From positions 1 to 64,000 of the forward strand of contig JAFAZE010000121.1 of NCBI GenBank assembly GCA_019239975.1: a stretch of 64,000 bases of DNA. Direction: 5' to 3'. The stretch is from Streptosporangiaceae bacterium. Its GTDB lineage: Bacteria > Actinomycetota > Actinomycetes > Streptosporangiales > Streptosporangiaceae. Below the pieces are notes generated by a model. It did not search any database and had not been told where the DNA came from. It saw nothing but the letters and a program-made list of their open reading frames with translations. Position 1 is the first letter of the stretch, and every line of letters begins with the position of its first letter. Shown piece after piece: positions 1 to 64,000 of the stretch. A program made the translations under genes and the position numbers.

Positions 1-2
1 GC

Positions 3-332
3 ACGTCCAGCCTGCCGCTGGATGTCGGGGCCGCGGACACTATCCCGGCGCATATCCGGCGGGCGGTCCTCCTGCGCGCCCGGGGGCGGTGTGAGTGGGC
101 GGGGGGCTGTGACCGGCCCGCCGCCACCTGCGAAGTGCACCACCTGATCCCCCGGGCCGACGGCGGGCCGACCAGCGTCACGTCCTGTATTTTGCTGTGC
201 TCGTATCACCATCAGGTGTGCGTGCACCGGTGGGGGTGGGCGATCCTCCTGCACCCGGACGGCACCACCGAGGCCCGCTCCCCCTGGGGACAGGTCCTGC
301 ACAGCCACGGGCCACCCGCCCGAGCGGGGTGA
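3..332 (+). CDS. HNH endonuclease, C-terminal fragment (5' end outside window)
   Basis: The frame is open from the first bases of the window, so the gene starts upstream. The visible 109 residues end in an HNH nuclease fold: a Cys pair (RGRCEWAGGC), then CEVHHLIPRADGG, a TS pair, LLCSYHH and a HRWGW tail. This is the arrangement at the C-terminus of the DUF222/13E12-repeat HNH proteins that occur in many copies in actinomycete genomes. The paired His and the Cys-x-x-His-His suggest an intact metal site. The N-terminal DUF222 part cannot be checked here. A perfect hairpin begins just after the stop codon. Confidence 0.8.
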   Translation, partial: TSSLPLDVGAADTIPAHIRRAVLLRARGRCEWAGGCDRPAATCEVHHLIPRADGGPTSVTSCILLCSYHHQVCVHRWGWAILLHPDGTTEARSPWGQVLHSHGPPARAG

Positions 333-333
333 C

Positions 334-357
334 CCGCCCCGGGTAACTCCGGGGCGG
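334..357 (+). terminator. Hairpin after HNH gene
   Basis: Perfect 9-bp stem (ccgccccgg / ccggggcgg) with a 6-base loop, starting one base after the HNH stop codon. No T-tract follows, which is usual for intrinsic terminators in high-GC actinomycetes. Most likely a transcription terminator. Confidence 0.65.
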
Positions 358-511
358 TTCCCCGGACAGGAAGACGCACGCGGCACCGGCACACCCTGAA
401 TCAGAGTGCGGTGGTCATGCCCGGTCGCGCTTGATCCGGTTCCGCCGGAATGTCAGTGGCTTCGAGCATAGTAGCGAACGAGGGTATTGCAGCCGACTCA
501 CAGGAGGACAT

Positions 512-1003
512 ATGTGCTGGCAATGCGACCACCCTACCGCTACCCCGGACGACTTCCTCGACTACATGCGCGGGCTCATCACCCAGTACGGCTGGGCCGT
601 GCAGGGCGTCGAGCGGGACCGGATCCATCCGCCATGGGCGTATACGGTCGGTCTGACGCCGCAGGGGCATCCGGAGCTTGTCGTCACGGGAATGCCTATC
701 CCCAACGCGACCAGCCTGCTCAACAACGTCGCGGCCCATGTCCTCCACGCGGAAGCCCCGCGCCCGGGCGAGCAGGTGCAGCTGCGCGGCGGGCCGCTGA
801 TCGAGATCGTCGATGTCGCCGTTCCGGACGCCCATCTGTACACGGCCGTCGACCTGTACGGGCGAGAACTCCACGCCCTGCAGATCGTGCACGCGGATGA
901 TCGTGGCAACTGGCCGTGGGATCGCGAGTACCGGGGTGTGCGCGGTGGCCAGCCAGTGCTGGGCGTAAGGGTGCCAAAAGCGCGGAGGAGACGGATCGGA
1001 TAA
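512..1003 (+). CDS. DUF4262 family protein
   Basis: A 163-residue soluble protein. The ATG at 512 is chosen because an AGGAGG ribosome binding site lies 5 bases before it; the frame is open further upstream but without such a site. The core (QYGWAVQGV, then AYTVGLTPQGHPELVVTG, then LLNNVAAHV) matches DUF4262, a widespread actinobacterial family of unknown biochemical function. The C-terminal half carries a WPWDREYRG segment and ends in a basic PKARRRR tail. It faces the membrane HTH gene tail to tail with 45 bases between. No function is proposed. Confidence 0.75.
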   Translation: MCWQCDHPTATPDDFLDYMRGLITQYGWAVQGVERDRIHPPWAYTVGLTPQGHPELVVTGMPIPNATSLLNNVAAHVLHAEAPRPGEQVQLRGGPLIEIVDVAVPDAHLYTAVDLYGRELHALQIVHADDRGNWPWDREYRGVRGGQPVLGVRVPKARRRRIG

Positions 1004-1048
1004 CACCGCGAGCAGAGCAGGAGCCGGTACACAGAGCTGGGGAGCCGC

Positions 1049-2059
1049 CTACAGGCGGCCGGTCACGCTGACGTTGTAGACGTTCACCTGGTACGTGCCC
1101 GCGGCGTCAGGCGGCAGTGTGGTGAACCAGAGGAGCACGTAGCGGGCGCGGACTCCGGAGGCGAGCCGCAGATGCGTCGTGCCCCCGGCGCCGGAGGCAC
1201 TCGCCACCTGGGGCAGGGCCGCAAGCGACGGCGTGTCGCCGGCACGCAGCTGGAGATCCGCGCCTGGAGTGCTGCCGAGCGTCACATCGACGCTGGTGAT
1301 CGTCTCGGTGCGGCCCAAGTCGACAAGCAGGCCCGTGCCCGTCTTCAGGTTCCCGAATTGCGGAGTGGTGTACCAGCTGGTGTGCCAGAAAGTGGCTGGG
1401 TCGCTGTCGATCGCGTACACCGCTTGCTGCGGGTCGTCGCCGTCCGCGGTCCCGCCTGGGCCGAACGACGTGGCGGCGGCAGGGACGAGCACCTGCACCG
1501 GGGCGGCGGAGTGCGCCGGGGTGGCGGGGTGCGCCGTGGCGGGGGCAGAGGGGGCAGAGGGTGACGAGGCGCGAGACCTGGGAGCGGCGGCGGCGTGGGC
1601 TCGCGGAGCAGCGTGATGAGGGCCGCTGGCCGTACCGGGACCGGTTTTGGCCGTAGCGGCGAGGCGCTGCGTCTGGCCCACCCCCGAGACGAGTTCGTAG
1701 CAGGCGGCGCCGATGACGGCGAGGAGCACCACGGCCAGCGCCGCGGCCCGCGCGGCCCTGCGCCGTTCCCGCTTCACGAATGGGCTGGCAGGCTTGTAGA
1801 GATCCGCCGCGGTTGATTGCATGCCCGCGGCGGGGTGCGCCGCATCATACTCCTGGATCAGCGGCCGCGGATCCGCGCCGACAGCGTCCGCGATGGCGCG
1901 GATATGGCCGCGGGCATAGAAGTCGCCGCCGCATTCGCCATAGTCGTCCTGCTCGATCCCCCGAATGATCGCTGACCTGATGCGCGTCCGCTCGCTGACC
2001 TCAGCGACGGACAGGCCCGCTTGGTGACGTGCCTGGGCAAGCGCCTCGCCGATGGTCAT
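1049..2059 (-). CDS. Membrane-anchored HTH protein with discoidin-like C-terminal domain (RodZ-like)
   Basis: 336 residues. Positions 1-75 form a Cro/C1-type helix-turn-helix of the RodZ class (GEALAQARHQAGLSVAEVSE). A basic stretch (KRERRRAARA) precedes one membrane span at about 104-123, then an Ala/Pro/Ser-rich extracytoplasmic linker. The last 140 residues resemble a galactose-binding/discoidin fold (IDSDPATFWHTSWY, then GTGLLVDLG). RodZ links MreB to the wall in rods; here the usual outer domain is replaced by a sugar-binding-like one. The start is supported by AGGAGG 7 bases upstream. It follows purK on the same strand after 193 bases. The role is inferred: cell-wall sensing or scaffolding, or a membrane transcription factor. 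Confidence 0.7.
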   Translation of the reverse strand: MTIGEALAQARHQAGLSVAEVSERTRIRSAIIRGIEQDDYGECGGDFYARGHIRAIADAVGADPRPLIQEYDAAHPAAGMQSTAADLYKPASPFVKRERRRAARAAALAVVLLAVIGAACYELVSGVGQTQRLAATAKTGPGTASGPHHAAPRAHAAAAPRSRASSPSAPSAPATAHPATPAHSAAPVQVLVPAAATSFGPGGTADGDDPQQAVYAIDSDPATFWHTSWYTTPQFGNLKTGTGLLVDLGRTETITSVDVTLGSTPGADLQLRAGDTPSLAALPQVASASGAGGTTHLRLASGVRARYVLLWFTTLPPDAAGTYQVNVYNVSVTGRL

Positions 2060-2252
2060 GTCCCGCCTCCTGCCCTCGGGACCACATCCCTTTCACCAAG
2101 CCTGCCCAGGATGTAGCTCTTCCAGTCGCAGATGTATGAGTAAAAAGCGGGCATAACGGTAATATCGAACGTACCGGGGAGTACCCAGACGCGTCAGCGG
2201 CGTCGGGGGTTGCCGCCGGGCGCCCGCCTCCTAGCCTGTGGGACCTCGTGCC

Positions 2253-3542
2253 TTAATCGCCGTCTTCGGTGCCCCAGCGGAGGTAGCTGGCCGCGCGGCG
2301 GGCGCGGTCGCGCAGGGCGGTCACGTCGTCGCCGAGGACGGTCACGTGGCCGATCTTGCGGCCGTTCCGCACCTGCTTGCCGTAGAAATGGACCTTGACC
2401 GCGGGGTCGGCGGCCATGACGTGGATGTACCGGTCGTAGACGTCCGGGTCGTCGCCGCCCAGCAGGTTCGCCATGACCGCGTACGGCGCCGCCAGTTCCG
2501 GCGAGCCCAGCGGCAGGTCGAGGACGGCGCGCAGATGCTGCTCGAACTGCGAGGTCCGCGCGCCCTCGATCGTCCAGTGCCCGGAGTTGTGCGGGCGCAT
2601 GGCGAGTTCGTTGACCAGCAGGCCGGCGCCGGTCTCGAACAGCTCCACCGCGAGCAGCCCGGTCACGTCCAGCTCGCTCGCGATCCGGAGCGCGAGCGCC
2701 TGCGCCTCGGCGGCCAGCTCCGGGGCGAGGCCCGGCGCCGGGGCGATCACCTCCCGGCAGATGCCGTCCCGCTGGACGGTCTGCACGATCGGGTAGGCCG
2801 CGCCCTGCTTGTGCGGCGACCGCGCGACGAGGGCGGCGAGCTCCCGGCTGAACGGCACGTGCTCCTCGGCGAACACCGCGACTCCATGGCCGAGCACCTC
2901 TGCCGCCCCGGCGGGGGAATCACACACCCACACGCCCTTGCCGTCGTAGCCGCCGCTCACCGCCTTGAGGACGACCGGCCACGCTTCCGGGGGCGGCTCC
3001 GCTGGCCGGGGGGAGGCGGGGCCGTCCGGGCCGGGAAGAGCGCGCGGGGAATTCGCGGCGAACCCGGCGACGTCAGCCGCGGTTTTGACCGGGGCGTACC
3101 GGGGGCAGGCGATGCCGAGGGCGGTGAGCAGGTCCCGCATCGCCAGCTTGTCCTGGGTGTAGCCAAGGGCGCTCGCACCGGGGCGGACCTTCACCCCCGC
3201 CTGCTCGAGCGCGCGCAGGTGACCGGCCGGGACGTGCTCGTGGTCGAAGGTCACCACGTCACACCCGGCAGCGAACGAAAGCAGGTCGTCCAGCGACCGG
3301 TAGTCGCCCACCTGGACGCCGGACGTCACCTGGGCGGCGCTGTCGCCTGCCTCCCCGGCCAGCACACGAAACGGAACACCCAGGGCGATGGCGGCCTGCG
3401 CGGTCATTCGCGCGAGCTGCCCAGCGCCCACCATCCCGGCCACAGGCGTCCCGCTGGCCGGCGTCCAGGCGGCCGGTATCCCCGCGCGAGCGGCCCGGGA
3501 TTCTTCTTCGGCTTCGTGGCGCCTGGCCTGGGGATCGAGCAC
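2253..3542 (-). CDS. purK: 5-(carboxyamino)imidazole ribonucleotide synthase
   Basis: ATP-dependent carboxylation of aminoimidazole ribonucleotide to N5-CAIR, in de novo purine synthesis, cytosolic. The 429-residue ATP-grasp protein has the N-terminal VAGMVGAGQLARM motif, the ATP-grasp LKAVSGGYDGKGVWV segment and the diagnostic NSGHWTIEGA near the C-terminus. The called GTG start gives about 35 extra residues (Arg/Glu-rich) before the conserved core, so the true start may lie closer to VAGMVG. The partner gene purE, often directly downstream, is not in this window. It diverges from gtrA with only 13 bases between start codons. The purK/gtrA pairing is also seen in mycobacteria. Confidence 0.93.
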   Translation of the reverse strand: MLDPQARRHEAEEESRAARAGIPAAWTPASGTPVAGMVGAGQLARMTAQAAIALGVPFRVLAGEAGDSAAQVTSGVQVGDYRSLDDLLSFAAGCDVVTFDHEHVPAGHLRALEQAGVKVRPGASALGYTQDKLAMRDLLTALGIACPRYAPVKTAADVAGFAANSPRALPGPDGPASPRPAEPPPEAWPVVLKAVSGGYDGKGVWVCDSPAGAAEVLGHGVAVFAEEHVPFSRELAALVARSPHKQGAAYPIVQTVQRDGICREVIAPAPGLAPELAAEAQALALRIASELDVTGLLAVELFETGAGLLVNELAMRPHNSGHWTIEGARTSQFEQHLRAVLDLPLGSPELAAPYAVMANLLGGDDPDVYDRYIHVMAADPAVKVHFYGKQVRNGRKIGHVTVLGDDVTALRDRARRAASYLRWGTEDGD

Positions 3543-3555
3543 GGGCTGTAGCCTA

Positions 3556-4326
3556 ATGCCTGTGACGTCTGCTTCGACCCGGCCGGCCGTCTATCAGCGG
3601 CTCCGCGAGCTGATCCCGGAGCTCGCGAAGTTCGGCGTGGTCGGCGGCATCGGAGCGATCATCGACCTCGGCGGCGCCGCCGCGCTGCACGGCGTCTACC
3701 ATGTCGGGCCGCTCAAGGCGAAGGCCATCTCCATCACGGCCGCGACGATCTTCACCTACCTGGGCAGCAGGTTCTGGACGTTCCGGCACCGGGCGAACCA
3801 GCCCGTGCTCCGCGAAGCGCCGCTGTTCGTACTGCTGAACGCGATCGGCCTGCTGATCGCCGAGCTCGTGATCGCGTTCACCACCTACGCGCTCGGGCTG
3901 AAGGACCCGCTGGCCTACAACGCGGCGAGCGTCGTCGGAACCGGGCTCGGCACGATCTTCCGGTACTTCGCGTACAAGAGATGGGTGTTCCTCGCGCCGG
4001 CAGCCGAGCACGCTCCGGCCGGGCTGGCGGAGGAACTCGCCGCGCAGAGCGTTTCGCCGCCCTGGGAACAGCCCGAGCCGTGGGAGCAGCCCCAGACGTT
4101 TTACGTCCCCGGGCCGCATAACGGGTCCGCCAACGGACACGAGCCGCACACCCCGGGGCCGCCTCCCGCGGAGTCGCCGGGCGCCCCCCGGCCACACGGC
4201 ACGCAGCAGCACAACGGCCAGCAGCACGACGCACAGCCACACGACGCACAGCCACACAATGGGCAACAGCACAATGGGGATCCGCGAGCGGGCGGCAGGC
4301 ATCGCAAGCCGCGTTCAGTCGGCTGA
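3556..4326 (+). CDS. GtrA family membrane protein
   Basis: 256 residues from ATG 3556. The first 150 residues hold four membrane spans with the GtrA signature: ELAKFGVVGGIGAIIDLGG at the start, FTYLGSRFWTFRHR, then RYFAYKRWVFL closing the domain. GtrA proteins help move or flip lipid-linked sugars for wall glycans. The C-terminal 100 residues are a disordered Pro/Gln/His tail with short repeats (QQHNGQQHDAQPHDAQPHNG). No clear ribosome binding site precedes the ATG and only 13 bases separate it from the purK start, so translation may be leaderless. Confidence 0.82.
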   Translation: MPVTSASTRPAVYQRLRELIPELAKFGVVGGIGAIIDLGGAAALHGVYHVGPLKAKAISITAATIFTYLGSRFWTFRHRANQPVLREAPLFVLLNAIGLLIAELVIAFTTYALGLKDPLAYNAASVVGTGLGTIFRYFAYKRWVFLAPAAEHAPAGLAEELAAQSVSPPWEQPEPWEQPQTFYVPGPHNGSANGHEPHTPGPPPAESPGAPRPHGTQQHNGQQHDAQPHDAQPHNGQQHNGDPRAGGRHRKPRSVG

Positions 4327-4368
4327 AGTAGGCCCGTGGGTGCGGCGGTGCCCGTGAGTACGGCGGCC

Positions 4369-4627
4369 CGTGAGTGTGACGGATACGCTTGGGCTGCGGC
4401 AGGTGCCGGTGGGTGCGGCGGTGCCCGTGAGTGTGACGGATGCGCTTGGGCTGCGGCAGGTGCCGGTGAGTGCGGCGGTGCCGGTGGATACGGCGGTGCC
4501 GGTGGATACGGCGGTGCCGGTGGGTGCGGCGGTGCCGGTGGGTGCGGCGGTGCCCGTGAGTGCGGTGGCCCGTGAGTGTGATGGATGCGCTTGGGCTGCG
4601 GCGAGTGCCGGTGAGTGCGGCGGGGCC
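4369..4627. repeat. Minisatellite between gtrA and the histidine kinase gene
   Basis: Fills most of the 325-base convergent gap. Two head-to-tail 57-bp units (4369-4425, 4426-4482) are followed by four 18-bp units of the form ggtggrtrcggcggtgcc (4483-4554), a 16-bp partial unit, and a third 57-bp unit (4571-4627). The 18-bp unit is nested at the end of the 57-bp unit, so the array arose by repeated slippage at two scales. Open frames across it on both strands are repeat artefacts without homology. It has no spacer pattern and is not CRISPR. Confidence 0.9.
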
Positions 4628-4651
4628 CTGGGGTCGGGCGGGGGCGCTGGA

Positions 4652-5659
4652 TCAGGCGGGGCCGGCGCGCGGGGAGCGGGTCCGGTCACCGGGCGGGTTC
4701 CTGGGCAGAAACACTGCGAAGACCGGCGGTTTCCGCCTGGCGAGGACGATACGCCCGCCGTCGGCCGCGGCCATCGTCCGGGCGAGCGACAGGCCGAGCC
4801 CGGTGCCTTCCGGGCGGCCGCTGACGCTGCGCTCGAAGATCCGCGACACCAGCTCGGCCGGGACGCCCCGGCCCTCGTCCTCGACCTCGATCACCACCGA
4901 CCGCGGGGACTGCGACCTGCGGATCGTCACGGTGCCCGCGCCGTGCATGAGCGCGTTGTCCAGCAGCGTCGCGATCACCTGGGCCAGGCCGCCCGGCGTG
5001 ACGTAGGCCTGCAGCCCGGTGTCCCCGGTGAGCACCATCTTCCGGCCTGCCCTGCGGAAGGCCGGCTCCCACTCCACGACCTGCTGCGCCACGATCTCGT
5101 CGATCCCGGTGAGCGCCGCGGTGCTGCCGCCCGCCCGCCGAGCCGGGCCGAGCAGCTGGCTGACCACCTCGGCGAGGCGCTCCGCCTGCGCCAGGGCCGC
5201 CGTGCCCTCCTCGCGAACCGCATCCGGGTCGCCGGCCGATGCGATCATCTCCTCCAGCCGCATCGACAGCGCGGTGAGCGGGGTGCGGAGCTGATGCGAC
5301 GCGTCGACCGCCAGCTCGCGGTCCGCGGTGAGCAGATGGGTGACCCGGCGGGCGGCGCTGTCCAGCCCGTCCGCCACCTGGTCGAGCTCCGGCACGCCGT
5401 ACCTGCGCCCCACCGGGCGCGGGTCCCCGGTGCTCAGCCGCCCGGCCGCCTCCGCCAGTTCCTCCACGGGCCGCGCCGCCCGCCGCGCGAGCAGGCCGGC
5501 GCCGGCCGCGGCGGCCGCGGCGGCCGCGAACAGCAGCGGCAGCCCCAGCATGAGCGTGCCCGCGTCGCGGGCGGCGCCGACGACGAGCAACGGCACGCCC
5601 AGGATCGCCGCCGCGACGGCCGCGACGGCCGCGACTGACAGCCACAGGCGGCGGCGCAT
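4652..5659 (-). CDS. Sensor histidine kinase
   Basis: 335 residues, second gene of a two-component operon. Two close N-terminal membrane spans (about 7-28 and 36-58) leave almost no external sensor loop, so the signal is probably sensed in or near the membrane. A HAMP linker follows, then the H-box ASHQLRTPLTAL with His122 as phosphoacceptor, N-box LLDNALMHG, G1 box DEGRGVP and G2 box GTGLGLSLA. It autophosphorylates and passes phosphate to the response regulator encoded 54 bases upstream. The stimulus is unknown. The C-terminal tail runs into Arg/Pro-rich sequence next to the minisatellite. Confidence 0.9.
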   Translation of the reverse strand: MRRRLWLSVAAVAAVAAAILGVPLLVVGAARDAGTLMLGLPLLFAAAAAAAAGAGLLARRAARPVEELAEAAGRLSTGDPRPVGRRYGVPELDQVADGLDSAARRVTHLLTADRELAVDASHQLRTPLTALSMRLEEMIASAGDPDAVREEGTAALAQAERLAEVVSQLLGPARRAGGSTAALTGIDEIVAQQVVEWEPAFRRAGRKMVLTGDTGLQAYVTPGGLAQVIATLLDNALMHGAGTVTIRRSQSPRSVVIEVEDEGRGVPAELVSRIFERSVSGRPEGTGLGLSLARTMAAADGGRIVLARRKPPVFAVFLPRNPPGDRTRSPRAGPA

Positions 5660-5713
5660 CAGTCAGCCAGCTCCCGGAACGAAGCGATACGGCCAGTCCG
5701 GAGCGCGGCGGAT

Positions 5714-6385
5714 TCAGTCACCGCGCTCAAAACGGAACCCGACTCCGCGCACGGTCGTGATGTACCGGGGATGGTGGGCGTCGTCGCCGAGCTTGCGGCG
5801 CAGCCAGGAGATGTGCATGTCGAGGGTCTTGGTGGACGTCCACCACTTCGCGTCCCAGACCTCCCGCATGATCTGCTCACGAGTGACCACCTTCCCCGCA
5901 TCCCGGAGCAGGATCCACAGCAGGTCGAACTCCTTGGTGGTGAGGTCGAGCTCGGTGTCGCCGTGCCATGCGCGGCGGGCGTCCGCGTCGATCCGCACGC
6001 CGCGCACCGCCGGGCTTTCCGCCGTCCCCCGGCGCAGCAGCGCGCGGACCCGGGCGAGCAGTTCCGCCAGCCGGAAGGGCTTGGTCACGTAGTCGTCGGC
6101 GCCGGCGTCCAGGCCGACCACCGTGTCCACCTCGTCCGCGCGGGCGGTGAGGATCAGCACCGGCACCGCGTGCCCCTCGGCACGGACCCGCCGGCAGACC
6201 TCGAGCCCGTCGAGCTCGGGCAGCCCGATGTCCAGCAGGATGAGGTCGACCGCGTCGGACAGGGCGCGGTCCAGCGTCGCGGGGCCGTCGTCGGTGACCT
6301 CCACCTGGTACCCCTCGCGCCGCAGCGCACGGGAGAGAGGCTCCGAGATGGAGGTGTCGTCCTCGGCGAGGAGCACACGGGTCAT
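5714..6385 (-). CDS. OmpR/PhoB-family response regulator
   Basis: 223 residues from ATG 6385; upstream in-frame codons run through repeats and are not used. The receiver domain has the acidic pair in LLAEDD, phosphoacceptor Asp52 in LLDIGLPELDG and Lys102 in VTKPF. The winged-helix DNA-binding domain ends in the family hallmark RYITTVRGVGFRFE. It is cytosolic, activated by the adjacent kinase and binds DNA as a dimer. The targets are unknown. Bases 6386-6416 upstream are unusually AT-rich (including ataaatagtaaag) and probably hold the promoter. Confidence 0.92.
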   Translation of the reverse strand: MTRVLLAEDDTSISEPLSRALRREGYQVEVTDDGPATLDRALSDAVDLILLDIGLPELDGLEVCRRVRAEGHAVPVLILTARADEVDTVVGLDAGADDYVTKPFRLAELLARVRALLRRGTAESPAVRGVRIDADARRAWHGDTELDLTTKEFDLLWILLRDAGKVVTREQIMREVWDAKWWTSTKTLDMHISWLRRKLGDDAHHPRYITTVRGVGFRFERGD

Positions 6386-6440
6386 GGATAAATAGTAAAG
6401 CCACGGTAAAGGTCGCGTAGCTTGCCCCGCGGCGGGCGCG

Positions 6441-6504
6441 TCGCAGCGGGGACGCCGCACAACGGGGACGCCGCGCAACGGGAGCGCCGCGCAACGGGGA
6501 CGCC
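6441..6504. repeat. Four 16-bp tandem repeats beside the carboxyltransferase stop codon
   Basis: Units at 6441, 6457, 6473 and 6489 follow the consensus gcgcaacggggacgcc. The array begins 10 bases beyond the stop codon of the acyl-CoA carboxylase gene (6515-6517) and fills half of the gap to the response regulator. It is another short array at a gene 3' end. Confidence 0.85.
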
Positions 6505-6514
6505 GCGAGCGGCG

Positions 6515-8074
6515 TCACACCGGGCTGATGCCGTGGCGGCGGCGCGGCGGCGGGCGGTGCCTGTGCCGGGCGGCGGCGAAGCGCCGGACGAGCTCCGGGC
6601 GCAGCCCCTCCGGCGCGACGATGTCGTCGACGACAAGCTCCGACGCCAGCCGGACGATGTCGATGTCCGCCTCGTACCGCGCGCGCAGCCGGGCCGTCTC
6701 GGCGGCCCGCTCGTCCTCCGGGAGCTGCGCGAGCTTCGCCGCGTAGACGGCGTTGACGGCGGCCTCGGCGCCCATCACGGCGATCTTCGCGGTAGGCAGC
6801 GCCAGCGTCGCGTCCGGCGCGAAACCAGGCCCGGCCATCGCGTACAGGCCGGCGCCGTAGGCCTTGCGGACGACCACGCACAGCTTCGGCACCGTCGCGG
6901 CGGAGACCGCGCTGATCATCCGGGCGCCGTGCCGGATGATGCCCTGCCGCTCCACGGCCGTGCCCACCATGAACCCGGGCACGTCGGCGAGGAACAGCAG
7001 CGGCACGCCGAAGGCGTCGCACAGCTCCACGAACCGCGCCGCCTTGTCGGCCGAGTCGACGAAGAGCACGCCGCCCTTGTGCAGCGGGTTGTTGGCCACC
7101 ACCCCGATCACCGAGCCGTCCAGCCGGGCGAAGCCGACCGTGACCTCCCGCGCCCACAGCGCGTGCACCTCGAAGAACGAGTCGTCGTCGACCACGCCCC
7201 TGATGAACCGGCGCATGTCGAAAACCTGGCGCTCGCTGGCGGGGACCAGCGAGGACAGGTCCACCGGCTTCGGGTCGACGGCGCGCGCGGCGGGCGGCGC
7301 GTCCTGCCAGTTCGACGGCAGGTAGGACAGGTAGGTCCGCACCGCGCCGAGCGCCTCGGCCTCGGACGAAGCCAGGAAATGGCCGCTGCCGGAGACCGAG
7401 CAGTGCATGCGGGCGCCCCCCATGTCCTCGAGCGTGGTCTTCTCGCTGACCACCATCTCGACCATGCGCGGGCTGCCGAGGTACATGGACGCGTTGCCGT
7501 CGACCATCGCCACGAAGTCGCAGAACGCCGGGATGTACGCGCCGCCCGCCGCGGACGGCCCGAACAGGGCGCAGACCTGCGGGATCGACCCCGACGCCTG
7601 GATCTGGGTGTGGAAGATCCGGCCGGCTCCCCGGCGGCCGGGGAACATCTCCACCTGGTCGGTGATCCGGGCGCCCGCCGAGTCCACCAGGTAGATCATC
7701 GGGATGCCGGACTCGTAGGCCTTCTCGATGACCCGGATGATCTTCTCCACCGTGCGCGCGCCCCACGACCCAGCCTTGACCGTGGAGTCGTTGGCCATCA
7801 CCGCGACCGGGCGGCCGCCGACGGTCGCGGTGCCCGTGACCACGCCGTCCGCCGGCAGCCCTTCCGCCAGCGCGTTCGCGAACCGGCCGTCCTCGGTGAA
7901 GCTGCCCTCGTCGGCGAGCTCCGCGATCCGGGTGCGCGCGAACAGCTTCCCCTGCTCCGCGGCCGCGGCGTGGTACCTGGGCTCGCCGCCCCGCTCGATC
8001 CGCTCCCTCAGGCTCGTCACGTCGGGGAGGGAAGGGGAAGCGGACGGACCCGCGACATCAGGAATTTCGCTCAC
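6515..8074 (-). CDS. Acyl-CoA carboxylase carboxyltransferase (beta) subunit, methylcrotonyl-CoA type
   Basis: 519 residues from GTG 8074. The crotonase-fold carboxyltransferase moves carboxyl from biotin to an acyl-CoA. The N half has GTATVGGRPVAVMANDSTVKAGSWG and YLVDSAGARI; the C half has DVPGFMVGT and RKAYGAGLYAMAG. The two oxyanion-hole Gly-rich loops are present. Neighbours encode HMG-CoA lyase and an enoyl-CoA hydratase, pointing to methylcrotonyl-CoA in leucine breakdown. The biotin carboxylase/BCCP subunit and isovaleryl-CoA dehydrogenase usual in such operons are absent, so the partner alpha subunit must be encoded elsewhere. A geranyl- or other acyl-CoA substrate is possible. Confidence 0.85.
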   Translation of the reverse strand: MSEIPDVAGPSASPSLPDVTSLRERIERGGEPRYHAAAAEQGKLFARTRIAELADEGSFTEDGRFANALAEGLPADGVVTGTATVGGRPVAVMANDSTVKAGSWGARTVEKIIRVIEKAYESGIPMIYLVDSAGARITDQVEMFPGRRGAGRIFHTQIQASGSIPQVCALFGPSAAGGAYIPAFCDFVAMVDGNASMYLGSPRMVEMVVSEKTTLEDMGGARMHCSVSGSGHFLASSEAEALGAVRTYLSYLPSNWQDAPPAARAVDPKPVDLSSLVPASERQVFDMRRFIRGVVDDDSFFEVHALWAREVTVGFARLDGSVIGVVANNPLHKGGVLFVDSADKAARFVELCDAFGVPLLFLADVPGFMVGTAVERQGIIRHGARMISAVSAATVPKLCVVVRKAYGAGLYAMAGPGFAPDATLALPTAKIAVMGAEAAVNAVYAAKLAQLPEDERAAETARLRARYEADIDIVRLASELVVDDIVAPEGLRPELVRRFAAARHRHRPPPRRRHGISPV

Positions 8075-8121
8075 ATCGGGAGCGTACCCGCCGCTCAGGC
8101 TCCGCTCCCCAGCCCCGGAAC

Positions 8122-9039
8122 TCAGGCGGGGATCGTGCGGGTGCGGGGCCCGGCGCGCAGGACCTGCGACGGCAGCCTGTGGCCGACGATGCGCTCCGCC
8201 TCGGCGGACGCGTCGAGCAGGGCGCCGAGATCGATGCCCGTCGCGACGCCCATGTCCTCGGCCATGTGCACGAGCTCCTCGGTCGCGATGTTGCCGGTGG
8301 CGCCCGGCGCGTAGGGGCAGCCGCCCAGCCCGCCCACCGACGCGTCGAAGTCGCGGACGCCCAGCTCCAGGGCCGCGAGCACGTTGGCGAGCCCGGTGCC
8401 GCGCGTGTTGTGGAAATGCAGGTTCAGCGGCACGTCGGGCAGCGCGGAACGGAAGGCGAAAACCAGCGAGCGCACCCGGGTAGGGGTCGCCATTCCCGTC
8501 GTGTCGCCGAACGACACCGAGTCCGCCCCGGACGCGACCGCTCGCGAGGCGACGGAGACCACCCGCTGCTCGGCCACGTCGCCCTCGTACGGGCACCCCC
8601 ACGCGGTGGACACGATCACCTGCACGGTCGCGCCGCGCGAGTGCGCCAGCCCGATGAGATGGGCGATCTCCTCCAGCGACTCCCCCGTGGTCCGGTTCAC
8701 GTTCTTCAGGTTGTGCGTCTGGGACGCCGACACCACGGCCTCGAGCTCGGTGAACCCGGCGTCCAGCGCGCGCACCGCACCCCGCAGGTTGGGTACCAGC
8801 GCCGAGTACCGTACCGACGGGTCGCGGGAGATCTGCTTCCACACCTCGGGCGCGTCCGCCATCTGCGGTATCGCCGACGGCCGCACGAACGACACGGCCT
8901 CGATGCGCTGCACGCCGGTCCTCGACAGCAGGTCGACGAGCGCGACCTTCGCCTCCGTCGGCACCGGATCCTCGTTCTGCAGGCCGTCACGCGGGCCGAC
9001 CTCGCGCAGCGAGATCCGCGAAGGCAGTTCCCAGCTCAC
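8122..9039 (-). CDS. Hydroxymethylglutaryl-CoA lyase
   Basis: 305 residues, a TIM-barrel of the HMGL-like family. It cleaves HMG-CoA to acetoacetate and acetyl-CoA, the last step of leucine degradation. Diagnostic segments are REVGPRDGLQNE at the N-terminus (metal and substrate residues), SFGDTTGMA, HFHNTRGTG (His-x-His metal ligands) and the C-terminal GGLGGCPYAPGATGN loop with the active-site Cys. It sits between the hydratase (24 bases upstream) and the carboxyltransferase (47 bases downstream) in one operon. Citramalate or homocitrate synthases share the barrel but lack the GGCPYAPGA loop. Confidence 0.93.
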   Translation of the reverse strand: MSWELPSRISLREVGPRDGLQNEDPVPTEAKVALVDLLSRTGVQRIEAVSFVRPSAIPQMADAPEVWKQISRDPSVRYSALVPNLRGAVRALDAGFTELEAVVSASQTHNLKNVNRTTGESLEEIAHLIGLAHSRGATVQVIVSTAWGCPYEGDVAEQRVVSVASRAVASGADSVSFGDTTGMATPTRVRSLVFAFRSALPDVPLNLHFHNTRGTGLANVLAALELGVRDFDASVGGLGGCPYAPGATGNIATEELVHMAEDMGVATGIDLGALLDASAEAERIVGHRLPSQVLRAGPRTRTIPA

Positions 9040-9063
9040 GATCCCAGGTTATGCCCCCATCGG

Positions 9064-9876
9064 CTACGCCCGGCCGGAGGGCCACCGGGGCTTGCGCTTC
9101 TCCGCGAACGCCGCGATACCCTCGCGCCGGTCCGCCGACGTCGCGGCCGTCCGCCACGCGGCGTCCTCGATGTCCAGCCCGGCCTCCAGCGAGACGCCCC
9201 AGCCGTGCCGCAGCGCCCGCTTCGCCGCGCGCACCGCGACCGGCGAGTTCCGCGCGATGGCGGCCGCCACCTCCAGCGCCGCCGCCCCCGCGAGGCCTTC
9301 GGGGACCCTGCGGTCGATGAGCCGCGCCCGTTCGGCTTCGTCTATATCGAGATGACGGCCGGTCAGCACGAGGTCGGCGGCCAGCCCGGCACCGAGCCTG
9401 CGCGGCGCGAGCTGCGTGCCGCCACCGCCGGGCACCAGGCCGACCGTCACCTCCGGCAGCCCGAACACGGCCGTCTCGTCGGCCACGATCAGGTCACAGC
9501 TCAGCGCGAGCTCGCACCCTCCGCCGAGCGCGAACCCGTGCACCGCCGCCACGGACGGCTGCGGCAGTTCCCGCACGGCGCCGTAGAGGGCGCGGATCAC
9601 CTCGCGCTGGCCCAGGATCTGCTCGTCGGTCATCGCGGCGCGTTCCTTCAGGTCCGCTCCGGCGCAGAAGGCGCGCCCGGGAGCCCCGCCGAGCACGACC
9701 GCGCGGACCGACGTGTCCGCCGATATCGCGGCGCACGCCGCGACAAGCGCGCGGCCCAGCGAGGTGCTGATCGCGTTCATCGCCCGCGGGCGGTTGAGCA
9801 CGATCTCGGCGACGTGGCCCTCATGCCGCCGCACGATGAGCTCGGCCGCGCCGCTGCCGCCGCCGTCAGTCGGCAC
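9064..9876 (-). CDS. Enoyl-CoA hydratase/isomerase (methylglutaconyl-CoA hydratase candidate)
   Basis: 270-residue crotonase-fold enzyme. The CoA/oxyanion segments are FCAGADLKERAAM and HGFALGGGCELALSCD. The second catalytic region GLPEVTVGLVPGGGGTQ carries a Glu at the usual position. The operon context (HMG-CoA lyase and a methylcrotonyl-type carboxyltransferase) suggests it hydrates 3-methylglutaconyl-CoA to HMG-CoA. Family specificity is hard to read from sequence, so generic beta-oxidation remains possible. Its start codon lies inside the end of the PH-domain gene (11-base overlap), implying coupled translation. Confidence 0.88.
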   Translation of the reverse strand: MPTDGGGSGAAELIVRRHEGHVAEIVLNRPRAMNAISTSLGRALVAACAAISADTSVRAVVLGGAPGRAFCAGADLKERAAMTDEQILGQREVIRALYGAVRELPQPSVAAVHGFALGGGCELALSCDLIVADETAVFGLPEVTVGLVPGGGGTQLAPRRLGAGLAADLVLTGRHLDIDEAERARLIDRRVPEGLAGAAALEVAAAIARNSPVAVRAAKRALRHGWGVSLEAGLDIEDAAWRTAATSADRREGIAAFAEKRKPRWPSGRA

Positions 9877-10396
9877 GTCCCCGGTCCTCCCGTCCGACGC
9901 GCTGCCGCTCGTCCTCGACGAGCTGGAACAGCACGCCCTGTACCCGCTCCACGTGCGGGATCTCGGTGAGCGTGACCTCGCCGTGCTCGCCCGCCGACTC
10001 GACGACCAGCCTGCCGGAGCCCAGAATGCGGTCCAGCAGCCCCTTGGAGAACGAAACGTCGGTGATCCGCGACAGCGGGATGTCCCGCCCCTGCCTGGCC
10101 ACGATTCCCTTTCGCGTTCTCAGCCGGCGCGTGGTCAGCTCGTACACCGTCGTCCGCCAGCGAAGCAGCGGCACCAGCAGCCACAGCATCGCCGCGACGA
10201 TCGCGACGGCGGCGATCGCGAGCCGTTCGATGCCCGCGTCCCGGTTCGGCGGGATCAGCGCCTCGGCGACGAGCAGCGCCGCGACCACGACGATCGTGAG
10301 CGCGTAAGGCGCGATCATCACCTTCCAGTGCGGGTGCAAGATCAGCACCGGCCGCTCACCGTCCGCGAGGCCGTCCCGATGCGGCATAACCGACAT
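9866..10396 (-). CDS. PH domain (bPH2) membrane protein
   Basis: 176 residues. Two membrane spans lie at about 28-48 and 60-80. A bacterial PH domain of the former DUF304 type follows (RWRTTVYELTTRRLRTRKG, IPLSRITDVSF, GRLVVESAGEHGEVTL). In mycobacteria the equivalent gene sits between purK/gtrA and birA, and the same order is kept here apart from inserted genes. The role is unknown; the family is thought to be membrane-associated scaffolding. It is the first gene of the minus-strand run and overlaps the hydratase gene by 11 bases. Confidence 0.85.
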   Translation of the reverse strand: MSVMPHRDGLADGERPVLILHPHWKVMIAPYALTIVVVAALLVAEALIPPNRDAGIERLAIAAVAIVAAMLWLLVPLLRWRTTVYELTTRRLRTRKGIVARQGRDIPLSRITDVSFSKGLLDRILGSGRLVVESAGEHGEVTLTEIPHVERVQGVLFQLVEDERQRVGREDRGRAD

Positions 10397-10482
10397 GCTG
10401 GCATCGTAGAAGATAGAAGACCTATGTCTACTGAACGAACGGTGGTCACTCTGACCGGTAACGCCGTGCGGAGGCTCGCCTC

Positions 10483-11412
10483 ATGAGCCGGCGGGGCTGG
10501 GTGCTGTTCGCCGTCATGTGCGTGGTGTGGGGAATTCCCTACCTGTTCATCAAGGTCGCCGACGGCCAGGTCGCCGTTCCCGTCATCGTGTTCGCCCGGA
10601 CGGCGCTGGGCGCCGCCGTCCTGCTGCCGCTGGCGCTGCGGTCCGGGCAGTTCCGCGTGCTGCGCCGTTACTGGCGGCCGCTCGTGGCGTTCGCCACGCT
10701 GGAGATGATCGTGCCGTGGGGCCTGCTGTCGGACGCCGAACGGCGCCTGCCGAGTTCGCTCGCAGGGCTGCTCATCGCCGCCGTGCCGATCATCGGCGTG
10801 GTGGTCGCCAGGCTCACCGGCGGCACCGAACGGCTCACCGCCCGGCGGTGGGCCGGCCTCGTCATCGGGCTGGCGGGCGTCGGAGTGCTGGCCGGCCCGC
10901 ACCTGGGTGGGGGCAGCGCCTGGCCGGTCACCGAGGTGCTGCTGGTCGCGGCCGGCTACGCCTCGGCCCCGCTCATCGCCGCACGGAAGCTGGGCGACGT
11001 TCCGGCCCTGCCGATGACCGTGGCCTGCCTGAGCCTCGCCGCCCTCGTCTGGGCGCCCGCGGCGGCGGCGGCGTGGCCGCACCGGCTGCCGTCGGGACGC
11101 GTCCTCGCCGCGCTCGCCGCGCTCGGCGTCATCTGCACGGCGTTCGCGTTCATCGTGTTCCTCGCGCTCATCAAGGAGGCCGGAACCTCGCGGGCGATGG
11201 TGTTCACCTACGTCAACCCGGCCGTGGCGGTGGCCGCGGGCGTCGCCCTGCTCGGGGAGCCGTTCACCGCCACGATCGCCGCGTCCTTCGCCCTGATCCT
11301 CGCCGGCTGCGCCCTCGCCACCGCGCCGCAGCCGGCGACGGCCGACGGTCAAGGCGCCGAGGGCGGCCTTCCGGCTCCGGCCGGACGAGCTGCTGGCCGC
11401 GGCGATGGCTGA
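10483..11412 (+). CDS. EamA/DMT-family transporter
   Basis: 309 residues with ten predicted membrane spans in two EamA repeats. The start MSRRGWVLFAVMCVVWGIPYLFIK and the second-repeat motif VFTYVNPAVAVAAGVALLGEP are typical of drug/metabolite exporters of the RhaT/YdcZ type. It probably exports a small metabolite from the cytosol; the substrate is not predictable. It is divergent from the PH-domain gene (86 bases between starts) and convergent with birA, from which it is separated by a strong hairpin. The tail after the last span is Ala/Gly-rich. Confidence 0.87.
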   Translation: MSRRGWVLFAVMCVVWGIPYLFIKVADGQVAVPVIVFARTALGAAVLLPLALRSGQFRVLRRYWRPLVAFATLEMIVPWGLLSDAERRLPSSLAGLLIAAVPIIGVVVARLTGGTERLTARRWAGLVIGLAGVGVLAGPHLGGGSAWPVTEVLLVAAGYASAPLIAARKLGDVPALPMTVACLSLAALVWAPAAAAAWPHRLPSGRVLAALAALGVICTAFAFIVFLALIKEAGTSRAMVFTYVNPAVAVAAGVALLGEPFTATIAASFALILAGCALATAPQPATADGQGAEGGLPAPAGRAAGRGDG

Positions 11413-11426
11413 GGCGCGGCACCAGC

Positions 11427-11474
11427 ATTTGTCTGCGGTAACTGTCGCTATGGCAGCAATTACCGCAGACAAAT
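11427..11474. terminator. Bidirectional hairpin terminator between EamA and birA genes
   Basis: Perfect 15-bp inverted repeat: atttgtctgcggtaa (11427-11441) and its complement (11460-11474), with an 18-base loop that can itself pair (ctgtc with ggcag). The last base is part of the birA stop codon. The position between two convergent genes and the symmetric AT ends fit termination in both directions. Confidence 0.85.
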
Positions 11475-12313
11475 CATGACTGACGCAGGTGAACGACGTC
11501 GCCGGCGGCGACGGGGATTGGCGATTGGGCCGGGCCGCGCACGAGTAGGCGCCCGTCGGTGTCCACGCCTTCGGCGACGCCGGCGAGCAGGCCGCCGGCG
11601 GGCAGTTCCACCCGGACGGCGCGGCCGAGCGTTTCGCACAGGCGAGCGTATTCGGCGCGCAGGCCGTTGCGTTCGGGGTCAGGGTCCGCGCGGAACGCGG
11701 CGTACCAGCGCTCCAGGCCGGTGAGCACCTCGATGAGCAGCGGCTCCCGCGCCGCGCTCGCCGCTCCCTCGATCGAGAGCGACGTGGGACGCAGCGCGCC
11801 GGGTCCGGGCGGTGGCAGCTCCTCAGGTGCCGTGGACACGTTGATGCCGATGCCGGCCACGACGGCGCCGCCCGACTGCTCGGCCAGGATCCCGGCGAGC
11901 TTGCGGTCGCCGATCAGCACGTCGTTGGGCCATTTCAGGCGTGCGCGCAGCCCGGTCACCGTCTCCACCGCCGTCGCGACCGCCACGCCGGCCAGCAGCG
12001 GCAGCCAGCCCAGCCGGCTCGGCGGGACGGCGCCGCCGGGGCGCAGCAGCACCGAGAACGTGAGCGCAGCCCTCGGCGGGCTCACCCAGGTACGTCCCAT
12101 CCTGCCCCGCCCGGCGGTCTGCTCCTCGGCGACGAGCACGGCTCCCTCGGGTGCCGCGCCGTCGCGCGCGAGCTCCAGCAGGGCGGTGTTCGTGGACCCG
12201 GTCCTGGCGATGACCTTGATGCCGGCCCACAGCCCGCCGGGCTTGACCACCGCGTCGTTCACCAGTCCGGCCGCAAGCGGGCGCCGCGCGCCCCCGGCGT
12301 CCTCAGCAGTCAC
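11474..12313 (-). CDS. birA: Biotin--[acetyl-CoA-carboxylase] ligase
   Basis: 279 residues from GTG 12313, preferred because homologues begin shortly before the PGGLW segment; an in-frame ATG at 12373 would add 20 residues. It activates biotin to biotinyl-AMP and attaches it to carboxylase carrier domains. Visible motifs are RTGSTN, the adenylate loop GRGRMGRTW at about 68-76, LKWPNDVLIGDRKLAGIL and GIGINV. There is no N-terminal HTH, so it is a monofunctional ligase, not a repressor. It serves the acyl-CoA carboxylases whose subunits lie on both sides. The gene order PH-birA-carboxylase matches mycobacteria. Confidence 0.93.
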   Translation of the reverse strand: MTAEDAGGARRPLAAGLVNDAVVKPGGLWAGIKVIARTGSTNTALLELARDGAAPEGAVLVAEEQTAGRGRMGRTWVSPPRAALTFSVLLRPGGAVPPSRLGWLPLLAGVAVATAVETVTGLRARLKWPNDVLIGDRKLAGILAEQSGGAVVAGIGINVSTAPEELPPPGPGALRPTSLSIEGAASAAREPLLIEVLTGLERWYAAFRADPDPERNGLRAEYARLCETLGRAVRVELPAGGLLAGVAEGVDTDGRLLVRGPAQSPIPVAAGDVVHLRQS

Positions 12314-12384
12314 TCGTTTACCAATTAAATCGCTGGCACGCTTAGTCACACTGGTACCGGACCACATCAGCACCGTCAGTCACA

Positions 12385-12472
12385 TCAGCACCGCACTTCG
12401 TGATCGCGGAAACGAAGGTGTCGTATTCGGCCCGCCGTTTCCGCGATCATGGTGGCTGTCCGTTTTGTCCGG
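12385..12472 (+). repeat. Copy 1 of an about 85-bp dispersed element with inverted repeat and short ORF
   Basis: Lies between the birA start and the AlaX gene end. It contains a perfect 14-bp inverted repeat, tgatcgcggaaacg (12401-12414) and its complement (12436-12449). In one frame from GTG 12400 it reads VIAETKVSYSARR, FRDH, then CPFCP. A second copy at 36598-36685 is about 80% identical by eye over 85 bases and encodes a matching peptide. It could be a palindromic interspersed repeat or a remnant of a small Cys-pair protein gene. Confidence 0.7.
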
Positions 12473-12512
12473 CTCGCGCGGGGACTGGGCGGCGGGTGGG
12501 TGTGGGCACGCC

Positions 12513-13232
12513 TCAGTCCTCGATGCGGATGCGGAGGCGGCGGAAGCCCTTGCCCTTGTTCTCCACCTTCACCACGGAGATGCGGCCGACCTGGGAGGTC
12601 GACGCCACGTGCGTTCCGCCGTCGGCCTGCTGGTCCAGGCCGGCGATGTCGATGATGCGGACCGTGGCCACGTCCTCCGGCACCAGGTTGGTGGCGGTCC
12701 TGATGATGTCGGGTATCCCGAACGCCTCCGCGCGCGGCAGCTCGCGGACCATGATCGGGCGCCCGGCGAGAACCTCCGCGTTGCACGCGGCCTCGACGTC
12801 CTCACGGAAGCCGGGCGGGACCGATTCCAGGTTGAAATCCATCCTCGCGGACAGCGGCTCCATGTTGCCGCCCGTCACCAGCGCGCCGAAGTCACGGAAC
12901 ACCACGCCGCACAGCACGTGCAGCCCGGAGTGCGTGCGCATCAGCGCCGTCCGCCGCTCGTCCTCGACCGCGCCGCGCACCGTGGTGCCGGCCGGGGGCA
13001 GCGGGCCGTCTTCGGCGGGCACCAGGTACAGATCGTCGCCCTTGCGGGCGTCCACGATCCGGGTCTGCACGCCGCCCCACAGCAGCACGCCGTGGTCCGG
13101 CGGCTGGCCGCCCCCGCCCGGGTAGAAGGCGGATCTGTCCAGCACTATCCCCTCGGGGCCGGAGGAGAGGACCACGGCGTCCCACTCGCGCAGCGTCTGG
13201 TCGTCCAGCTCCAGCCGGTGTGTCTTGCTCAC
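12513..13232 (-). CDS. AlaX-type alanyl-tRNA editing protein
   Basis: 239 residues homologous to the editing half of alanyl-tRNA synthetase. It probably deacylates mischarged Ser- or Gly-tRNA(Ala) in trans. Motifs are the N-terminal AFYPGGGGQPPDHG, the zinc-site THSGLHVL (His-x-x-x-His) and the second site DGGTHVAST. In AlaRS the residue before GGTHV is Cys (CGGTHV); here it is Asp, so one zinc ligand differs. It is encoded 10 bases upstream of nothing else on this strand but directly behind the MFS exporter gene (10-base gap), so the two are probably co-transcribed. Confidence 0.85.
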   Translation of the reverse strand: MSKTHRLELDDQTLREWDAVVLSSGPEGIVLDRSAFYPGGGGQPPDHGVLLWGGVQTRIVDARKGDDLYLVPAEDGPLPPAGTTVRGAVEDERRTALMRTHSGLHVLCGVVFRDFGALVTGGNMEPLSARMDFNLESVPPGFREDVEAACNAEVLAGRPIMVRELPRAEAFGIPDIIRTATNLVPEDVATVRIIDIAGLDQQADGGTHVASTSQVGRISVVKVENKGKGFRRLRIRIED

Positions 13233-13242
13233 GCAGGTGAGC

Positions 13243-14721
13243 CTACTGCCGGGTGCCGCGCACGTGCAGGGTGGCGAGGAGGCCGCCGGCGATCGCCAGG
13301 GCGGCCAGCGCCACGAACGTCAGGGCCTCGGCGTGCGCGGACGACAGCAGGAACGCGTGGGCGCCCGCCGCCCCCGCGGGCAGCCGGCCGGCCAGGTTCA
13401 GGTACAGGGTGCCGAACGTCGCGACCCCGACGACGATCCCGAGCTGGTTCACGGTGACGATCACGCCGGTCGCGTCCGCCGCGATCGCCACGGGGACCCG
13501 CATGAGCACCCTGGTCATCAGCGGGCTGAACGCGGCCGCCATCCCGGCGCCGGCCAGCGCCGCGAGCAGGTACAGCGGCACGCCGCCGGTACCGCCGGAC
13601 CGCAGCAGCGCGGCGAGCCCGAGCATCCCGGCGGCGTTCATCGCGTAGCCGGTGACGATCAGCGCGTGGTGGAACCGCTGAGGCACCCGCCGCCAGTTGA
13701 GGCTGACCAGCGCGAACGCGCCAGCGGCGGGCGCGAACGTGAGGCCGGCGCGCAGCGCCGAGTCGCCGAGCCCGTCCTGCAGGTGCAGGGCGAACGCGAA
13801 GAACCAGCCGCCGAAGACGGTCATCACCGCGAACAGCCCGCCGATCCCGGACGCCATGCCAGGCTGACCCAGCAGGGTCGCGGGCAGGATGGGCTGGCCG
13901 CCGCGGCTGAACACGCGCCGCTCGACGGCGAACAGCAGCCCGGACAGCACCGCGCTGGCGGCCAGCAGCGCCCAGCCCCAGGCCGGCCAGTTCAGCGGCT
14001 GGCCGAGCACCAGCGGGAGCACGAACGCGAGCACGGCGGGCGTCAGGGTGAGCAGCCCCGGCAGGTCGAGCGCGCGATGGGAGTCCTCCGCACCCGAAGG
14101 CCGGGGAAGCGCCGCCGCGCCGGCGGCGAGCAGTACGGCGCCGACCGGGACGTTGACGAGGAAGATCGGCCGCCAGGTGGAGCCGAACAGGTCGGCGCTG
14201 ATCAGCAGGCCGCCGATGACCTGGCCGGCCACGGCGCCGCCGGCGATCACCGTCGAGTACAGGCTCATCGCCCGGGCTCGCGGGCCCGGCGAGGTGTAGG
14301 TGCGCTGGAGCAGGCTCAGCACCTGCGGGATCATCACCGCCGCGCCGACACCCTGAGCGAACCGCAACCCGATGAGGAACCCGGTGGACGGCGCGATGCC
14401 GCAGCCGAGCGACGCCAGCGTGAACAGCGCCACGCCCGCCAGGAACATCCGGCGGTGCCCGAGGATGTCGCCGAGCCGCGCGCCGGTGACCAGCAGGACG
14501 GCGTACGCGATCGTGTAGCCGGCGACGATGAGCTGCAGCCCGGCGCCGGACGCGTGCAGCCCGGCATGCATCGAGGGGATGGCGACGTTGACGATGGAGG
14601 CGTCGAGGACCGCCATGAACTGCCCGGCCAGCACGATGGCGAGCACGGCGCCCGGGCGGACGCGCCGGGCACGGCCGGTCCCGGGGGCCAGCGCCGGAAG
14701 GCGATCGATGATGTTGGTCAT
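13243..14721 (-). CDS. MFS drug exporter, 14-span DHA2/EmrB-QacA type
   Basis: 492 residues with about 14 membrane spans. Motif C-like and family segments are visible: LDASIVNVAIPSM in span 1, GARLGDILGHRRMF between spans 2 and 3, and GGLLISADLFGSTWRPIFLVNVP around span 6. It is probably a proton-driven drug or metabolite exporter in the plasma membrane. It diverges from the XRE regulator gene with a 94-base shared promoter region carrying a repeated ctggtac motif, so local regulation by that protein is likely. It is followed after 10 bases by the AlaX gene. Confidence 0.92.
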   Translation of the reverse strand: MTNIIDRLPALAPGTGRARRVRPGAVLAIVLAGQFMAVLDASIVNVAIPSMHAGLHASGAGLQLIVAGYTIAYAVLLVTGARLGDILGHRRMFLAGVALFTLASLGCGIAPSTGFLIGLRFAQGVGAAVMIPQVLSLLQRTYTSPGPRARAMSLYSTVIAGGAVAGQVIGGLLISADLFGSTWRPIFLVNVPVGAVLLAAGAAALPRPSGAEDSHRALDLPGLLTLTPAVLAFVLPLVLGQPLNWPAWGWALLAASAVLSGLLFAVERRVFSRGGQPILPATLLGQPGMASGIGGLFAVMTVFGGWFFAFALHLQDGLGDSALRAGLTFAPAAGAFALVSLNWRRVPQRFHHALIVTGYAMNAAGMLGLAALLRSGGTGGVPLYLLAALAGAGMAAAFSPLMTRVLMRVPVAIAADATGVIVTVNQLGIVVGVATFGTLYLNLAGRLPAGAAGAHAFLLSSAHAEALTFVALAALAIAGGLLATLHVRGTRQ

Positions 14722-14748
14722 GCCATCGAGTCTGCGGTGATAATTATG

Positions 14749-14781
14749 CTGGTACCAAGAGCCTGCTTATCCTGGTACTGG
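14749..14781. promoter_or_regulatory. Candidate operator between MFS and XRE genes
   Basis: Two direct copies of ctggtac (14749-14755 and 14772-14778) about two helical turns apart, the first reading ctggtaccaag and the second ctggtactgg, within the only AT-richer stretch of the divergent gap. This is a likely binding site for the XRE regulator encoded next to it, inferred from position only. Confidence 0.45.
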
Positions 14782-14815
14782 CACCACCTGGCAGGAGCGC
14801 CGCGGCGCGGCGAGA

Positions 14816-15742
14816 ATGGAGTCCGTGAGCATGACAGGGGTCGGCAGCGCCCGCCGAACGGAGCTCGCGGCCTTCCTGCGATCGCGCCGGGAGCGGGTCC
14901 GGCCGCAGGACGTCGGGCTGCCGCCCGGCCAGCGCCGCCGGACGGCGGGCCTGCGCCGCGAGGAGGTCGCCCAGCTCGCGGGCGTCGGCGTCACCTGGTA
15001 CACGTGGCTCGAGCAGGGCCGGCCGATCCACGCGAGCGTCCAGGTGCTCGACGCGGTGGCACGCACGCTGATGCTGGATCCGGTGGAGCGGGCGCACCTG
15101 TTCCGGCTCGCCGAGGTGCCGGGCGCGGCCACCCTCGCCTCCTGCGATGACTGCCCCATGCCCCCGGAGGTCCAGCAGGTCATCGACGGGCTGCTCCCGA
15201 TGCCCGCGAGCGTGACGACCGAGCGGTTCGACCTGCTCGCCTGGAACCGCGTCTACGCCGCGCTGTTCCCGCACGTCACGACCTCGGCGGCGGCCGAGCG
15301 CAACACGCTGCTGTCCTGCGCCACCCGCCCGTCGTGCTGCACCCCGATCGAGAACCGCGAGGACCAGTTCGCCGGGATGGTCGCCCAGCTTCGCGCCGCG
15401 TACGGCAGGCACGTCGGCGACCCCGCCTGGACCCACTTCATCAGCCGGCTGGAGGCCATCAGCCCCGAGTTCACCCGCGCGTGGGCGGCACAGGACGTCG
15501 CCCATCCCGCCAGCTACCTGAAGATCTTCCGGCATCCGCGGTTCGGCCGCCTGGAGGCCAGGTCGACGAGCTTCGACGTCCGGGCGGTGCCCGGCGCCCG
15601 CATGGTCGTCTACATCCCGGCCAGCGAAACCGCGCGCACCGCGATGGAACGGCTCGCGGCCGGCGATGGGCTGGACGACCGCTTCCCCTGCTGGCCGGAG
15701 CATGAGACGGAACGAGAGCTGGCACTCGCCGTCGCGCGGTGA
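14816..15742 (+). CDS. XRE-family regulator with MmyB-like ligand domain
   Basis: 308 residues. The N-terminal HTH (ELAAFLRSRRERVRPQDVG, LRREEVAQLAGVGVTWYTWLEQGR) is the form found in MmyB-type regulators. The C-terminal PAS-like part (RFDLLAWNRVYAALFP, then HPRFGRLEARSTSFDV) binds fatty-acid-like ligands in studied members. It is divergent from an MFS exporter and probably represses it. ATG 14816 is used; an in-frame ATG at 14831 with ggag 13 bases before it is an alternative. It ends 4 bases from the convergent ppc gene. Confidence 0.88.
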   Translation: MESVSMTGVGSARRTELAAFLRSRRERVRPQDVGLPPGQRRRTAGLRREEVAQLAGVGVTWYTWLEQGRPIHASVQVLDAVARTLMLDPVERAHLFRLAEVPGAATLASCDDCPMPPEVQQVIDGLLPMPASVTTERFDLLAWNRVYAALFPHVTTSAAAERNTLLSCATRPSCCTPIENREDQFAGMVAQLRAAYGRHVGDPAWTHFISRLEAISPEFTRAWAAQDVAHPASYLKIFRHPRFGRLEARSTSFDVRAVPGARMVVYIPASETARTAMERLAAGDGLDDRFPCWPEHETERELALAVAR

Positions 15743-15746
15743 CCGG

Positions 15747-18512
15747 TCAGCCGGTGTTCTGCAGGCCCGCCGCGACCCCGCTCACGGTGAGCAGCAGCAG
15801 CCGTTCCACCCGCTCGCGCGGGCCAGCGTCACCGGCGGCTCCGTCGCCGCCGTCCCCACCGTCACCGTCACCGTCGCCGCCGGAGCGCAGCTCGCCCAGC
15901 GCGCGCAGCTGCAGATAGGAGAGCGCGTCCACGTACGGGTCGCGGAGCGCTACCGCGCGGGACAGCACCGGGCGGCTGGCGAGCAGCCTGTCATGCCCGG
16001 TGACCTCCAGCACCAGGCGCCGGGTCAGGTCGTACTCGGCGAGCACGGCCGCGGTGAGGTCGTCCCGCCCGCCGAGCGCCAGGTACCGCGCCGCGATGGA
16101 CCGGTCGGTCTTGGCCAGGCTCATCTCCGCGTTGTCGAGCAGGACGGCGAACAGCGGCCACTCCCGGTACGCGCTGCGCAGCACCGCCACGTCCGCGCCC
16201 GGAGCGTCCGCGCCCGCTCCGGGCGCGGGCGCTCCGGAGGCAGCAGCCAGCCCGCTGCCGAGGCCGAACCAGCCGGGCAGGTTGATCCTGGTCTGCGACC
16301 ACGCGAAGACCCAGGGGATCGCCCGCAGGTCCGCCAGGCCCGCGGGCGCCGGGCCGAGCCCGCGGCGGGCCGGCCGGGACCCGATACGCAGCCCGGAGAT
16401 CTCCTCGAGCGGGCTGATCCGGGCGAACCATTCGGCGAACCCCGGGGTCTCGACCAGTCCGCGGAACGCCTCCCTGGCCGCGGCGTCGATCCGGTCCGCG
16501 AGCGGCCGGAACCGGGCCGCGGCGGCGCCGTTGCGCTCGGCGATCGCCGGTGAGGACGCGAGCAGCACGGCCGAGGTGACCTGCTCCAGGTGCCGCAGGC
16601 CGATCGCCGGCTGGCCGTACCTGGCGAAGATGACCTCGCCCTGCTCGGTGACCTTGAACCGGCCGGCGACGGACCCCGGCGCCTGGGCGAGCACCGCCCG
16701 GCCGGCCGGCCCCCCGCCGCGCCCCAGCGCCCCGCCCCGGCCGTGGAACAGGGTCAGCCGGACGTCGCTGGCGGCAGCCCACGCGGCCAGCTCCGCCTGC
16801 GCCTCGAACAGCCGGAACGTCGCGCTGGCCGGGCCGAGTTCCTTCGCCGAGTCCGAGTAGCCGAGCATCGCCTCGAGCTGCCGGCCGTTCGCGGCGAGCC
16901 GCTCGGCGACCGGCGGCAGGCTCAGCATCCCGGTCAGCACCCGCGGCGCGCTGGCGAGATCCTCGCCGGTTTCGAACAGCGGCACCACGTCCAGCTCAGG
17001 AGGGTCGCCGTCCGGCATGGCGTGCCGCGCGAGCTCGTACACCGCCGCGATGTCGCCGGACGACCTGGTGAAGCTCACCACGTACCGGCGGCACGCGTCC
17101 GCGCCGAACCGCCGCTGGATCCACGCGACCACCCGCAGCGTCGCGAGCACCTCCTCGGTCTGCGCGGAAAGCTCACCGGACGCGATTTCGGCGAGAGCCC
17201 GGGCGTGCACCGCGCTGTGCTGCCTGACCTCCAGCCCGGCGAAGTGAAACCCGAACGTCTCGGCCTGCCAGATGAGGTGCTGCAGCTCGCCGAACGCCTG
17301 CCGGCGCGCCCCGGCGCCGGCGAGTGACTCCTGCACCAGCCGGAGGTCCGCCAGCAGCTCGGCAGGCCCGGTGTAGCGGAGGTCCGCGTCACGCAGGCGC
17401 GTAGCACGGATCCGTTCGGCTGAATAAAGAAGGTAGGCGCGGTACGGTTCCTGCGGCGAGCGAGCTGTGATCTCCCCGAGCAGCTCCGGATGCGCCGCCG
17501 CGGCCGCCGACAGCGCGCGGCGCAGCTCGCCGGACGGCGGCGCGGCGGCCTCGTGCACGGTCAGCGCGCGGCCAATCCGGGTGCAGGCGGCCTCGAGCGC
17601 CCGCAGCGCGTGGTCGGCCCCGATGATCGCGGCCTCCCTGGTGACCGCCGCGGTGACCGTCGGGTTGCCATCGCGGTCCGCGCCGACCCAGCTGCCGAAC
17701 CGCAGGAACGCGGGAACCTGGGTGCGGGCGTGCCCGCTGTCCGGGCCGGCCAGCGCCTGGTCCATCGCGCGGTAGACCGCCGGCACGAGGCGGAACAGCG
17801 TCTCGTCGAACGCGGTCATCACGGTGCGGACCTCGTCGATCGGGCCCATGCCCTTCACCCGGAGCTGCGACGTCCGCCACAGCAGGTCGATCTCCTCGCG
17901 CATCTCCCGCCGGGCCTCCGCCCGCTCGGCCTCGCCCAGCCGCAGGTCGTCGAGCGCGCCGAGCAGCCCGCTGATCCGGCGCAGCGATGCCACGACCGCG
18001 CGGCGCCGCGCCTCGGTCGGGTGCGCGGTGAAGACCGGGTGCACGCGCAGCGTGGCGAGCAGCCCGGCGACGTGCTCCGCGCCCTGCTCCCTGGTGATCT
18101 CCCGCACCGCGGCGTCCAGCGACTCGCGCACCGGCCCGGCGCCGGTATCGCGCTCCCGCAGCGTCCTGATCCGCTGGTGCTCCTCGGCGAGGTTGACGAG
18201 GTGAAAGTAGACGGTGAACGCGCGCGCGACCTGTTCCGCCCGGGCGTGCGACCAGGAGGCGACCATCGCCGCGATCGCGTCCCCGCCCGGGTCGGCCCGG
18301 CCGTCCCCGGCGTTGGCGCGTCCCTCCCAGCGCCGCTCCGCGATCACCGCCCGGCGGAGCCGCTCGACGTCCTCGAGCAGCTCCGGGCCGTCGGACTCCC
18401 GGATGATCTCGCCCAGCAGGCCGCCCAGCAGCCGGACGTCACGCCGCAGCGGCCGCGGCATCTCCTCACGGTCGCTGTCCCTGCCCGTGCTAATGGTGCT
18501 GTCCATGCTCAC
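15747..18512 (-). CDS. ppc: Phosphoenolpyruvate carboxylase
   Basis: 921 residues, full length. It carboxylates PEP with bicarbonate to oxaloacetate, replenishing the TCA cycle. Family motifs occur in order: VFTAHPTEARR with the catalytic His, GSWVGADRDGNP, MLGYSDSAKELG, the glycine loop FHGRGGALGRGGGP, WVFAWSQTR, and the C-terminal QNTG (usually RNTG). A low-complexity Gly/Asp insert (GGDGDGDGGDGGDG) precedes the last helix and is unusual. It is divergent from the propionyl-CoA carboxylase gene (44 bases between starts), so the two anaplerotic routes share one promoter region. Confidence 0.97.
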   Translation of the reverse strand: MSMDSTISTGRDSDREEMPRPLRRDVRLLGGLLGEIIRESDGPELLEDVERLRRAVIAERRWEGRANAGDGRADPGGDAIAAMVASWSHARAEQVARAFTVYFHLVNLAEEHQRIRTLRERDTGAGPVRESLDAAVREITREQGAEHVAGLLATLRVHPVFTAHPTEARRRAVVASLRRISGLLGALDDLRLGEAERAEARREMREEIDLLWRTSQLRVKGMGPIDEVRTVMTAFDETLFRLVPAVYRAMDQALAGPDSGHARTQVPAFLRFGSWVGADRDGNPTVTAAVTREAAIIGADHALRALEAACTRIGRALTVHEAAAPPSGELRRALSAAAAAHPELLGEITARSPQEPYRAYLLYSAERIRATRLRDADLRYTGPAELLADLRLVQESLAGAGARRQAFGELQHLIWQAETFGFHFAGLEVRQHSAVHARALAEIASGELSAQTEEVLATLRVVAWIQRRFGADACRRYVVSFTRSSGDIAAVYELARHAMPDGDPPELDVVPLFETGEDLASAPRVLTGMLSLPPVAERLAANGRQLEAMLGYSDSAKELGPASATFRLFEAQAELAAWAAASDVRLTLFHGRGGALGRGGGPAGRAVLAQAPGSVAGRFKVTEQGEVIFARYGQPAIGLRHLEQVTSAVLLASSPAIAERNGAAAARFRPLADRIDAAAREAFRGLVETPGFAEWFARISPLEEISGLRIGSRPARRGLGPAPAGLADLRAIPWVFAWSQTRINLPGWFGLGSGLAAASGAPAPGAGADAPGADVAVLRSAYREWPLFAVLLDNAEMSLAKTDRSIAARYLALGGRDDLTAAVLAEYDLTRRLVLEVTGHDRLLASRPVLSRAVALRDPYVDALSYLQLRALGELRSGGDGDGDGGDGGDGAAGDAGPRERVERLLLLTVSGVAAGLQNTG

Positions 18513-18556
18513 GGTGAGAGCGTAAGCGCTGACGATTGCGCGGCTACTCTTGGCCC

Positions 18557-20154
<1,598 letters not shown>

Positions 20155-20161
<7 letters not shown>

Positions 20162-20345
20162 CCCCCGTATCCTCCTGTAACCCCCGTATCCCCTGTAACC
20201 CCGTCCCGCGCGCGGCGCGCGGCGCGTGGCTCCGCCGCGCGGGGCCGCCGCTCCGCCGCTCCGCTGTCCCGCTGTCCCGCTGTCCCGCTGTCCCGCGCGG
20301 CGCGCGGCTCCGCCGCGCGGGCCCGCCGCTCCGCCCCTCCGCCCA
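20155..20345. repeat. Repeat-filled convergent gap after pccB
   Basis: Three copies of cctgtaacccccgtat-like units (20155, 20174, 20192) start on the pccB stop codon, so each copy carries a TAA. Four tgtcccgc octamers follow at 20265-20296. Two about 45-bp GC-rich blocks rich in ggctccgccgcgcggg flank the octamers as direct repeats (about 20214-20262 and 20296-20343). Nothing coding is supported in this stretch. Confidence 0.85.
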
Positions 20346-20350
20346 AGGAG

Positions 20351-20396
20351 TTTGGGTGCAATTCATGCTGTCATATCAGCGCGGACTGCACCCAAA
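20351..20396. terminator. Hairpin at the end of the MerR gene
   Basis: Arms tttgggtgca (20351-20360) and tgcacccaaa (20387-20396), with an inner gctg/cagc pair. It straddles the MerR stop codon (20371-20373), so its far arm encodes the last residues IWVQ. The position between convergent pccB and MerR genes suggests bidirectional termination. Confidence 0.7.
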
Positions 20397-21198
20397 TCCG
20401 TACTCGCCGCGGCCAGCTCGATAAGACTGTGGGGCGGCTGGCCGCATCGGCGGCCTTCTCGCGGACCAGGTGCTCCAGGACCTCGGCGAAGTGCTCGGCG
20501 AGGGCGTCCTGGACATGGCGGGTCATGGACTGGGCGAGCAGAGACTCCACGGCCATCCGGGCGAGGGGGCGCATCCGGCGGGCGATCGCCGCGACCTCCG
20601 CGATCTCCTCGCCCCGCAGCATGCCGCCGGGGGCGTGGGTGGCGAGGATGTGGCCGTTGACGGTGCCCACCAGGTCCGAGGCGACCGCGTCCACCTGAAC
20701 CCTGAGCCGTTCGGCCAGGTCGAGAACCGCGGGAAGCCGCATGCCGATCGACACGAGCTCGGCGCCGGCCTGCAGGAGCCGGGGGCTGGGCACGCGGTAG
20801 CGGTCGCCGTCGGGTTCGAGCAGGCCGAGCCGGAACGAGCGCTCCAGGTTCTCCTCGGTCACCTCGGCGCCGAACAGCTCGCGCAGCCCCTCGGGGGTGA
20901 CATACGCGGGCATGTCGTCGGTCCATGGATCGCCTACCGCGGACTCGAGGTCGAAGATGTCCGCTAGGTCGCCGCCGCGTTCCCACACCGTCAGCAGCTC
21001 GCCGATGTTCGCGAAGGTGTAGCCGCGCCGCAGAAGCTGGCCGATCAGCCGCAGCCGCGCCAGATGGGCGTCGGTGTAGATGCCCACCCGTCCGTCGCGG
21101 CGCGGCGGGGCGAGCAGCCCGCGATCCTGGTACACGCGAACGTTGCGCACGGTGGTGCCGGCCTGCCGGGCGAGCTCGTCGATGCGGTAGTCAGCCAC
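20371..21198 (-). CDS. MerR-family transcriptional regulator
   Basis: 275 residues from GTG 21198; the frame stays open upstream through the neighbour's repeats and is not used. The N-terminal winged HTH is typical: YRIDELARQAGTTVRNVRVYQDRGLL, then LARLRLIGQLLRRGYTFANIGELL. The long helical C-terminal domain (about 200 residues) has no Cys metal site, so it probably binds an organic ligand or a partner protein. It is divergent from a diiron oxygenase gene with 52 bases between starts that hold a 14-bp palindrome. Regulators of this type paired with AurF-like oxygenases are common in actinomycetes. Confidence 0.88.
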   Translation of the reverse strand: MADYRIDELARQAGTTVRNVRVYQDRGLLAPPRRDGRVGIYTDAHLARLRLIGQLLRRGYTFANIGELLTVWERGGDLADIFDLESAVGDPWTDDMPAYVTPEGLRELFGAEVTEENLERSFRLGLLEPDGDRYRVPSPRLLQAGAELVSIGMRLPAVLDLAERLRVQVDAVASDLVGTVNGHILATHAPGGMLRGEEIAEVAAIARRMRPLARMAVESLLAQSMTRHVQDALAEHFAEVLEHLVREKAADAASRPTVLSSWPRRVRIWVQSALI

Positions 21199-21225
21199 AG
21201 GGAGACAATACCCTATTGAACTGAG

Positions 21226-21239
21226 ACAATGATCATTGT
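21226..21239. promoter_or_regulatory. Perfect 14-bp palindrome, candidate MerR operator
   Basis: acaatgatcattgt lies between a ttgaac (21216) and a taacgt (21239), 17 bases apart, just before the oxygenase ATG at 21251. MerR proteins act on palindromes between -35 and -10 boxes. If these are the promoter elements, the transcript would start at or next to the ATG. Inferred from sequence and position. Confidence 0.55.
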
Positions 21240-21250
21240 AACGTTGAACC

Positions 21251-22291
21251 ATGACACGAACGGAAACCGGCAACGCAGGGGCCGACAGCAGGGGAACCCG
21301 CAACACGGGGACCGGAAACACGGGGGCCGGAAACACGGGGGCCGGAAACACGGGAACCCGCAGCGGGGAGAGCGACAACAGGCGGACCGGCAACACGGGG
21401 GCCGGCAACAGGGAACTGGTCGCCGAGCGGTTGCTCCGCTCCTCGGCGAGGCTGTCCTACGACCCGGTGACGGCGATCGACTGGACCGCGCCCGTGGACC
21501 CCGACCGCTACGCGGCCAGGCCGGAGCGGCTGTCGCTGTACGGCACGCCGCTGTGGGACAGGCTCACCGAGGCACAGCGGAGGGAACTCAGCCGCCAGGA
21601 GGTCGCGAGCATCGCGACCTCCGGCATCTGGTTCGAGGCGATCCTCATGCAGATGCTCATCCGGCACGCCTACGACGGCGACCCGGCGGCCAGCCACATC
21701 CAGTGGGCGTACACGGAGATCGCGGACGAGTGCCGGCATTCGGTGATGTTCGCCAAGTTCATCGGGAAGATGGCTGCCGCGGGATTCCGGCCCGACCCGG
21801 TCGCGCACGCCCTCGGAAAGGTCTTCAAGTCGACGTCGAACGGGCCGCTCACGTTCGCCGGCGCGCTGTTCGTCGAGGAACTCCTGGACCAGATGCAGCG
21901 TGAGGCGGTGACGGACGAGACGCTCGATCCGCTCACCCGGGCGGTGGCGCGCATCCACGTCACGGAGGAGGCGCGGCACATGCGGTACGCCCGCGAAGAG
22001 CTCCGCCGGGTCTGGGCACGCCGTGGCGGGGTGAGCAGGGCGTACTCGCGGTTCGTGCTCGCGGTGGTCGCGTACTTCGCCACCACCCGGCTGATCCACC
22101 CGGACTGCTACGCGAGGGTGGGCCTCGACCCGCGCGCGGCGCGGCGCGCCGCCAGGAACAACCCGCACTGGCGCGCCTCCACCGCCTGGTTCGCCCGCAA
22201 GGCCGTCGCCACATTCACCGAGGCCGGCCTGATCGGCGGCCCGAGCAGGTACCTCTGGCGGAAGGCCGGTCTCATCGATCACACAGCGTAG
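21251..22291 (+). CDS. AurF-like diiron oxygenase
   Basis: 346 residues. The first 55 are a repeat-encoded low-complexity leader (GNTGAGNTGAGNTG) absent from typical members. From VAERLLRSSARLSYDPVTAIDW onward it matches the AurF/para-aminobenzoate N-oxygenase family: YTEIADECRHSVMFAKF and IHVTEEARHMRYAREEL give the Glu/His ligands of a dinuclear iron site, with further Glu residues at FEAILMQ and FVEELLDQM. Members oxidise amines or act on lipids; many non-biosynthetic actinobacterial copies have no known substrate. The MerR partner probably controls it. No biosynthetic cluster surrounds it. Confidence 0.85.
   Translation: MTRTETGNAGADSRGTRNTGTGNTGAGNTGAGNTGTRSGESDNRRTGNTGAGNRELVAERLLRSSARLSYDPVTAIDWTAPVDPDRYAARPERLSLYGTPLWDRLTEAQRRELSRQEVASIATSGIWFEAILMQMLIRHAYDGDPAASHIQWAYTEIADECRHSVMFAKFIGKMAAAGFRPDPVAHALGKVFKSTSNGPLTFAGALFVEELLDQMQREAVTDETLDPLTRAVARIHVTEEARHMRYAREELRRVWARRGGVSRAYSRFVLAVVAYFATTRLIHPDCYARVGLDPRAARRAARNNPHWRASTAWFARKAVATFTEAGLIGGPSRYLWRKAGLIDHTA
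21299..21358. repeat. 15-bp tandem repeats encoding the N-terminus of the oxygenase
   Basis: About four copies of ggaaacacgggggcc-type units (clearest at 21314, 21329 and 21344) encode the pentapeptide pattern GNTGA in frame. The unit length is a multiple of three, so copy number can change without breaking the frame. Confidence 0.8.
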
Positions 22292-22369
22292 CAATACGGG
22301 AGAGTTCCGCCGGCAATCGTGGGGCATGTGGCACGCGCACGGGCGGCGCTGTCCTAAAGTCGGAATACG

Positions 22370-23338
22370 ATGAGCGAATTCGCCGCCCCGATACCCGTCC
22401 TCGCCCGTTACGCCGTGATGGTCGACGTCGGGTACATCTACGCGGCCGCCGGCGAGTTGCTCTTCGGCACCAGCTCGCGCCGCGACTACCGCGTCGACGC
22501 GGTCCCGCTCATCCAGGCGGTCACCAAACACGCGGACGAGCTCATCCGGGGCGAGCTGCTGCGGGTGTACTGGTACGACGCCGCGCGCGACCGGGTGCCC
22601 ACGATCGACCAGCGGGTCGTCGCGCAGATGGCGTGGGTGAAGCTGCGGCTCGGCAACCTCAACGCCCGCGGCCAGCAGAAGGGCGTCGACGCGCAGATCC
22701 GCGCGGACATGGAGGCGCTGGCCAGGCACCGCGCGATCACGGACGCCGTGCTGATCGCCGGTGACGAGGACATGGTGCCGGCCGTCGAGGCCGCCCAGGC
22801 CTACGGCGTCCGGGTGCACCTGTGGGGCATCGAGCCGCCGTACGGCACCAACCAGGCCGAGCGCCTGGTCTGGGAATCCGACACCGTGGACGTGCTCGAA
22901 GCCGCGTTCCTGCGCCCCTACTTCACCCGGGCCCCGGCCGCCGAGCAGCCGCGGACGGACGTCTCCCCCACCGTGCCGTCGCCGGCCCAGCTGTTCGGCG
23001 AGCGGCACCCGCGCCCGCCGGTGGCCGCCGTCCGGAACGCCTACACGGCCTCGACCGGCCCGCTCCCCAAGCTCGGCCCGGACCGCCGCAGGGTCGAGGA
23101 GGCCGGCGAGCACGTCGCGCACAAGTGGATACTGACCCGCGGCCAGGACAACATCCGGGACCTGCTGCCCGGCCCGATTCTGCCGCCAGTCATCGACAAG
23201 GAGCTGCTCGTCGAGGCGGAGAAGGAGCTCGGCCAGTCGCTGCGCCCCTACCAGGAGGCCCGCGAATGGTTGCGCGACGCGTTCTGGGCTCGCGTCCACC
23301 GCGAGTTCGGCATCGGTGTCGGCAGGTCCCGTGGATAA
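22370..23338 (+). CDS. NYN domain (PIN-like) nuclease-family protein
   Basis: 322 residues. Positions 14-180 form a NYN/PIN-like fold: AVMVDVGYIYAAAG (first acidic residue; the canonical Asn after Asp-x-x is replaced), KGVDAQIRADME (second acidic group), LIAGDEDMVPAVEAAQAYG (third acidic cluster) and VRVHLWGI. The family is predicted to be metal-dependent RNases. The C-terminal 140 residues (LPKLGPDRRRVEEAGEHVAH, then an acidic helical end) are not recognised and may be RNA-binding. Its end overlaps the start of accE, so the two are coupled. Confidence 0.82.
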   Translation: MSEFAAPIPVLARYAVMVDVGYIYAAAGELLFGTSSRRDYRVDAVPLIQAVTKHADELIRGELLRVYWYDAARDRVPTIDQRVVAQMAWVKLRLGNLNARGQQKGVDAQIRADMEALARHRAITDAVLIAGDEDMVPAVEAAQAYGVRVHLWGIEPPYGTNQAERLVWESDTVDVLEAAFLRPYFTRAPAAEQPRTDVSPTVPSPAQLFGERHPRPPVAAVRNAYTASTGPLPKLGPDRRRVEEAGEHVAHKWILTRGQDNIRDLLPGPILPPVIDKELLVEAEKELGQSLRPYQEAREWLRDAFWARVHREFGIGVGRSRG

Positions 23339-23543
23339 CGAACCCGCCCTCCGCGTGGTCAGGGGCGACGCGTCACCGGAGGAGATCGCCGCGCTCGTCG
23401 TCGCGCTCGCCGCGCTGCGTCGTGACAGCGAGCCGGGCCGGAATACCACCGCCCGTTCGGTATGGAACGACAGATCCCGCCTCCTGCGGTCACCCGTGCA
23501 CCCATCCCCAGACGGCTGGCGCCGCTCCGCCCTGCCCCGCTAA
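23316..23543 (+). CDS. accE: Acyl-CoA carboxylase epsilon subunit
   Basis: 75 residues from GTG 23316 (a second GTG at 23331 is possible). The small subunit stabilises actinobacterial acyl-CoA carboxylase alpha/beta complexes. The pattern is characteristic: LRVVRGDASPEEIAALVVALAAL at the start, a variable middle with SVWNDRSRLLR, and the end W-R-x-SALPR. In mycobacteria and streptomycetes it directly follows the beta-subunit gene; here the MerR, oxygenase and NYN genes lie between it and pccB. It overlaps the NYN gene by 23 bases. It is followed tail to tail by the DUF4276 gene with 5 bases between. Confidence 0.85.
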   Translation: MSAGPVDNEPALRVVRGDASPEEIAALVVALAALRRDSEPGRNTTARSVWNDRSRLLRSPVHPSPDGWRRSALPR

Positions 23544-23548
23544 CCTTC

Positions 23549-24154
23549 TCATGAAGCGCCGAGAAGCCATGCAACGTCACGGCAGAATTTGTCGAACGAC
23601 GGAGAGTTGTCCCGGGCTGTCGTTACATCCAAGACCGAGACGAGCGGCGCCTGATCTACGGTCGGACTATAAGGGTGGCCGTCGGTTCTTGCCCTGCTGA
23701 GTTGACCTTTGGCGTCGCGGACGGCCTCCGGGTCTCCGGGAAACGTGAACCCCGGCGGCAGCCCCTGGTAGCCCGCTATGGACGACGCCGCAGCCAAGAG
23801 CCACGCCTCGAACTCCTTCTTCGCCAAAACGACCGAAACCCGCTTGTCTGGACGCGCTTCGCAAGCGCGGGCGAGCAGTTGCGGCCCCAGTTCAGCAGGA
23901 CAGGAGTCGTCGGCGTCGACCAAGACGAGAACGCCGCCCGTACCAGTTATCTCGCTTGCCTTGGCCTCCACAGCGTTCTCAATGCCACCGGGAGCGACCA
24001 GCTTTGACCTAGGTCTACGCATGGGCGGTTTGGGTGTGATAAGAGGAGTACCGAATTCCGACGCGATACGATGCAAAAGCTTTGGAAGAGCGTATACCTC
24101 ACCATGGCCCTCGACGACGGACGCGATCACCGCAGGGGTCCAAGCGCTGCTCAT
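23549..24154 (-). CDS. DUF4276 protein (TOPRIM-like), second gene of ATPase cassette
   Basis: 201 residues. The N-terminus SVVEGHGEV (Glu15, Glu19) and LVLVDADDSC (Asp80, Asp82) give the spacing of a TOPRIM-type metal site, and a third conserved segment is KKEFEAWLLAA (about 112-122). Family members are predicted nucleases or nucleotidyl-handling enzymes, unproven. It lies 27 bases downstream of the ATPase gene on the same strand and is lower in GC than its neighbours. By analogy with ATPase/TOPRIM defence pairs it is probably the effector held in check by the ATPase. That function is inferred. Confidence 0.8.
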   Translation of the reverse strand: MSSAWTPAVIASVVEGHGEVYALPKLLHRIASEFGTPLITPKPPMRRPRSKLVAPGGIENAVEAKASEITGTGGVLVLVDADDSCPAELGPQLLARACEARPDKRVSVVLAKKEFEAWLLAAASSIAGYQGLPPGFTFPGDPEAVRDAKGQLSRARTDGHPYSPTVDQAPLVSVLDVTTARDNSPSFDKFCRDVAWLLGAS

Positions 24155-24181
24155 GTTTCTTCCGGAAGGCGAAGCGGCCGT

Positions 24182-25414
24182 CTAGGCCGTCTTGGGAACA
24201 AGTTGGTTGCCGCGCATCAACTCGCCGAGTGTGTAGAGCTTCTTCTCGGCGATATCGCGACTCGCGTCGTCGACTTCTCCGATAACTGTCAGGCCATCAC
24301 GCATGGTCACTGGGCGAATCGTAGAAATGTCAAGGTCTTCGCGGTCAAGCAGATCCGCACTCTGGCTAGTCGCGATCACCTGGACGTATTTGCTGGCCTC
24401 GGTGAGGGCATCGAAAAGAGCGCCCGCTGCGGCCGGATGTAGTGCAATCTCCGGCTCTTCAATAGCGACAAGCGAGATTCGCCCGTCGCGCGCCGCAGGC
24501 TGAAAGAGTGCAGCGAGTACCGCTGCGGCACGAAGCGTTCCATCGGACATGGCATCCGGCCCGAAGTCGACACCCCTGCCACCTATGCCGGTCCCTGACC
24601 GGATCATGACCGTTACACGCGATCCCGCAAACCAGCGGTAAATGCCTATCGCACCCGGCACGATTGCCCGGAGGTAAGCGTCGAGCCGGTCCTTGAATCC
24701 GGCATCCTCACCTTCGAGTGATCCCACAACGTCACCAAGGTACTCACCCTTGGCGCCGAGAACGGCCCGGCCCAGCTGACGCTGTGGCTGCCTCAGCTCG
24801 TCGAGAGCGAAGTTGTAGAAATGCATCGCACGCAAGCCGTCAAATAGCAATCGCTCGAAGCTCTTACGAGCGCCGGCGAGCGGGAGATATAGCCTGTCTG
24901 AGCCGATATCATCCGGTTCGATCAGCTCCCCGAATATCCCCGGCGTCTCGCCATGCACGACCCCACGCTCAACCCGGAAGCCTTCCGTGTCATTCCGCAA
25001 ACGCAGACTGCACCTCTCGCGAATAACCTCGAATTCGCGTTCGCTGAGTCGCCCGCGGCCGATCTCGATCTCATAGCTTCCGGTTACACGAGGGTAGGGC
25101 TCAGCCCCTAGCGGCACGGCAACTTCCAGCTCGATGCTGAACGAATCCATTGGGCCGGGTACGCGGCACACGATCTCGGCCACCCCGCCGCGCTCATTTA
25201 TAGCCTCGCTGGGGGTCGTTTCAAGCGCCCTTGCGACGAAGGCCAGTGCATCGAGAAAGTTGCTCTTGCCGGATCCGTTCGGCCCGACCAGGATGGTTAG
25301 GGGGCCAAGACTCACATCACATGCGGCGATGCTCTTGTAGTTCTTTAGGCGCACGCGAGTGATGAATGGCACCGCGCGGGCAGAGGTGTCGTCCTCGGCC
25401 TCGGGCTGAGTCAT
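24182..25414 (-). CDS. AAA_21/ABC-type ATPase, first gene of DUF4276 cassette
   Basis: 410 residues, SMC/RecF-like ATPase without a coiled coil. It starts with VRLKNYKSIAACDVSLGPLT, then Walker A GPNGSGKS at 44-51, a signature-like MSDGTLRA at about 289-296, Walker B ISLVAIEEPE at about 313-322 and the H-loop-region IATSQS. This is the AAA_15/AAA_21 architecture seen in OLD, AbiL and PARIS systems. Its ATG follows the gatB stop codon after one base, so it is read from the gatCAB transcript. One hand-counted line is 57% GC against 73% in gatB, suggesting acquisition by transfer. Confidence 0.88.
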   Translation of the reverse strand: MTQPEAEDDTSARAVPFITRVRLKNYKSIAACDVSLGPLTILVGPNGSGKSNFLDALAFVARALETTPSEAINERGGVAEIVCRVPGPMDSFSIELEVAVPLGAEPYPRVTGSYEIEIGRGRLSEREFEVIRERCSLRLRNDTEGFRVERGVVHGETPGIFGELIEPDDIGSDRLYLPLAGARKSFERLLFDGLRAMHFYNFALDELRQPQRQLGRAVLGAKGEYLGDVVGSLEGEDAGFKDRLDAYLRAIVPGAIGIYRWFAGSRVTVMIRSGTGIGGRGVDFGPDAMSDGTLRAAAVLAALFQPAARDGRISLVAIEEPEIALHPAAAGALFDALTEASKYVQVIATSQSADLLDREDLDISTIRPVTMRDGLTVIGEVDDASRDIAEKKLYTLGELMRGNQLVPKTA

Positions 25415-25415
25415 G

Positions 25416-26900
25416 TCAGGTCAGCCGTTCCAGGATCAGGGCTTTGACCCGGGCGGCGTCGGCCTTGCCGCGGGTGGCCTTCATGACGGCGCCGATCAGG
25501 ACGCCGGCCGCGCTGGTCTTGCCGTCGCGGATCCTGGCCGCCACGCCGGGGTTGGCGGCGATGGCCTCGTCGACCGCCGCGGTGAGCGCGCCCTCGTCGC
25601 TGACCACGGCCAGGCCCCGGGCGGCGACCACCTCGTCCGGGGTGCCCTCGCCGTCGAGCACGCCGTCGATCACCTCGCGGGCGAGCCGGTCGTTCAGCGT
25701 GCCGGAGGCGACCAGGGCGGCGACCCGGGCCACCGCCTGGGGGGTGATCGGCAGCGACGACACGTCGACACCCGCGTCGTTGGCGCGGCGGGCCAGCTCG
25801 CCGAGCCACCACTTGCGGGCGTCGGCGGGCGAGGCACCGGCGAGCACGGTCTCCTCCACCACGCCGACCGCGCCGGCGTTGTGCAGCGCCTCGAACTCCA
25901 GGCCGGACAGCGACCATTGCGCCTGCAGCCGGGCGCGGCGCGCCGAGGGCAGCTCGGGCAGGCTGGCGCGGATCTCCTCCACCCACTCGGCGGGGGGCGC
26001 CACCGGAACCAGGTCGGGCTCGGGGAAGTACCGGTAGTCCTGCGCCTCCTCCTTGGACCTGCCGGAGGTGGTGACGCCGGTGTCCTCGTGGAAGTGCCTG
26101 GTTTCCTGGATCACCCGGCCCCCGCCGTCGAGGACGGCGGCCTGCCGCTCGATCTCGGACCGCACCGCGCGCTCCACCGACCGCAGCGAGTTCACGTTCT
26201 TCGTCTCGGTCCTCGTTCCCCACACGCCGGAGCCCCGCACGGACAGCGACGTGTTCACGTCGCAGCGCAGCGAGCCCTCCTCCATCCGCACGTCCGATAC
26301 GCCGAGCGAGCGGAGCAGGTCGCGCAGCTCGGTGACGTAGGCCTTCGCCACCCCGGGCGCGCCGAAGCCGGTGCCGGGCACCGGCTTGGTGACGATCTCC
26401 ACCAGCGGGATGCCCGCCCGGTTGTAGTCGACCAGCGAGTACTCGGCGCCGTGGATGCGGCCGGTAGCGCCGCCCACGTGCAGCGACTTGCCGGTGTCCT
26501 CCTCCAGGTGCACCCGCTCGATGCCGACCCGGACCGTCCTCCCGCCGACCAGGACGTCGAGGTAGCCGTCCGTGCACAGCGGCTCGTCGTACTGCGAGAT
26601 CTGGAAGTTCTTCGGCATGTCCGGGTAGAAGTAGTTCTTCCTGGCGAACCGGCACCACGACGCGATGCCGCAGTGCAGCGCCAGGCCGATCTTGATCGTG
26701 TACTCGATCGCGCGGCGGTTCGCGGCCGGCAGCGAGCCGGGCAGGCCGAGGCAGACGGGGCAGACCCGGGAGTTCGGCTCGGCGCCGAAGACCGCCGGGC
26801 AGCCGCAGAACAGCTTGGTCGTGGTGCCGAGCTCCACGTGCGTCTCGAGGCCGAACACCGGCTCATAGCGCTGCAGCGCCTCTTCGTAGGTGACGGTCAC
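25416..26900 (-). CDS. gatB: Asp/Glu-tRNA(Asn/Gln) amidotransferase subunit B
   Basis: 494 residues from GTG 26900, with ggggagg 10 bases upstream. GatB binds misacylated Glu-tRNA(Gln) or Asp-tRNA(Asn) and phosphorylates the acyl group for amidation. Motifs are [12 protein letters not shown], the Cys cluster [19 protein letters not shown] (zinc site), [26 protein letters not shown] and the C-terminal YqeY domain ending in KALILERLT. The start overlaps the gatA stop (GTGA), so translation is coupled. The accessory ATPase gene begins one base after its stop. Confidence 0.97.
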
Positions 26901-28432
26901 GCGCTGCCTCCCCGCTCGCCTGAAAACCAAGGCTCGCTCGTCCCCAGTCCCTTCGCCTCGGCGATGAGCGGATGCCCCCAGCGCTCGGTGAGCGCCGCCT
27001 CGGCCGCCGCGGCGACCCGGTACAGCCGGTCGTCGGCCATGACCGGCGCCATCACCTGCAGCCCGGCCGGCAGGCCGTCCTCGGAAGCCAGCCCGCACGG
27101 CACGGAGATCGCCGCGTTGCCGGCCAGGTCCGATGGGATCGTGCACAGGTCGGCGAGGTACATCGCCATCGGGTCGTCGGCGCGTTCGCCGATGCCGAAC
27201 GCGGTGGTCGGCGTCACCGGCGAGACGAGCACGTCCGCCTGGCCGAACGCGGCCTCGAAGTCCCTGATGATCAGCGTGCGGACCTGCTGCGCCTTGCCGT
27301 AGTAGGCGTCGTAGTACCCGCTGGACAGCGCGTACGCGCCGAGGATTATCCGGCGCTTGACCTCGTCGCCGAAGCCGGCCTCGCGGGTGAGCGACATCAC
27401 CTCTTCGGCGCCGGCGCTGCCGTCGTCACCGACCCGCAGGCCGTAGCGCATCGCGTCGAACCGCGCCAGGTTGGACGAGCACTCGCTCGGCGCGATCAGG
27501 TAGTAGGCGGGCAGCGCGTACCGGAAGTTCGGGCAGGAGACCTCGGTCACCTTGGCGCCCAGCGACTCCAGCAGCTCGACCGCCTCGGCGAACCGCGCCA
27601 TCACCCCGGGCTGGTAGCCCTCACCGGACAGCTCGGTGACGACGCCGATCCGCATGCCGCTCACGTCGGCCTGCCGGGCCGCGGCCACCACCGGCGGCAC
27701 CGGGGCGTCGATGGACGTGGAGTCCATCGGGTCGTACCCACAGATCGCCTCGTGCAGCAGGGCCGCGTCGAGCACGGTGCGCGCCAGCGGGCCCGGCGTG
27801 TCCAGCGAGGACGCGAACGCGACCAGGCCGTACCGGGAGGAGCCCCCGTAGGTCGGCTTGGTGCCGACGATCCCGCAGACCGACGCCGGCTGGCGGATCG
27901 ACCCGCCGGTGTCGGTGCCGACCGCCAGCGGCGCCTGGTACGCGGCGACCGCGGCGGAGGAGCCGCCGGAGGAGCCGCCGGGGACCCTGGACAGGTTCCA
28001 TGGGTTGCGGGTCGGGCCGAACGCCGAGTTCTCCGTCGAGGAGCCCATGGCGAACTCGTCCATGTTGGTCTTGCCGAGGATGATCGCCCCGGCCTGCCTG
28101 AGCCGCCGCGTGATCGTCGCGTCGTAGGGCGGCTGCCAGCCGTCCAGGATCCGTGAGCCACAGGTGGTGGGCGCCCCGATCGTGGTGAACACGTCCTTGA
28201 GCGCGACCGGGACACCGGCCAGCGGGCCGAGCTCGTCGCCGGCCGCGCGCCGACGGTCCACCTCGCGCGCCGCCGCCACCGCGCCGTCGGCCGCGACGTG
28301 CAGGAACGCGTGCACGCGGTCGTCGCATCCGGCGATCCGGTCCAGGTGCGCGGCGGTGACCTCTTCGGCCGACACCTCGCCGCCGGCAAGCAGCGCGGAC
28401 AGTTCCGCGGCGGTCTTGCGGGTCAGCTCCAT
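26897..28432 (-). CDS. gatA: Asp/Glu-tRNA(Asn/Gln) amidotransferase subunit A
   Basis: 511 residues from ATG 28432; a GTG at 28441 overlapping the gatC stop is an alternative. It is the amidase that releases ammonia from glutamine for GatB. The amidase-signature triad is visible: Lys in [10 protein letters not shown], the Ser pair in [13 protein letters not shown] and the cis-Ser region [24 protein letters not shown] and the C-terminal [11 protein letters not shown] are family marks. Gene order gatC-gatA-gatB is the standard operon, and gatB overlaps by 4 bases. Confidence 0.97.
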
Positions 28433-28437
28433 CGCGC

Positions 28438-28731
28438 TCACTCCTCCGCCAGGATCCGCGGCACGCGGAACCGCTGCTGCTCCACGGCCGGCGCCTGGCT
28501 GAGCGCGTCCGCCGGCGTCAGGCACGGGCGCGGCTCGTCGTCGCGGTACACGTTGACCAGGCCGGTCGCGTGCGACGTCGGCGGGATTCCCTCGGCGGCG
28601 ACCTCCTGGACCTGCGCGACCGCCGTGATGATCTGGTCGAGCTGCGGAGCCAGGTGGTCCAGCTCGGCATCGGTCAGCGCGATCCTGGAAAGCCGCGCCA
28701 GGTGCGCGACCTCGTCACGGGTGATGGCCAT
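28438..28731 (-). CDS. gatC: Asp/Glu-tRNA(Asn/Gln) amidotransferase subunit C
   Basis: 97 residues from ATG 28731, chosen because homologues begin with the [13 protein letters not shown] motif and an aggatgg lies in front; an ATG at 28740 adds three residues. GatC wraps around GatA and stabilises the A/B interface. The pattern [21 protein letters not shown], then FRVPRI near the end, is the family signature. It starts the gatCAB run, 25 bases behind ligA. Confidence 0.95.
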
Positions 28732-28756
28732 GAACGCCATCCTAGGGGACCCCTGG

Positions 28757-32036
<3,280 letters not shown>

Positions 32037-32070
32037 CCTGCTGAGCTTAAAGCCTGCCTGGTCTTGGCTC

Positions 32071-32331
32071 CTACCTGCGGTAGAAACCGTCGCCCGCGCT
32101 GTCCGGCCAGCGGTGGAGGTGATCCTCGGGGCCGTCCGGGGCGCTGCCGGGTGGCTCAGTCGGCCCGGTGGGCCCGTCGTGCGGCGGGAAGGCAGTGCCG
32201 CCGAGTCCCCCGTTGCGCCGCTCCCTGTCGTTCTTGAGCGCGGAGAGCGCGATGACAGCGATCACCCCGACGGCGATGCCGAGCGCGAAAAAAATGCCGA
32301 TGATGACCTCCACCGCGATCGCCGGGTTCAT
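32071..32331 (-). CDS. Small single-span membrane protein, paralogue A
   Basis: 86 residues. One N-terminal membrane span (about 8-32, VEVIIGIFFALGIAVGVIAVIAL) is followed by a charged KNDRERR boundary and a disordered Gly/Pro-rich cytosolic tail. There is no recognised domain. It overlaps the next gene upstream by 4 bases (ATGA), so they form a translationally coupled pair. Its span-plus-charged-boundary layout resembles the proteins at 32328-32552 and 32931-33152. Confidence 0.6.
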   Translation of the reverse strand: MNPAIAVEVIIGIFFALGIAVGVIAVIALSALKNDRERRNGGLGGTAFPPHDGPTGPTEPPGSAPDGPEDHLHRWPDSAGDGFYRR

Positions 32332-32552
32332 CGCCGTGCTCCGCCGCCCGGCGGGACGAAGGTTCCGCGGCTTCCGGCGGCGATCAGCCGCCGGACACCC
32401 CGGGCCGTCTCGTCCGGTGCTTCGCCGGGGAAGGTTCCCCGCCGGTCCTCCCGCATCGAGACGACCGAGACCACCGCAACCACCCCGAGCATCACTCCGA
32501 TGAGGAAAGTGGCGAGCGTCGCGATCGCCAGTGCTGCCTGCATGCCGTTCAT
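32328..32552 (-). CDS. Small single-span membrane protein, paralogue B
   Basis: 74 residues. The membrane span (about 8-30) is followed by MREDRRGTF, then APDETARGVRRL. The protein at 32931-33152 carries the parallel series REERSFT, then APGAFTGVVRKV, so these two appear to be paralogues. Function is unknown; single-span proteins of this size are often toxins, membrane-stress factors or regulatory partners. It is coupled to paralogue A by an ATGA overlap. Confidence 0.6.
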   Translation of the reverse strand: MNGMQAALAIATLATFLIGVMLGVVAVVSVVSMREDRRGTFPGEAPDETARGVRRLIAAGSRGTFVPPGGGARR

Positions 32553-32888
32553 GACGGCCTCCCCGGACTCTCTGGCCCGCGGCCCCGTGACCCGCGGGCT
32601 ACGTTCGTCGTGCTTGGCTGGTCAGCCCTCAAGGTTGAGCCAGATCATCCCTTTGTCATACCTCATACTGATGTGACCGAGCAGCCAGGTTGCTTGGGTG
32701 GATCTGTCCATCCAAGCCATACCAGTCATCCCATCCTTTTCACTCTCTAGATACCCATGACAACGCGGCGGGCAAACCCGATGCATACCAGATATTTGGC
32801 TGATTCGGCCGATTGGGCTCAATAGAGTCATCCCTCAGAATGGGCTCATCCCGTCTAGTAGGCCCTGAAGGCCGGCCCTGGCACGCAA
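32553..32888. other. Noncoding, AT-richer spacer
   Basis: No supportable gene is seen. One hand-counted line (32641-32700) is 52% GC, far below the housekeeping genes. An open minus-strand frame across it is the shadow of a longer frame without homology or a start site. Confidence 0.6.
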
Positions 32889-32918
32889 AGCCCCAGGGAC
32901 TTACGTGTCCCTGGGGCT
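32889..32918 (-). terminator. Strong hairpin terminator
   Basis: Perfect 12-bp stem (agccccagggac / gtccctggggct) with a 6-base loop, 12 bases beyond the stop codon of the small membrane protein on the minus strand. In that direction the stem is followed by ttt. A clear intrinsic terminator. Confidence 0.88.
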
Positions 32919-32930
32919 GCGGTGGGATGC

Positions 32931-33152
32931 CTACTGGCGGACGAGCTGCCTGCCTGCCCCGGCGAGGCGGGCATCCAGGTCCCGCAGGCCAACCCCGTTG
33001 ACTTTCCTGACCACCCCGGTGAACGCGCCGGGGGCGTTCCCCTTCAGCGTGAAGCTCCGCTCTTCCCGGCGAATTCCGATTGCCACCAGCGCGATCATCG
33101 CGCCGATGAAGACAAACACCCCGACTACTGCTACTGCTGCGACCGTGGCCAT
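32931..33152 (-). CDS. Small single-span membrane protein, paralogue C
   Basis: 73 residues from ATG 33152, set by ggagg 7 bases upstream; the frame is open another 129 bases upstream but without a site. The span at about 4-27 (AVVGVFVFIGAMIALVAIGI) is followed by RREERSFTLKGNAPGAFTGVV and a short basic tail. It shares the post-span pattern with paralogue B. It has its own terminator, so it is a separate transcript. Function is unknown. Confidence 0.65.
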   Translation of the reverse strand: MATVAAVAVVGVFVFIGAMIALVAIGIRREERSFTLKGNAPGAFTGVVRKVNGVGLRDLDARLAGAGRQLVRQ

Positions 33153-33601
33153 CCTGGCCTCCCGCGTCTTGGCCCGCGATCCTCGTCGCGGGGCTTTCCC
33201 CTGACCGGCGAAGCGATCGCGGCCAGGGCCCCTGTCGTGCGGCGCGATCTTCGACCGGCCGCCCGCCTGCTGCCGACTCACCCGGCGAACGCTCGCCGGC
33301 CTTCCGGCCTCTGTTGTCGGTCCTCTCGGCCAGGCTGAGCTGGACTACCAGGGTATCTGGAATAGTCTGGCAGGTCCTGATGCGACCAAGCATCTGACCT
33401 GCTAGGCTATGTCTGATCAACCCTGCGGTTCCAGCCATCCCAACCTCTGGTACGCTCAGCATATACCCCGGTGCGTCGGTGAGTAAACGGGATAATGCCA
33501 GCAATCGGGTCCGGAAGGATGATTAGCCCCTACAGGATCATCCCGGTTGCTGGGGTGGTTGGGATGTATAGCGCGCGGGTAAACAGTTGATTGGAGGGAT
33601 C
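33153..33601. promoter_or_regulatory. Divergent regulatory region of the GntR pair
   Basis: Holds a long imperfect hairpin (33370-33402) and two copies of catcccaacc, one direct at 33436-33445 and one inverted at 33557-33566. A near copy (tatcccaacc) recurs at 33945-33954 in front of the second GntR gene. These are candidate GntR operators. No gene is seen in the stretch. Confidence 0.5.
33370..33402. other. Two-part hairpin upstream of the GntR genes
   Basis: gcaggtc pairs with gacctgc and, inside it, gatgc pairs with gcatc around a gaccaa loop, with a 2x1 internal bulge. It gives 12 paired bases in 33. It is 200 bases before the first GntR start and not at any gene end, so an attenuator or small RNA element is possible. 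Confidence 0.5.
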
Positions 33602-34060
33602 ATGGCCGAAGCCATGTACAAGCAGATCGCTTGGGATCTGCAGCGGCAGATAGATTCCGGTCTGCTCAAACCCGGCCAGCAACTGCCCACCGAACTGGAG
33701 CTCCGCGACAAGTATGAGGCGTCGCGGAACACGATCCGGGACACGATCAAGTGGCTGACCAACCGCGCCCTGGTCGAGACCCGGCCCGGCCAGGGAACGT
33801 TCGTGGTCAAGCGGCTAAGCCCCTTCGTTACCACCCTCTCCGCCGATCCCGAGACGGGGCTCGGTGGGGACGAAGGCGACGCGGCGCTGTCCGAGATCAT
33901 GGAGAGAGGCCGGAATCCGCGCTCGTCGACTCCGAGAGTGGAGCTATCCCAACCTCTACGACAACAAGAACGACCGCTCAGAGAGGCACCTCTGCCGAGG
34001 GTAGCCGGTATCTGGAGGAGGAGCCATGGCCGAACCGATGTACCAGCGCATCGCCGATGA
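33602..34060 (+). CDS. GntR-type DNA-binding domain protein, truncated paralogue
   Basis: 152 residues from ATG 33602 (ggaggg 4 bases upstream). Residues 1-113 align throughout with the next gene: MYKQIAWDLQRQIDSGLLKPG, QLPTELELRDKYEASRNTIRD, then LVETRPGQGTFV. After PRVE the match stops and a basic unrelated tail (to PAHRR) runs into the next gene's start. The UTRA ligand domain is therefore missing. It is either a decayed tandem duplicate or a bare DNA-binding protein competing for the same operator. It overlaps the next gene by 35 bases. Confidence 0.72.
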   Translation: MAEAMYKQIAWDLQRQIDSGLLKPGQQLPTELELRDKYEASRNTIRDTIKWLTNRALVETRPGQGTFVVKRLSPFVTTLSADPETGLGGDEGDAALSEIMERGRNPRSSTPRVELSQPLRQQERPLREAPLPRVAGIWRRSHGRTDVPAHRR

Positions 34061-34835
34061 TCTACGCGGGCAGATCGAGTCCGGAGCGCTCAAACGCGGG
34101 AGCCAGCTGCCCACCGAGCTCGAGCTCAGGGAGAAATACGAGGCATCGCGAAACACCGTCAGGGACGCGATCAGGCGGCTGATCAATCTGGGCCTCGTGG
34201 AGACCAGGCCGGGCCAGGGCACCTTCGTGTACAGCAAGATCGATCCGTTCGTGACCACGCTGTCCGCCGACAGGGCCACCGGCCTGGGCGGCGGCGAGGG
34301 CGCTACCTACCTCTCCGAGGTTGATGCGGCACACAAGAAGGCAAAGACCAGCGAGCCACGGGTCGAACTGCAGCGGGCGGCTCCTGAGATCGCCGCACGC
34401 CTGCGCGTCCCCGAGGGCACGCAGGTGATCAGTCGGCACCAGGAGCGCTCCATCGACGACACGCCCTGGTCCCTGCAGACATCCTTCTACCCGAAGGACT
34501 TCGTCAAGCGGGGAGCCGACCGGCTGCTCGACGCGGAGGACATCACAGAAGGAACCGTGAAGTACCTCGAGGCGACACTCGACCTCAAGCAGGTTGGCTA
34601 CCGCGACTGGATCACCGCCCGCGCGCCCGACGCGACGGAGACGGACTTCTTCAAGCTGCCCCCGGACGGCCGGGTCGCGGTATTCGAGATTTTCCGGACG
34701 GCCTTCGACCAGAACGGCACTCCGATGCGGGTAACGGTGACCGTTTTCCCGATCGACCGGAATCAGTTCATCGTCAACGTCGGGGACGTACCGAGCCCGC
34801 AGTACGAGACATCCGACGGGCGGGCCGCGTCGTGA
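34026..34835 (+). CDS. GntR/HutC-family regulator
   Basis: 269 residues with a strong ggaggag before ATG 34026. The winged HTH (MYQRIADDLRGQIESGALKRG, ELREKYEASRNTVRDAIRRL, RPGQGTFV) is followed by a UTRA effector domain (VISRHQERSIDDTPWSLQTSFYP, then a C-terminal VTVFPIDRNQFIVNVGD). HutC-type members bind small metabolites and repress nearby transport or catabolic genes. It lies upstream of an MFS exporter on the same strand, the probable target. It is an intact copy of the truncated gene before it. Confidence 0.88.
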   Translation: MAEPMYQRIADDLRGQIESGALKRGSQLPTELELREKYEASRNTVRDAIRRLINLGLVETRPGQGTFVYSKIDPFVTTLSADRATGLGGGEGATYLSEVDAAHKKAKTSEPRVELQRAAPEIAARLRVPEGTQVISRHQERSIDDTPWSLQTSFYPKDFVKRGADRLLDAEDITEGTVKYLEATLDLKQVGYRDWITARAPDATETDFFKLPPDGRVAVFEIFRTAFDQNGTPMRVTVTVFPIDRNQFIVNVGDVPSPQYETSDGRAAS

Positions 34836-35111
34836 ACGCGCTGCTCTGATCGCGAGTTCAGCACACTCGCCCTCGCCCTCGCCCGCCATCGTCACCTTCC
34901 GGTTTCAACGGTGACCCGGAAAATTACCTAGGATCCGACTTTGGAGTGCGTCACCTCGTCACGGGTGCACAGCCGCCCGGCCGCCGCGAGCGCCCGCCAT
35001 CGCACAGATGCGCCGCCCTTGGCCCTGGCGGAGCCGCCCCGCTCACGAAGCCCCAGGCCACGCAGTTCGCCGAAGCCGCGGCAGGGAGAGCGAAAACGAG
35101 GGTCCTGGCAC
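34836..35111. other. Spacer between GntR and MFS genes
   Basis: 276 bases. A weak inverted repeat (gtcacc 34891 / ggtgac 34910) could end the GntR transcript. The frame of the MFS gene is open from a TTG at 34941, but the residues are Arg/Pro/Ser-rich and lack family similarity, so this part is treated as leader. Confidence 0.4.
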
Positions 35112-36425
35112 GTGCTCCAGTACCGCATGTTCCGCTGGTATTTCGCCGGCAGCGTGCTGTCCAATACGGGTACCTGGCTGCAGAACACAGCGCAGGTTCT
35201 GCTCATATACCGTCTAACGCATTCGGTCATGGCGGTCGGCCTGGTGACGTCGGCGCAGTTCTCCAGCCCGCTGTTCGTGGGACCACTGGCGGGAATGCTC
35301 ACCGAGCGCAAGGGCTACTACCGCGTCCTTATCAGCACTCAGTCACTTTCCGCCGCTATCGCAGCCGCCATGGCCGGCCTGGAGTTCTCCGGCGTACTCG
35401 GCGAGGAGATGCTGATCGGCGGCGCGCTGCTCATCGGCATCCTCTACACGCTCAGCGTGCCCGCGCTTTCATCCATGGTGCCGGCGCTGGTGCCGGAGCA
35501 TGAGACGAAGGCCGCCATGGCCCTGAACGTGGTCTCGTACAATCTGGGCCGTGCCCTGGCCCCGGCAATCGGCGTGGTCATGGTCTTCACGGTCGGATTC
35601 GGCTGGGCGTTCACGCTCAACGCGGCCTCGTTCGTGATCCTGGTGGCAGCGATCGCACTCATACGGCATCGAAACCCGGATACCGGCCCGGCGGCGAAGG
35701 CCACCCCGCGGTCGGGGGTGCTTGATGGGTTCCGCGTCAGCCGGGATGAGCCCAGGATTCTGGCACTGCTCGCCATAGTTGCCGCGGTGACCATAGCGGC
35801 CGACCCGATCCTGGTGCTCGGCCCGGCAGTCGGGCGGCACCTGGCGGGCACGCCGAACGCCTCCGCGTATTTCATCTCGGCGATGGGGGCCGGGTACATA
35901 GTCGGCTCATTGGTGCCGACAGGGAAGCCGTCCTTCCGGCAGACCGCGGTGTTCCTCTGGCTGTTGTGTGCCGGCATCCTCCTGTTCGCCTTCGGCCCCA
36001 CGATGGCTGTCAGCCTTGCCGGCGCGCTCACCGTCGGCATCGCGAGCCTGCTCGAGGGCGCCGCGACACAGGCGCTGCTGATCTCCCTCGCGGGTCCCAG
36101 CCGAGTGCCCATAACCATGGCCATCTGGATGATCGCCTGGGCGGGCAGCAAGCCGATCGCTTCACTTGCCGACGGTTACCTCGCGACCGTCCAGGGCGTG
36201 CGAACGGCGGCTGTCGTGCTGATCCTTCCCGTCCTGCTCCTGTCGCTCGGTGCCCGTTTCTGCCCGATGCGAATCCGGGAACGGACATGGCCAGGTCACG
36301 CCTCCGGGCGGCTGACGCTGTCCATACCCACGTCCCGGTTAATGCCACGGATCCGGACGCGGGCAGGCGCGAAAACGCTTCGTGAACCAGACAAATGTTT
36401 GACCATGGCGCTAAATAGGTCATAA
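35112..36425 (+). CDS. MFS exporter (MFS_3/EntS-like)
   Basis: 437 residues from GTG 35112, chosen because gaggg lies 9 bases upstream and the first span begins a few residues later (YRMFRWYFAGSVLSNTGTWLQ). Twelve spans are expected; TQALLISLAGPSRVP and PLAGMLTERKGYYRVL are typical cytosolic loops of the EntS-like group that exports siderophores or drugs. The C-terminus has a basic extension of about 50 residues. The substrate is unknown. It probably belongs to the GntR regulon upstream. It lies in the lower-GC accessory segment that splits mnmA from the ligA block. Confidence 0.85.
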   Translation: MLQYRMFRWYFAGSVLSNTGTWLQNTAQVLLIYRLTHSVMAVGLVTSAQFSSPLFVGPLAGMLTERKGYYRVLISTQSLSAAIAAAMAGLEFSGVLGEEMLIGGALLIGILYTLSVPALSSMVPALVPEHETKAAMALNVVSYNLGRALAPAIGVVMVFTVGFGWAFTLNAASFVILVAAIALIRHRNPDTGPAAKATPRSGVLDGFRVSRDEPRILALLAIVAAVTIAADPILVLGPAVGRHLAGTPNASAYFISAMGAGYIVGSLVPTGKPSFRQTAVFLWLLCAGILLFAFGPTMAVSLAGALTVGIASLLEGAATQALLISLAGPSRVPITMAIWMIAWAGSKPIASLADGYLATVQGVRTAAVVLILPVLLLSLGARFCPMRIRERTWPGHASGRLTLSIPTSRLMPRIRTRAGAKTLREPDKCLTMALNRS

Positions 36426-36535
36426 TCGATACCGGGCAGAGAGGACGGCAGCCCCCATCACGCCCGATCCCGGACAGCGAACCGGGCCACGGCTGGGTGC
36501 GGGCCGAGCCGTCGCAGCCCAGCCCAGGAGGTGTT

Positions 36536-37036
36536 ATGGCCAAGCGCCACGTTCGCCCGTCCCTTCAGTACCGTTACGAGCACTACGACCCCCGTGTGTT
36601 AGCACCACACTCCATGATCGCGGAATCGTGGGTGCCGTATTCGGCCCGCCGTTACCACGATCATGACGACTGCCCCTTATGCCCGGTTATCAGGAGGCTG
36701 GGTGGGGGGCGCTGGCGCCTTCGGGAACAGGGCGAACGGGACAATTCGCCGCCGCGATGGCGCGGCGCGTCCCGCGCGGCCGCCGGAGCACGACACACGC
36801 CGGCCGTGACCATCCCGAGATGTGGCCCAGAGCCCAACGGAGCTGTCGGACATTCCGGTGTGGCCAGGGCCCATGCTGGCGAAAAGGCATTGTTCGAGCG
36901 GCGCACCAGGCCGGGCGGCGGTTACCAGGTGCTCCTCAGGGAGCGGCAGGCAGACGGGCCGTCGGGGACGTGCCGGCGATGGTTCCGCTGCCGAGTACGC
37001 GGCGGCCATCGTAGAGCACCGCTGCCTGGCCCTTAG
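36536..37036 (+). CDS. Small Cys-pair ORF with strong ribosome binding site (uncertain 3' end)
   Basis: ATG 36536 follows an almost perfect aggaggtg, which argues for real translation. The first 50 residues ([20 protein letters not shown], then [20 protein letters not shown] and CPLCP) include the peptide shared with the element at 12385. Beyond CPLCP the frame stays open for about 115 low-complexity Arg/Gly residues and overlaps the convergent mnmA end by about 100 bases, so a frameshift or decay after about residue 55 is likely. A Cys-x-x-Cys-type metal site is possible (CPLCP). Function is unknown. Confidence 0.4.
36598..36685 (+). repeat. Copy 2 of the about 85-bp dispersed element
   Basis: Matches 12385-12472 at about 80% by eye, including agcaccrcact, tgatcgcggaa, cgtattcggcccgccgtt and cgatcatg. 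The inverted repeat that is perfect in copy 1 is imperfect here (36614-36628 with 36650-36664, three mismatches). Both copies precede the 3' end of a minus-strand tRNA-related gene. Confidence 0.7.
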
Positions 37037-38033
37037 CGACGCCGCGCGCTGGTGCGCGCAGGCGGATGTGCAGCACCCCGCCGTCCAGCCAGGCCGTGCA
37101 CGCGTGCACCTCGCCGTGCGCGCGCAGCTGCACCGCGCAGTCCAGGGGCCGCTCCGGAGGCGGGCACCCGGTCCACACCGGGCGCCGCGCGGTGATCTGG
37201 GTCACGTCGAGTTCCCCGGCGGGCCCGACGGTCACCGTCCTGGTCACCGGCTCGATGTCCAGCACGTACCGCGGCTTGCCGTCCGCCGCCGGGCGTCCCA
37301 CCCGCAGGCCCCTGCGCTGCCCGACGGTGAAGCCGTAGGTCCCGTCGTGCTCGCCGATGACGGTCCCGTCCGCGTCAACGATCGTTCCCGGGGCGGGGCC
37401 GAGCCGGCGGGCGAGGAATCCACGGGTGTCGCCGTCGGCGATGAAGCAGACGTCGTGGCTGTCGGGCTTGCCGGCGACCGCCAGCCCGCGCCGCGCCGCC
37501 TCGGCGCGCACCTGCTCCTTCGGCGTGCCGCCGAGCGGGAACATCGCGCGGGAGAGCTGGCGCGGCGTCAGCACCGCGAGCACGTAGGACTGGTCCTTGC
37601 CGCTGTCGGCCGCCCGGTGCAGCACGCCGTCCTCGACGCTCGCGTAATGACCCGTGCAGACCGCGTCGAAGCCGAGCGCGAGGGCGCGGTCCAGGACCGC
37701 CGCGAACTTGATCTTCTCGTTGCAGCGCAGGCACGGGTTGGGCGTACGGCCCGCCGCGTACTCGGCGACGAAGTCGTCGACCACGTCCTGCCGGAAGCGT
37801 TCGGCCATGTCCCAGACGTAGAACGGGATGCCGATCACGTCCGCGGCGCGGCGCGCGTCCCGCGCGTCCTCGAGCGTGCAGCAGCCCCGCGCCCCCGTGC
37901 GGAACGACTTCGGGTTCTCGGACAGCGCGAGGTGAACGCCGGTCACGTCGTGGCCGGCGTCGGCGGCACGCGCCGCGGCCGTGGCGGAATCCACGCCGCC
38001 GGACATGGCGGCGAGCACGCGTAGGGCAGTCAT
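36936..38033 (-). CDS. mnmA: tRNA-specific 2-thiouridylase
   Basis: 365 residues from ATG 38033. It thiolates U34 of Lys, Glu and Gln tRNAs. The PP-loop [13 protein letters not shown] binds ATP. The catalytic Cys pair lies in [13 protein letters not shown] and [27 protein letters not shown] and a C-terminal beta domain complete the fold. The sulfur comes from the cysteine desulfurase encoded 40 bases upstream, the standard actinobacterial pairing. Its downstream conserved neighbour (methionine-synthase-like gene, then ligA) is displaced here by about 5 kb of accessory genes. Confidence 0.96.
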
Positions 38034-38073
38034 TTCCTTAGAGGGTATGTGATTGCGGCCAGCGCCAGCCGGG

Positions 38074-39282
38074 TCAGCGGGTGACGGCACGCTTGGCGCG
38101 GGCCACTGCCTCGCCGATGGCGCCGCCGAGGGCGTCCACGTCGGCCTGCGTGGAGGTGTGCCCGAGCGAGAACCTGAGCGACCCGCGGGCGCGGGAGTCG
38201 TCGGCGCCCATGGCGAGCAGCACGTGGCTGGGTTCCGCCACCCCGGCGGTGCACGCCGACCCCGTGGAACAGGCGATACCGCGGGCGTCGAGCAGCATCA
38301 GCAGCGCGTCGCCCTCGCAGCCGGGGAAGGAGAAGTGCGCGTTCCCCGGCAGCCGCCCCGGCCCGGGAGGCGCACCGTTGAGCACCGCGTCCGGCACGGC
38401 CGCGAGAACCTGCCGCACCAGCTCGTCACGCAGTTCCGCCAGCCGCTTGGCCTCGTACTCGCGCCGCGCCGCGGCGGCGGCGGCCGCGACGGCGAACGCC
38501 CTGATCGCCGGCGCGTCCAGGGTGCCGGACCGGATGTCGCGCTCCTGTCCCCCGCCGTGCAGCACGGGAACCGGCTCCATGCCGCGCGCCAGGATCAGCG
38601 CCCCGACACCGACCGGGCCGCCGAGCTTGTGCCCCGTGACGGTGAGCGCGTCGGCGCCGCTGTCCGCGAAATCGACCGGAAGCTGCGCGGCGGCCTGCAC
38701 CGCGTCGGAGTGGAAGGGTATCCCTGACTCGTGCGCGACCGCGGCCAGCTCGCTGACCGGCTGCACGGTGCCGACCTCGTTGTTCGCCCACATCACGCTC
38801 ACCACGGCGACGCCCTCCGGCGCCCGCTCGATGGCGGATCGCAGCACCTCGGGGCGTACCAGCCCGGTGCTGTCCACGCCGAGCCAGGCCGCCTCCGCGC
38901 CCTCCGCCTCCTCCAGCCAGCGAACCGAGTCGAGTACCGCGTGATGCTCCACCGACGTCGTCAGGATCCTGCGCCGCCGCGGGGCCGCCGCGCGGCGCGT
39001 CCAGTACAGCCCCTTGACCGCGAGGTTGTCCGCCTCGGTTCCGCCGCTGGTGAAAATTACCTCGCTGGGGCGGGCGCCGAACACCTCGGCGATCTGTTCC
39101 CGCGACTCCTCGACCACCCGGCGGGCGCGGCGGCCCGCGTTGTGCAGCGAGGACGGGTTCCCCAGACGGCCGAGTTCGCTGGCCATCGCCTCGATGGCCA
39201 CCGGCAGCATCGGTGTTGTCGCGGCATGGTCGAGGTAGACGATCTCGTCCCGGCCGCCGCCTCGGAGGTTCTGCGAACTCAT
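38074..39282 (-). CDS. Cysteine desulfurase (NifS/IscS type)
   Basis: 402 residues, class V aminotransferase fold with PLP. It releases sulfur from cysteine as a persulfide for MnmA and Fe-S assembly. [10 protein letters not shown] opens the fold, EHHAVLDS and HSDAVQA hold PLP contacts, Lys219 in [10 protein letters not shown] is the Schiff-base Lys, and the mobile-loop Cys is in [10 protein letters not shown]. The short loop with this context fits the NifS/IscS group rather than SufS. It is followed by mnmA after 40 bases and preceded by etfA after 59. Confidence 0.94.
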
Positions 39283-39341
39283 GACGGCACTCAGCCTAGT
39301 CCCGGTTCACCGGGATCGGTCCGCACCCGTTCGGATACCCG

Positions 39342-40310
39342 TCAGATCTGCCTGCGCCTGGAGATCTCCTCCAGCAGCTGGGGGACGACCGTGAACAGGT
39401 CACCGACGACGCCGAAGTCGGCCACCTCGAAGATCGGCGCCTCCGGGTCCTTGTTGACCGCCACGATGGTCTTCGACGTCTGCATGCCCGCCCGGTGCTG
39501 GATCGCGCCGGAGATGCCGACCGCCATGTACAGCTGCGGGGACACCGTCTTGCCGGTCTGGCCGACCTGGAACTGGTGCGGGTACCAGCCGGCGTCGGTC
39601 ACCGCGCGGGACGCGCCGACGGCGGCGCCGAGCGCGTCGGCGAGCTTCTCGATGATCGCGAACCCCTCCGCGCTGCCGACACCGCGGCCCCCGGACACCA
39701 CCACCTGCGCCTCGGTCAGGTCCGGCCGCTCGCCGCGCTCGGCCTTGACGTGCTCGGTCACCCGGACCGCCCTCGCCGCGTCGCTGAGCGCCATCTCGAC
39801 GGGCGCCAGTTCCGCCGGGCCCGGCGCCGGCTCGGCCGCGACCGCGTTCGGCCGCACCGCGATGACCGGCGTCCCCCGCCGCACCCGGGAGTGCACCACG
39901 ACCGACCCGCCGAAGTTCGACTGCTCCGCCACCAGGGAGCCATCGTCGCCCGCCGTGACGTCCACCGCGTCGGTGAGCACGCCGGAGCCCGTCTTCACCG
40001 CCAGCCGCCCGGCGACCTCCTTGCCCTCGGCCGTCCCGGCCAGGAGCACGGCCGCGGGGGCGGTGTCCTGGACCAGCTTTGCGAGCAGCTCGGCCTTGGG
40101 CGCCGCCACGAACTCCTCGAACTCGGGGGCTCCGGCGGCGTACACGCGCACGGCGCCGAACTCGGCCAGCCGCTCCCGCCCCTCCTCGGCGCCCGGGCCG
40201 GCCCAGGCGACCACGGGCTCGCCGAACCGGCGCGCGAGCGTGAGCAGCTCGCAGGTGACCTTCTTGACTTCCCCGCCCGCGTGCTCGGCGAGGACCAGGA
40301 TCTCAGCCAT
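39342..40310 (-). CDS. etfA: Electron transfer flavoprotein alpha subunit
   Basis: 322 residues. It binds FAD and passes electrons from acyl-CoA dehydrogenases to the respiratory chain. The C-terminal FAD domain is complete: [35 protein letters not shown], and [14 protein letters not shown], then [12 protein letters not shown]. It forms a heterodimer with EtfB encoded 14 bases upstream. It probably serves the branched-chain and fatty acyl-CoA dehydrogenases that feed the carboxylase pathways in this window. Confidence 0.97.
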
Positions 40311-40324
40311 TGCGCACCGCTCCT

Positions 40325-41104
40325 TCAGATGAACTTCCGCTCGGTGAGGAACGCGGCGGCCTTCGTGCCGCCGTCCCCCTCATCCTTGACGATCACGCCG
40401 GCCTGCCGCGGCGGACGGGCCGCGAAGTCCACCACCTCGGTCGCCGAGGCGGCCAGCCCCACCTGGTCCGCGTCGATGCCGGCGTCGGCGAGCGACAGCG
40501 TCCGGACCGGCTTCTTCTTGGCGGCCATGATCCCCTTGAACGACGGGTAACGCGGCTCGTTGATCTTCTCCATCACGCTCACCACGGCGGGCAGGGACGC
40601 CTCCACCTCGTCGAAGCCCTCGTCGGACACCCTGCGCACGGTGATCCGGGTTCCGTCGATGTCCACCTTGCTGGCCAGCGTCAGCTGCGGGACGCCGAGC
40701 CGTTCGGCAAGCATCGCCGCGAGGACTCCCATCCGGGCATCGGTGGACTCCGAGCCGGTGATGACCAGGTCGAACCCTGTCTCCTCGAGCACCTGGGCGA
40801 TCGCGTAGGAGGTCGCCAGCGCGTCCGAGCCCGCCAGGCCGTCATCGACAACGTGAATCGCCTTGTCCGCGCCCATGGACAGCGCCTTCCGGATGGACTC
40901 GGCCGCCTTCGCGGGTCCCATCGACAGGATCGTCACCTCGCCCTCGTGGGCCTCCGCGATCCGCAGCCCTTCCTCGATGGCGTACTCGTCCAGCTCGTTG
41001 ATCAGCCCGTCCGGCGTTGCACGGTCCAGGGTGCCCTCACCGGGCCTCAGCCTGCGCTCGGTTGCCGTGTCCGGAACCTGCTTGACGCAGACGACGATGT
41101 TCAT
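40325..41104 (-). CDS. etfB: Electron transfer flavoprotein beta subunit
   Basis: 259 residues from ATG 41104 (a TTG two codons earlier is ignored). It binds AMP and contacts the dehydrogenase. Motifs are [30 protein letters not shown] and the family stretch [19 protein letters not shown]. The recognition-loop region ends [21 protein letters not shown]. It is first gene of the etfB-etfA-desulfurase-mnmA run. A 12-bp palindrome upstream at 41155 may be its operator. Confidence 0.97.
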
Positions 41105-41154
41105 GGACAACGCCGACCTCCTTGTTCGTTCTCTTAGTTAGGCAGGCTATATGT

Positions 41155-41166
41155 TACTAGCTAGTA
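41155..41166. promoter_or_regulatory. Palindrome tactagctagta upstream of etfB
   Basis: Perfect 12-bp palindrome, 50 bases before the etfB start, extendable to gttactagctagtagc with one mismatch, in the AT-richest stretch of the 151-base divergent gap to the UDP-sugar dehydrogenase gene. It has the size of a TetR- or MarR-type operator half-site pair. The binding protein is unknown. Confidence 0.5.
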
Positions 41167-41255
41167 GCATGGCCCGCCGACATGGTCACCTCTTCTTCAT
41201 CGCCGCTTCCGCTGGGCGACAGCGCGGCGCCGCACCCGCGCCGTAGGCATGAAGC

Positions 41256-42593
41256 GTGCCCATGGCCAGGAACCGCAGCTTCCCCCGGATCACGGTGATA
41301 GGGACCGGATACCTCGGCCTTACCCACGCCGTCTGCATGGCCGGCCTGGGCCACGACGTCCTCGCCCTGGACGTGGACGCGGAGAAGGTCGCGAAGGCCG
41401 CCGCGGGTCAGGCGCCGTTCTTCGAGCCGGGCCTGGAACCGCTGCTGCGCAAGAACCTCGAAGCCGGCAGGCTGCGTTTCACCACATCCTTCGCGGAGGC
41501 CGGCGCGCTCGGTGACGTGCATTTCCTGTGTGTGGGCACCCCGCAGGCGCCGGGTGGGCGGGCCGACCTGAGCTACCTGCACGCCGCGGTCGGCGCGCTC
41601 GCTCCGCACCTCGCCGGGGAATGCCTCCTCGTCGGCAAGTCCACCGTGCCCGTCGGCACCGCGCGGGCGCTGCTGGCCCGGGCACGCGCGGCGGCGCCGG
41701 CCGGCCGCGCGGTGGACGTGGCCTGGAACCCGGAGTTCCTGCGCGAGGGGCACGCGGTCGCCGACAGCCTCACCCCCGACCGGATCGTCTTCGGTGTCAC
41801 CCGCGACGCGGCCGCCGTCCTGCTGCGGCAGGTGTACGCCACGCCGCTGGCGGCCGGGATCCCCGGCCTGGTGATGGACCTGGAGACGGCGGAGCTGGTC
41901 AAGGTGGCGGCCAACGCCTTCCTGGCGACCAAGATCTCGTTCATCAACGTCATGGCGGAGATGTGCGAGGCCTCCGGGGCCGACGTGATCGCCCTCGCCG
42001 AGGCCCTCGGCCACGACGAGCGGATCGGCCGCCGGTTCCTGTCCCCCGGCCTCGGCTTCGGCGGCGGCTGCCTGCCCAAGGACATCCGCGCGTTCCGCGC
42101 GACCGCGGCGAGCATGGGAGTCGGTGCGCTCGCCGACCTGCTAGGCACCGTCGACGCGATCAACCTCGGCCGCCGGGACCGGGTGATCGCCGTCGCCCGG
42201 CATGCCGCCGGCGGCGACCTCGCGGGTAAACGGGTGGCGGTCCTCGGCGTCGCGTTCAAGCCCAACAGCGACGACGTCCGGGATTCCCCCAGCCTCGACA
42301 TCTGCGCCCGGCTGACGCACGCCGGCGCGGAGGTGTCCGTGCACGACCCCGTGGCCATGCCCAGCGCGGCCCGGATGCATCCCCGCCTGCGGTACGCGGA
42401 CACCGTTTTCGAGGCGGCCGAGGGCGCGGACCTGGTGCTGCACCTCACCGAATGGTCTGACTACCGCGCCATCGACCCCGTGGCGCTCGCGCGCGTCGTC
42501 AGCAGGCGGGTCCTGATCGACGCGAGGTGCGCGCTGGACGCGGCGCTCTGGCGCGGCGCGGGCTGGTCGGTGCGCGTGCTCGGGCGGCCGTAA
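41256..42593 (+). CDS. UDP-glucose/GDP-mannose 6-dehydrogenase family protein
   Basis: 445 residues. Two-fold oxidation of a UDP-sugar to a uronic acid with NAD. The N-terminal Rossmann loop [41 protein letters not shown] and the catalytic Cys in [10 protein letters not shown] are intact. The C-terminal domain has [21 protein letters not shown]-glucose is the likeliest substrate for wall or capsule glycans; ManNAc forms exist. GTG 41256 and ATG 41262 are both usable. It stands alone, convergent with folD, whose frame has no stop at its normal end and runs antisense through the last 450 bases of this gene. Confidence 0.92.
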
Positions 42594-43436
42594 CACCCCC
42601 TCGGCCGCCTCGACCACGTTCGCGAGCAGCATCGCGCGTGTCATCGGGCCGACCCCGCCCGGCATGGGGGCGAGCCACCCCGCGACCTCCGCGGCAGCGG
42701 GCGAGACGTCGCCGGCCAGACCCGCATCGGTCCTGGTGATGCCCACGTCGAGCACCGCCGCCCCCGGGCGGACCATGTCCGCGGTCAGCAGGCCGGGCAC
42801 GCCCGCCGCCACCACGACGATGTCGGATCGCCTGGTGTGCGCGCCGAGGTCTTTGGTGCCTGTGTGGCAAAGTGTGACGGTGGCGTTCTCGGTGCGCCGG
42901 GTGAGCAGCAGGCCGAGCGTCCTGCCCACCGTGATGCCGCGGCCGATCACCGTGACGTCGGCGCCGGCGATCTCGACGCCGAAGCGGCGCAGCAGCGCGA
43001 CGATCCCCCGGGGCGTGCACGGCAGGGGCCCCGGCTCGCCGAGCACCAGCCGGCCCAGGTTGACAGGGTGCAGGCCGTCGGCGTCCTTGGCCGGGTCCAT
43101 CCGGTGCAGCACCCGCCGCGCGTCCAGCCCGGCCGGGAGCGGCAGCTGGACGATGTAGCCGGTGCACGCGGGGTCGGCGTTGAGCTCGTCGACAACGGCC
43201 TCGACCTCACCCTGTGTCGCGTCCGCCGGCAGCTCCCTGCGGATGCTGGCGATCCCGACCTGGGCGCAGTCGCGGTGCTTGCCGTTCACGTACGCCCGGC
43301 TGCCCGGGTCGTCGCCGACGAGCACCGTGCCCAGGCCGGGCACGATGCCGCGTTCGGCGAGGGCGGCGACCCGCCCGGTGAGCTCCGCCCGGATCTCGGC
43401 CGCCGCGGCCTTCCCGTCGAGGATTCGCGCGGTCAT
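42141..43436 (-). CDS. folD: Methylenetetrahydrofolate dehydrogenase/cyclohydrolase with long antisense extension
   Basis: Residues 1-281 are a complete bifunctional Fol[11 protein letters not shown] (Tyr and Lys of the cyclohydrolase site), [47 protein letters not shown] and [21 protein letters not shown]. Normal proteins stop here. In this frame no stop follows, and about 150 more residues of Arg/His/Val-rich sequence are read antisense to the UDP-sugar dehydrogenase gene. Either the extension is made, or a base change or error removed the stop. It follows purH after 12 bases, supplying 10-formyl-THF to that enzyme and PurN. Confidence 0.9.
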
Positions 43437-43448
43437 GTGCCAGCGGTC

Positions 43449-45032
43449 CTAGTGGTAGAAATGGCGAACTCCGGTGAAGTAGAGGGTGATGCCCGCGGCC
43501 CGCGCGGCGGCGATGACGGTGTCGTCGCGCATCGAGCCGCCGGGCTCGGCGACCGCGCGCACCCCGGCCCCGGCGAGGATCTCCAGGCCGTCGGGGAACG
43601 GGAAGTAGGCGTCGCTGGCCGCCACGGAACCGGCGGCGCGGTCCCCCGCCCGGGAAACCGCGAGCCGCGCGGAATCGACCCGGTTGACCTGACCCATGCC
43701 GATGCCCACCGACGCGCCGCCGCTGGCCAGCAGGATCGCGTTGGACTTCACCGAACGGCACGCGCGCCACGCGAACGCGAGGTCGCCGAGCGTCGCGGCG
43801 TCGGCCGCGGCGCCCGCCTTGAGCACCCAGTTCGCCGGATCGTCTCCGGGGGCGTCCACGAGGTCGGCCGACTGCATCAGCATGCCGCCGCTCACCGGCC
43901 GCCACTCGGCGGCGAGCCCGGCGGGCGGAGCGCAGCGGAGCAGGCGGATGTTCTTCTTCGCGGTGAGGATGTCCAGCGCCTCCGCGGCGAAGTCCGGCGC
44001 GATCACGACCTCGGTGAACACGTCCGCGACCTGCCTGGCCATGGCCGCCGTGAGCACGCCGTTCGCGGCGATCACGCCGCCGAAGGCCGACACCGGATCG
44101 CATGCGTGCGCCTTCGCGTGCGCGTCGGCGAGGTCGGTCCCGATGGCGATGCCGCACGGGTTGGAGTGCTTGATGATGGCGACGCACGGCTGCGCGAAGT
44201 CATGCGCCGCGCGGCGCGCCGCGTCGGCGTCGACGTAGTTGTTGTACGACATCGCCTTACCATGCAGCAGGTGAGCATCGGCGATGCCGCTGGCCACCTC
44301 TCGTTCGGTATCTCCGAATTGAGCCCTTGCATACAGCGCGGCCCTTTGATGCGGGTTCTCGCCGTAGCGCAGGACGTCGCGGCGGCTCCACAGCGCGCCC
44401 GCGACATCGGGCCAGCCGGTCTCGCGCGCGGTCTCATCCGGGGCGTATGCGGAGGCGAACCACGACGCGACCGCGATGTCGTAGCCGGCCGTGTGCGCGT
44501 ACGCGCTGGCCGCGAGGCGGCGCCGCTGGTCCAGCGTGAAGCCTCCGGCCGCCACCGCCGCCAGCACGTCGGAATACCGCGACGGGTCGACGACCACGGC
44601 CACGGAGGCGTGGTTCTTCGCGGCGGCGCGGACCATGGCGGGGCCGCCGATGTCGATCTGCTCGACGCACTCGGCCGGCAGGGCGCCCGAGGCGGCCGTC
44701 GCCTCGAAGGGGTACAGGTTGGACACGAGAAGCTGGAACGCCTCGATGCCGAGGTCCGCGAGCTGCGCCTCGTGTTCCGGCCGCGTCATGTCCGCGAGCA
44801 GGCCCGCGTGCACCCGCGGGTGCAGGGTCTTGACCCGGCCGTCGAGGCACTCGGGGAAGCCGGTGAGATCCTCCACCCTGGTCACCGGCACGCCGGCCGC
44901 CTCGATGACGGCGGCGGTCGAGCCGGTGGAGACGATGTCGGTGCCGGCGTCGTGCAGCCCGCGGACCAGATCCGCGAGGCCGGCCTTGTCGTAGACGCTG
45001 ATCAGCGCCCGCGTGATCGGGATCCTGGTCAA
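43449..45032 (-). CDS. purH: Bifunctional AICAR transformylase/IMP cyclohydrolase
   Basis: 527 residues, the last two steps of purine synthesis. The N-terminal cyclohydrolase domain shows [24 protein letters not shown] and [16 protein letters not shown]. The transformylase domain shows [13 protein letters not shown], the catalytic KHSNPCG and DPVSAFGGV. The C-terminal end has [10 protein letters not shown] and [14 protein letters not shown]. It overlaps purN by 4 bases and precedes folD, a tight folate/purine operon. Confidence 0.97.
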
Positions 45033-45649
45033 CTGCCGATCCTCACCTTCCTGCCCTCGAGGGACCAGCCCTCGCGGACCATCCTGCCCACCGTCTCCAC
45101 CAGCAGCGCGCGTTCGGCAACCTTGATGCGCTCGTGCAGCGTGGCCTCGTCGTCATCGTCGTGCACCCGGACACAGGCCTGCGCGACGACCGGCCCCGCG
45201 TCCACGCCCTCATCGACGATGAGCACGGTGCAGCCGGTCACCTTCACCCCATAGGCAAGGGCGTCCCGCACGCCATGCATGCCAGGGAACGACGGTAGCA
45301 GCGCCGGGTGCGTGTTCACGCAGCGGCCGGCGAAGCGGCCGAGGAAGGCCTTGCCGAGCAGCTTCATGAACCCGGCGCAGACGATCAGGCCGGGCTCGCG
45401 GGCGGCGCAGGCCCCGGTGAGCGCCCGGTCCCAGTCGTCGCGGTGCGCGTGGTCGCCGACGCGGAGCACGAACGCCGGGATGCCCGCCTGCTCAGCCCTT
45501 CGCAGCGCCGCGATGTTCCCGCGGTCGGCGCCGACCGCGACGATCTGTGCGCCGTAGCCGGGGTCCTCGCACGCCCCGATCAGCGCCTGCAGGTTCGTCC
45601 CCTCCCCGGAGACGAGCACCACCAGCCGCCGCGCGCTTAGCTTGCGCAT
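45029..45649 (-). CDS. purN: Phosphoribosylglycinamide formyltransferase
   Basis: 206 residues. It transfers formyl from 10-formyl-THF to GAR. The N-terminal [15 protein letters not shown] loop, [12 protein letters not shown], and the catalytic [12 protein letters not shown] (Asn and His) with the Asp in [11 protein letters not shown] are all present. The catalytic region [17 protein letters not shown] is family typical. It is first gene of purN-purH-folD, reading away from a divergent small membrane protein gene. Confidence 0.96.
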
Positions 45650-45728
45650 GCCGCCACCCTAGAGGACGCCGCGATCACGCGGCCCCCGGGGCCCACGGCC
45701 CCCCGGCCCGCAGGGCAGAATAGGAGCG

Positions 45729-46226
45729 ATGCCCGGAACAGATCAGCGTGAGCCCGCGCCCCCTCGCCAATCCCCGCCGCCGCGGCGGCCGGGGATGCGC
45801 CCCGGGCTGCCGCCGCCGGACCCGGCGCTGCAGCAGCGCGCCTGGGCGGCGCTCGTGCTGGGCGCCCTGAGCATGCTCGGCCTGTCCCTGTCCCTGGGCG
45901 GAGACCCGCGGCGCACGGTCTACGTGGTCGCCCTCACGCTGCTGGTCGGGGCGACGGCCGGATGGCTCGGGATCACGTCGGGGTCGAAGGCGCGGCGCGG
46001 CGGCACCGCGCGCCCGCGCGGCGCGGTCGGCGGTATCGTGCTCGGCTTCATCGGTGTGGGGCTCAGCGCGCTGGCCCTGGCCGCCTTCGCCGTGTTCTGG
46101 CCGCAGCTTACCCAGCTGTCGACCTGCATGGCCGGCGCCAACACGCTGTCGGCGCAGCAGGCCTGCCAGAACCAGTTCAGCAGCTCCGTCGGCAACGAGT
46201 TCAGCCTGCTGCGGGGCAGCGGCTGA
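45729..46226 (+). CDS. Small multi-span membrane protein
   Basis: 165 residues. A Pro-rich cytosolic N-terminus (about 35 residues) is followed by three predicted spans (about 38-55, 64-82 and 98-122) and an external tail containing a Cys pair (STCMAGANTLSAQQAC). It resembles the short DUF4190-like proteins of actinomycetes but no firm family is claimed. It is divergent from purN and ends 3 bases before the convergent DUF6350 gene. Confidence 0.65.
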   Translation: MPGTDQREPAPPRQSPPPRRPGMRPGLPPPDPALQQRAWAALVLGALSMLGLSLSLGGDPRRTVYVVALTLLVGATAGWLGITSGSKARRGGTARPRGAVGGIVLGFIGVGLSALALAAFAVFWPQLTQLSTCMAGANTLSAQQACQNQFSSSVGNEFSLLRGSG

Positions 46227-46229
46227 CCG

Positions 46230-47636
46230 CTAGAGGTCTTCGTCGCCGGCCCAGGGGTCCAGGTAGATGCGGTGGCCGCCGGCGTCGTCGGTCTCGTCGA
46301 CAACCCCCGGTCGCTGTGCCGCGGGCGGCACCGGTGCCTCCACCCGCAGCGGTTCGGTGTAGCCGTCCTCGTCGGCAGGGCCCGCGTCCCGCCCGGGATG
46401 ACGGCGCAGCAGCAGCCAGTTGGCCAGCCCGGCCGTCACCGCGGCGCTCACGCCCACCTCGAGCACCGCGACGAGGCCCACCTGCACGCCGGACGGCCCC
46501 ACGGAGACGAGCCGCCCGGCGCCGAGCGGGCCGCCCGACGCTGCCGCGGCCGCGCCGGTCATGATTCCCGCGGCGCCGCCGGCCACGAAGCCCCACAGCG
46601 GCGCCGCCTCGAGCATCGGGGTCGGCGCCGCCCGCACCGTCACCAGGCCCGCCAGCACGCCCGCGAGGTAGGGCGCGGCCAGCACCGCGAACGCGATCCA
46701 CACCGGGACGCCCGACCGCGGTCCCGCGGGCAGCGCGGCCAGCATCGGGAACGCCGGCACCGCGCCGAGCGCGGAGCCCGTCGGCGCCACCGCCGTGCCC
46801 GAGCCGAAGGCGAAACCCGGGCCGAGCGCGTACGCGACGGCCCAGATGATCGCGTTCGGCATGTAGCCGAGACCGGCGAGCAGCAGCAGCACCGCGCCGC
46901 CCGGCCCCGGCGAGAGCGCGTCGGTCGCGGCCCGGTACGCCGCGAGGTGCACGGCGAGGGATCCCCCGGCCAGCACGGCGCCGGCCGCGGTCAGTGTGGC
47001 CAGTGCGGCGATCACGCCCATGATTACCGAACGAGGCCGCGCTCCGACGAATCCGGCAAGCTCGCGCCACGGCGCCAGGCCACGCGCCGCGCCGAGCCCG
47101 CTGGCGCACAGCGCGAGCATGAACCCCGCCACGACGGCCTGCGGCAGTGACGGCGACGCCACCGGTGTCCGGCTGGCCAGGGCCACCGCGCCGGTCAGCA
47201 GGGCGTAGGGGAACGCGACGGCGAGCGCCGCGTAACCCACGTGCTTCAGGCGCGTCACCTGGGCCGCCTGCACCACCCAGCGTCCCGCCCGGACGAGCAG
47301 CGCGCCGGGCAGCAGGACGAGGCCCAGCGGCAGCATCCCGACCGGCCCGACGCCGCGCACGGTGATCCCCACATGGTGCCCGACCAGCCACAGCACGCCG
47401 GCGGCGCGCAGCACGCCGGGCAGGCCGCTGCCCAGGCCCATGTGCGGCGCGGTGATCCAGCCGATCGCGGTAAGCGTGGTGAGCACGGCGAGGCCGCCGG
47501 CCGCCACCGCGCACGCGGCGATTCCGCCGGCGAGCGCGAGCGGCCGGGACGGCGCCTCCGGCCGCGGGCTTCCCCCGGCACCCCGGCGGGGGACGCGCGG
47601 CGCGGAACCCGGCGGCGCCTCAGCGGAAACACTCAC
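46230..47636 (-). CDS. DUF6350 family polytopic membrane protein
   Basis: 468 residues from GTG 47636; the upstream open frame is the shadow of sucD. Ten or more membrane spans, with the family stretch PNAIIWAVAYALGPGFAFGSGTAVAP and a Pro-rich acidic C-terminus ending DPWAGDEDL. The same gene lies between sucD and purN in Streptomyces, where it has no assigned function; a cell-division or envelope link has been suggested for the family. It starts 83 bases after sucD. Confidence 0.82.
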   Translation of the reverse strand: MSVSAEAPPGSAPRVPRRGAGGSPRPEAPSRPLALAGGIAACAVAAGGLAVLTTLTAIGWITAPHMGLGSGLPGVLRAAGVLWLVGHHVGITVRGVGPVGMLPLGLVLLPGALLVRAGRWVVQAAQVTRLKHVGYAALAVAFPYALLTGAVALASRTPVASPSLPQAVVAGFMLALCASGLGAARGLAPWRELAGFVGARPRSVIMGVIAALATLTAAGAVLAGGSLAVHLAAYRAATDALSPGPGGAVLLLLAGLGYMPNAIIWAVAYALGPGFAFGSGTAVAPTGSALGAVPAFPMLAALPAGPRSGVPVWIAFAVLAAPYLAGVLAGLVTVRAAPTPMLEAAPLWGFVAGGAAGIMTGAAAAASGGPLGAGRLVSVGPSGVQVGLVAVLEVGVSAAVTAGLANWLLLRRHPGRDAGPADEDGYTEPLRVEAPVPPAAQRPGVVDETDDAGGHRIYLDPWAGDEDL

Positions 47637-47674
47637 AACGCCATCGTGGCAGCCTCCGGCGTAAACCCCCCGAA

Positions 47675-47691
47675 GGCACGCCGGCCGTGCC
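47675..47691 (-). terminator. Hairpin between sucD and DUF6350 genes
   Basis: ggcacg / cgtgcc with a 5-base ccggc loop, 29 bases past the sucD stop on the minus strand. The stem is short and no T-tract follows, so termination may be partial. Confidence 0.4.
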
Positions 47692-47719
47692 GGCCCGGGG
47701 ACGGCCCCCGGACCCCCCG

Positions 47720-48607
47720 TTACAGGGTGCGCATGACGTCGCGGATGAGGGCGGCGGTTTCGCTGGGGGTGCGGCCCACGCGGACACCGGCCTTCTCCAG
47801 CGCTTCCTTCTTGGCCTGGGCGGTGCCGGACGAGCCGGAGATGATCGCGCCCGCGTGACCCATCGTCTTGCCCTCCGGCGCGGTGAAGCCGGCCACGTAG
47901 CCGACGACCGGCTTGGTCACGTGCTGCTCGATGAACGCGGCGGCGCGCTCCTCGGCGTCCCCGCCGATCTCCCCGATCATCACGATCGCGGCGGTCTGGA
48001 GGTCCTCCTGGAAGGCCCGCAGGCAGTCGATGTGCGTGGTACCGATCACCGGGTCGCCGCCGATGCCCACCGCGGTGGAAAAGCCGATGTCGCGCAGTTC
48101 GTACATCATCTGGTAGGTCAGCGTGCCGGACTTGGACACCAGGCCGATCCGGCCCTCGCTGGTGATGTCGGCCGGGATGATGCCCGCGTTGGACTTGCCC
48201 GGGGACGCGACGCCCGGGCAGTTCGGGCCGATGATCCTGGTGCGGTTGCCCGCCGCGCTGGCGCGGGCCCAGAACTCCGCGGTGTCGTGTACCGGGATGC
48301 CCTCGGTGATGACGATGCACAGCGGGATCCCGGCCTCGATGGCCTCGACGACGGCGTCCTTGGTGGCGGCCGCGGGCACGAAGACGACGGACACGTCCGC
48401 CCCGGTCGCGGCCATCGTGTCGGCCACGGTGCCGAACACCGGAACCGCCTCGCCGTTCAGCTCAACGGTCTGGCCCGCTTTCCTCGGGTTGACCCCGCCG
48501 ACGACCCTGGTGCCCGCGGCGAGCATCCGCGCCCCGTGCTTGCGGCCCTCCGAGCCGGTGATGCCCTGGATCATGACCCGGCTCTGGCCGGTCAGGAAGA
48601 TCGCCAC
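47720..48607 (-). CDS. sucD: Succinyl-CoA synthetase alpha subunit
   Basis: 295 residues. The alpha subunit binds CoA and carries the phospho-His. Motifs are [16 protein letters not shown] at the CoA site, [11 protein letters not shown], and the catalytic His in [13 protein letters not shown]. It lies one base behind sucC. It works in the TCA cycle, interconverting succinyl-CoA and succinate with ATP or GTP formation. Confidence 0.97.
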
Positions 48608-48608
48608 C

Positions 48609-49826
48609 TCATGCTCCCTTCGCGACGCTGGCGGCCAGTTCGGCCGCGCGGCGCGCCGCGCCGTCCATCGTGTCCACCTGCTCCACCACGGGCAGCGCCG
48701 CCTCGTTCAGGATGCGCCTGCCCTCGGCCGCGTTGTTGCCGTCGAGCCGGACGACGATCGGGCGGTCGACCTGCTCGCCGCGCTCGTTCAGCATGCCGAT
48801 CGCGGACACGATGCCGTTGGCGACCGCGTCGCACGCGGTGATCCCGCCGAAGACGTTCACGAAGACCGACTTCACCGCCGGGTCCGAGAGCACGATCTCG
48901 AGGCCGTTCGCCATCACCTCGGCGGACGCGCCGCCGCCGATGTCGAGGAAGTTCGCCGGGCGGATCCCCCCGCCCGCGCCGGCCGCCCCCTTCACCTGCT
49001 CGCCGGCGTAGGCGACGACATCCAGCGTCGACATCACGAGGCCGGCGCCGTTGCCGATGATGCCGACCTCACCGTCCAGCTTCACGTAGTTGAGGTGCTT
49101 CTCCCTGGCGCGCGCCTCGATCGGGTCCGCGGCGCCCGGGTCGGCGAACCGCTCGTGCTCCTGCCGGAACGCGGCGTTGTCGTCGAGGGTGACCTTGCCG
49201 TCGACCGCGAGCACCTGCCCGTCCGGCGTCAGCACCATCGGGTTCACCTCGGCCAGCGTCGCGTCCTCGTCGGTGAACACCGCCCACAGCCGCTCCGCCA
49301 GCGTCGCCGCGGCCTCCGCCGCCCGCTCCGGGATCCGCCCCGCGGCGATGATCTCCGCCGCCTTCGCGTGATCGACGCCCGTCAGCGGCGACACGGGGAT
49401 GCGCGCGATCACCTCCGGGCTGGAGTGCGCGACCTCCTCGATCTCCACGCCGCCCTCGACGGAGCAGATCGCCGTGAAGGCGCGGTTCGCGCGGTCGAGC
49501 AGGAACGACAGGTAGTACTCCTCGGCGATGTCCGCGGCCTCGGTGACCAGCACGGTGTGGACCGTATGGCCCTTGATGTCCATGCCGAGAATTTTGCCCG
49601 CCTTCTCGAAGGCCTCATCGGGGCCGTTGGCGAGCTTCACGCCCCCGGCCTTGCCGCGACCGCCGGTCTTCACCTGCGCCTTGACGACGACCAGCGGTTT
49701 TCCTTCGGCGGCGAAGCCCGCGGCGATGCGGCGCGCCTCATCGGGCGTGCTCGCGACCTGGCCCTTTTGCACCGGAACGCCGTACTCGGCGAAAAGTTCC
49801 TTAGCCTGATACTCAAACAGGTCCAC
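48609..49826 (-). CDS. sucC: Succinyl-CoA synthetase beta subunit
   Basis: 405 residues with an N-terminal ATP-grasp domain: [35 protein letters not shown] and [11 protein letters not shown]. The C-terminal domain has [25 protein letters not shown] and [11 protein letters not shown], the family core. It pairs with SucD; the two genes are separated by one base. The icmB-type mutase subunit encoded upstream also yields succinyl-CoA-pathway intermediates. Confidence 0.97.
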
Positions 49827-49960
49827 TGGGGGTCCGTTCTCGGTTCCGTCTGGTTGCAGCCGCGTAACGTACGGCGTTCGGTCTCCGGAACGAAGCCTAG
49901 CCTTTTCCAGGCGGTTTCCGCCGCCCGGGTCGCGGCGGCAGCCATGTGAGCCGTCTCTCA

Positions 49961-50023
49961 GTGCTGGGTCCCCGTGCTGGCTCTGAGTGCTGGCTCTGAG
50001 TGCTGGCTTTCAGTGCTGGCCGG
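49961..50023. repeat. 13-bp tandem repeats at the icmB stop codon
   Basis: Units of gtgctggctctga start at 49961, 49974, 49987 and 50000, with a fifth partial copy at 50013. The stop codon of the cobalamin-binding gene (50010-50012) lies in the fourth unit, and the array runs from there into the spacer before sucC. Confidence 0.85.
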
Positions 50024-50414
50024 CGACCTCGTGGCCGAGCTCGGCGTGTACCCAGCCGACGATTTCCGTGGTGGAGGCGCCGGGGGTGAAGATCCGGGCC
50101 ACGCCCATGCGGGAGAGCTCCGCGATGTCCTCCTCCGGGATGATGCCCCCGCCGAAGACGACGATGTCGGAGGCATCGCGCTCGTTGAGCAGCTCGATGA
50201 CCCGGGCGAACAGCGTCATGTGCGCGCCGGACAGGATCGACAGCCCGATCGCGTCCACGTCCTCCTGGATCGCGGCCGCGACGATCTGCTCCGGGGTCTG
50301 GTGCAGCCCGGTGTAGATGACCTCCACCCCGGCGTCGCGCAGCGCCCGCGCGACCACCTTCGCGCCCCGGTCGTGCCCGTCGAGCCCGGCCTTGGCAACG
50401 ATGACCCGGATCAT
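50010..50414 (-). CDS. icmB: Cobalamin-binding acyl-CoA mutase small subunit (IcmB-like)
   Basis: 134 residues, a stand-alone B12-binding domain: [20 protein letters not shown] carries the Asp-x-His-x-x-Gly base-off ligand, with SILSGAH and [11 protein letters not shown] lining the site. It matches the small subunit of isobutyryl-CoA mutase in length and pattern, and in S. coelicolor icmB also lies near pcrA and sucCD. The large subunit is not here. The MutB-type C-terminal domain of methylmalonyl-CoA mutase is closely similar, so that role is a second option. Confidence 0.82.
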
Positions 50415-50473
50415 GCTCCAATCATGCCATGCACCCGACGGCGCTGACCGCAGGTGTCAGGCCGGGCCGGCGC

Positions 50474-50533
50474 GTCAGTAGACACAGCGTCAGTACACAC
50501 AGCGTCAGTACACACAGCGTCAGTAGACACAGG
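50474..50533. repeat. Four 15-bp repeats at the LCP gene stop codon
   Basis: gtcagtacacacagc-type units at 50474, 50489, 50504 and 50519. The LCP stop codon (50520-50522) falls in the last unit; the others carry the same stop triplet downstream. This is the same pattern as at pccB, icmB and the conservon GTPase. Confidence 0.88.
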
Positions 50534-52133
50534 GGACGCCATAAGGGGCGTTGTTGCTGACCGACACCGTGCCGCCTCCGCCACCGCTGCTGCCGCCGCC
50601 GGAAGCCGGGGACGAAGCGGACGGCGACGAGCCACCGGACGCGGACGGCGGCGGGGAGCTGGACGCCGACGAGGACCCCGCGAAGCTTGGCACGGTGGTG
50701 GCATCGGTGCCGAGCACGATCTCCACATGCCCTGCCGTGACGGAGGAGCTGGCGGCCGCGGTCACGCCGAAGGCGGAGGCGATCTTCGCCGCGTTCGCCG
50801 CGTTCGACGACCCGGCGCCGTACAGAACCTCGGTCGTGGAGTGCGAGGCCACGTTGCCCACCTGGCCCGCCCGGTAGCCGGCCGCGGCCAGTGCCCTGGA
50901 CACCCGGCCAGCCAGGCCCGCCGTGAGACCGCCGTTCAGCACGTCCACGGTCGTGGAGGACGGCGAAACGGCCGCGGCCTTCCTGTTGCGCGTGGCCTTG
51001 CCGCCGGTGCCCTTGCCGTCCGTGGCCTGGTTCGTCGCGGACGGGGGGTAGAAGGCCCGCTGCACGGCGCTCCTGATCGCGGCGGGGTCGATGAGGTTCA
51101 CGTCCTGACCGTCCACATGACCGCCGGTGGTGATGTAGGGCGCCGTCCGGAACGTGAGGTTCTTCCCGGTCAGGCCCCGCATCTCCGAGGCGAAGTCCAG
51201 CAGGTTCCAGCCGTCGTCGGTGATCACGTACTGCTTGGCGATCGACAGCAGCGACTCCAGCTGTGACAGATCCGACAGAACGTTCTGGTGCTGGAGTTTC
51301 CACATCACGTAGTCGATGACGGCCTGCTGACGGTGGGTGCGGTCGATGTCGCCCTGCGGGAGGTTGTCCCGTTCCCGCACGTACGCCAGCGCCTGCGCCG
51401 CCCATAGATGCTGGATGCCCGGTTTGAGATTCGCGCCGGAGTTGGCGTCGTGGAAGTTCCTGCCGCCCTCCCACGGCTTCACGCACGCCATGATGCCGCC
51501 GAAGGACTTCGCCAGCTCGTAGAACCCGGCCAGGTTCACCTCGGCGAAGTGGTCGATGTGGACACCCGTCAGCGCCTCGACCGTGGCCACGGCGGCGGCC
51601 TGCCCCGCCTCGTTGGCCTGGAAGTTGCGCTGGTTGTTGCCCATGCTGGAGTTGGCGGTCTGATTCATGCTCTGCGCCCAGGCGTCACCGTAAGCCTGGT
51701 CGACCTTGCCCTGGGACTGGCCGTCGTAGGTGTGCGGGAAGGTAACCCAGTCGTCACGCGGGATCGAGAACCCAACCGTCTTCTTGCCGCCCGCGAAGAT
51801 ATGGATGAGGATCAGCGTGTTCGTGGTCTCCCCGCCGACACCATTCCTGACGCCCTGGACGCTGCCGGCGTGCATCGCGGCCAGCAGGTCGGCGGGCAGG
51901 ACATTGCCGTTGTAGTCGCGGCGGCTCTCCAGGCCCATGACAAGGATGTTCTGCGGGCCGATCGATGGCCCGCTCACGATCGCGTGAGACCCGCCGATGC
52001 TGCTCACATCGCGGACGACAAAATAGGAAAAGCCGCTTATCACCATTACCAGCGCCGCGACGACGCAGCTCAGCGAGTATCCCGCCTTCCCCGCGATGCC
52101 GAGCGGCGCCATCCCGGTGTCAGGCTTGACCAT
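50520..52133 (-). CDS. LytR-CpsA-Psr family cell-wall ligase
   Basis: 537 residues. A short cytosolic start is followed by a membrane span (about 17-40), then the external LCP domain: LVMGLESRR, TNTLILIHI, FSIPRDDWV and the Arg-rich site QALAYVRERDNLPQGDIDR, HRQQAVI. A LytR_C domain (TTVDVLNGGLTAGLAGRV) and a Ser/Pro/Gly-rich tail follow. LCP proteins attach arabinogalactan or teichoic-type glycans to peptidoglycan outside the membrane. It is divergent from a DUF6542 gene, the common pairing in actinomycetes. The stop lies in a tandem repeat. Confidence 0.92.
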   Translation of the reverse strand: MVKPDTGMAPLGIAGKAGYSLSCVVAALVMVISGFSYFVVRDVSSIGGSHAIVSGPSIGPQNILVMGLESRRDYNGNVLPADLLAAMHAGSVQGVRNGVGGETTNTLILIHIFAGGKKTVGFSIPRDDWVTFPHTYDGQSQGKVDQAYGDAWAQSMNQTANSSMGNNQRNFQANEAGQAAAVATVEALTGVHIDHFAEVNLAGFYELAKSFGGIMACVKPWEGGRNFHDANSGANLKPGIQHLWAAQALAYVRERDNLPQGDIDRTHRQQAVIDYVMWKLQHQNVLSDLSQLESLLSIAKQYVITDDGWNLLDFASEMRGLTGKNLTFRTAPYITTGGHVDGQDVNLIDPAAIRSAVQRAFYPPSATNQATDGKGTGGKATRNRKAAAVSPSSTTVDVLNGGLTAGLAGRVSRALAAAGYRAGQVGNVASHSTTEVLYGAGSSNAANAAKIASAFGVTAAASSSVTAGHVEIVLGTDATTVPSFAGSSSASSSPPPSASGGSSPSASSPASGGGSSGGGGGTVSVSNNAPYGVPCVY

Positions 52134-52245
52134 CGGTTCCCTCCGGGCTGGCTCGTCACCATTGGCCCGAAGACTACCCGGTAGTTTTCCCGCCAGGAGC
52201 CCGTAACAGCTAACCTCACCCTAACGGCTAATCTCAGAGAGCAGG

Positions 52246-53064
52246 ATGACGAATCCACGAGGGCAGGACTCGTACCCCCGCGTGCCGTACGACGGCGCGC
52301 CAGGGGGATATCCCGGCGAGGCCGGGCGCGGCCGCGGGGAGCCGGCGCCGTATCCCCGCACGCCTGAGTACCAACCGGCGCCGCGCGGCCGGGAACCGGA
52401 CCCGCGCGACTGGGGCCCGCGTGACGGCGGCGGCCGCCCTCCCGGCGGGCGCGGCCCGGGCGGCTACGGGCGTGACGGCGGCGGCCGTGAGCCCCGCACC
52501 GGCGTGCGCGAGCCCGGGATGCGTGAGCCCGGTAGGCGTGAACCTGGTGTGCGCGAGCCCGGAAGGCGTGAACCCGGCGGGCGTGAACCCCGAATGCGCG
52601 ACCGCGGCGCACGGGATCCCGCCGCCGGGCGGCCGCCCGGCGGCGGGATGGTGCCGTGGTGGGGGACGCTCTCCGGGGGCCTCGGGGTCTGCATCGTCAT
52701 CGGCGCGGCGCTGCTCGGCGCACTGGGCACCGTGATCACCAATCATGACCCGGGCGTCGTACTCAGCCTCTTCCTCATCGCCGGAACCATCGTCGCCGCG
52801 CTCGCGGTCCAGGAACGGGGCGCCTACCTGATCATCCCGGTGCCGGCGCTGTCGTACGTGGCGGCCGCCGTCATGGCCGGGGCGATTCACGACCGCGCCA
52901 TCGACACGACCCACGCCCAGCTTCTCGTGAGCGCCGGACAGTGGATCGCCAGCGGCTTCCTCGCGATAACCGCGGCTACCATCCTGGCCACAGCGATCGC
53001 CGCCGCCCGCTGGTTCCTCGCGAGACGCTTACGTCGCGATTACAGCTTCTCCAGGGGGGCGTAG
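52246..53064 (+). CDS. DUF6542-type membrane protein with REPG repeats
   Basis: 272 residues. The first 130 are a disordered Pro/Arg/Gly region with at least six REPG-type repeats (REPGMREPGRREPGVREPG). The C-terminal 140 residues hold about four spans with FLIAGTIVAALAVQERGAYL and PVPALSYVAAAVMAGA, as in DUF6542. The basic tail probably lies at the inner membrane face. It is paired head to head with the LCP gene, which suggests a wall-assembly role. It overlaps the convergent pcrA end by 25 bases. Confidence 0.72.
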   Translation: MTNPRGQDSYPRVPYDGAPGGYPGEAGRGRGEPAPYPRTPEYQPAPRGREPDPRDWGPRDGGGRPPGGRGPGGYGRDGGGREPRTGVREPGMREPGRREPGVREPGRREPGGREPRMRDRGARDPAAGRPPGGGMVPWWGTLSGGLGVCIVIGAALLGALGTVITNHDPGVVLSLFLIAGTIVAALAVQERGAYLIIPVPALSYVAAAVMAGAIHDRAIDTTHAQLLVSAGQWIASGFLAITAATILATAIAAARWFLARRLRRDYSFSRGA

Positions 53065-55358
53065 CGGAGGACCAGGTGCTTGACGCCGTACTCGCCGCCG
53101 AAGTCGATCTTGGCTTCGGCCTGGTCGCCGTAGCCGTCGGTGGACACCACCGTGCCCAGGCCGAACTTGTCGTGGGTTACCTTGTCGCCGGGTGACAGCG
53201 AGGGCACGGCACGGTTGCCCGGCGACTTCGTGCCCGGCCGCTGGGCCACGCGTTCCATGGCGGATGCCGAGGCCGCGGCGGCGTGCGCCGCGTCGCGGCG
53301 CCACTCGATCAGGCTGGCCGGGATCTCGGCGAGGAACCGGGACGGGGTGTGGAACGCCGGCCGTCCCCACCAGTTCCGGGAAACCGCCCGGGTCAGGTAC
53401 AGCCGCTGCTCGGCCCTTGTGATGCCGACGTAAGCCAGACGCCGCTCCTCCTCCAGTTCCCTGGCGTTGGTCAGCGACCGCTGGTGCGGGAACACCTCCT
53501 CCTCCATCCCGGTCAGGAACACGACAGGGAACTCCAGGCCCTTGGCGGTGTGCAGCGTCATCAGCGTCACCATCCCGCCGTGATCGGCTCCCTCCGGGAT
53601 CTCGTCGGCGTCGGCGACCAGCGACACCTGCTCCAGGAACTCCGCCAGCGTCCCGTCCTCGCGGGAGCTGTCGAACTCGCGGGCCACCGATACGAGCTCC
53701 TGCAGGTTCTCCACCCGGCTCGCGTCCTGAAGGTCATTCGAGGTCTCCAGCGCCACCTGGTACCCGGTTCGGTCGAGCACCGCCTCGGCCAGCTCCGAAA
53801 CCGGGCCGCCGGCCGCCGCCTGCTCGCGCAGGTCACCGAGCAGGGCGTTGAACCCCGCGATCGCCGCCGCCGACCGGGGCGCCAGGCCGGGAACGTCGCC
53901 GGGGTCGCGCAGCGCCTCGGCGAACGTGATCCGCTCCCGCTGCGCGTAGGCGGCCACGTACTCCCCGGCGCGGTCGCCGATGCCGCGCTTCGGCACGTTC
54001 AGCACCCGGCGCAGCGACACCTCGTCGGCCGGGTTGGCGATCAGCCGCAGGTACGCGAGCAGGTCGCGGACCTCGCGCCGCTCGTAGAACCGGACACCGC
54101 CGACCACCCGGTAGGGCAGCCCCACCCTGATGAAAATTTCCTCGAAGACACGCGACTGCGCGTTGGTCCGGTAAAACACGGCCACCTGACCGGGGGCCGC
54201 CTCTCCCGCGTCCGCCAGCCGGTCCACCTCCTCCGCGACGAACGCGGCCTCGTCATGCTCGCTGTCGGCGACGTAGCCCACGATCGGCGGCCCGGCGCCC
54301 TGGTCCGACCACAGGTTCTTCGGCTTCCGGCCCGAGTTGCGGGACACCACCGCGTTCGCGGCGGCCAGGATGTTCTGCGTGGAACGGTAGTTCTGCTCGA
54401 GCAGGATCACGGTCGCGTCCGGGAAGTCCTGCTCGAACTCGATGATGTTCCTGATCGTGGCGCCGCGGAACGCGTAGATCGACTGGTCGGCGTCACCGAC
54501 GACGGCCAATTCTGCGGGGGGTTCCGGGGGGTCGTCCCCCCGGGCTGGCAGGCGTGCCGCGGGAACGGAGCCGGAGTCCGGGGAGTGACCACCGTCCGTT
54601 TGGCTGAACAGGGAGGCCCGGGGGGAGCCGCCGGAGACAAGCTCCCTGACCAAGGTGTACTGGGCGTGGTTGGTGTCCTGGTCCTCATCAACGAGCACAT
54701 GCCTGAAACGGCGCCGGTACGCCCCGGCGACCTCGGGAAACGCCTGCAGCAGGTTGACCGTCACCATGATCAGGTCGTCGAAGTCCATCGCCCCGGCGGC
54801 GGCCAGGCGCCGCTGGTATTCGGCATACGCCTCCGCGAGTGCCTTCTCACGCGCCGTCTGCGCCCGGGAGAAGAACGACTCGTAGTCGATGAGCTCGTTC
54901 TTCAGGCTGGAAACCTGCGCGGCCATCGCCTTCGGCGGGAACTGCCTGGGGTCCAGCTCGAGCTCGCGGCAGACCAGCGCCATCAGCCGCTGCGAATCTC
55001 CCTGGTCGTATATCGAGAAATTCGGCGGGTAGCCAAACCGCTTCGCCTCCCGGCGCAGGATGCGGACGCACGCCGAATGGAATGTCATCACCCACATCGC
55101 CCGCGCCCGCCGGCCGACCAGTGCGGCGACACGGGCGGCCATCTCGCCGGCCGCCTTGTTGGTGAACGTGATCGCGAGGATCTCCCCCGGCGCCACATCC
55201 CGTTCCGCGAGCAGGTAGGCGATTCGGTGCGTCAGCACCCGGGTCTTGCCCGACCCCGCGCCGGCCACGATGAGCAGCGGGCCACCTTCATGCACGACGG
55301 CGGCACGCTGCTGCGGGTTGAGGCCGTCGAGGAGGGCGTCTGTCGCGGTTTCGGTCAC
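53040..55358 (-). CDS. pcrA: ATP-dependent DNA helicase PcrA (UvrD family)
   Basis: 772 residues from GTG 55358. The 3'-5' helicase acts in repair and replication restart. Motifs in order: LNPQQRAAVVHEGGPL (Q motif), GAGSGKTRVL (I), ITFTNKAAGEM (Ia), HVLVDEDQDTN (II), VGDADQSIYAFRGA (III), LEQNYRSTQNI (IV), VTLMTLHTAKGLEF (V) and YVGITRAEQRLYL (VI), plus the C-terminal Tudor-like DKVTHDKFGLGTVV. Motif II reads DEDQD where the family has DEYQD. About 35 extra residues with a G6/C6 hairpin separate motifs II and III. Confidence 0.96.
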   Translation of the reverse strand: MTETATDALLDGLNPQQRAAVVHEGGPLLIVAGAGSGKTRVLTHRIAYLLAERDVAPGEILAITFTNKAAGEMAARVAALVGRRARAMWVMTFHSACVRILRREAKRFGYPPNFSIYDQGDSQRLMALVCRELELDPRQFPPKAMAAQVSSLKNELIDYESFFSRAQTAREKALAEAYAEYQRRLAAAGAMDFDDLIMVTVNLLQAFPEVAGAYRRRFRHVLVDEDQDTNHAQYTLVRELVSGGSPRASLFSQTDGGHSPDSGSVPAARLPARGDDPPEPPAELAVVGDADQSIYAFRGATIRNIIEFEQDFPDATVILLEQNYRSTQNILAAANAVVSRNSGRKPKNLWSDQGAGPPIVGYVADSEHDEAAFVAEEVDRLADAGEAAPGQVAVFYRTNAQSRVFEEIFIRVGLPYRVVGGVRFYERREVRDLLAYLRLIANPADEVSLRRVLNVPKRGIGDRAGEYVAAYAQRERITFAEALRDPGDVPGLAPRSAAAIAGFNALLGDLREQAAAGGPVSELAEAVLDRTGYQVALETSNDLQDASRVENLQELVSVAREFDSSREDGTLAEFLEQVSLVADADEIPEGADHGGMVTLMTLHTAKGLEFPVVFLTGMEEEVFPHQRSLTNARELEEERRLAYVGITRAEQRLYLTRAVSRNWWGRPAFHTPSRFLAEIPASLIEWRRDAAHAAAASASAMERVAQRPGTKSPGNRAVPSLSPGDKVTHDKFGLGTVVSTDGYGDQAEAKIDFGGEYGVKHLVLRYAPLEKL
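54517..54543. repeat. G6/C6 hairpin inside pcrA
   Basis: A G6 run at 54515-54520, then perfect arms ccgggggg (54524-54531) and ccccccgg (54536-54543) around a 4-base loop. It encodes RGDDPPEPP on the minus strand. The order G6, short spacer, G6, loop, C6 is the same as the ligA element at 30201-30228. Confidence 0.8.
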
Positions 55359-55599
55359 CGTACCTAGCGTAGGCGGTGACGCCGACAAAACAGGCGTGCC
55401 GCGCTCGCGCCGCTCACATCCGGGCCTTCCGGTCCCCGATTCGGCGCACACCGCGTAAGCGTAGGGCCACACGCTTGGCATATGTACCAGTATGGCCGCG
55501 ATGCTGCCCTTTTCCGGGGTATCCTGGCCGCCCAGACTGACCTACGCAACGCTGCCGGCATCACCAGCTTGCGATCACCCTAACCCGCAGGGGGGTTCC

Positions 55600-58563
55600 A
55601 TGGGATCGCGCGGACGATCCATCCGGCTGAGGATTTACTTCCTGGTCGCCATACCGCTGATCACGATGGTCGGCCTTTTCGCTTACGTGACCACTACCAC
55701 GGTGCACAACGCCATCAACCTGGACCGTGCCCCCGCCCTCATCTCCGCGACCTCGCTGCCCGCCGCGCATTTCGTCACCTATCTTCAGAACGAGCGCACC
55801 GCGGCCGTCGTCTACCTGTTTGACCCGACCCCGGCGAACCTGCAGCAGTACATGGCCGCGATCAACGCCACCGACGGCGCCGAGCCGAAATTCGTCGCCG
55901 CCATGCATTCCCCGGCCACCATGAGCAGCGAGACGCCCAGCGAGGCGGACGCCATCAACAAGGTCGTCGGCGGCCTGAGCCAGCTGCAGACGCTGCGCCA
56001 GGGCGTCGAGGCGAGGGCGCTGAGCCCGCTGCAGGCGCTCGGGTTCTACAGCCAGGGCGTCGGCAGCGAGCCCAAGCTCTTCCTGGTCGAGGCGGACAGC
56101 CTGACCGACGCGTTCGCCGGTGAGCAGGCGCTCGGGCTGATCGCCACCGTGACGGCCAGGGAGGACCTGGAGCAGGAGGACGCGCTGCTGTCCGGGATGC
56201 TCGCGGCAGCGGCCACGGCCCGCGGCGGCAACTTCCCCCGGGCCACGTTCAACACCGACCGCACCGCGTTCGCCGAGATGGCCGCCAACCGGGCGTCGAC
56301 GCTGCTCGACGCGGAGCAGATCCTGACCCCAACCGACCTCACCGCGTTCGTGAGCCCGCTGAACAAGGCCGCGCCCGCCGCGCTGCAGACCGACCTGACC
56401 GACCTCGAGGGCGCCGTCTCCGCCGACGCGACGGGCGCCGCGCTGCCGGTCACCCAGGCGCAGTGGCACCAGCTCGCACAGGCGGTCGAGCTCGGCTACT
56501 TCAACGGGGGAGTCAGCCTGGCGGGCGCCGAGCTCGCCCACGATCACACGACCACGCACGGGGCGTGGGTTCGGGTGGCGGAGACCAGCATCCTCGGCCT
56601 GCTCGGGCTCATCCTCACGATCCTGGCGACCTCCCTCGTCGGCCGCGGCATCATCCGCCGTCTCGGCGGCCTGCGCTCGTCGGCGCTCGCCCTGGCCGAG
56701 GAGCAGCTGCCGTCGGTGGTCTCCCGGCTGCGGCACGGTGAGACGGTCGACATCGCCGCCGAGGCGCCGCCGATCCGGACGAGCGGCGACGAGATCGGGC
56801 AGGTCGCGCAGGCGTTCGACACCGTAAGGCAGACCGCCGTCCGCGCCGCCGTGGAGGAGTCGCGGCTGCGGCAGGGCATCAACGACGTGTTCCGCAACCT
56901 GGCCAGGCGCAACCAGTCGCTGCTGCACCGCCAGCTCACGGTCCTCGACGCGATGGAACGGCGCGCCACCGACCCCGAGGCGCTCGACGATCTGTTCCGG
57001 CTCGACCACCTCACCACGCGTATGCGCCGGCACGCCGAGGGCCTGATCATCCTGTCCGGCGCCCCCCCGGGCCGGGGCTGGTCCAACCCAGTGCGGCTCA
57101 TCGACGTGATGCGCGGCGCGGTGGCCGAGGTCGAGGACTACGCCAGGGTCACCGTGGTCACCCAGAGCAAGGCGGCGCTGAGCGGATCCGCGGTGACAGA
57201 CGTCATCCACCTGCTCGCCGAGCTGATCGAGAACGCGACCACGCTCTCCCCCCCGTACACCACCGTGCGCGTGGCCGGTGAGATGGTCGGCAACGGCTTC
57301 GCGATCGAGATCGAGGACCGTGGCCTCGGGATGAGCGCGCAGCGGCTCGCCGAGCTCAACGAGCGGCTCGCCAGCCCGGCGGAGTTCAACCCCGCCAACT
57401 CCGAGCAGCTTGGCCTGTTCGTCGTCGGCCAGCTCGCCAGGCGGCACGGCATCCGGGTGACCCTGCGGCCTTCGCCCTACGGCGGAACCACGGCGGTCGC
57501 GCTGATCCCGAGCCAGCTCGTGGTCGTGGAGGAGGCCGTCCCGGCCGGGCTGCCGGCCGGGCCCGCCGCGCTGCCCAGCGGGCGCACCGGCGGTGCCACC
57601 GGGCCCAACGGGCCGATGCCCGGGCCGATGCGGCCCGTTGGGCCCGTCGGGGGCGCCGCCGGAAGCCTCGGTGGTCCCGGCGCCCCTGGTGGTCCCGGTG
57701 GCCCCGGTCGCCCCGGTGTCCTCGGCGGGGAGCGTGCGGCGGGGATCACGGGCGGCCCGTTCGCCGACGGCCCGGAATCCGGCATGGCCGGCGACCCGCC
57801 GTTCACGGGTTTCCGCATCTCCGGCGCGGTACGCCAGTCGCTTTCCGGCCCGCAGGGCGCGGGGCCCCGGCACGCGACGCCCGGTGCCGGCGGTACCGCC
57901 GGCGGCGCGGCCGGCACGTCTTCGGGTACGCCGCCGCCCGGCGTGCCCGTGGTCCCGGGAATCCCGCTGCCACCGGGCGTTCCCGTACCGCCCGCGATGC
58001 CGCCCGGCAGCGGGCGGGTGGTGCCCGGAGTCACCGAGCCGGCCGACTTCGATGTCTTCACTCCCCTGCACCGCGGTACCCCGCAGGCTCCGGGGGAACA
58101 GCCGCGTCCCGGCAACGGGAACGGCCTGCCAGGCAACGGGAACGGCCATGGCGCGGGCGCCCCGGGAGTCCCGGGAGTCCCGGGAGCCGCTGGCGCGCCG
58201 CAGGACGCGGCGCCCGCGGGAGGTGAGGAGTACAAGGGCCTGCCACGCCGCGTCCGGCAAGCCAGCCTCGCGCCACAGCTCCGTCGCTCACCGCCGGGCG
58301 CGCAGCCGGGGCCGTCATCGCCGCCAGCCGGGCGGCAGGCGCCCGGTGCGCAGCCCGCGGCGCAGAGCGTTCCGTCGCTCGCGGAGATCCGCAGCACGAT
58401 GTCCGCGATGCAGCGGGGCTGGCAGCAGGGCAGGACAGAGGTGACGTCGAACGCGGCACAACAACAGTCGCGAGATCAGGAGCCACCGGCGGCGTTCCGC
58501 GAACCGGGCGCCGTGGAGCCAGCCGCGGGGCCGGAGGATGGCAGGAGACTTGATGGAGCCTAA
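55600..58563 (+). CDS. Conservon sensor kinase-like protein (CvnA type)
   Basis: 987 residues from ATG 55600 (gggggg 6 bases upstream). A membrane span (about 8-30), an external nitrate/nitrite-sensor-like NIT domain (about 50-310) and a second span (about 345-365) are followed by HAMP, then an HATPase domain with LLAELIENATTLSP, EIEDRGLGM and SEQLGLFVVGQLA. There is no classical H-box. The last 330 residues are a disordered Gly/Pro-rich tail. In Streptomyces conservons this protein works with the three small downstream proteins as a membrane signalling complex resembling a eukaryotic G-protein switch. Confidence 0.9.
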   Translation: MGSRGRSIRLRIYFLVAIPLITMVGLFAYVTTTTVHNAINLDRAPALISATSLPAAHFVTYLQNERTAAVVYLFDPTPANLQQYMAAINATDGAEPKFVAAMHSPATMSSETPSEADAINKVVGGLSQLQTLRQGVEARALSPLQALGFYSQGVGSEPKLFLVEADSLTDAFAGEQALGLIATVTAREDLEQEDALLSGMLAAAATARGGNFPRATFNTDRTAFAEMAANRASTLLDAEQILTPTDLTAFVSPLNKAAPAALQTDLTDLEGAVSADATGAALPVTQAQWHQLAQAVELGYFNGGVSLAGAELAHDHTTTHGAWVRVAETSILGLLGLILTILATSLVGRGIIRRLGGLRSSALALAEEQLPSVVSRLRHGETVDIAAEAPPIRTSGDEIGQVAQAFDTVRQTAVRAAVEESRLRQGINDVFRNLARRNQSLLHRQLTVLDAMERRATDPEALDDLFRLDHLTTRMRRHAEGLIILSGAPPGRGWSNPVRLIDVMRGAVAEVEDYARVTVVTQSKAALSGSAVTDVIHLLAELIENATTLSPPYTTVRVAGEMVGNGFAIEIEDRGLGMSAQRLAELNERLASPAEFNPANSEQLGLFVVGQLARRHGIRVTLRPSPYGGTTAVALIPSQLVVVEEAVPAGLPAGPAALPSGRTGGATGPNGPMPGPMRPVGPVGGAAGSLGGPGAPGGPGGPGRPGVLGGERAAGITGGPFADGPESGMAGDPPFTGFRISGAVRQSLSGPQGAGPRHATPGAGGTAGGAAGTSSGTPPPGVPVVPGIPLPPGVPVPPAMPPGSGRVVPGVTEPADFDVFTPLHRGTPQAPGEQPRPGNGNGLPGNGNGHGAGAPGVPGVPGAAGAPQDAAPAGGEEYKGLPRRVRQASLAPQLRRSPPGAQPGPSSPPAGRQAPGAQPAAQSVPSLAEIRSTMSAMQRGWQQGRTEVTSNAAQQQSRDQEPPAAFREPGAVEPAAGPEDGRRLDGA

Positions 58564-58978
58564 CCATCAGACCCCGATCAGCCAGCTCGACTGGCTGCTC
58601 GACGATCTCGTACTGCGGGTCGCGCATATTCAGAAGGCGGTGTTCCTGTCCCAGGACGGGATCGCGCTCGGCGCGTCGCGCGGGCTGGACCAGGCGGACG
58701 CCGAGCACCTGGCCGCCCTTGCCGCCGGGTTTCAGTCGCTGGCACGCGGCGCCGGACGGCATTTCGGCGGCGGCGCGGTGCGCCAGACCATCATCGAGAT
58801 GGAATCGGGTTTCCTGTTCGTGACCGCCGCGGGGCACGGCACCTGCCTCGCAGTCCTCACCGAGGCGGGAGCCGACGTCGGCCTGGTCGCGTACGAGATG
58901 GCGGTTCTCGTGCAGCGGACCGGCGACCACCTTCAGGTCGGCATGCGGCCTTCCGTCCAGCAAGTTTTCGACAGGTAG
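58553..58978 (+). CDS. Roadblock/LC7 protein (CvnB type)
   Basis: 141 residues from ATG 58553, with aggag 6 bases upstream. The roadblock fold has LDWLLDDLVLRVAHIQKAVFLSQDGIALG and the long helix HLAALAAGFQSLARG. Such proteins act as GTPase-activating or nucleotide-exchange partners of the conservon GTPase. It overlaps the kinase gene end by 11 bases, so translation is coupled. Confidence 0.93.
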   Translation: MEPNHQTPISQLDWLLDDLVLRVAHIQKAVFLSQDGIALGASRGLDQADAEHLAALAAGFQSLARGAGRHFGGGAVRQTIIEMESGFLFVTAAGHGTCLAVLTEAGADVGLVAYEMAVLVQRTGDHLQVGMRPSVQQVFDR

Positions 58979-58991
58979 GAATGAACTACCG

Positions 58992-59372
58992 ATGCCATCA
59001 AGCGACGAACGGTGGCTCGACGCCGAAGCAGGACCGGTGGTCCGGCCCTATGCTCTGACCCGGGGCAGAACCCGCCATGCCGGCGAGGCGTTCGACCTGG
59101 TGGCTACCGTGACCGCCACTCCCGGCACGGTCACCGATCCGGCTGCGCTGGCGCCGGAACACGTCTCGGTGCTGCAGCTCGCACGCGTGCCGACGACGGT
59201 CGTGGACATCGCTTCGGACGTCGACCTTCCGCTCGGCGTCGTCCGTATTCTGCTTGCCGACCTGCGCGAGCTCGGCCTGGTCGCTATCCGCGCGCCGGCA
59301 ACGACGGCGGCGCGCGGTGTAGTCGACAAGAACACACTGAGGGAGGTGCTGAATGGTCTACGGGGACTCTGA
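58992..59372 (+). CDS. DUF742 protein (CvnC type)
   Basis: 126 residues. The DUF742 pattern is clear: VVRPYALTRGRTRH at the start and VVDIASDVDLPLGVVRILLADLRELGLV, a winged-helix-like element, in the second half. The protein is the third partner of the conservon complex and its role is poorly defined. It lies 13 bases behind the roadblock gene and overlaps the GTPase gene by 20 bases. Confidence 0.93.
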   Translation: MPSSDERWLDAEAGPVVRPYALTRGRTRHAGEAFDLVATVTATPGTVTDPAALAPEHVSVLQLARVPTTVVDIASDVDLPLGVVRILLADLRELGLVAIRAPATTAARGVVDKNTLREVLNGLRGL

Positions 59373-59943
59373 CGTGGCAACGCGTCGTCATCGAGCGATA
59401 AAGATCCTGCTCGCCGGGGGCTTCGGGGTCGGGAAGACGACGCTGGTCGGGGCGGTGAGTGAGATCAGGCCGCTACGCACCGAGGAGCCGCTGACGGAAA
59501 GCGGCATTCGAACGGACAACATATCGGGCGTCGAGCGCAAGACCACCACGACGGTGGCGATGGACTTTGGCCGTATCAGCCTCCGAAATGATCTGATCCT
59601 CTACCTGTTCGGCACCCCCGGCCAGGAGCGGTTCTGGTTCATGTGGGACGAGCTGGCCATCGGCGCGCTTGGGGCGGTGGTCCTTGCCGATACCCGCCGT
59701 CTCGCCGATTGCTTTCCCGCCATCGACTATTTCGAGCGCCGGGAGATACCGTTCATCATCGCGCTCAATTGCTTCGACGGCGCCCGCCGGTACGATCCCG
59801 AGGACGTCCGCATCGCCCTTGACCTGGACCCCGGCCTGCCGATCATCACGTGCGACGCACGCAGCAGGGAGTCGGCGAAGCAGGTGCTGATAGCGCTGGT
59901 CGAGCACGTGCTGATGGTCGCCGACGAGCCGGTGGCCCCGTAA
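59353..59943 (+). CDS. Conservon GTPase (CvnD type)
   Basis: 196 residues, a Ras-like small GTPase. The P-loop is GGFGVGKTT (22-30). Further marks are ERKTTTTVAMDFG (switch I Thr cluster), LFGTPGQERFWFMW (DxxG region with Gly-Gln) and ALNCFDG in place of NKxD, typical for this family. It cycles at the membrane complex formed with the three upstream partners. Its start lies inside the DUF742 gene. The last codons and stop are part of a 15-bp tandem duplication. Confidence 0.93.
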   Translation: MVYGDSDVATRRHRAIKILLAGGFGVGKTTLVGAVSEIRPLRTEEPLTESGIRTDNISGVERKTTTTVAMDFGRISLRNDLILYLFGTPGQERFWFMWDELAIGALGAVVLADTRRLADCFPAIDYFERREIPFIIALNCFDGARRYDPEDVRIALDLDPGLPIITCDARSRESAKQVLIALVEHVLMVADEPVAP

Positions 59944-59958
59944 CCGGTGGCCCCGTAA
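59929..59958. repeat. 15-bp duplication spanning the conservon GTPase stop codon
   Basis: ccggtggccccgtaa occurs twice head to tail (59929-59943 and 59944-59958), each copy ending in taa. The first taa is the gene stop. Confidence 0.9.
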
Positions 59959-59977
59959 GAGGTGCCCGGGACCGCGC

Positions 59978-60523
59978 TCAGGGGTTGCGCAGGACCGCCC
60001 ACACGGCCTTGCCGTGGCCGTCGATCGGTGACCAGCCCCAGACATCGCTCAGCGCGCCGACGATCTGCAGTCCGCGGCCGCTCTCGCCGGCCCAGTCCGG
60101 CTGGCGAGGCCGCGGGCCCTCGTTGCTGGGGTCGGTGACCGCCAGCATCACCTCGCCCGCCCGGCGGAGCATGCACAGCCGCAGCGCCGCCGGGGACTGC
60201 GACGGGACCGTCCGCAAACCGTGCCGGACCGCGTTGACCACGAGCTCCCCGATGATCACCTCGGCGTCATCCGACAGCTCCGCGAGACCCCAGCAGGCGA
60301 GAAGCTCCCTGACGAACTGGCGCGCGTTTCTCGCTTCCTCCGGGACCGGGCTGAGCGGGCGGCTCGTCACCGCAGACGTATCCCACCAGGCTGAGGGCAC
60401 CGGCAGCAGTCGTGGTGCGGTGACCGGCTGTGCCGGGGTGCTGACGACCTCCTCGTCGTCGTCATCACCGGGCCCGTAAGCAACCCTCAGATGAGCCAAC
60501 GCAACCGCTTTCTGCATCGTCAT
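59978..60523 (-). CDS. Anti-sigma-factor-like ATP-binding protein (RsbW/SpoIIAB fold)
   Basis: 181 residues from ATG 60523. An acidic start (GPGDDDDEE) is followed by an HATPase_c domain: ARQFVRELLACWGL, ELVVNAVRHG (N-box), VTDPSNEGPRP and ESGRGLQIV (G-box). In actinomycetes this class is often a stand-alone Ser kinase controlling anti-anti-sigma factors, or acts with DUF397 and XRE proteins as here. The DUF397 and XRE genes are divergent from it, 304 bases away. Confidence 0.88.
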   Translation of the reverse strand: MTMQKAVALAHLRVAYGPGDDDDEEVVSTPAQPVTAPRLLPVPSAWWDTSAVTSRPLSPVPEEARNARQFVRELLACWGLAELSDDAEVIIGELVVNAVRHGLRTVPSQSPAALRLCMLRRAGEVMLAVTDPSNEGPRPRQPDWAGESGRGLQIVGALSDVWGWSPIDGHGKAVWAVLRNP

Positions 60524-60827
60524 GGGGCCGTAAATAGCCTTGTTTGCCGCAGTGTGTGGGTATGCCCTGCTTGTATCGTGCCTGATATATTGTGCAAATG
60601 CAAGACCAGATGCACGTTCATTCGAGGCGTGCACAGGTCTCGGTAGCCATACGGAGGGACAGTGGGCTCCTGGACGCGTGATGTCTCGTCTGGCACGCCA
60701 CGCACAGAGATGGCCTGAGCTCGCGGCTCACCGGGCGTTCAGCACAGGTCGAGACCGAACGACGCTTGGTGAACAAAGCAGGGGGCGCTTCCGTTGAAGC
60801 TCATGACAGCACCACTGGAGAGGAAAC
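60524..60827. promoter_or_regulatory. Divergent promoter region of the ATP-binding and DUF397 genes
   Basis: 304 bases without a gene. Bases 60590-60600 are AT-rich (tgatatattg) and probably hold a promoter. A tgcacg / cgtgca inverted repeat (60611-60616 with 60628-60633) is a weak operator candidate for the XRE regulator encoded nearby. A gagagg lies 4 bases before the DUF397 ATG. Confidence 0.45.
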
Positions 60828-61100
60828 ATGGCTGACATCTACAACGGCATGCCAGCTTCCGGACTGGGGAACGTCCGCTGGGTCAAGAGCCGGTACAGCA
60901 ACCCGAACGGCGAATGCCTGGAGATGGCCAGCCTGCCCGGCGGGGACATCGCCGTGCGCAACTCCCGCTTCCCCGGCGGCCCGGCGCTGGTCTACACCCG
61001 TGCGGAGATCGCCGCCTTCCTGGCCGGCGCCAAGGACGGCGAGTTCGATCACGTGCTCGCCGCGGGCGAGCACTCGTCCTGGCCCGAGGGGAAGCCGTAG
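60828..61100 (+). CDS. DUF397 protein
   Basis: 90 residues from ATG 60828. The conserved core is VRWVKSRYSNPNGECLEMA, then IAVRNSRFPGGPALVYTRAEIAAFL, the DUF397 signature. These small proteins are usually encoded next to an XRE/DUF5753 regulator and act as its partner or antagonist in development and antibiotic control. The regulator follows 254 bases downstream on the same strand. Confidence 0.93.
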   Translation: MADIYNGMPASGLGNVRWVKSRYSNPNGECLEMASLPGGDIAVRNSRFPGGPALVYTRAEIAAFLAGAKDGEFDHVLAAGEHSSWPEGKP

Positions 61101-61354
61101 TAATCCCGAGGGGAGCCGCAGTAATATTGCGCGGGCGGAAGGTCTGGAGCCCTTCCCAACGGCGTGGCCGCGGTTCACCGGGGGCTACTGACCGGTAACG
61201 TGCGGTTCATCATGCGCTCATGACGTGGTGAAACGCTAGCGACTCCAGATTTCTATTGAATTGTCATGGACCGCTCTTTCGCAACCGGGTGATCACGTGG
61301 GACACTGATCCCCACCCCGCCATGATCGACAGGCACACCGAGCGAGGAGTGGCG

Positions 61355-62257
61355 ATGCTCTCGTCTGAGGACTCGGCCTGGGATGTCCCGACCACCATGT
61401 TCGGTGCCCGCTCGGCCGGGCCGACCGTCCAGCGGCTTGTGCTCGGCGGTCACCTTCGCCGTCTTCGCGAAGACCACGGGATCACGCTCGAGCAGGCGGC
61501 GGACGCGATCCGCGGCTCGCACTCCAAGATCAGCCGGATGGAGCACGGCAGGGTCGGCTTCAAGGAGCGCGATATCGCCGACCTGCTCACCCTCTACGGC
61601 GTAACCAGCGGCGAGGAGCGCGAGGCGCTGCTGAACCTGGCGCGTGAGGCGAACACCCCCGGCTGGTGGCAGGCGTACTCGGACATCCTCCCGCACTGGG
61701 TCGAGCCCTACTTCGGTCTGGAGGCGGCGGCCTCGTTCATCCGCTCCTACCAGGTGCAGTTCGTTCCCGGGCTGCTGCAGACCGAGGGCTACGCCCACGC
61801 GGTGATCCGGCTGGGCACCGCGATCAGCGAGGAAGAGATCGCCCGCCGCGGCGAGGTCCGGGTCAGCCGCCAGGAGATCCTGAGCAGGCCGAATCCTCCG
61901 CGGTTGTGGGCCGTGATCGACGAGGGCGCGCTGCGCCGGCCGATCGGCGGCAAGGAGGTCGTCCGCGAGCAGATCCGCCACCTCATCGACATGGCGGACC
62001 ACCCGGCGGTGACCCTCCAGATCCTGCCGTTCCAGGTCGGCGCGCATCCGGCGATGGGCGGCCCGTTCACGATCCTGCGGTTCGCCGAGCCCGACCTGCG
62101 GGATGTGGTCTACATCGAGCAGCTGACCAGCGCGCTCTACCTCGACAAGGCCGCCGAGGTGGACAGCTATCTCGAGGTCATGGAGCAGCTCTGCCTGCAG
62201 GCCGAGCCCGCCTCGAGCACGCCCAAGCTGCTCAACTCGATCCTCAGCGAGACCTGA
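61355..62257 (+). CDS. XRE-family regulator with DUF5753 domain
   Basis: 300 residues from ATG 61355, with gaggag 5 bases upstream. The N-terminal HTH is GGHLRRLREDHGITLEQAADAIRGSHSKISRMEHGR. The DUF5753 part has IRSYQVQFVPGLLQTEGYA, VSRQEILSRPNPPRLWAVIDEGALRRPIG and YIEQLTSALYL. It belongs to the WhiJ-like group that controls development or secondary metabolism together with DUF397 proteins. The tail-to-tail neighbour is an amino-acid permease 63 bases away. Confidence 0.93.
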   Translation: MLSSEDSAWDVPTTMFGARSAGPTVQRLVLGGHLRRLREDHGITLEQAADAIRGSHSKISRMEHGRVGFKERDIADLLTLYGVTSGEEREALLNLAREANTPGWWQAYSDILPHWVEPYFGLEAAASFIRSYQVQFVPGLLQTEGYAHAVIRLGTAISEEEIARRGEVRVSRQEILSRPNPPRLWAVIDEGALRRPIGGKEVVREQIRHLIDMADHPAVTLQILPFQVGAHPAMGGPFTILRFAEPDLRDVVYIEQLTSALYLDKAAEVDSYLEVMEQLCLQAEPASSTPKLLNSILSET

Positions 62258-62320
62258 GCCTCCGCATCCGCGCGCCGCCGTGGGCGACGTGGGCGCCGGA
62301 TGCCAAGTCCGCATCGGGGA

Positions 62321-63892
62321 TCAGTCCGCGTCGGGGACCAGTGTGGGAGTGGCCCTCGTCAGCGTCTCCCTGCGGAAGAACGGCGGGCTGGTGACTCGGC
62401 AGTAGATGCCGAGAGCCAGGCCGATCAGAGCGGACACGAAGGCGATGACGAACGTTCCGCCGATGTGCCAGTGCGGCCAGAAGGGCATCGTCCATGACGT
62501 GTAGCTGTTGCCCGTGCCGACATCCCAGTCCTCCCACAGGGCCCAGCCACCGGCAAAGTACATGATCAGGCCGCCGAGCACCGGCAGGATACCCCGCATC
62601 CAAAGATCACGCGCGTTCGAGGTCAGCGTCTTGCGGTAGTACCAGGCACAGGCGAAGCCGGTGAGGCCGTAGTAGAAGGCGATGAACAGGCCGATCGCGG
62701 TCACCGCGTCGGCGATGACCTTGCCGCGGGACAGGTAGTTGAACGGGATGTAGACCGCGATCGCCACGGCGCCCATGACGATGGTCGAGACGGTCGGCGT
62801 GAGATAGCGCGGGTGCATCCGGGAGAACCAGCGGGGCAGCGCCCTGTAGGTGGACATCGACAGCGTGGTGCGGGCCGTCGGCAGGATGGTTGTCTGGGTC
62901 GAGGCCGCCGCCGAGCTGAGCACCATGAGGATCAGCAGCCTGGCGAGGAACAGCCCGAAGCCATGGGCGCCGAACACGGCGCTGCCGAGCACCGACAGGA
63001 CGTCACTGGCGTTGTTCGAGTTGCTCAGGCCGATGCCGGAGGTGCCGACCCCGGCGAAGGACTGCGCGGCGAGAATGACCACCACGTAGGTGACCAGCAG
63101 GATGACGGTCGAGATGATCGCGGCGCGCCCGGGCGTTCTGTCCCGCTCCGCGGTCTCCTCGTTGACCGCGACCGCGGTGTCCCACCCCCAGTAGATGAAC
63201 AACATCAGGATGAGACCGCCGACGAAGGCCGAGAAGCTGGAGATGCCGAACGGGTCGAACCAGGAGATGGACGGATGCAGCGAGACCGCCGGGTGATGCC
63301 CTGTCCCCACCCGGACGAGTGCCACCGCCGAGAACAGCAGGAGGATGACCACCTCGATGGACAGCAGCCCTCGCTGCAGCCGCGCGGACACCTCTATACC
63401 CCGGTAGCAGATATAGGTCATCGCGACGATCCACATCACGCCGGTGAACAGCACCCAGCCGCTGGTGGGATTGGAGCCTATGCCGTCGGCGCCGAAGAGC
63501 AGGAACACGTACTGCCCGGCGACCTGCGCCAGGCTCGCCATGACCAGGACGTCGGCCGCGACGATCGCCCAGCCGCCGGCCCAGCCGGTCTTCGGGCCGA
63601 ACGCGCGCGTCGCCCAGGTGAACGTGGTTCCGCAGTCCGGGTCTGCCTTGTTCAGCTCGCTGTAGCCGATCGACGTGAGCAGCATGGGAACGAACGCGAG
63701 CAAAGCGACCACAGGGGCGTGCAGCCCGACCGCCAGCACGATGAACCCCAGCGTCGCGGCCAGGCTGTAGGCGGGGGCCGTCGAGGCCACGCCCATGACG
63801 ACGCTGGATAGAAGCCCGAGCGCCCCGGGCTTGAGGCCCTTTTCGGCCGGCTGCTCGATGGTACCGAGCGAGGCGTCCTCCGCGGTGGCCAT
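62321..63892 (-). CDS. APC-family amino-acid permease
   Basis: 523 residues from ATG 63892, with aggagggg 7 bases upstream. Twelve spans are expected. The first span region GLLSSVVMGVASTAPAYSLAATLG and YSELNKADPDCGTTFTWATRAFGPKTGWAGGW are APC-superfamily marks, and VNEETAERDRTPGRAAIIST is the typical inner loop. It imports an amino acid or polyamine by proton symport; the substrate is not readable. The region upstream to the window end is AT-rich and probably holds the promoter. Confidence 0.92.
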   Translation of the reverse strand: MATAEDASLGTIEQPAEKGLKPGALGLLSSVVMGVASTAPAYSLAATLGFIVLAVGLHAPVVALLAFVPMLLTSIGYSELNKADPDCGTTFTWATRAFGPKTGWAGGWAIVAADVLVMASLAQVAGQYVFLLFGADGIGSNPTSGWVLFTGVMWIVAMTYICYRGIEVSARLQRGLLSIEVVILLLFSAVALVRVGTGHHPAVSLHPSISWFDPFGISSFSAFVGGLILMLFIYWGWDTAVAVNEETAERDRTPGRAAIISTVILLVTYVVVILAAQSFAGVGTSGIGLSNSNNASDVLSVLGSAVFGAHGFGLFLARLLILMVLSSAAASTQTTILPTARTTLSMSTYRALPRWFSRMHPRYLTPTVSTIVMGAVAIAVYIPFNYLSRGKVIADAVTAIGLFIAFYYGLTGFACAWYYRKTLTSNARDLWMRGILPVLGGLIMYFAGGWALWEDWDVGTGNSYTSWTMPFWPHWHIGGTFVIAFVSALIGLALGIYCRVTSPPFFRRETLTRATPTLVPDAD

Positions 63893-64000
63893 GTGGCATC
63901 CCCTCCTGCTGATCACTGTGCCACGGTTTTAGCATAAAAATACGTCAAAAACGAGTCATTCAGTAGTTACAGCCAGGTTGCACCTCCGAAAATGGAACCG
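63893..64000 (-). promoter_or_regulatory. Upstream region of the permease gene
   Basis: AT-rich stretch (tttagcataaaaatacgtcaaaaacg at 63930-63955) directly before the permease start and running to the window edge. A promoter is likely here. No further feature can be read from 108 bases. Confidence 0.4.

Follow-up and report, generated by a model that had tools for sequence, protein, structure and literature searches.

Intergenic 53-bp palindromes of a Streptosporangiaceae bacterium as probable landing sites of an ISAzo13-family insertion sequence

Introduction

Six insertion sequences (IS) of Pseudomonas and Sinorhizobium have been described in type-1 REP/IS associations, in which the IS is located at one fixed position of the REP (Tobes and Pareja 2006, PMC1525189). 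ISPsy8 generates direct repeats of 3 bp where the hairpin has its symmetry axis, and the insertion point of ISRm22 is the palindromy axis of the target (PMC1525189). The GTAG- and CGTC-tagged REP and the REPIN/RAYT systems (PMC3733652, PMC3116915) are, like the element presented here, short imperfect palindromes of high copy number, which are extragenic, lineage-specific and sometimes arranged in small arrays. No link of the ISAzo13 family to palindromic targets was found in the papers searched. The relation between an IS and a palindrome is itself known in Proteobacteria; new in the present case are the host phylum, the IS family, the palindrome family and the absence of a RAYT.

The window studied here is a stretch of 64,000 nucleotides of contig JAFAZE010000121.1 from a Streptosporangiaceae bacterium (GCA_019239975.1), the genome of which is a 6.41 Mb draft in 176 contigs with a completeness of 93%. 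An earlier note, made from the window alone, had reported two copies of a dispersed element and suspected selection on an encoded peptide as well as on structure.

Results

Palindromic element of the window and its genomic copies

The two copies of the window are located at 12381–12473 and 36595–36687 on the plus strand. Their identity, estimated by eye at about 80%, was determined to be 76% over the aligned region (71 of 93 positions) and 81% in a local match of 86 bp. The perfect inverted repeat ascribed to copy 1 was confirmed and comprises 14 bp, with the left arm at 12401–12414 and the right arm at 12436–12449 (plus strand), and the corresponding repeat of copy 2 spans 16 bp with 81% complementarity. 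The element proper consists of an imperfect palindrome of 53 bp, CATGATC-N39-GATCATG, with the consensus CATGATC..GGAA..GGTGYCG-YAT-NCGRCCC..TTTCC..GATCATG; the ends CATGATC and GATCATG are present in most copies. In copy 1, this core (CGTGATC ... GATCATG) occupies 12399–12451 of the plus strand according to two alignments, a PWM scan and a match of the 53-column model, and in copy 2 it was placed at 36613–36665 of the same strand by the inverted repeat and the alignments. The dyad axis is TAT in both copies (12424–12426 and 36638–36640, plus strand) and is empty in both, and IS junctions elsewhere in the genome place the insertion point of 13 occupied copies at the homologous 3 bp.

The 93-bp region was delimited by alignment and includes side modules, AGCACC on the left and TGTCCGTTTTGTCC on the right, that are common to about 40 copies. 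A subset of copies, including copy 2, is homologous over up to about 350 bp, and other copies have only the 53-bp palindrome in common. In the case of copy 2, the homology of this longer subfamily (85–89% to L009, L012 and L015) was followed on the plus strand from 36601 to about 36835.

The description of the element as dispersed was borne out, its recurrence being far beyond chance, and the reservation that only the two copies of the window might exist no longer holds. A query of the genome with copy 1 resulted in 40 scored copies, with E-values down to 3e-29 for the other copies, and a covariance model search detected more copies than this query. A degenerate pattern of the core (left arm and centre) gave 127 matches in the genome versus none for the reversed control. 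The alignment was built from 105 different empty copies, and 13 more are interrupted by an IS; these counts are lower bounds from targeted searches, in which arrays of degenerate units were counted in part. The mean pairwise identity of the 105 empty copies is 71% over the core, with no two copies being identical.

The intergenic space of the genome is a mosaic of repeats. At L155, L161, L168, L172 and L152, tandem versions of the palindrome occur, repeated about every 63 bp, in which the inner junctions are TTTCCACGACGC...GCGTGGTGGAAAC and the outer ends stay CATGATC/GATCATG. Further intergenic repeat modules, namely the tandem unit CAGCGGCCCCACTGGGCGGGGCCAAATGCGC of 31 bp and a module of the form GTTACCATCCCGAGAT...GCCAGAACC, adjoin the palindromes at L189, L176, L147, L157 and L182. 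At L132, L137, L138, L169 and L174, the GGACAAAACGGGC module lies to the left and not to the right of the directional centre, a sign that inversion or exchange between copies may have affected either the centre or the flanks. At one locus (L016:1153-1211), a second palindrome, reversed and diverged, lies at a distance of about 350 bp from the first.

Gene context of the copies

On the left, copy 1 is neighboured by the gene of a biotin–protein ligase, BirA (11474–12313, minus strand; TIGR00121, 2e-44, and the gene caller), with its 5' end towards the element, and on the right by that of an AlaX-like alanyl-tRNA editing protein (12513–13232, minus strand; NF040865, 6e-65, which is below the cut-off of that model), with its 3' end towards the element. 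Both neighbours of copy 2 have their 3' ends towards the element: on the left an MFS transporter (35112–36425, plus strand; PF05977, 4e-31, and PF07690) and on the right the tRNA 2-thiouridine synthase MnmA (36936–38018, minus strand; NF001138, 1e-120). Elsewhere in the window, two adjacent genes at 23549–25414 (minus strand) are atypical in codon usage, with a GC3 of 0.66–0.68 compared with 0.89 for birA; they encode an ATPase of the AAA_21/OLD-like type (PF13304, 1e-25) and a protein with DUF4276 (PF14103, 2e-14), a pair that looks like an acquired defence system of the ATPase-nuclease type.

In the whole set, 94 of the 105 copies had no overlap with a called gene, as determined with a home-made gene caller that is based on codon usage and was trained on the window. 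For the 74 copies with both neighbours called, the flanking genes were convergent in 28, on one strand in 36 and divergent in 10 cases. The intergenic length of the window itself is mostly convergent and the convergent share of the copies is close to it; the convergent placement is therefore no strong bias.

Insertion sequence at the dyad axis

Several pattern matches were located less than 200 bp from contig ends, and their sequence switched exactly at the centre of the element. The foreign part is an IS of 1788 bp, as joined from two contigs, with the ends GGACGCGTC... and ...GACGCGCCC; it was located at L121:2-1576, at L108 and at 26 contig ends. The transposase belongs to the ISAzo13 family, with scores far above the curated cut-offs of NF033519 (2.5e-154; 514 bits versus 200) and PF07592 (451 versus 26.9). 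The terminal repeats of the IS are imperfect (GGRCGCGTC...) and unrelated to the half-sites of the palindrome.

Thirteen IS copies are present, since the 3' end and the 5' end were each found 13 times. All 26 ends abut the element at columns 44–46, which is the dyad axis, so that 100% of the IS copies are at the same position of the palindrome. The 3' end is joined to a left half eight times and to a right half five times, and the 5' end to a left half five times and to a right half eight times. This tally corresponds to 13 insertions, eight in one orientation and five in the other, and the broken halves together rebuild the full element, with totals per end that fit 8 + 5. The left halves all retain columns 44–46 and the right halves all begin there, which points to a 3-bp target duplication centred on the axis (TAT, CAT, CAG, CCT and others), as read from complementary halves on different contigs, the two ends of one IS copy never being on one contig. 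For 13 random insertions in 6.4 Mb, the probability of all hitting one of the 118 axis positions is about 1e-61. The targets of relatives of this IS (48–56% identical) appear to be short CTNAG-like sites, and the ISAzo13 family does not appear to need a long palindrome in general.

The reading frame of the transposase has no stop inside the IS and runs on into the half-site of the target. When it faces the left half, the read-through tail ends after 13 residues in five of the eight insertions; when it faces the right half, the tail is YSARRFRDH... or similar and 25 to 85 residues long, so that the target-encoded tails range from 13 to 85 residues overall. In the relatives with 48–56% identity, the stop is mostly inside the IS; the stop-less frame is therefore particular to the present IS, which may have lost its stop.

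It is probable that the REP-like intergenic palindrome is the exclusive and symmetric landing site of the resident ISAzo13-family IS. The subunits of the transposase, or those of a host protein that recruits it, would recognise both half-sites of the dyad in double-stranded DNA, and the DNA would be cut with a stagger of 3 nt across the axis. Due to the near symmetry of the site, the IS would enter in either orientation, and the insertion would be harmless because the copies are located between genes. The transposase gene, having no stop of its own, runs on into the half-site in the frame that the earlier note had taken for a peptide. Mobilisation of the palindromes by a RAYT was considered and rejected: the Y1 transposase model (PF01797) had no match in the genome, with the draft being 93% complete and the control positive in 10 of 14 genomes.

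Conservation of the dyad and its occurrence in other genomes

The positions GG (28–29), G38, G40, G49, CC (51–52) and C61 were invariant in 105 of 105 copies, both arms being alike in this respect, and the degenerate positions of the two half-sites vary independently. From half-sites that vary independently round common invariant positions, we infer a DNA dyad for two protein subunits.

Outside the host, BLAST with the element revealed it in none of 40 relatives, and the pattern search of 299 genomes of the same family remained at the background level. The 53-column model gave single matches in two others of the 347 genomes of the order. One scan of GTDB r220 gave none and another 12 scattered single matches, and two matches were detected in virus contigs. 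No palindrome of the CATGATC type was found in about 450 kb of other genomes or in 218 kb of the genome G187. In G051, one of the two genomes with a match of the 53-column model and a member of another genus (g50) of the same family, five 53-bp palindromes were found in 282 kb (L274:18575, L275:5849, L279:4322, L280:1062 and L281:2134), a density that is only indicative, as the contigs were partly picked by the model match. All five are intergenic, with ends identical to CATGATC/GATCATG and a centre similar to that of the window family, and their arms are GGTTGATT/AATCAACC or GGAGGATT/AATCCTCC instead of GGAAACG/CGTTTCC. The arms have changed on both sides at pairs 9 and 12–16; at pairs 9, 12, 14, 15 and 16, the two sides differ from sequence to sequence and pairing is retained in all six. 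Judged from this comparison, the genera have symmetry, length and ends in common and differ in the arm sequence. The conservation of the dyad as DNA is supported by the invariance of the same positions on both arms and by the arms of the other genus, which differ yet stay complementary.

Of the alternatives to a landing site of the IS, the most credible, although clearly the less probable explanation, is that the dyad is primarily the site of a host protein with a nucleoid, regulatory or segregation function which co-evolves with the arms, the IS being recruited secondarily. A long dyad that is degenerate yet position-specific, with independent half-sites, would suit such a protein, and so would arms that differ between genera at fixed length and ends and a density of about one copy per 54 kb. 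However, no candidate protein was found, and the copies are not enriched near promoters, as indicated by the few divergent gene pairs given above. Moreover, nearly all other searched genera have nothing like the dyad, which argues against a general component of the chromosome.

Folding and covariation of the arms

The perfect palindrome of copy 1 had been taken as a hint of selection on structure, and a structured RNA or a transcription terminator, in which the palindrome acts as a hairpin of the transcript, was accordingly considered. Copy 1 and the consensus fold well on the plus strand (z of −5.0 and −5.2), convergent genes flank many of the copies (28 of 74 with called neighbours), and the arms co-change between genera. 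These observations are outweighed by the remaining ones, and this explanation is unlikely. Copy 2 folds weakly (z of −1.6), and pairing at columns 26, 27, 32 and 34 is lost in one third to one half of the copies. Within the genome, the compensatory pairing that had been envisaged across copies was absent: the covariation of the arms in 98 copies showed no excess, the observed score being lower than the mean of the shuffled alignments, and none was detected in 39 copies or pair by pair in 105 copies. One pair, columns 41–50, looked covarying in 39 copies and failed in 105, where 12% of the shuffles reached its value. Perfect palindromes were seen in three of the 105 copies versus 3.2 expected from random pairing of half-sites, so that the perfect arms of copy 1 arise at the chance rate and do not speak for selection on structure. 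The convergent share of the copies is near that of the intergenic length of the window; a terminator-like placement was rejected, as the 3' bias is weak against this make-up. The Rfam search of the window returned no family.

Relation of the palindromes to the ends of the insertion sequence

About equally improbable is the origin of the palindromes as MITEs or excision footprints of the IS, in which case the half-sites would be outer terminal repeats and the empty copies remains. Half-sites do flank every IS copy in inverted orientation, and the empty copies are many and the full ones few. However, the IS possesses terminal repeats of its own, unlike the half-sites, and its GGRCGCGTC ends are absent from the empty copies. 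In addition, the IS is found in both orientations relative to left and right modules that are fixed and different from each other. No offset with a clear excess of flanking direct repeats, and thus no target duplication outside the palindrome, was found. In the sampled stretches of G051, palindromes are present and no ISAzo13 transposase was detected.

Coding potential of the element

Both window copies can be read as V/MIAE...YSARR...DH...CPxCP, as the earlier note had proposed. In this frame, a stop is present in 33 of the 105 copies (TAG at codon 6 in 28 of those), the frame is open in 72, a start codon is found in 83, and both a start and an open frame in 54. YSARR is encoded by 13 and CPxCP by just 21 of the 105 copies, and the proposed frame is less often open than the reverse one (81 copies). 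Most changes of the left half alter the amino acid in the proposed frame (ratio of non-synonymous to synonymous changes 2.3), and constraint on a peptide is not supported. A low value of this ratio, 0.28–0.29, was obtained for the outward frame of either half. Since the third-codon positions 29, 38, 49, 52 and 61 never vary across the copies, this low ratio is attributed to the DNA motif and not to a protein, with a contribution of the transposase tail being possible. The start and open frame are not kept and purifying selection in frame is lacking, as opposed to what is expected of a short peptide. The synonymous-looking changes in the Cys-pair part are seen between the window copies as described; their reading as a sign of a peptide did not survive, the outward frame of the right half being the one in which the transposase reads on. 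Start codons are frequent, the frame is open in many copies and the window copies differ synonymously at some sites. In view of the early TAG, the scarce motifs, the more open reverse frame and the non-synonymous excess in the left half, a gene of a short peptide (MIAE..YSARR..CPxCP) in repeated copies is nevertheless highly improbable.

Discussion

The use of intergenic palindromes as safe landing sites by IS is a rule that now also covers an actinobacterial host and the ISAzo13 family, 13 of 13 copies sharing a single base-pair position. Such a target specificity, for a dyad of about 45–53 bp, is unusual for a DDE transposase. The ISAzo13-type transposase could serve for the dissection of target choice and may prove useful in site-directed insertion. 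The lineage-specific and mutually compensated arms offer a route to proteins that read dyads and to the spread of palindromes without RAYT. More tentatively, the 53-bp CATGATC palindromes could represent an undescribed class of actinobacterial dyads, with fixed length, ends and axis and with arms rewritten by lineage, which would co-evolve with a dedicated DNA-reading protein; a transposon would use the axis as its sole address and complete its C-terminus from the target.

The attC sites of integrons may be comparable, as imperfect palindromes whose ends are conserved, whose arms are specific to a lineage and of which one side carries an additional base. The ends of the attC core sites do not seem to match CATGATC/GATCATG, and, unlike attC, the present element has no cassettes and its copies are dispersed and not in arrays. 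As in other members of the ISAzo13 family, the transposase scores above the cut-off of NF033519. Imperfect terminal repeats are seen, and the target duplication, as deduced from halves on separate contigs, would be 3 bp. In contrast to that family, the IS has an absolute specificity for a long dyad; its transposase ORF has no stop inside the IS, unlike most of the relatives that were read.

The GTAG- and CGTC-tagged REP are 20–40 bp long, whereas the present element, likewise palindromic, mostly intergenic and with more than 100 copies, is 53 bp. It carries neither a GTAG nor a CGTC tag, ending with CATGATC/GATCATG instead, and its centre is strictly conserved with one extra T; unlike the families of GTAG REP, it has no RAYT in the genome. 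From the type-1 REP/IS associations (PMC1525189), the present case differs in the actinobacterial host, the dyad of 53 bp, which does not correspond to a described REP, the IS of the ISAzo13 family and the absence of a RAYT gene. The feature that defines those associations is nevertheless shared: every copy of the IS is located at a fixed position of a high-copy extragenic palindrome (PMC1525189).
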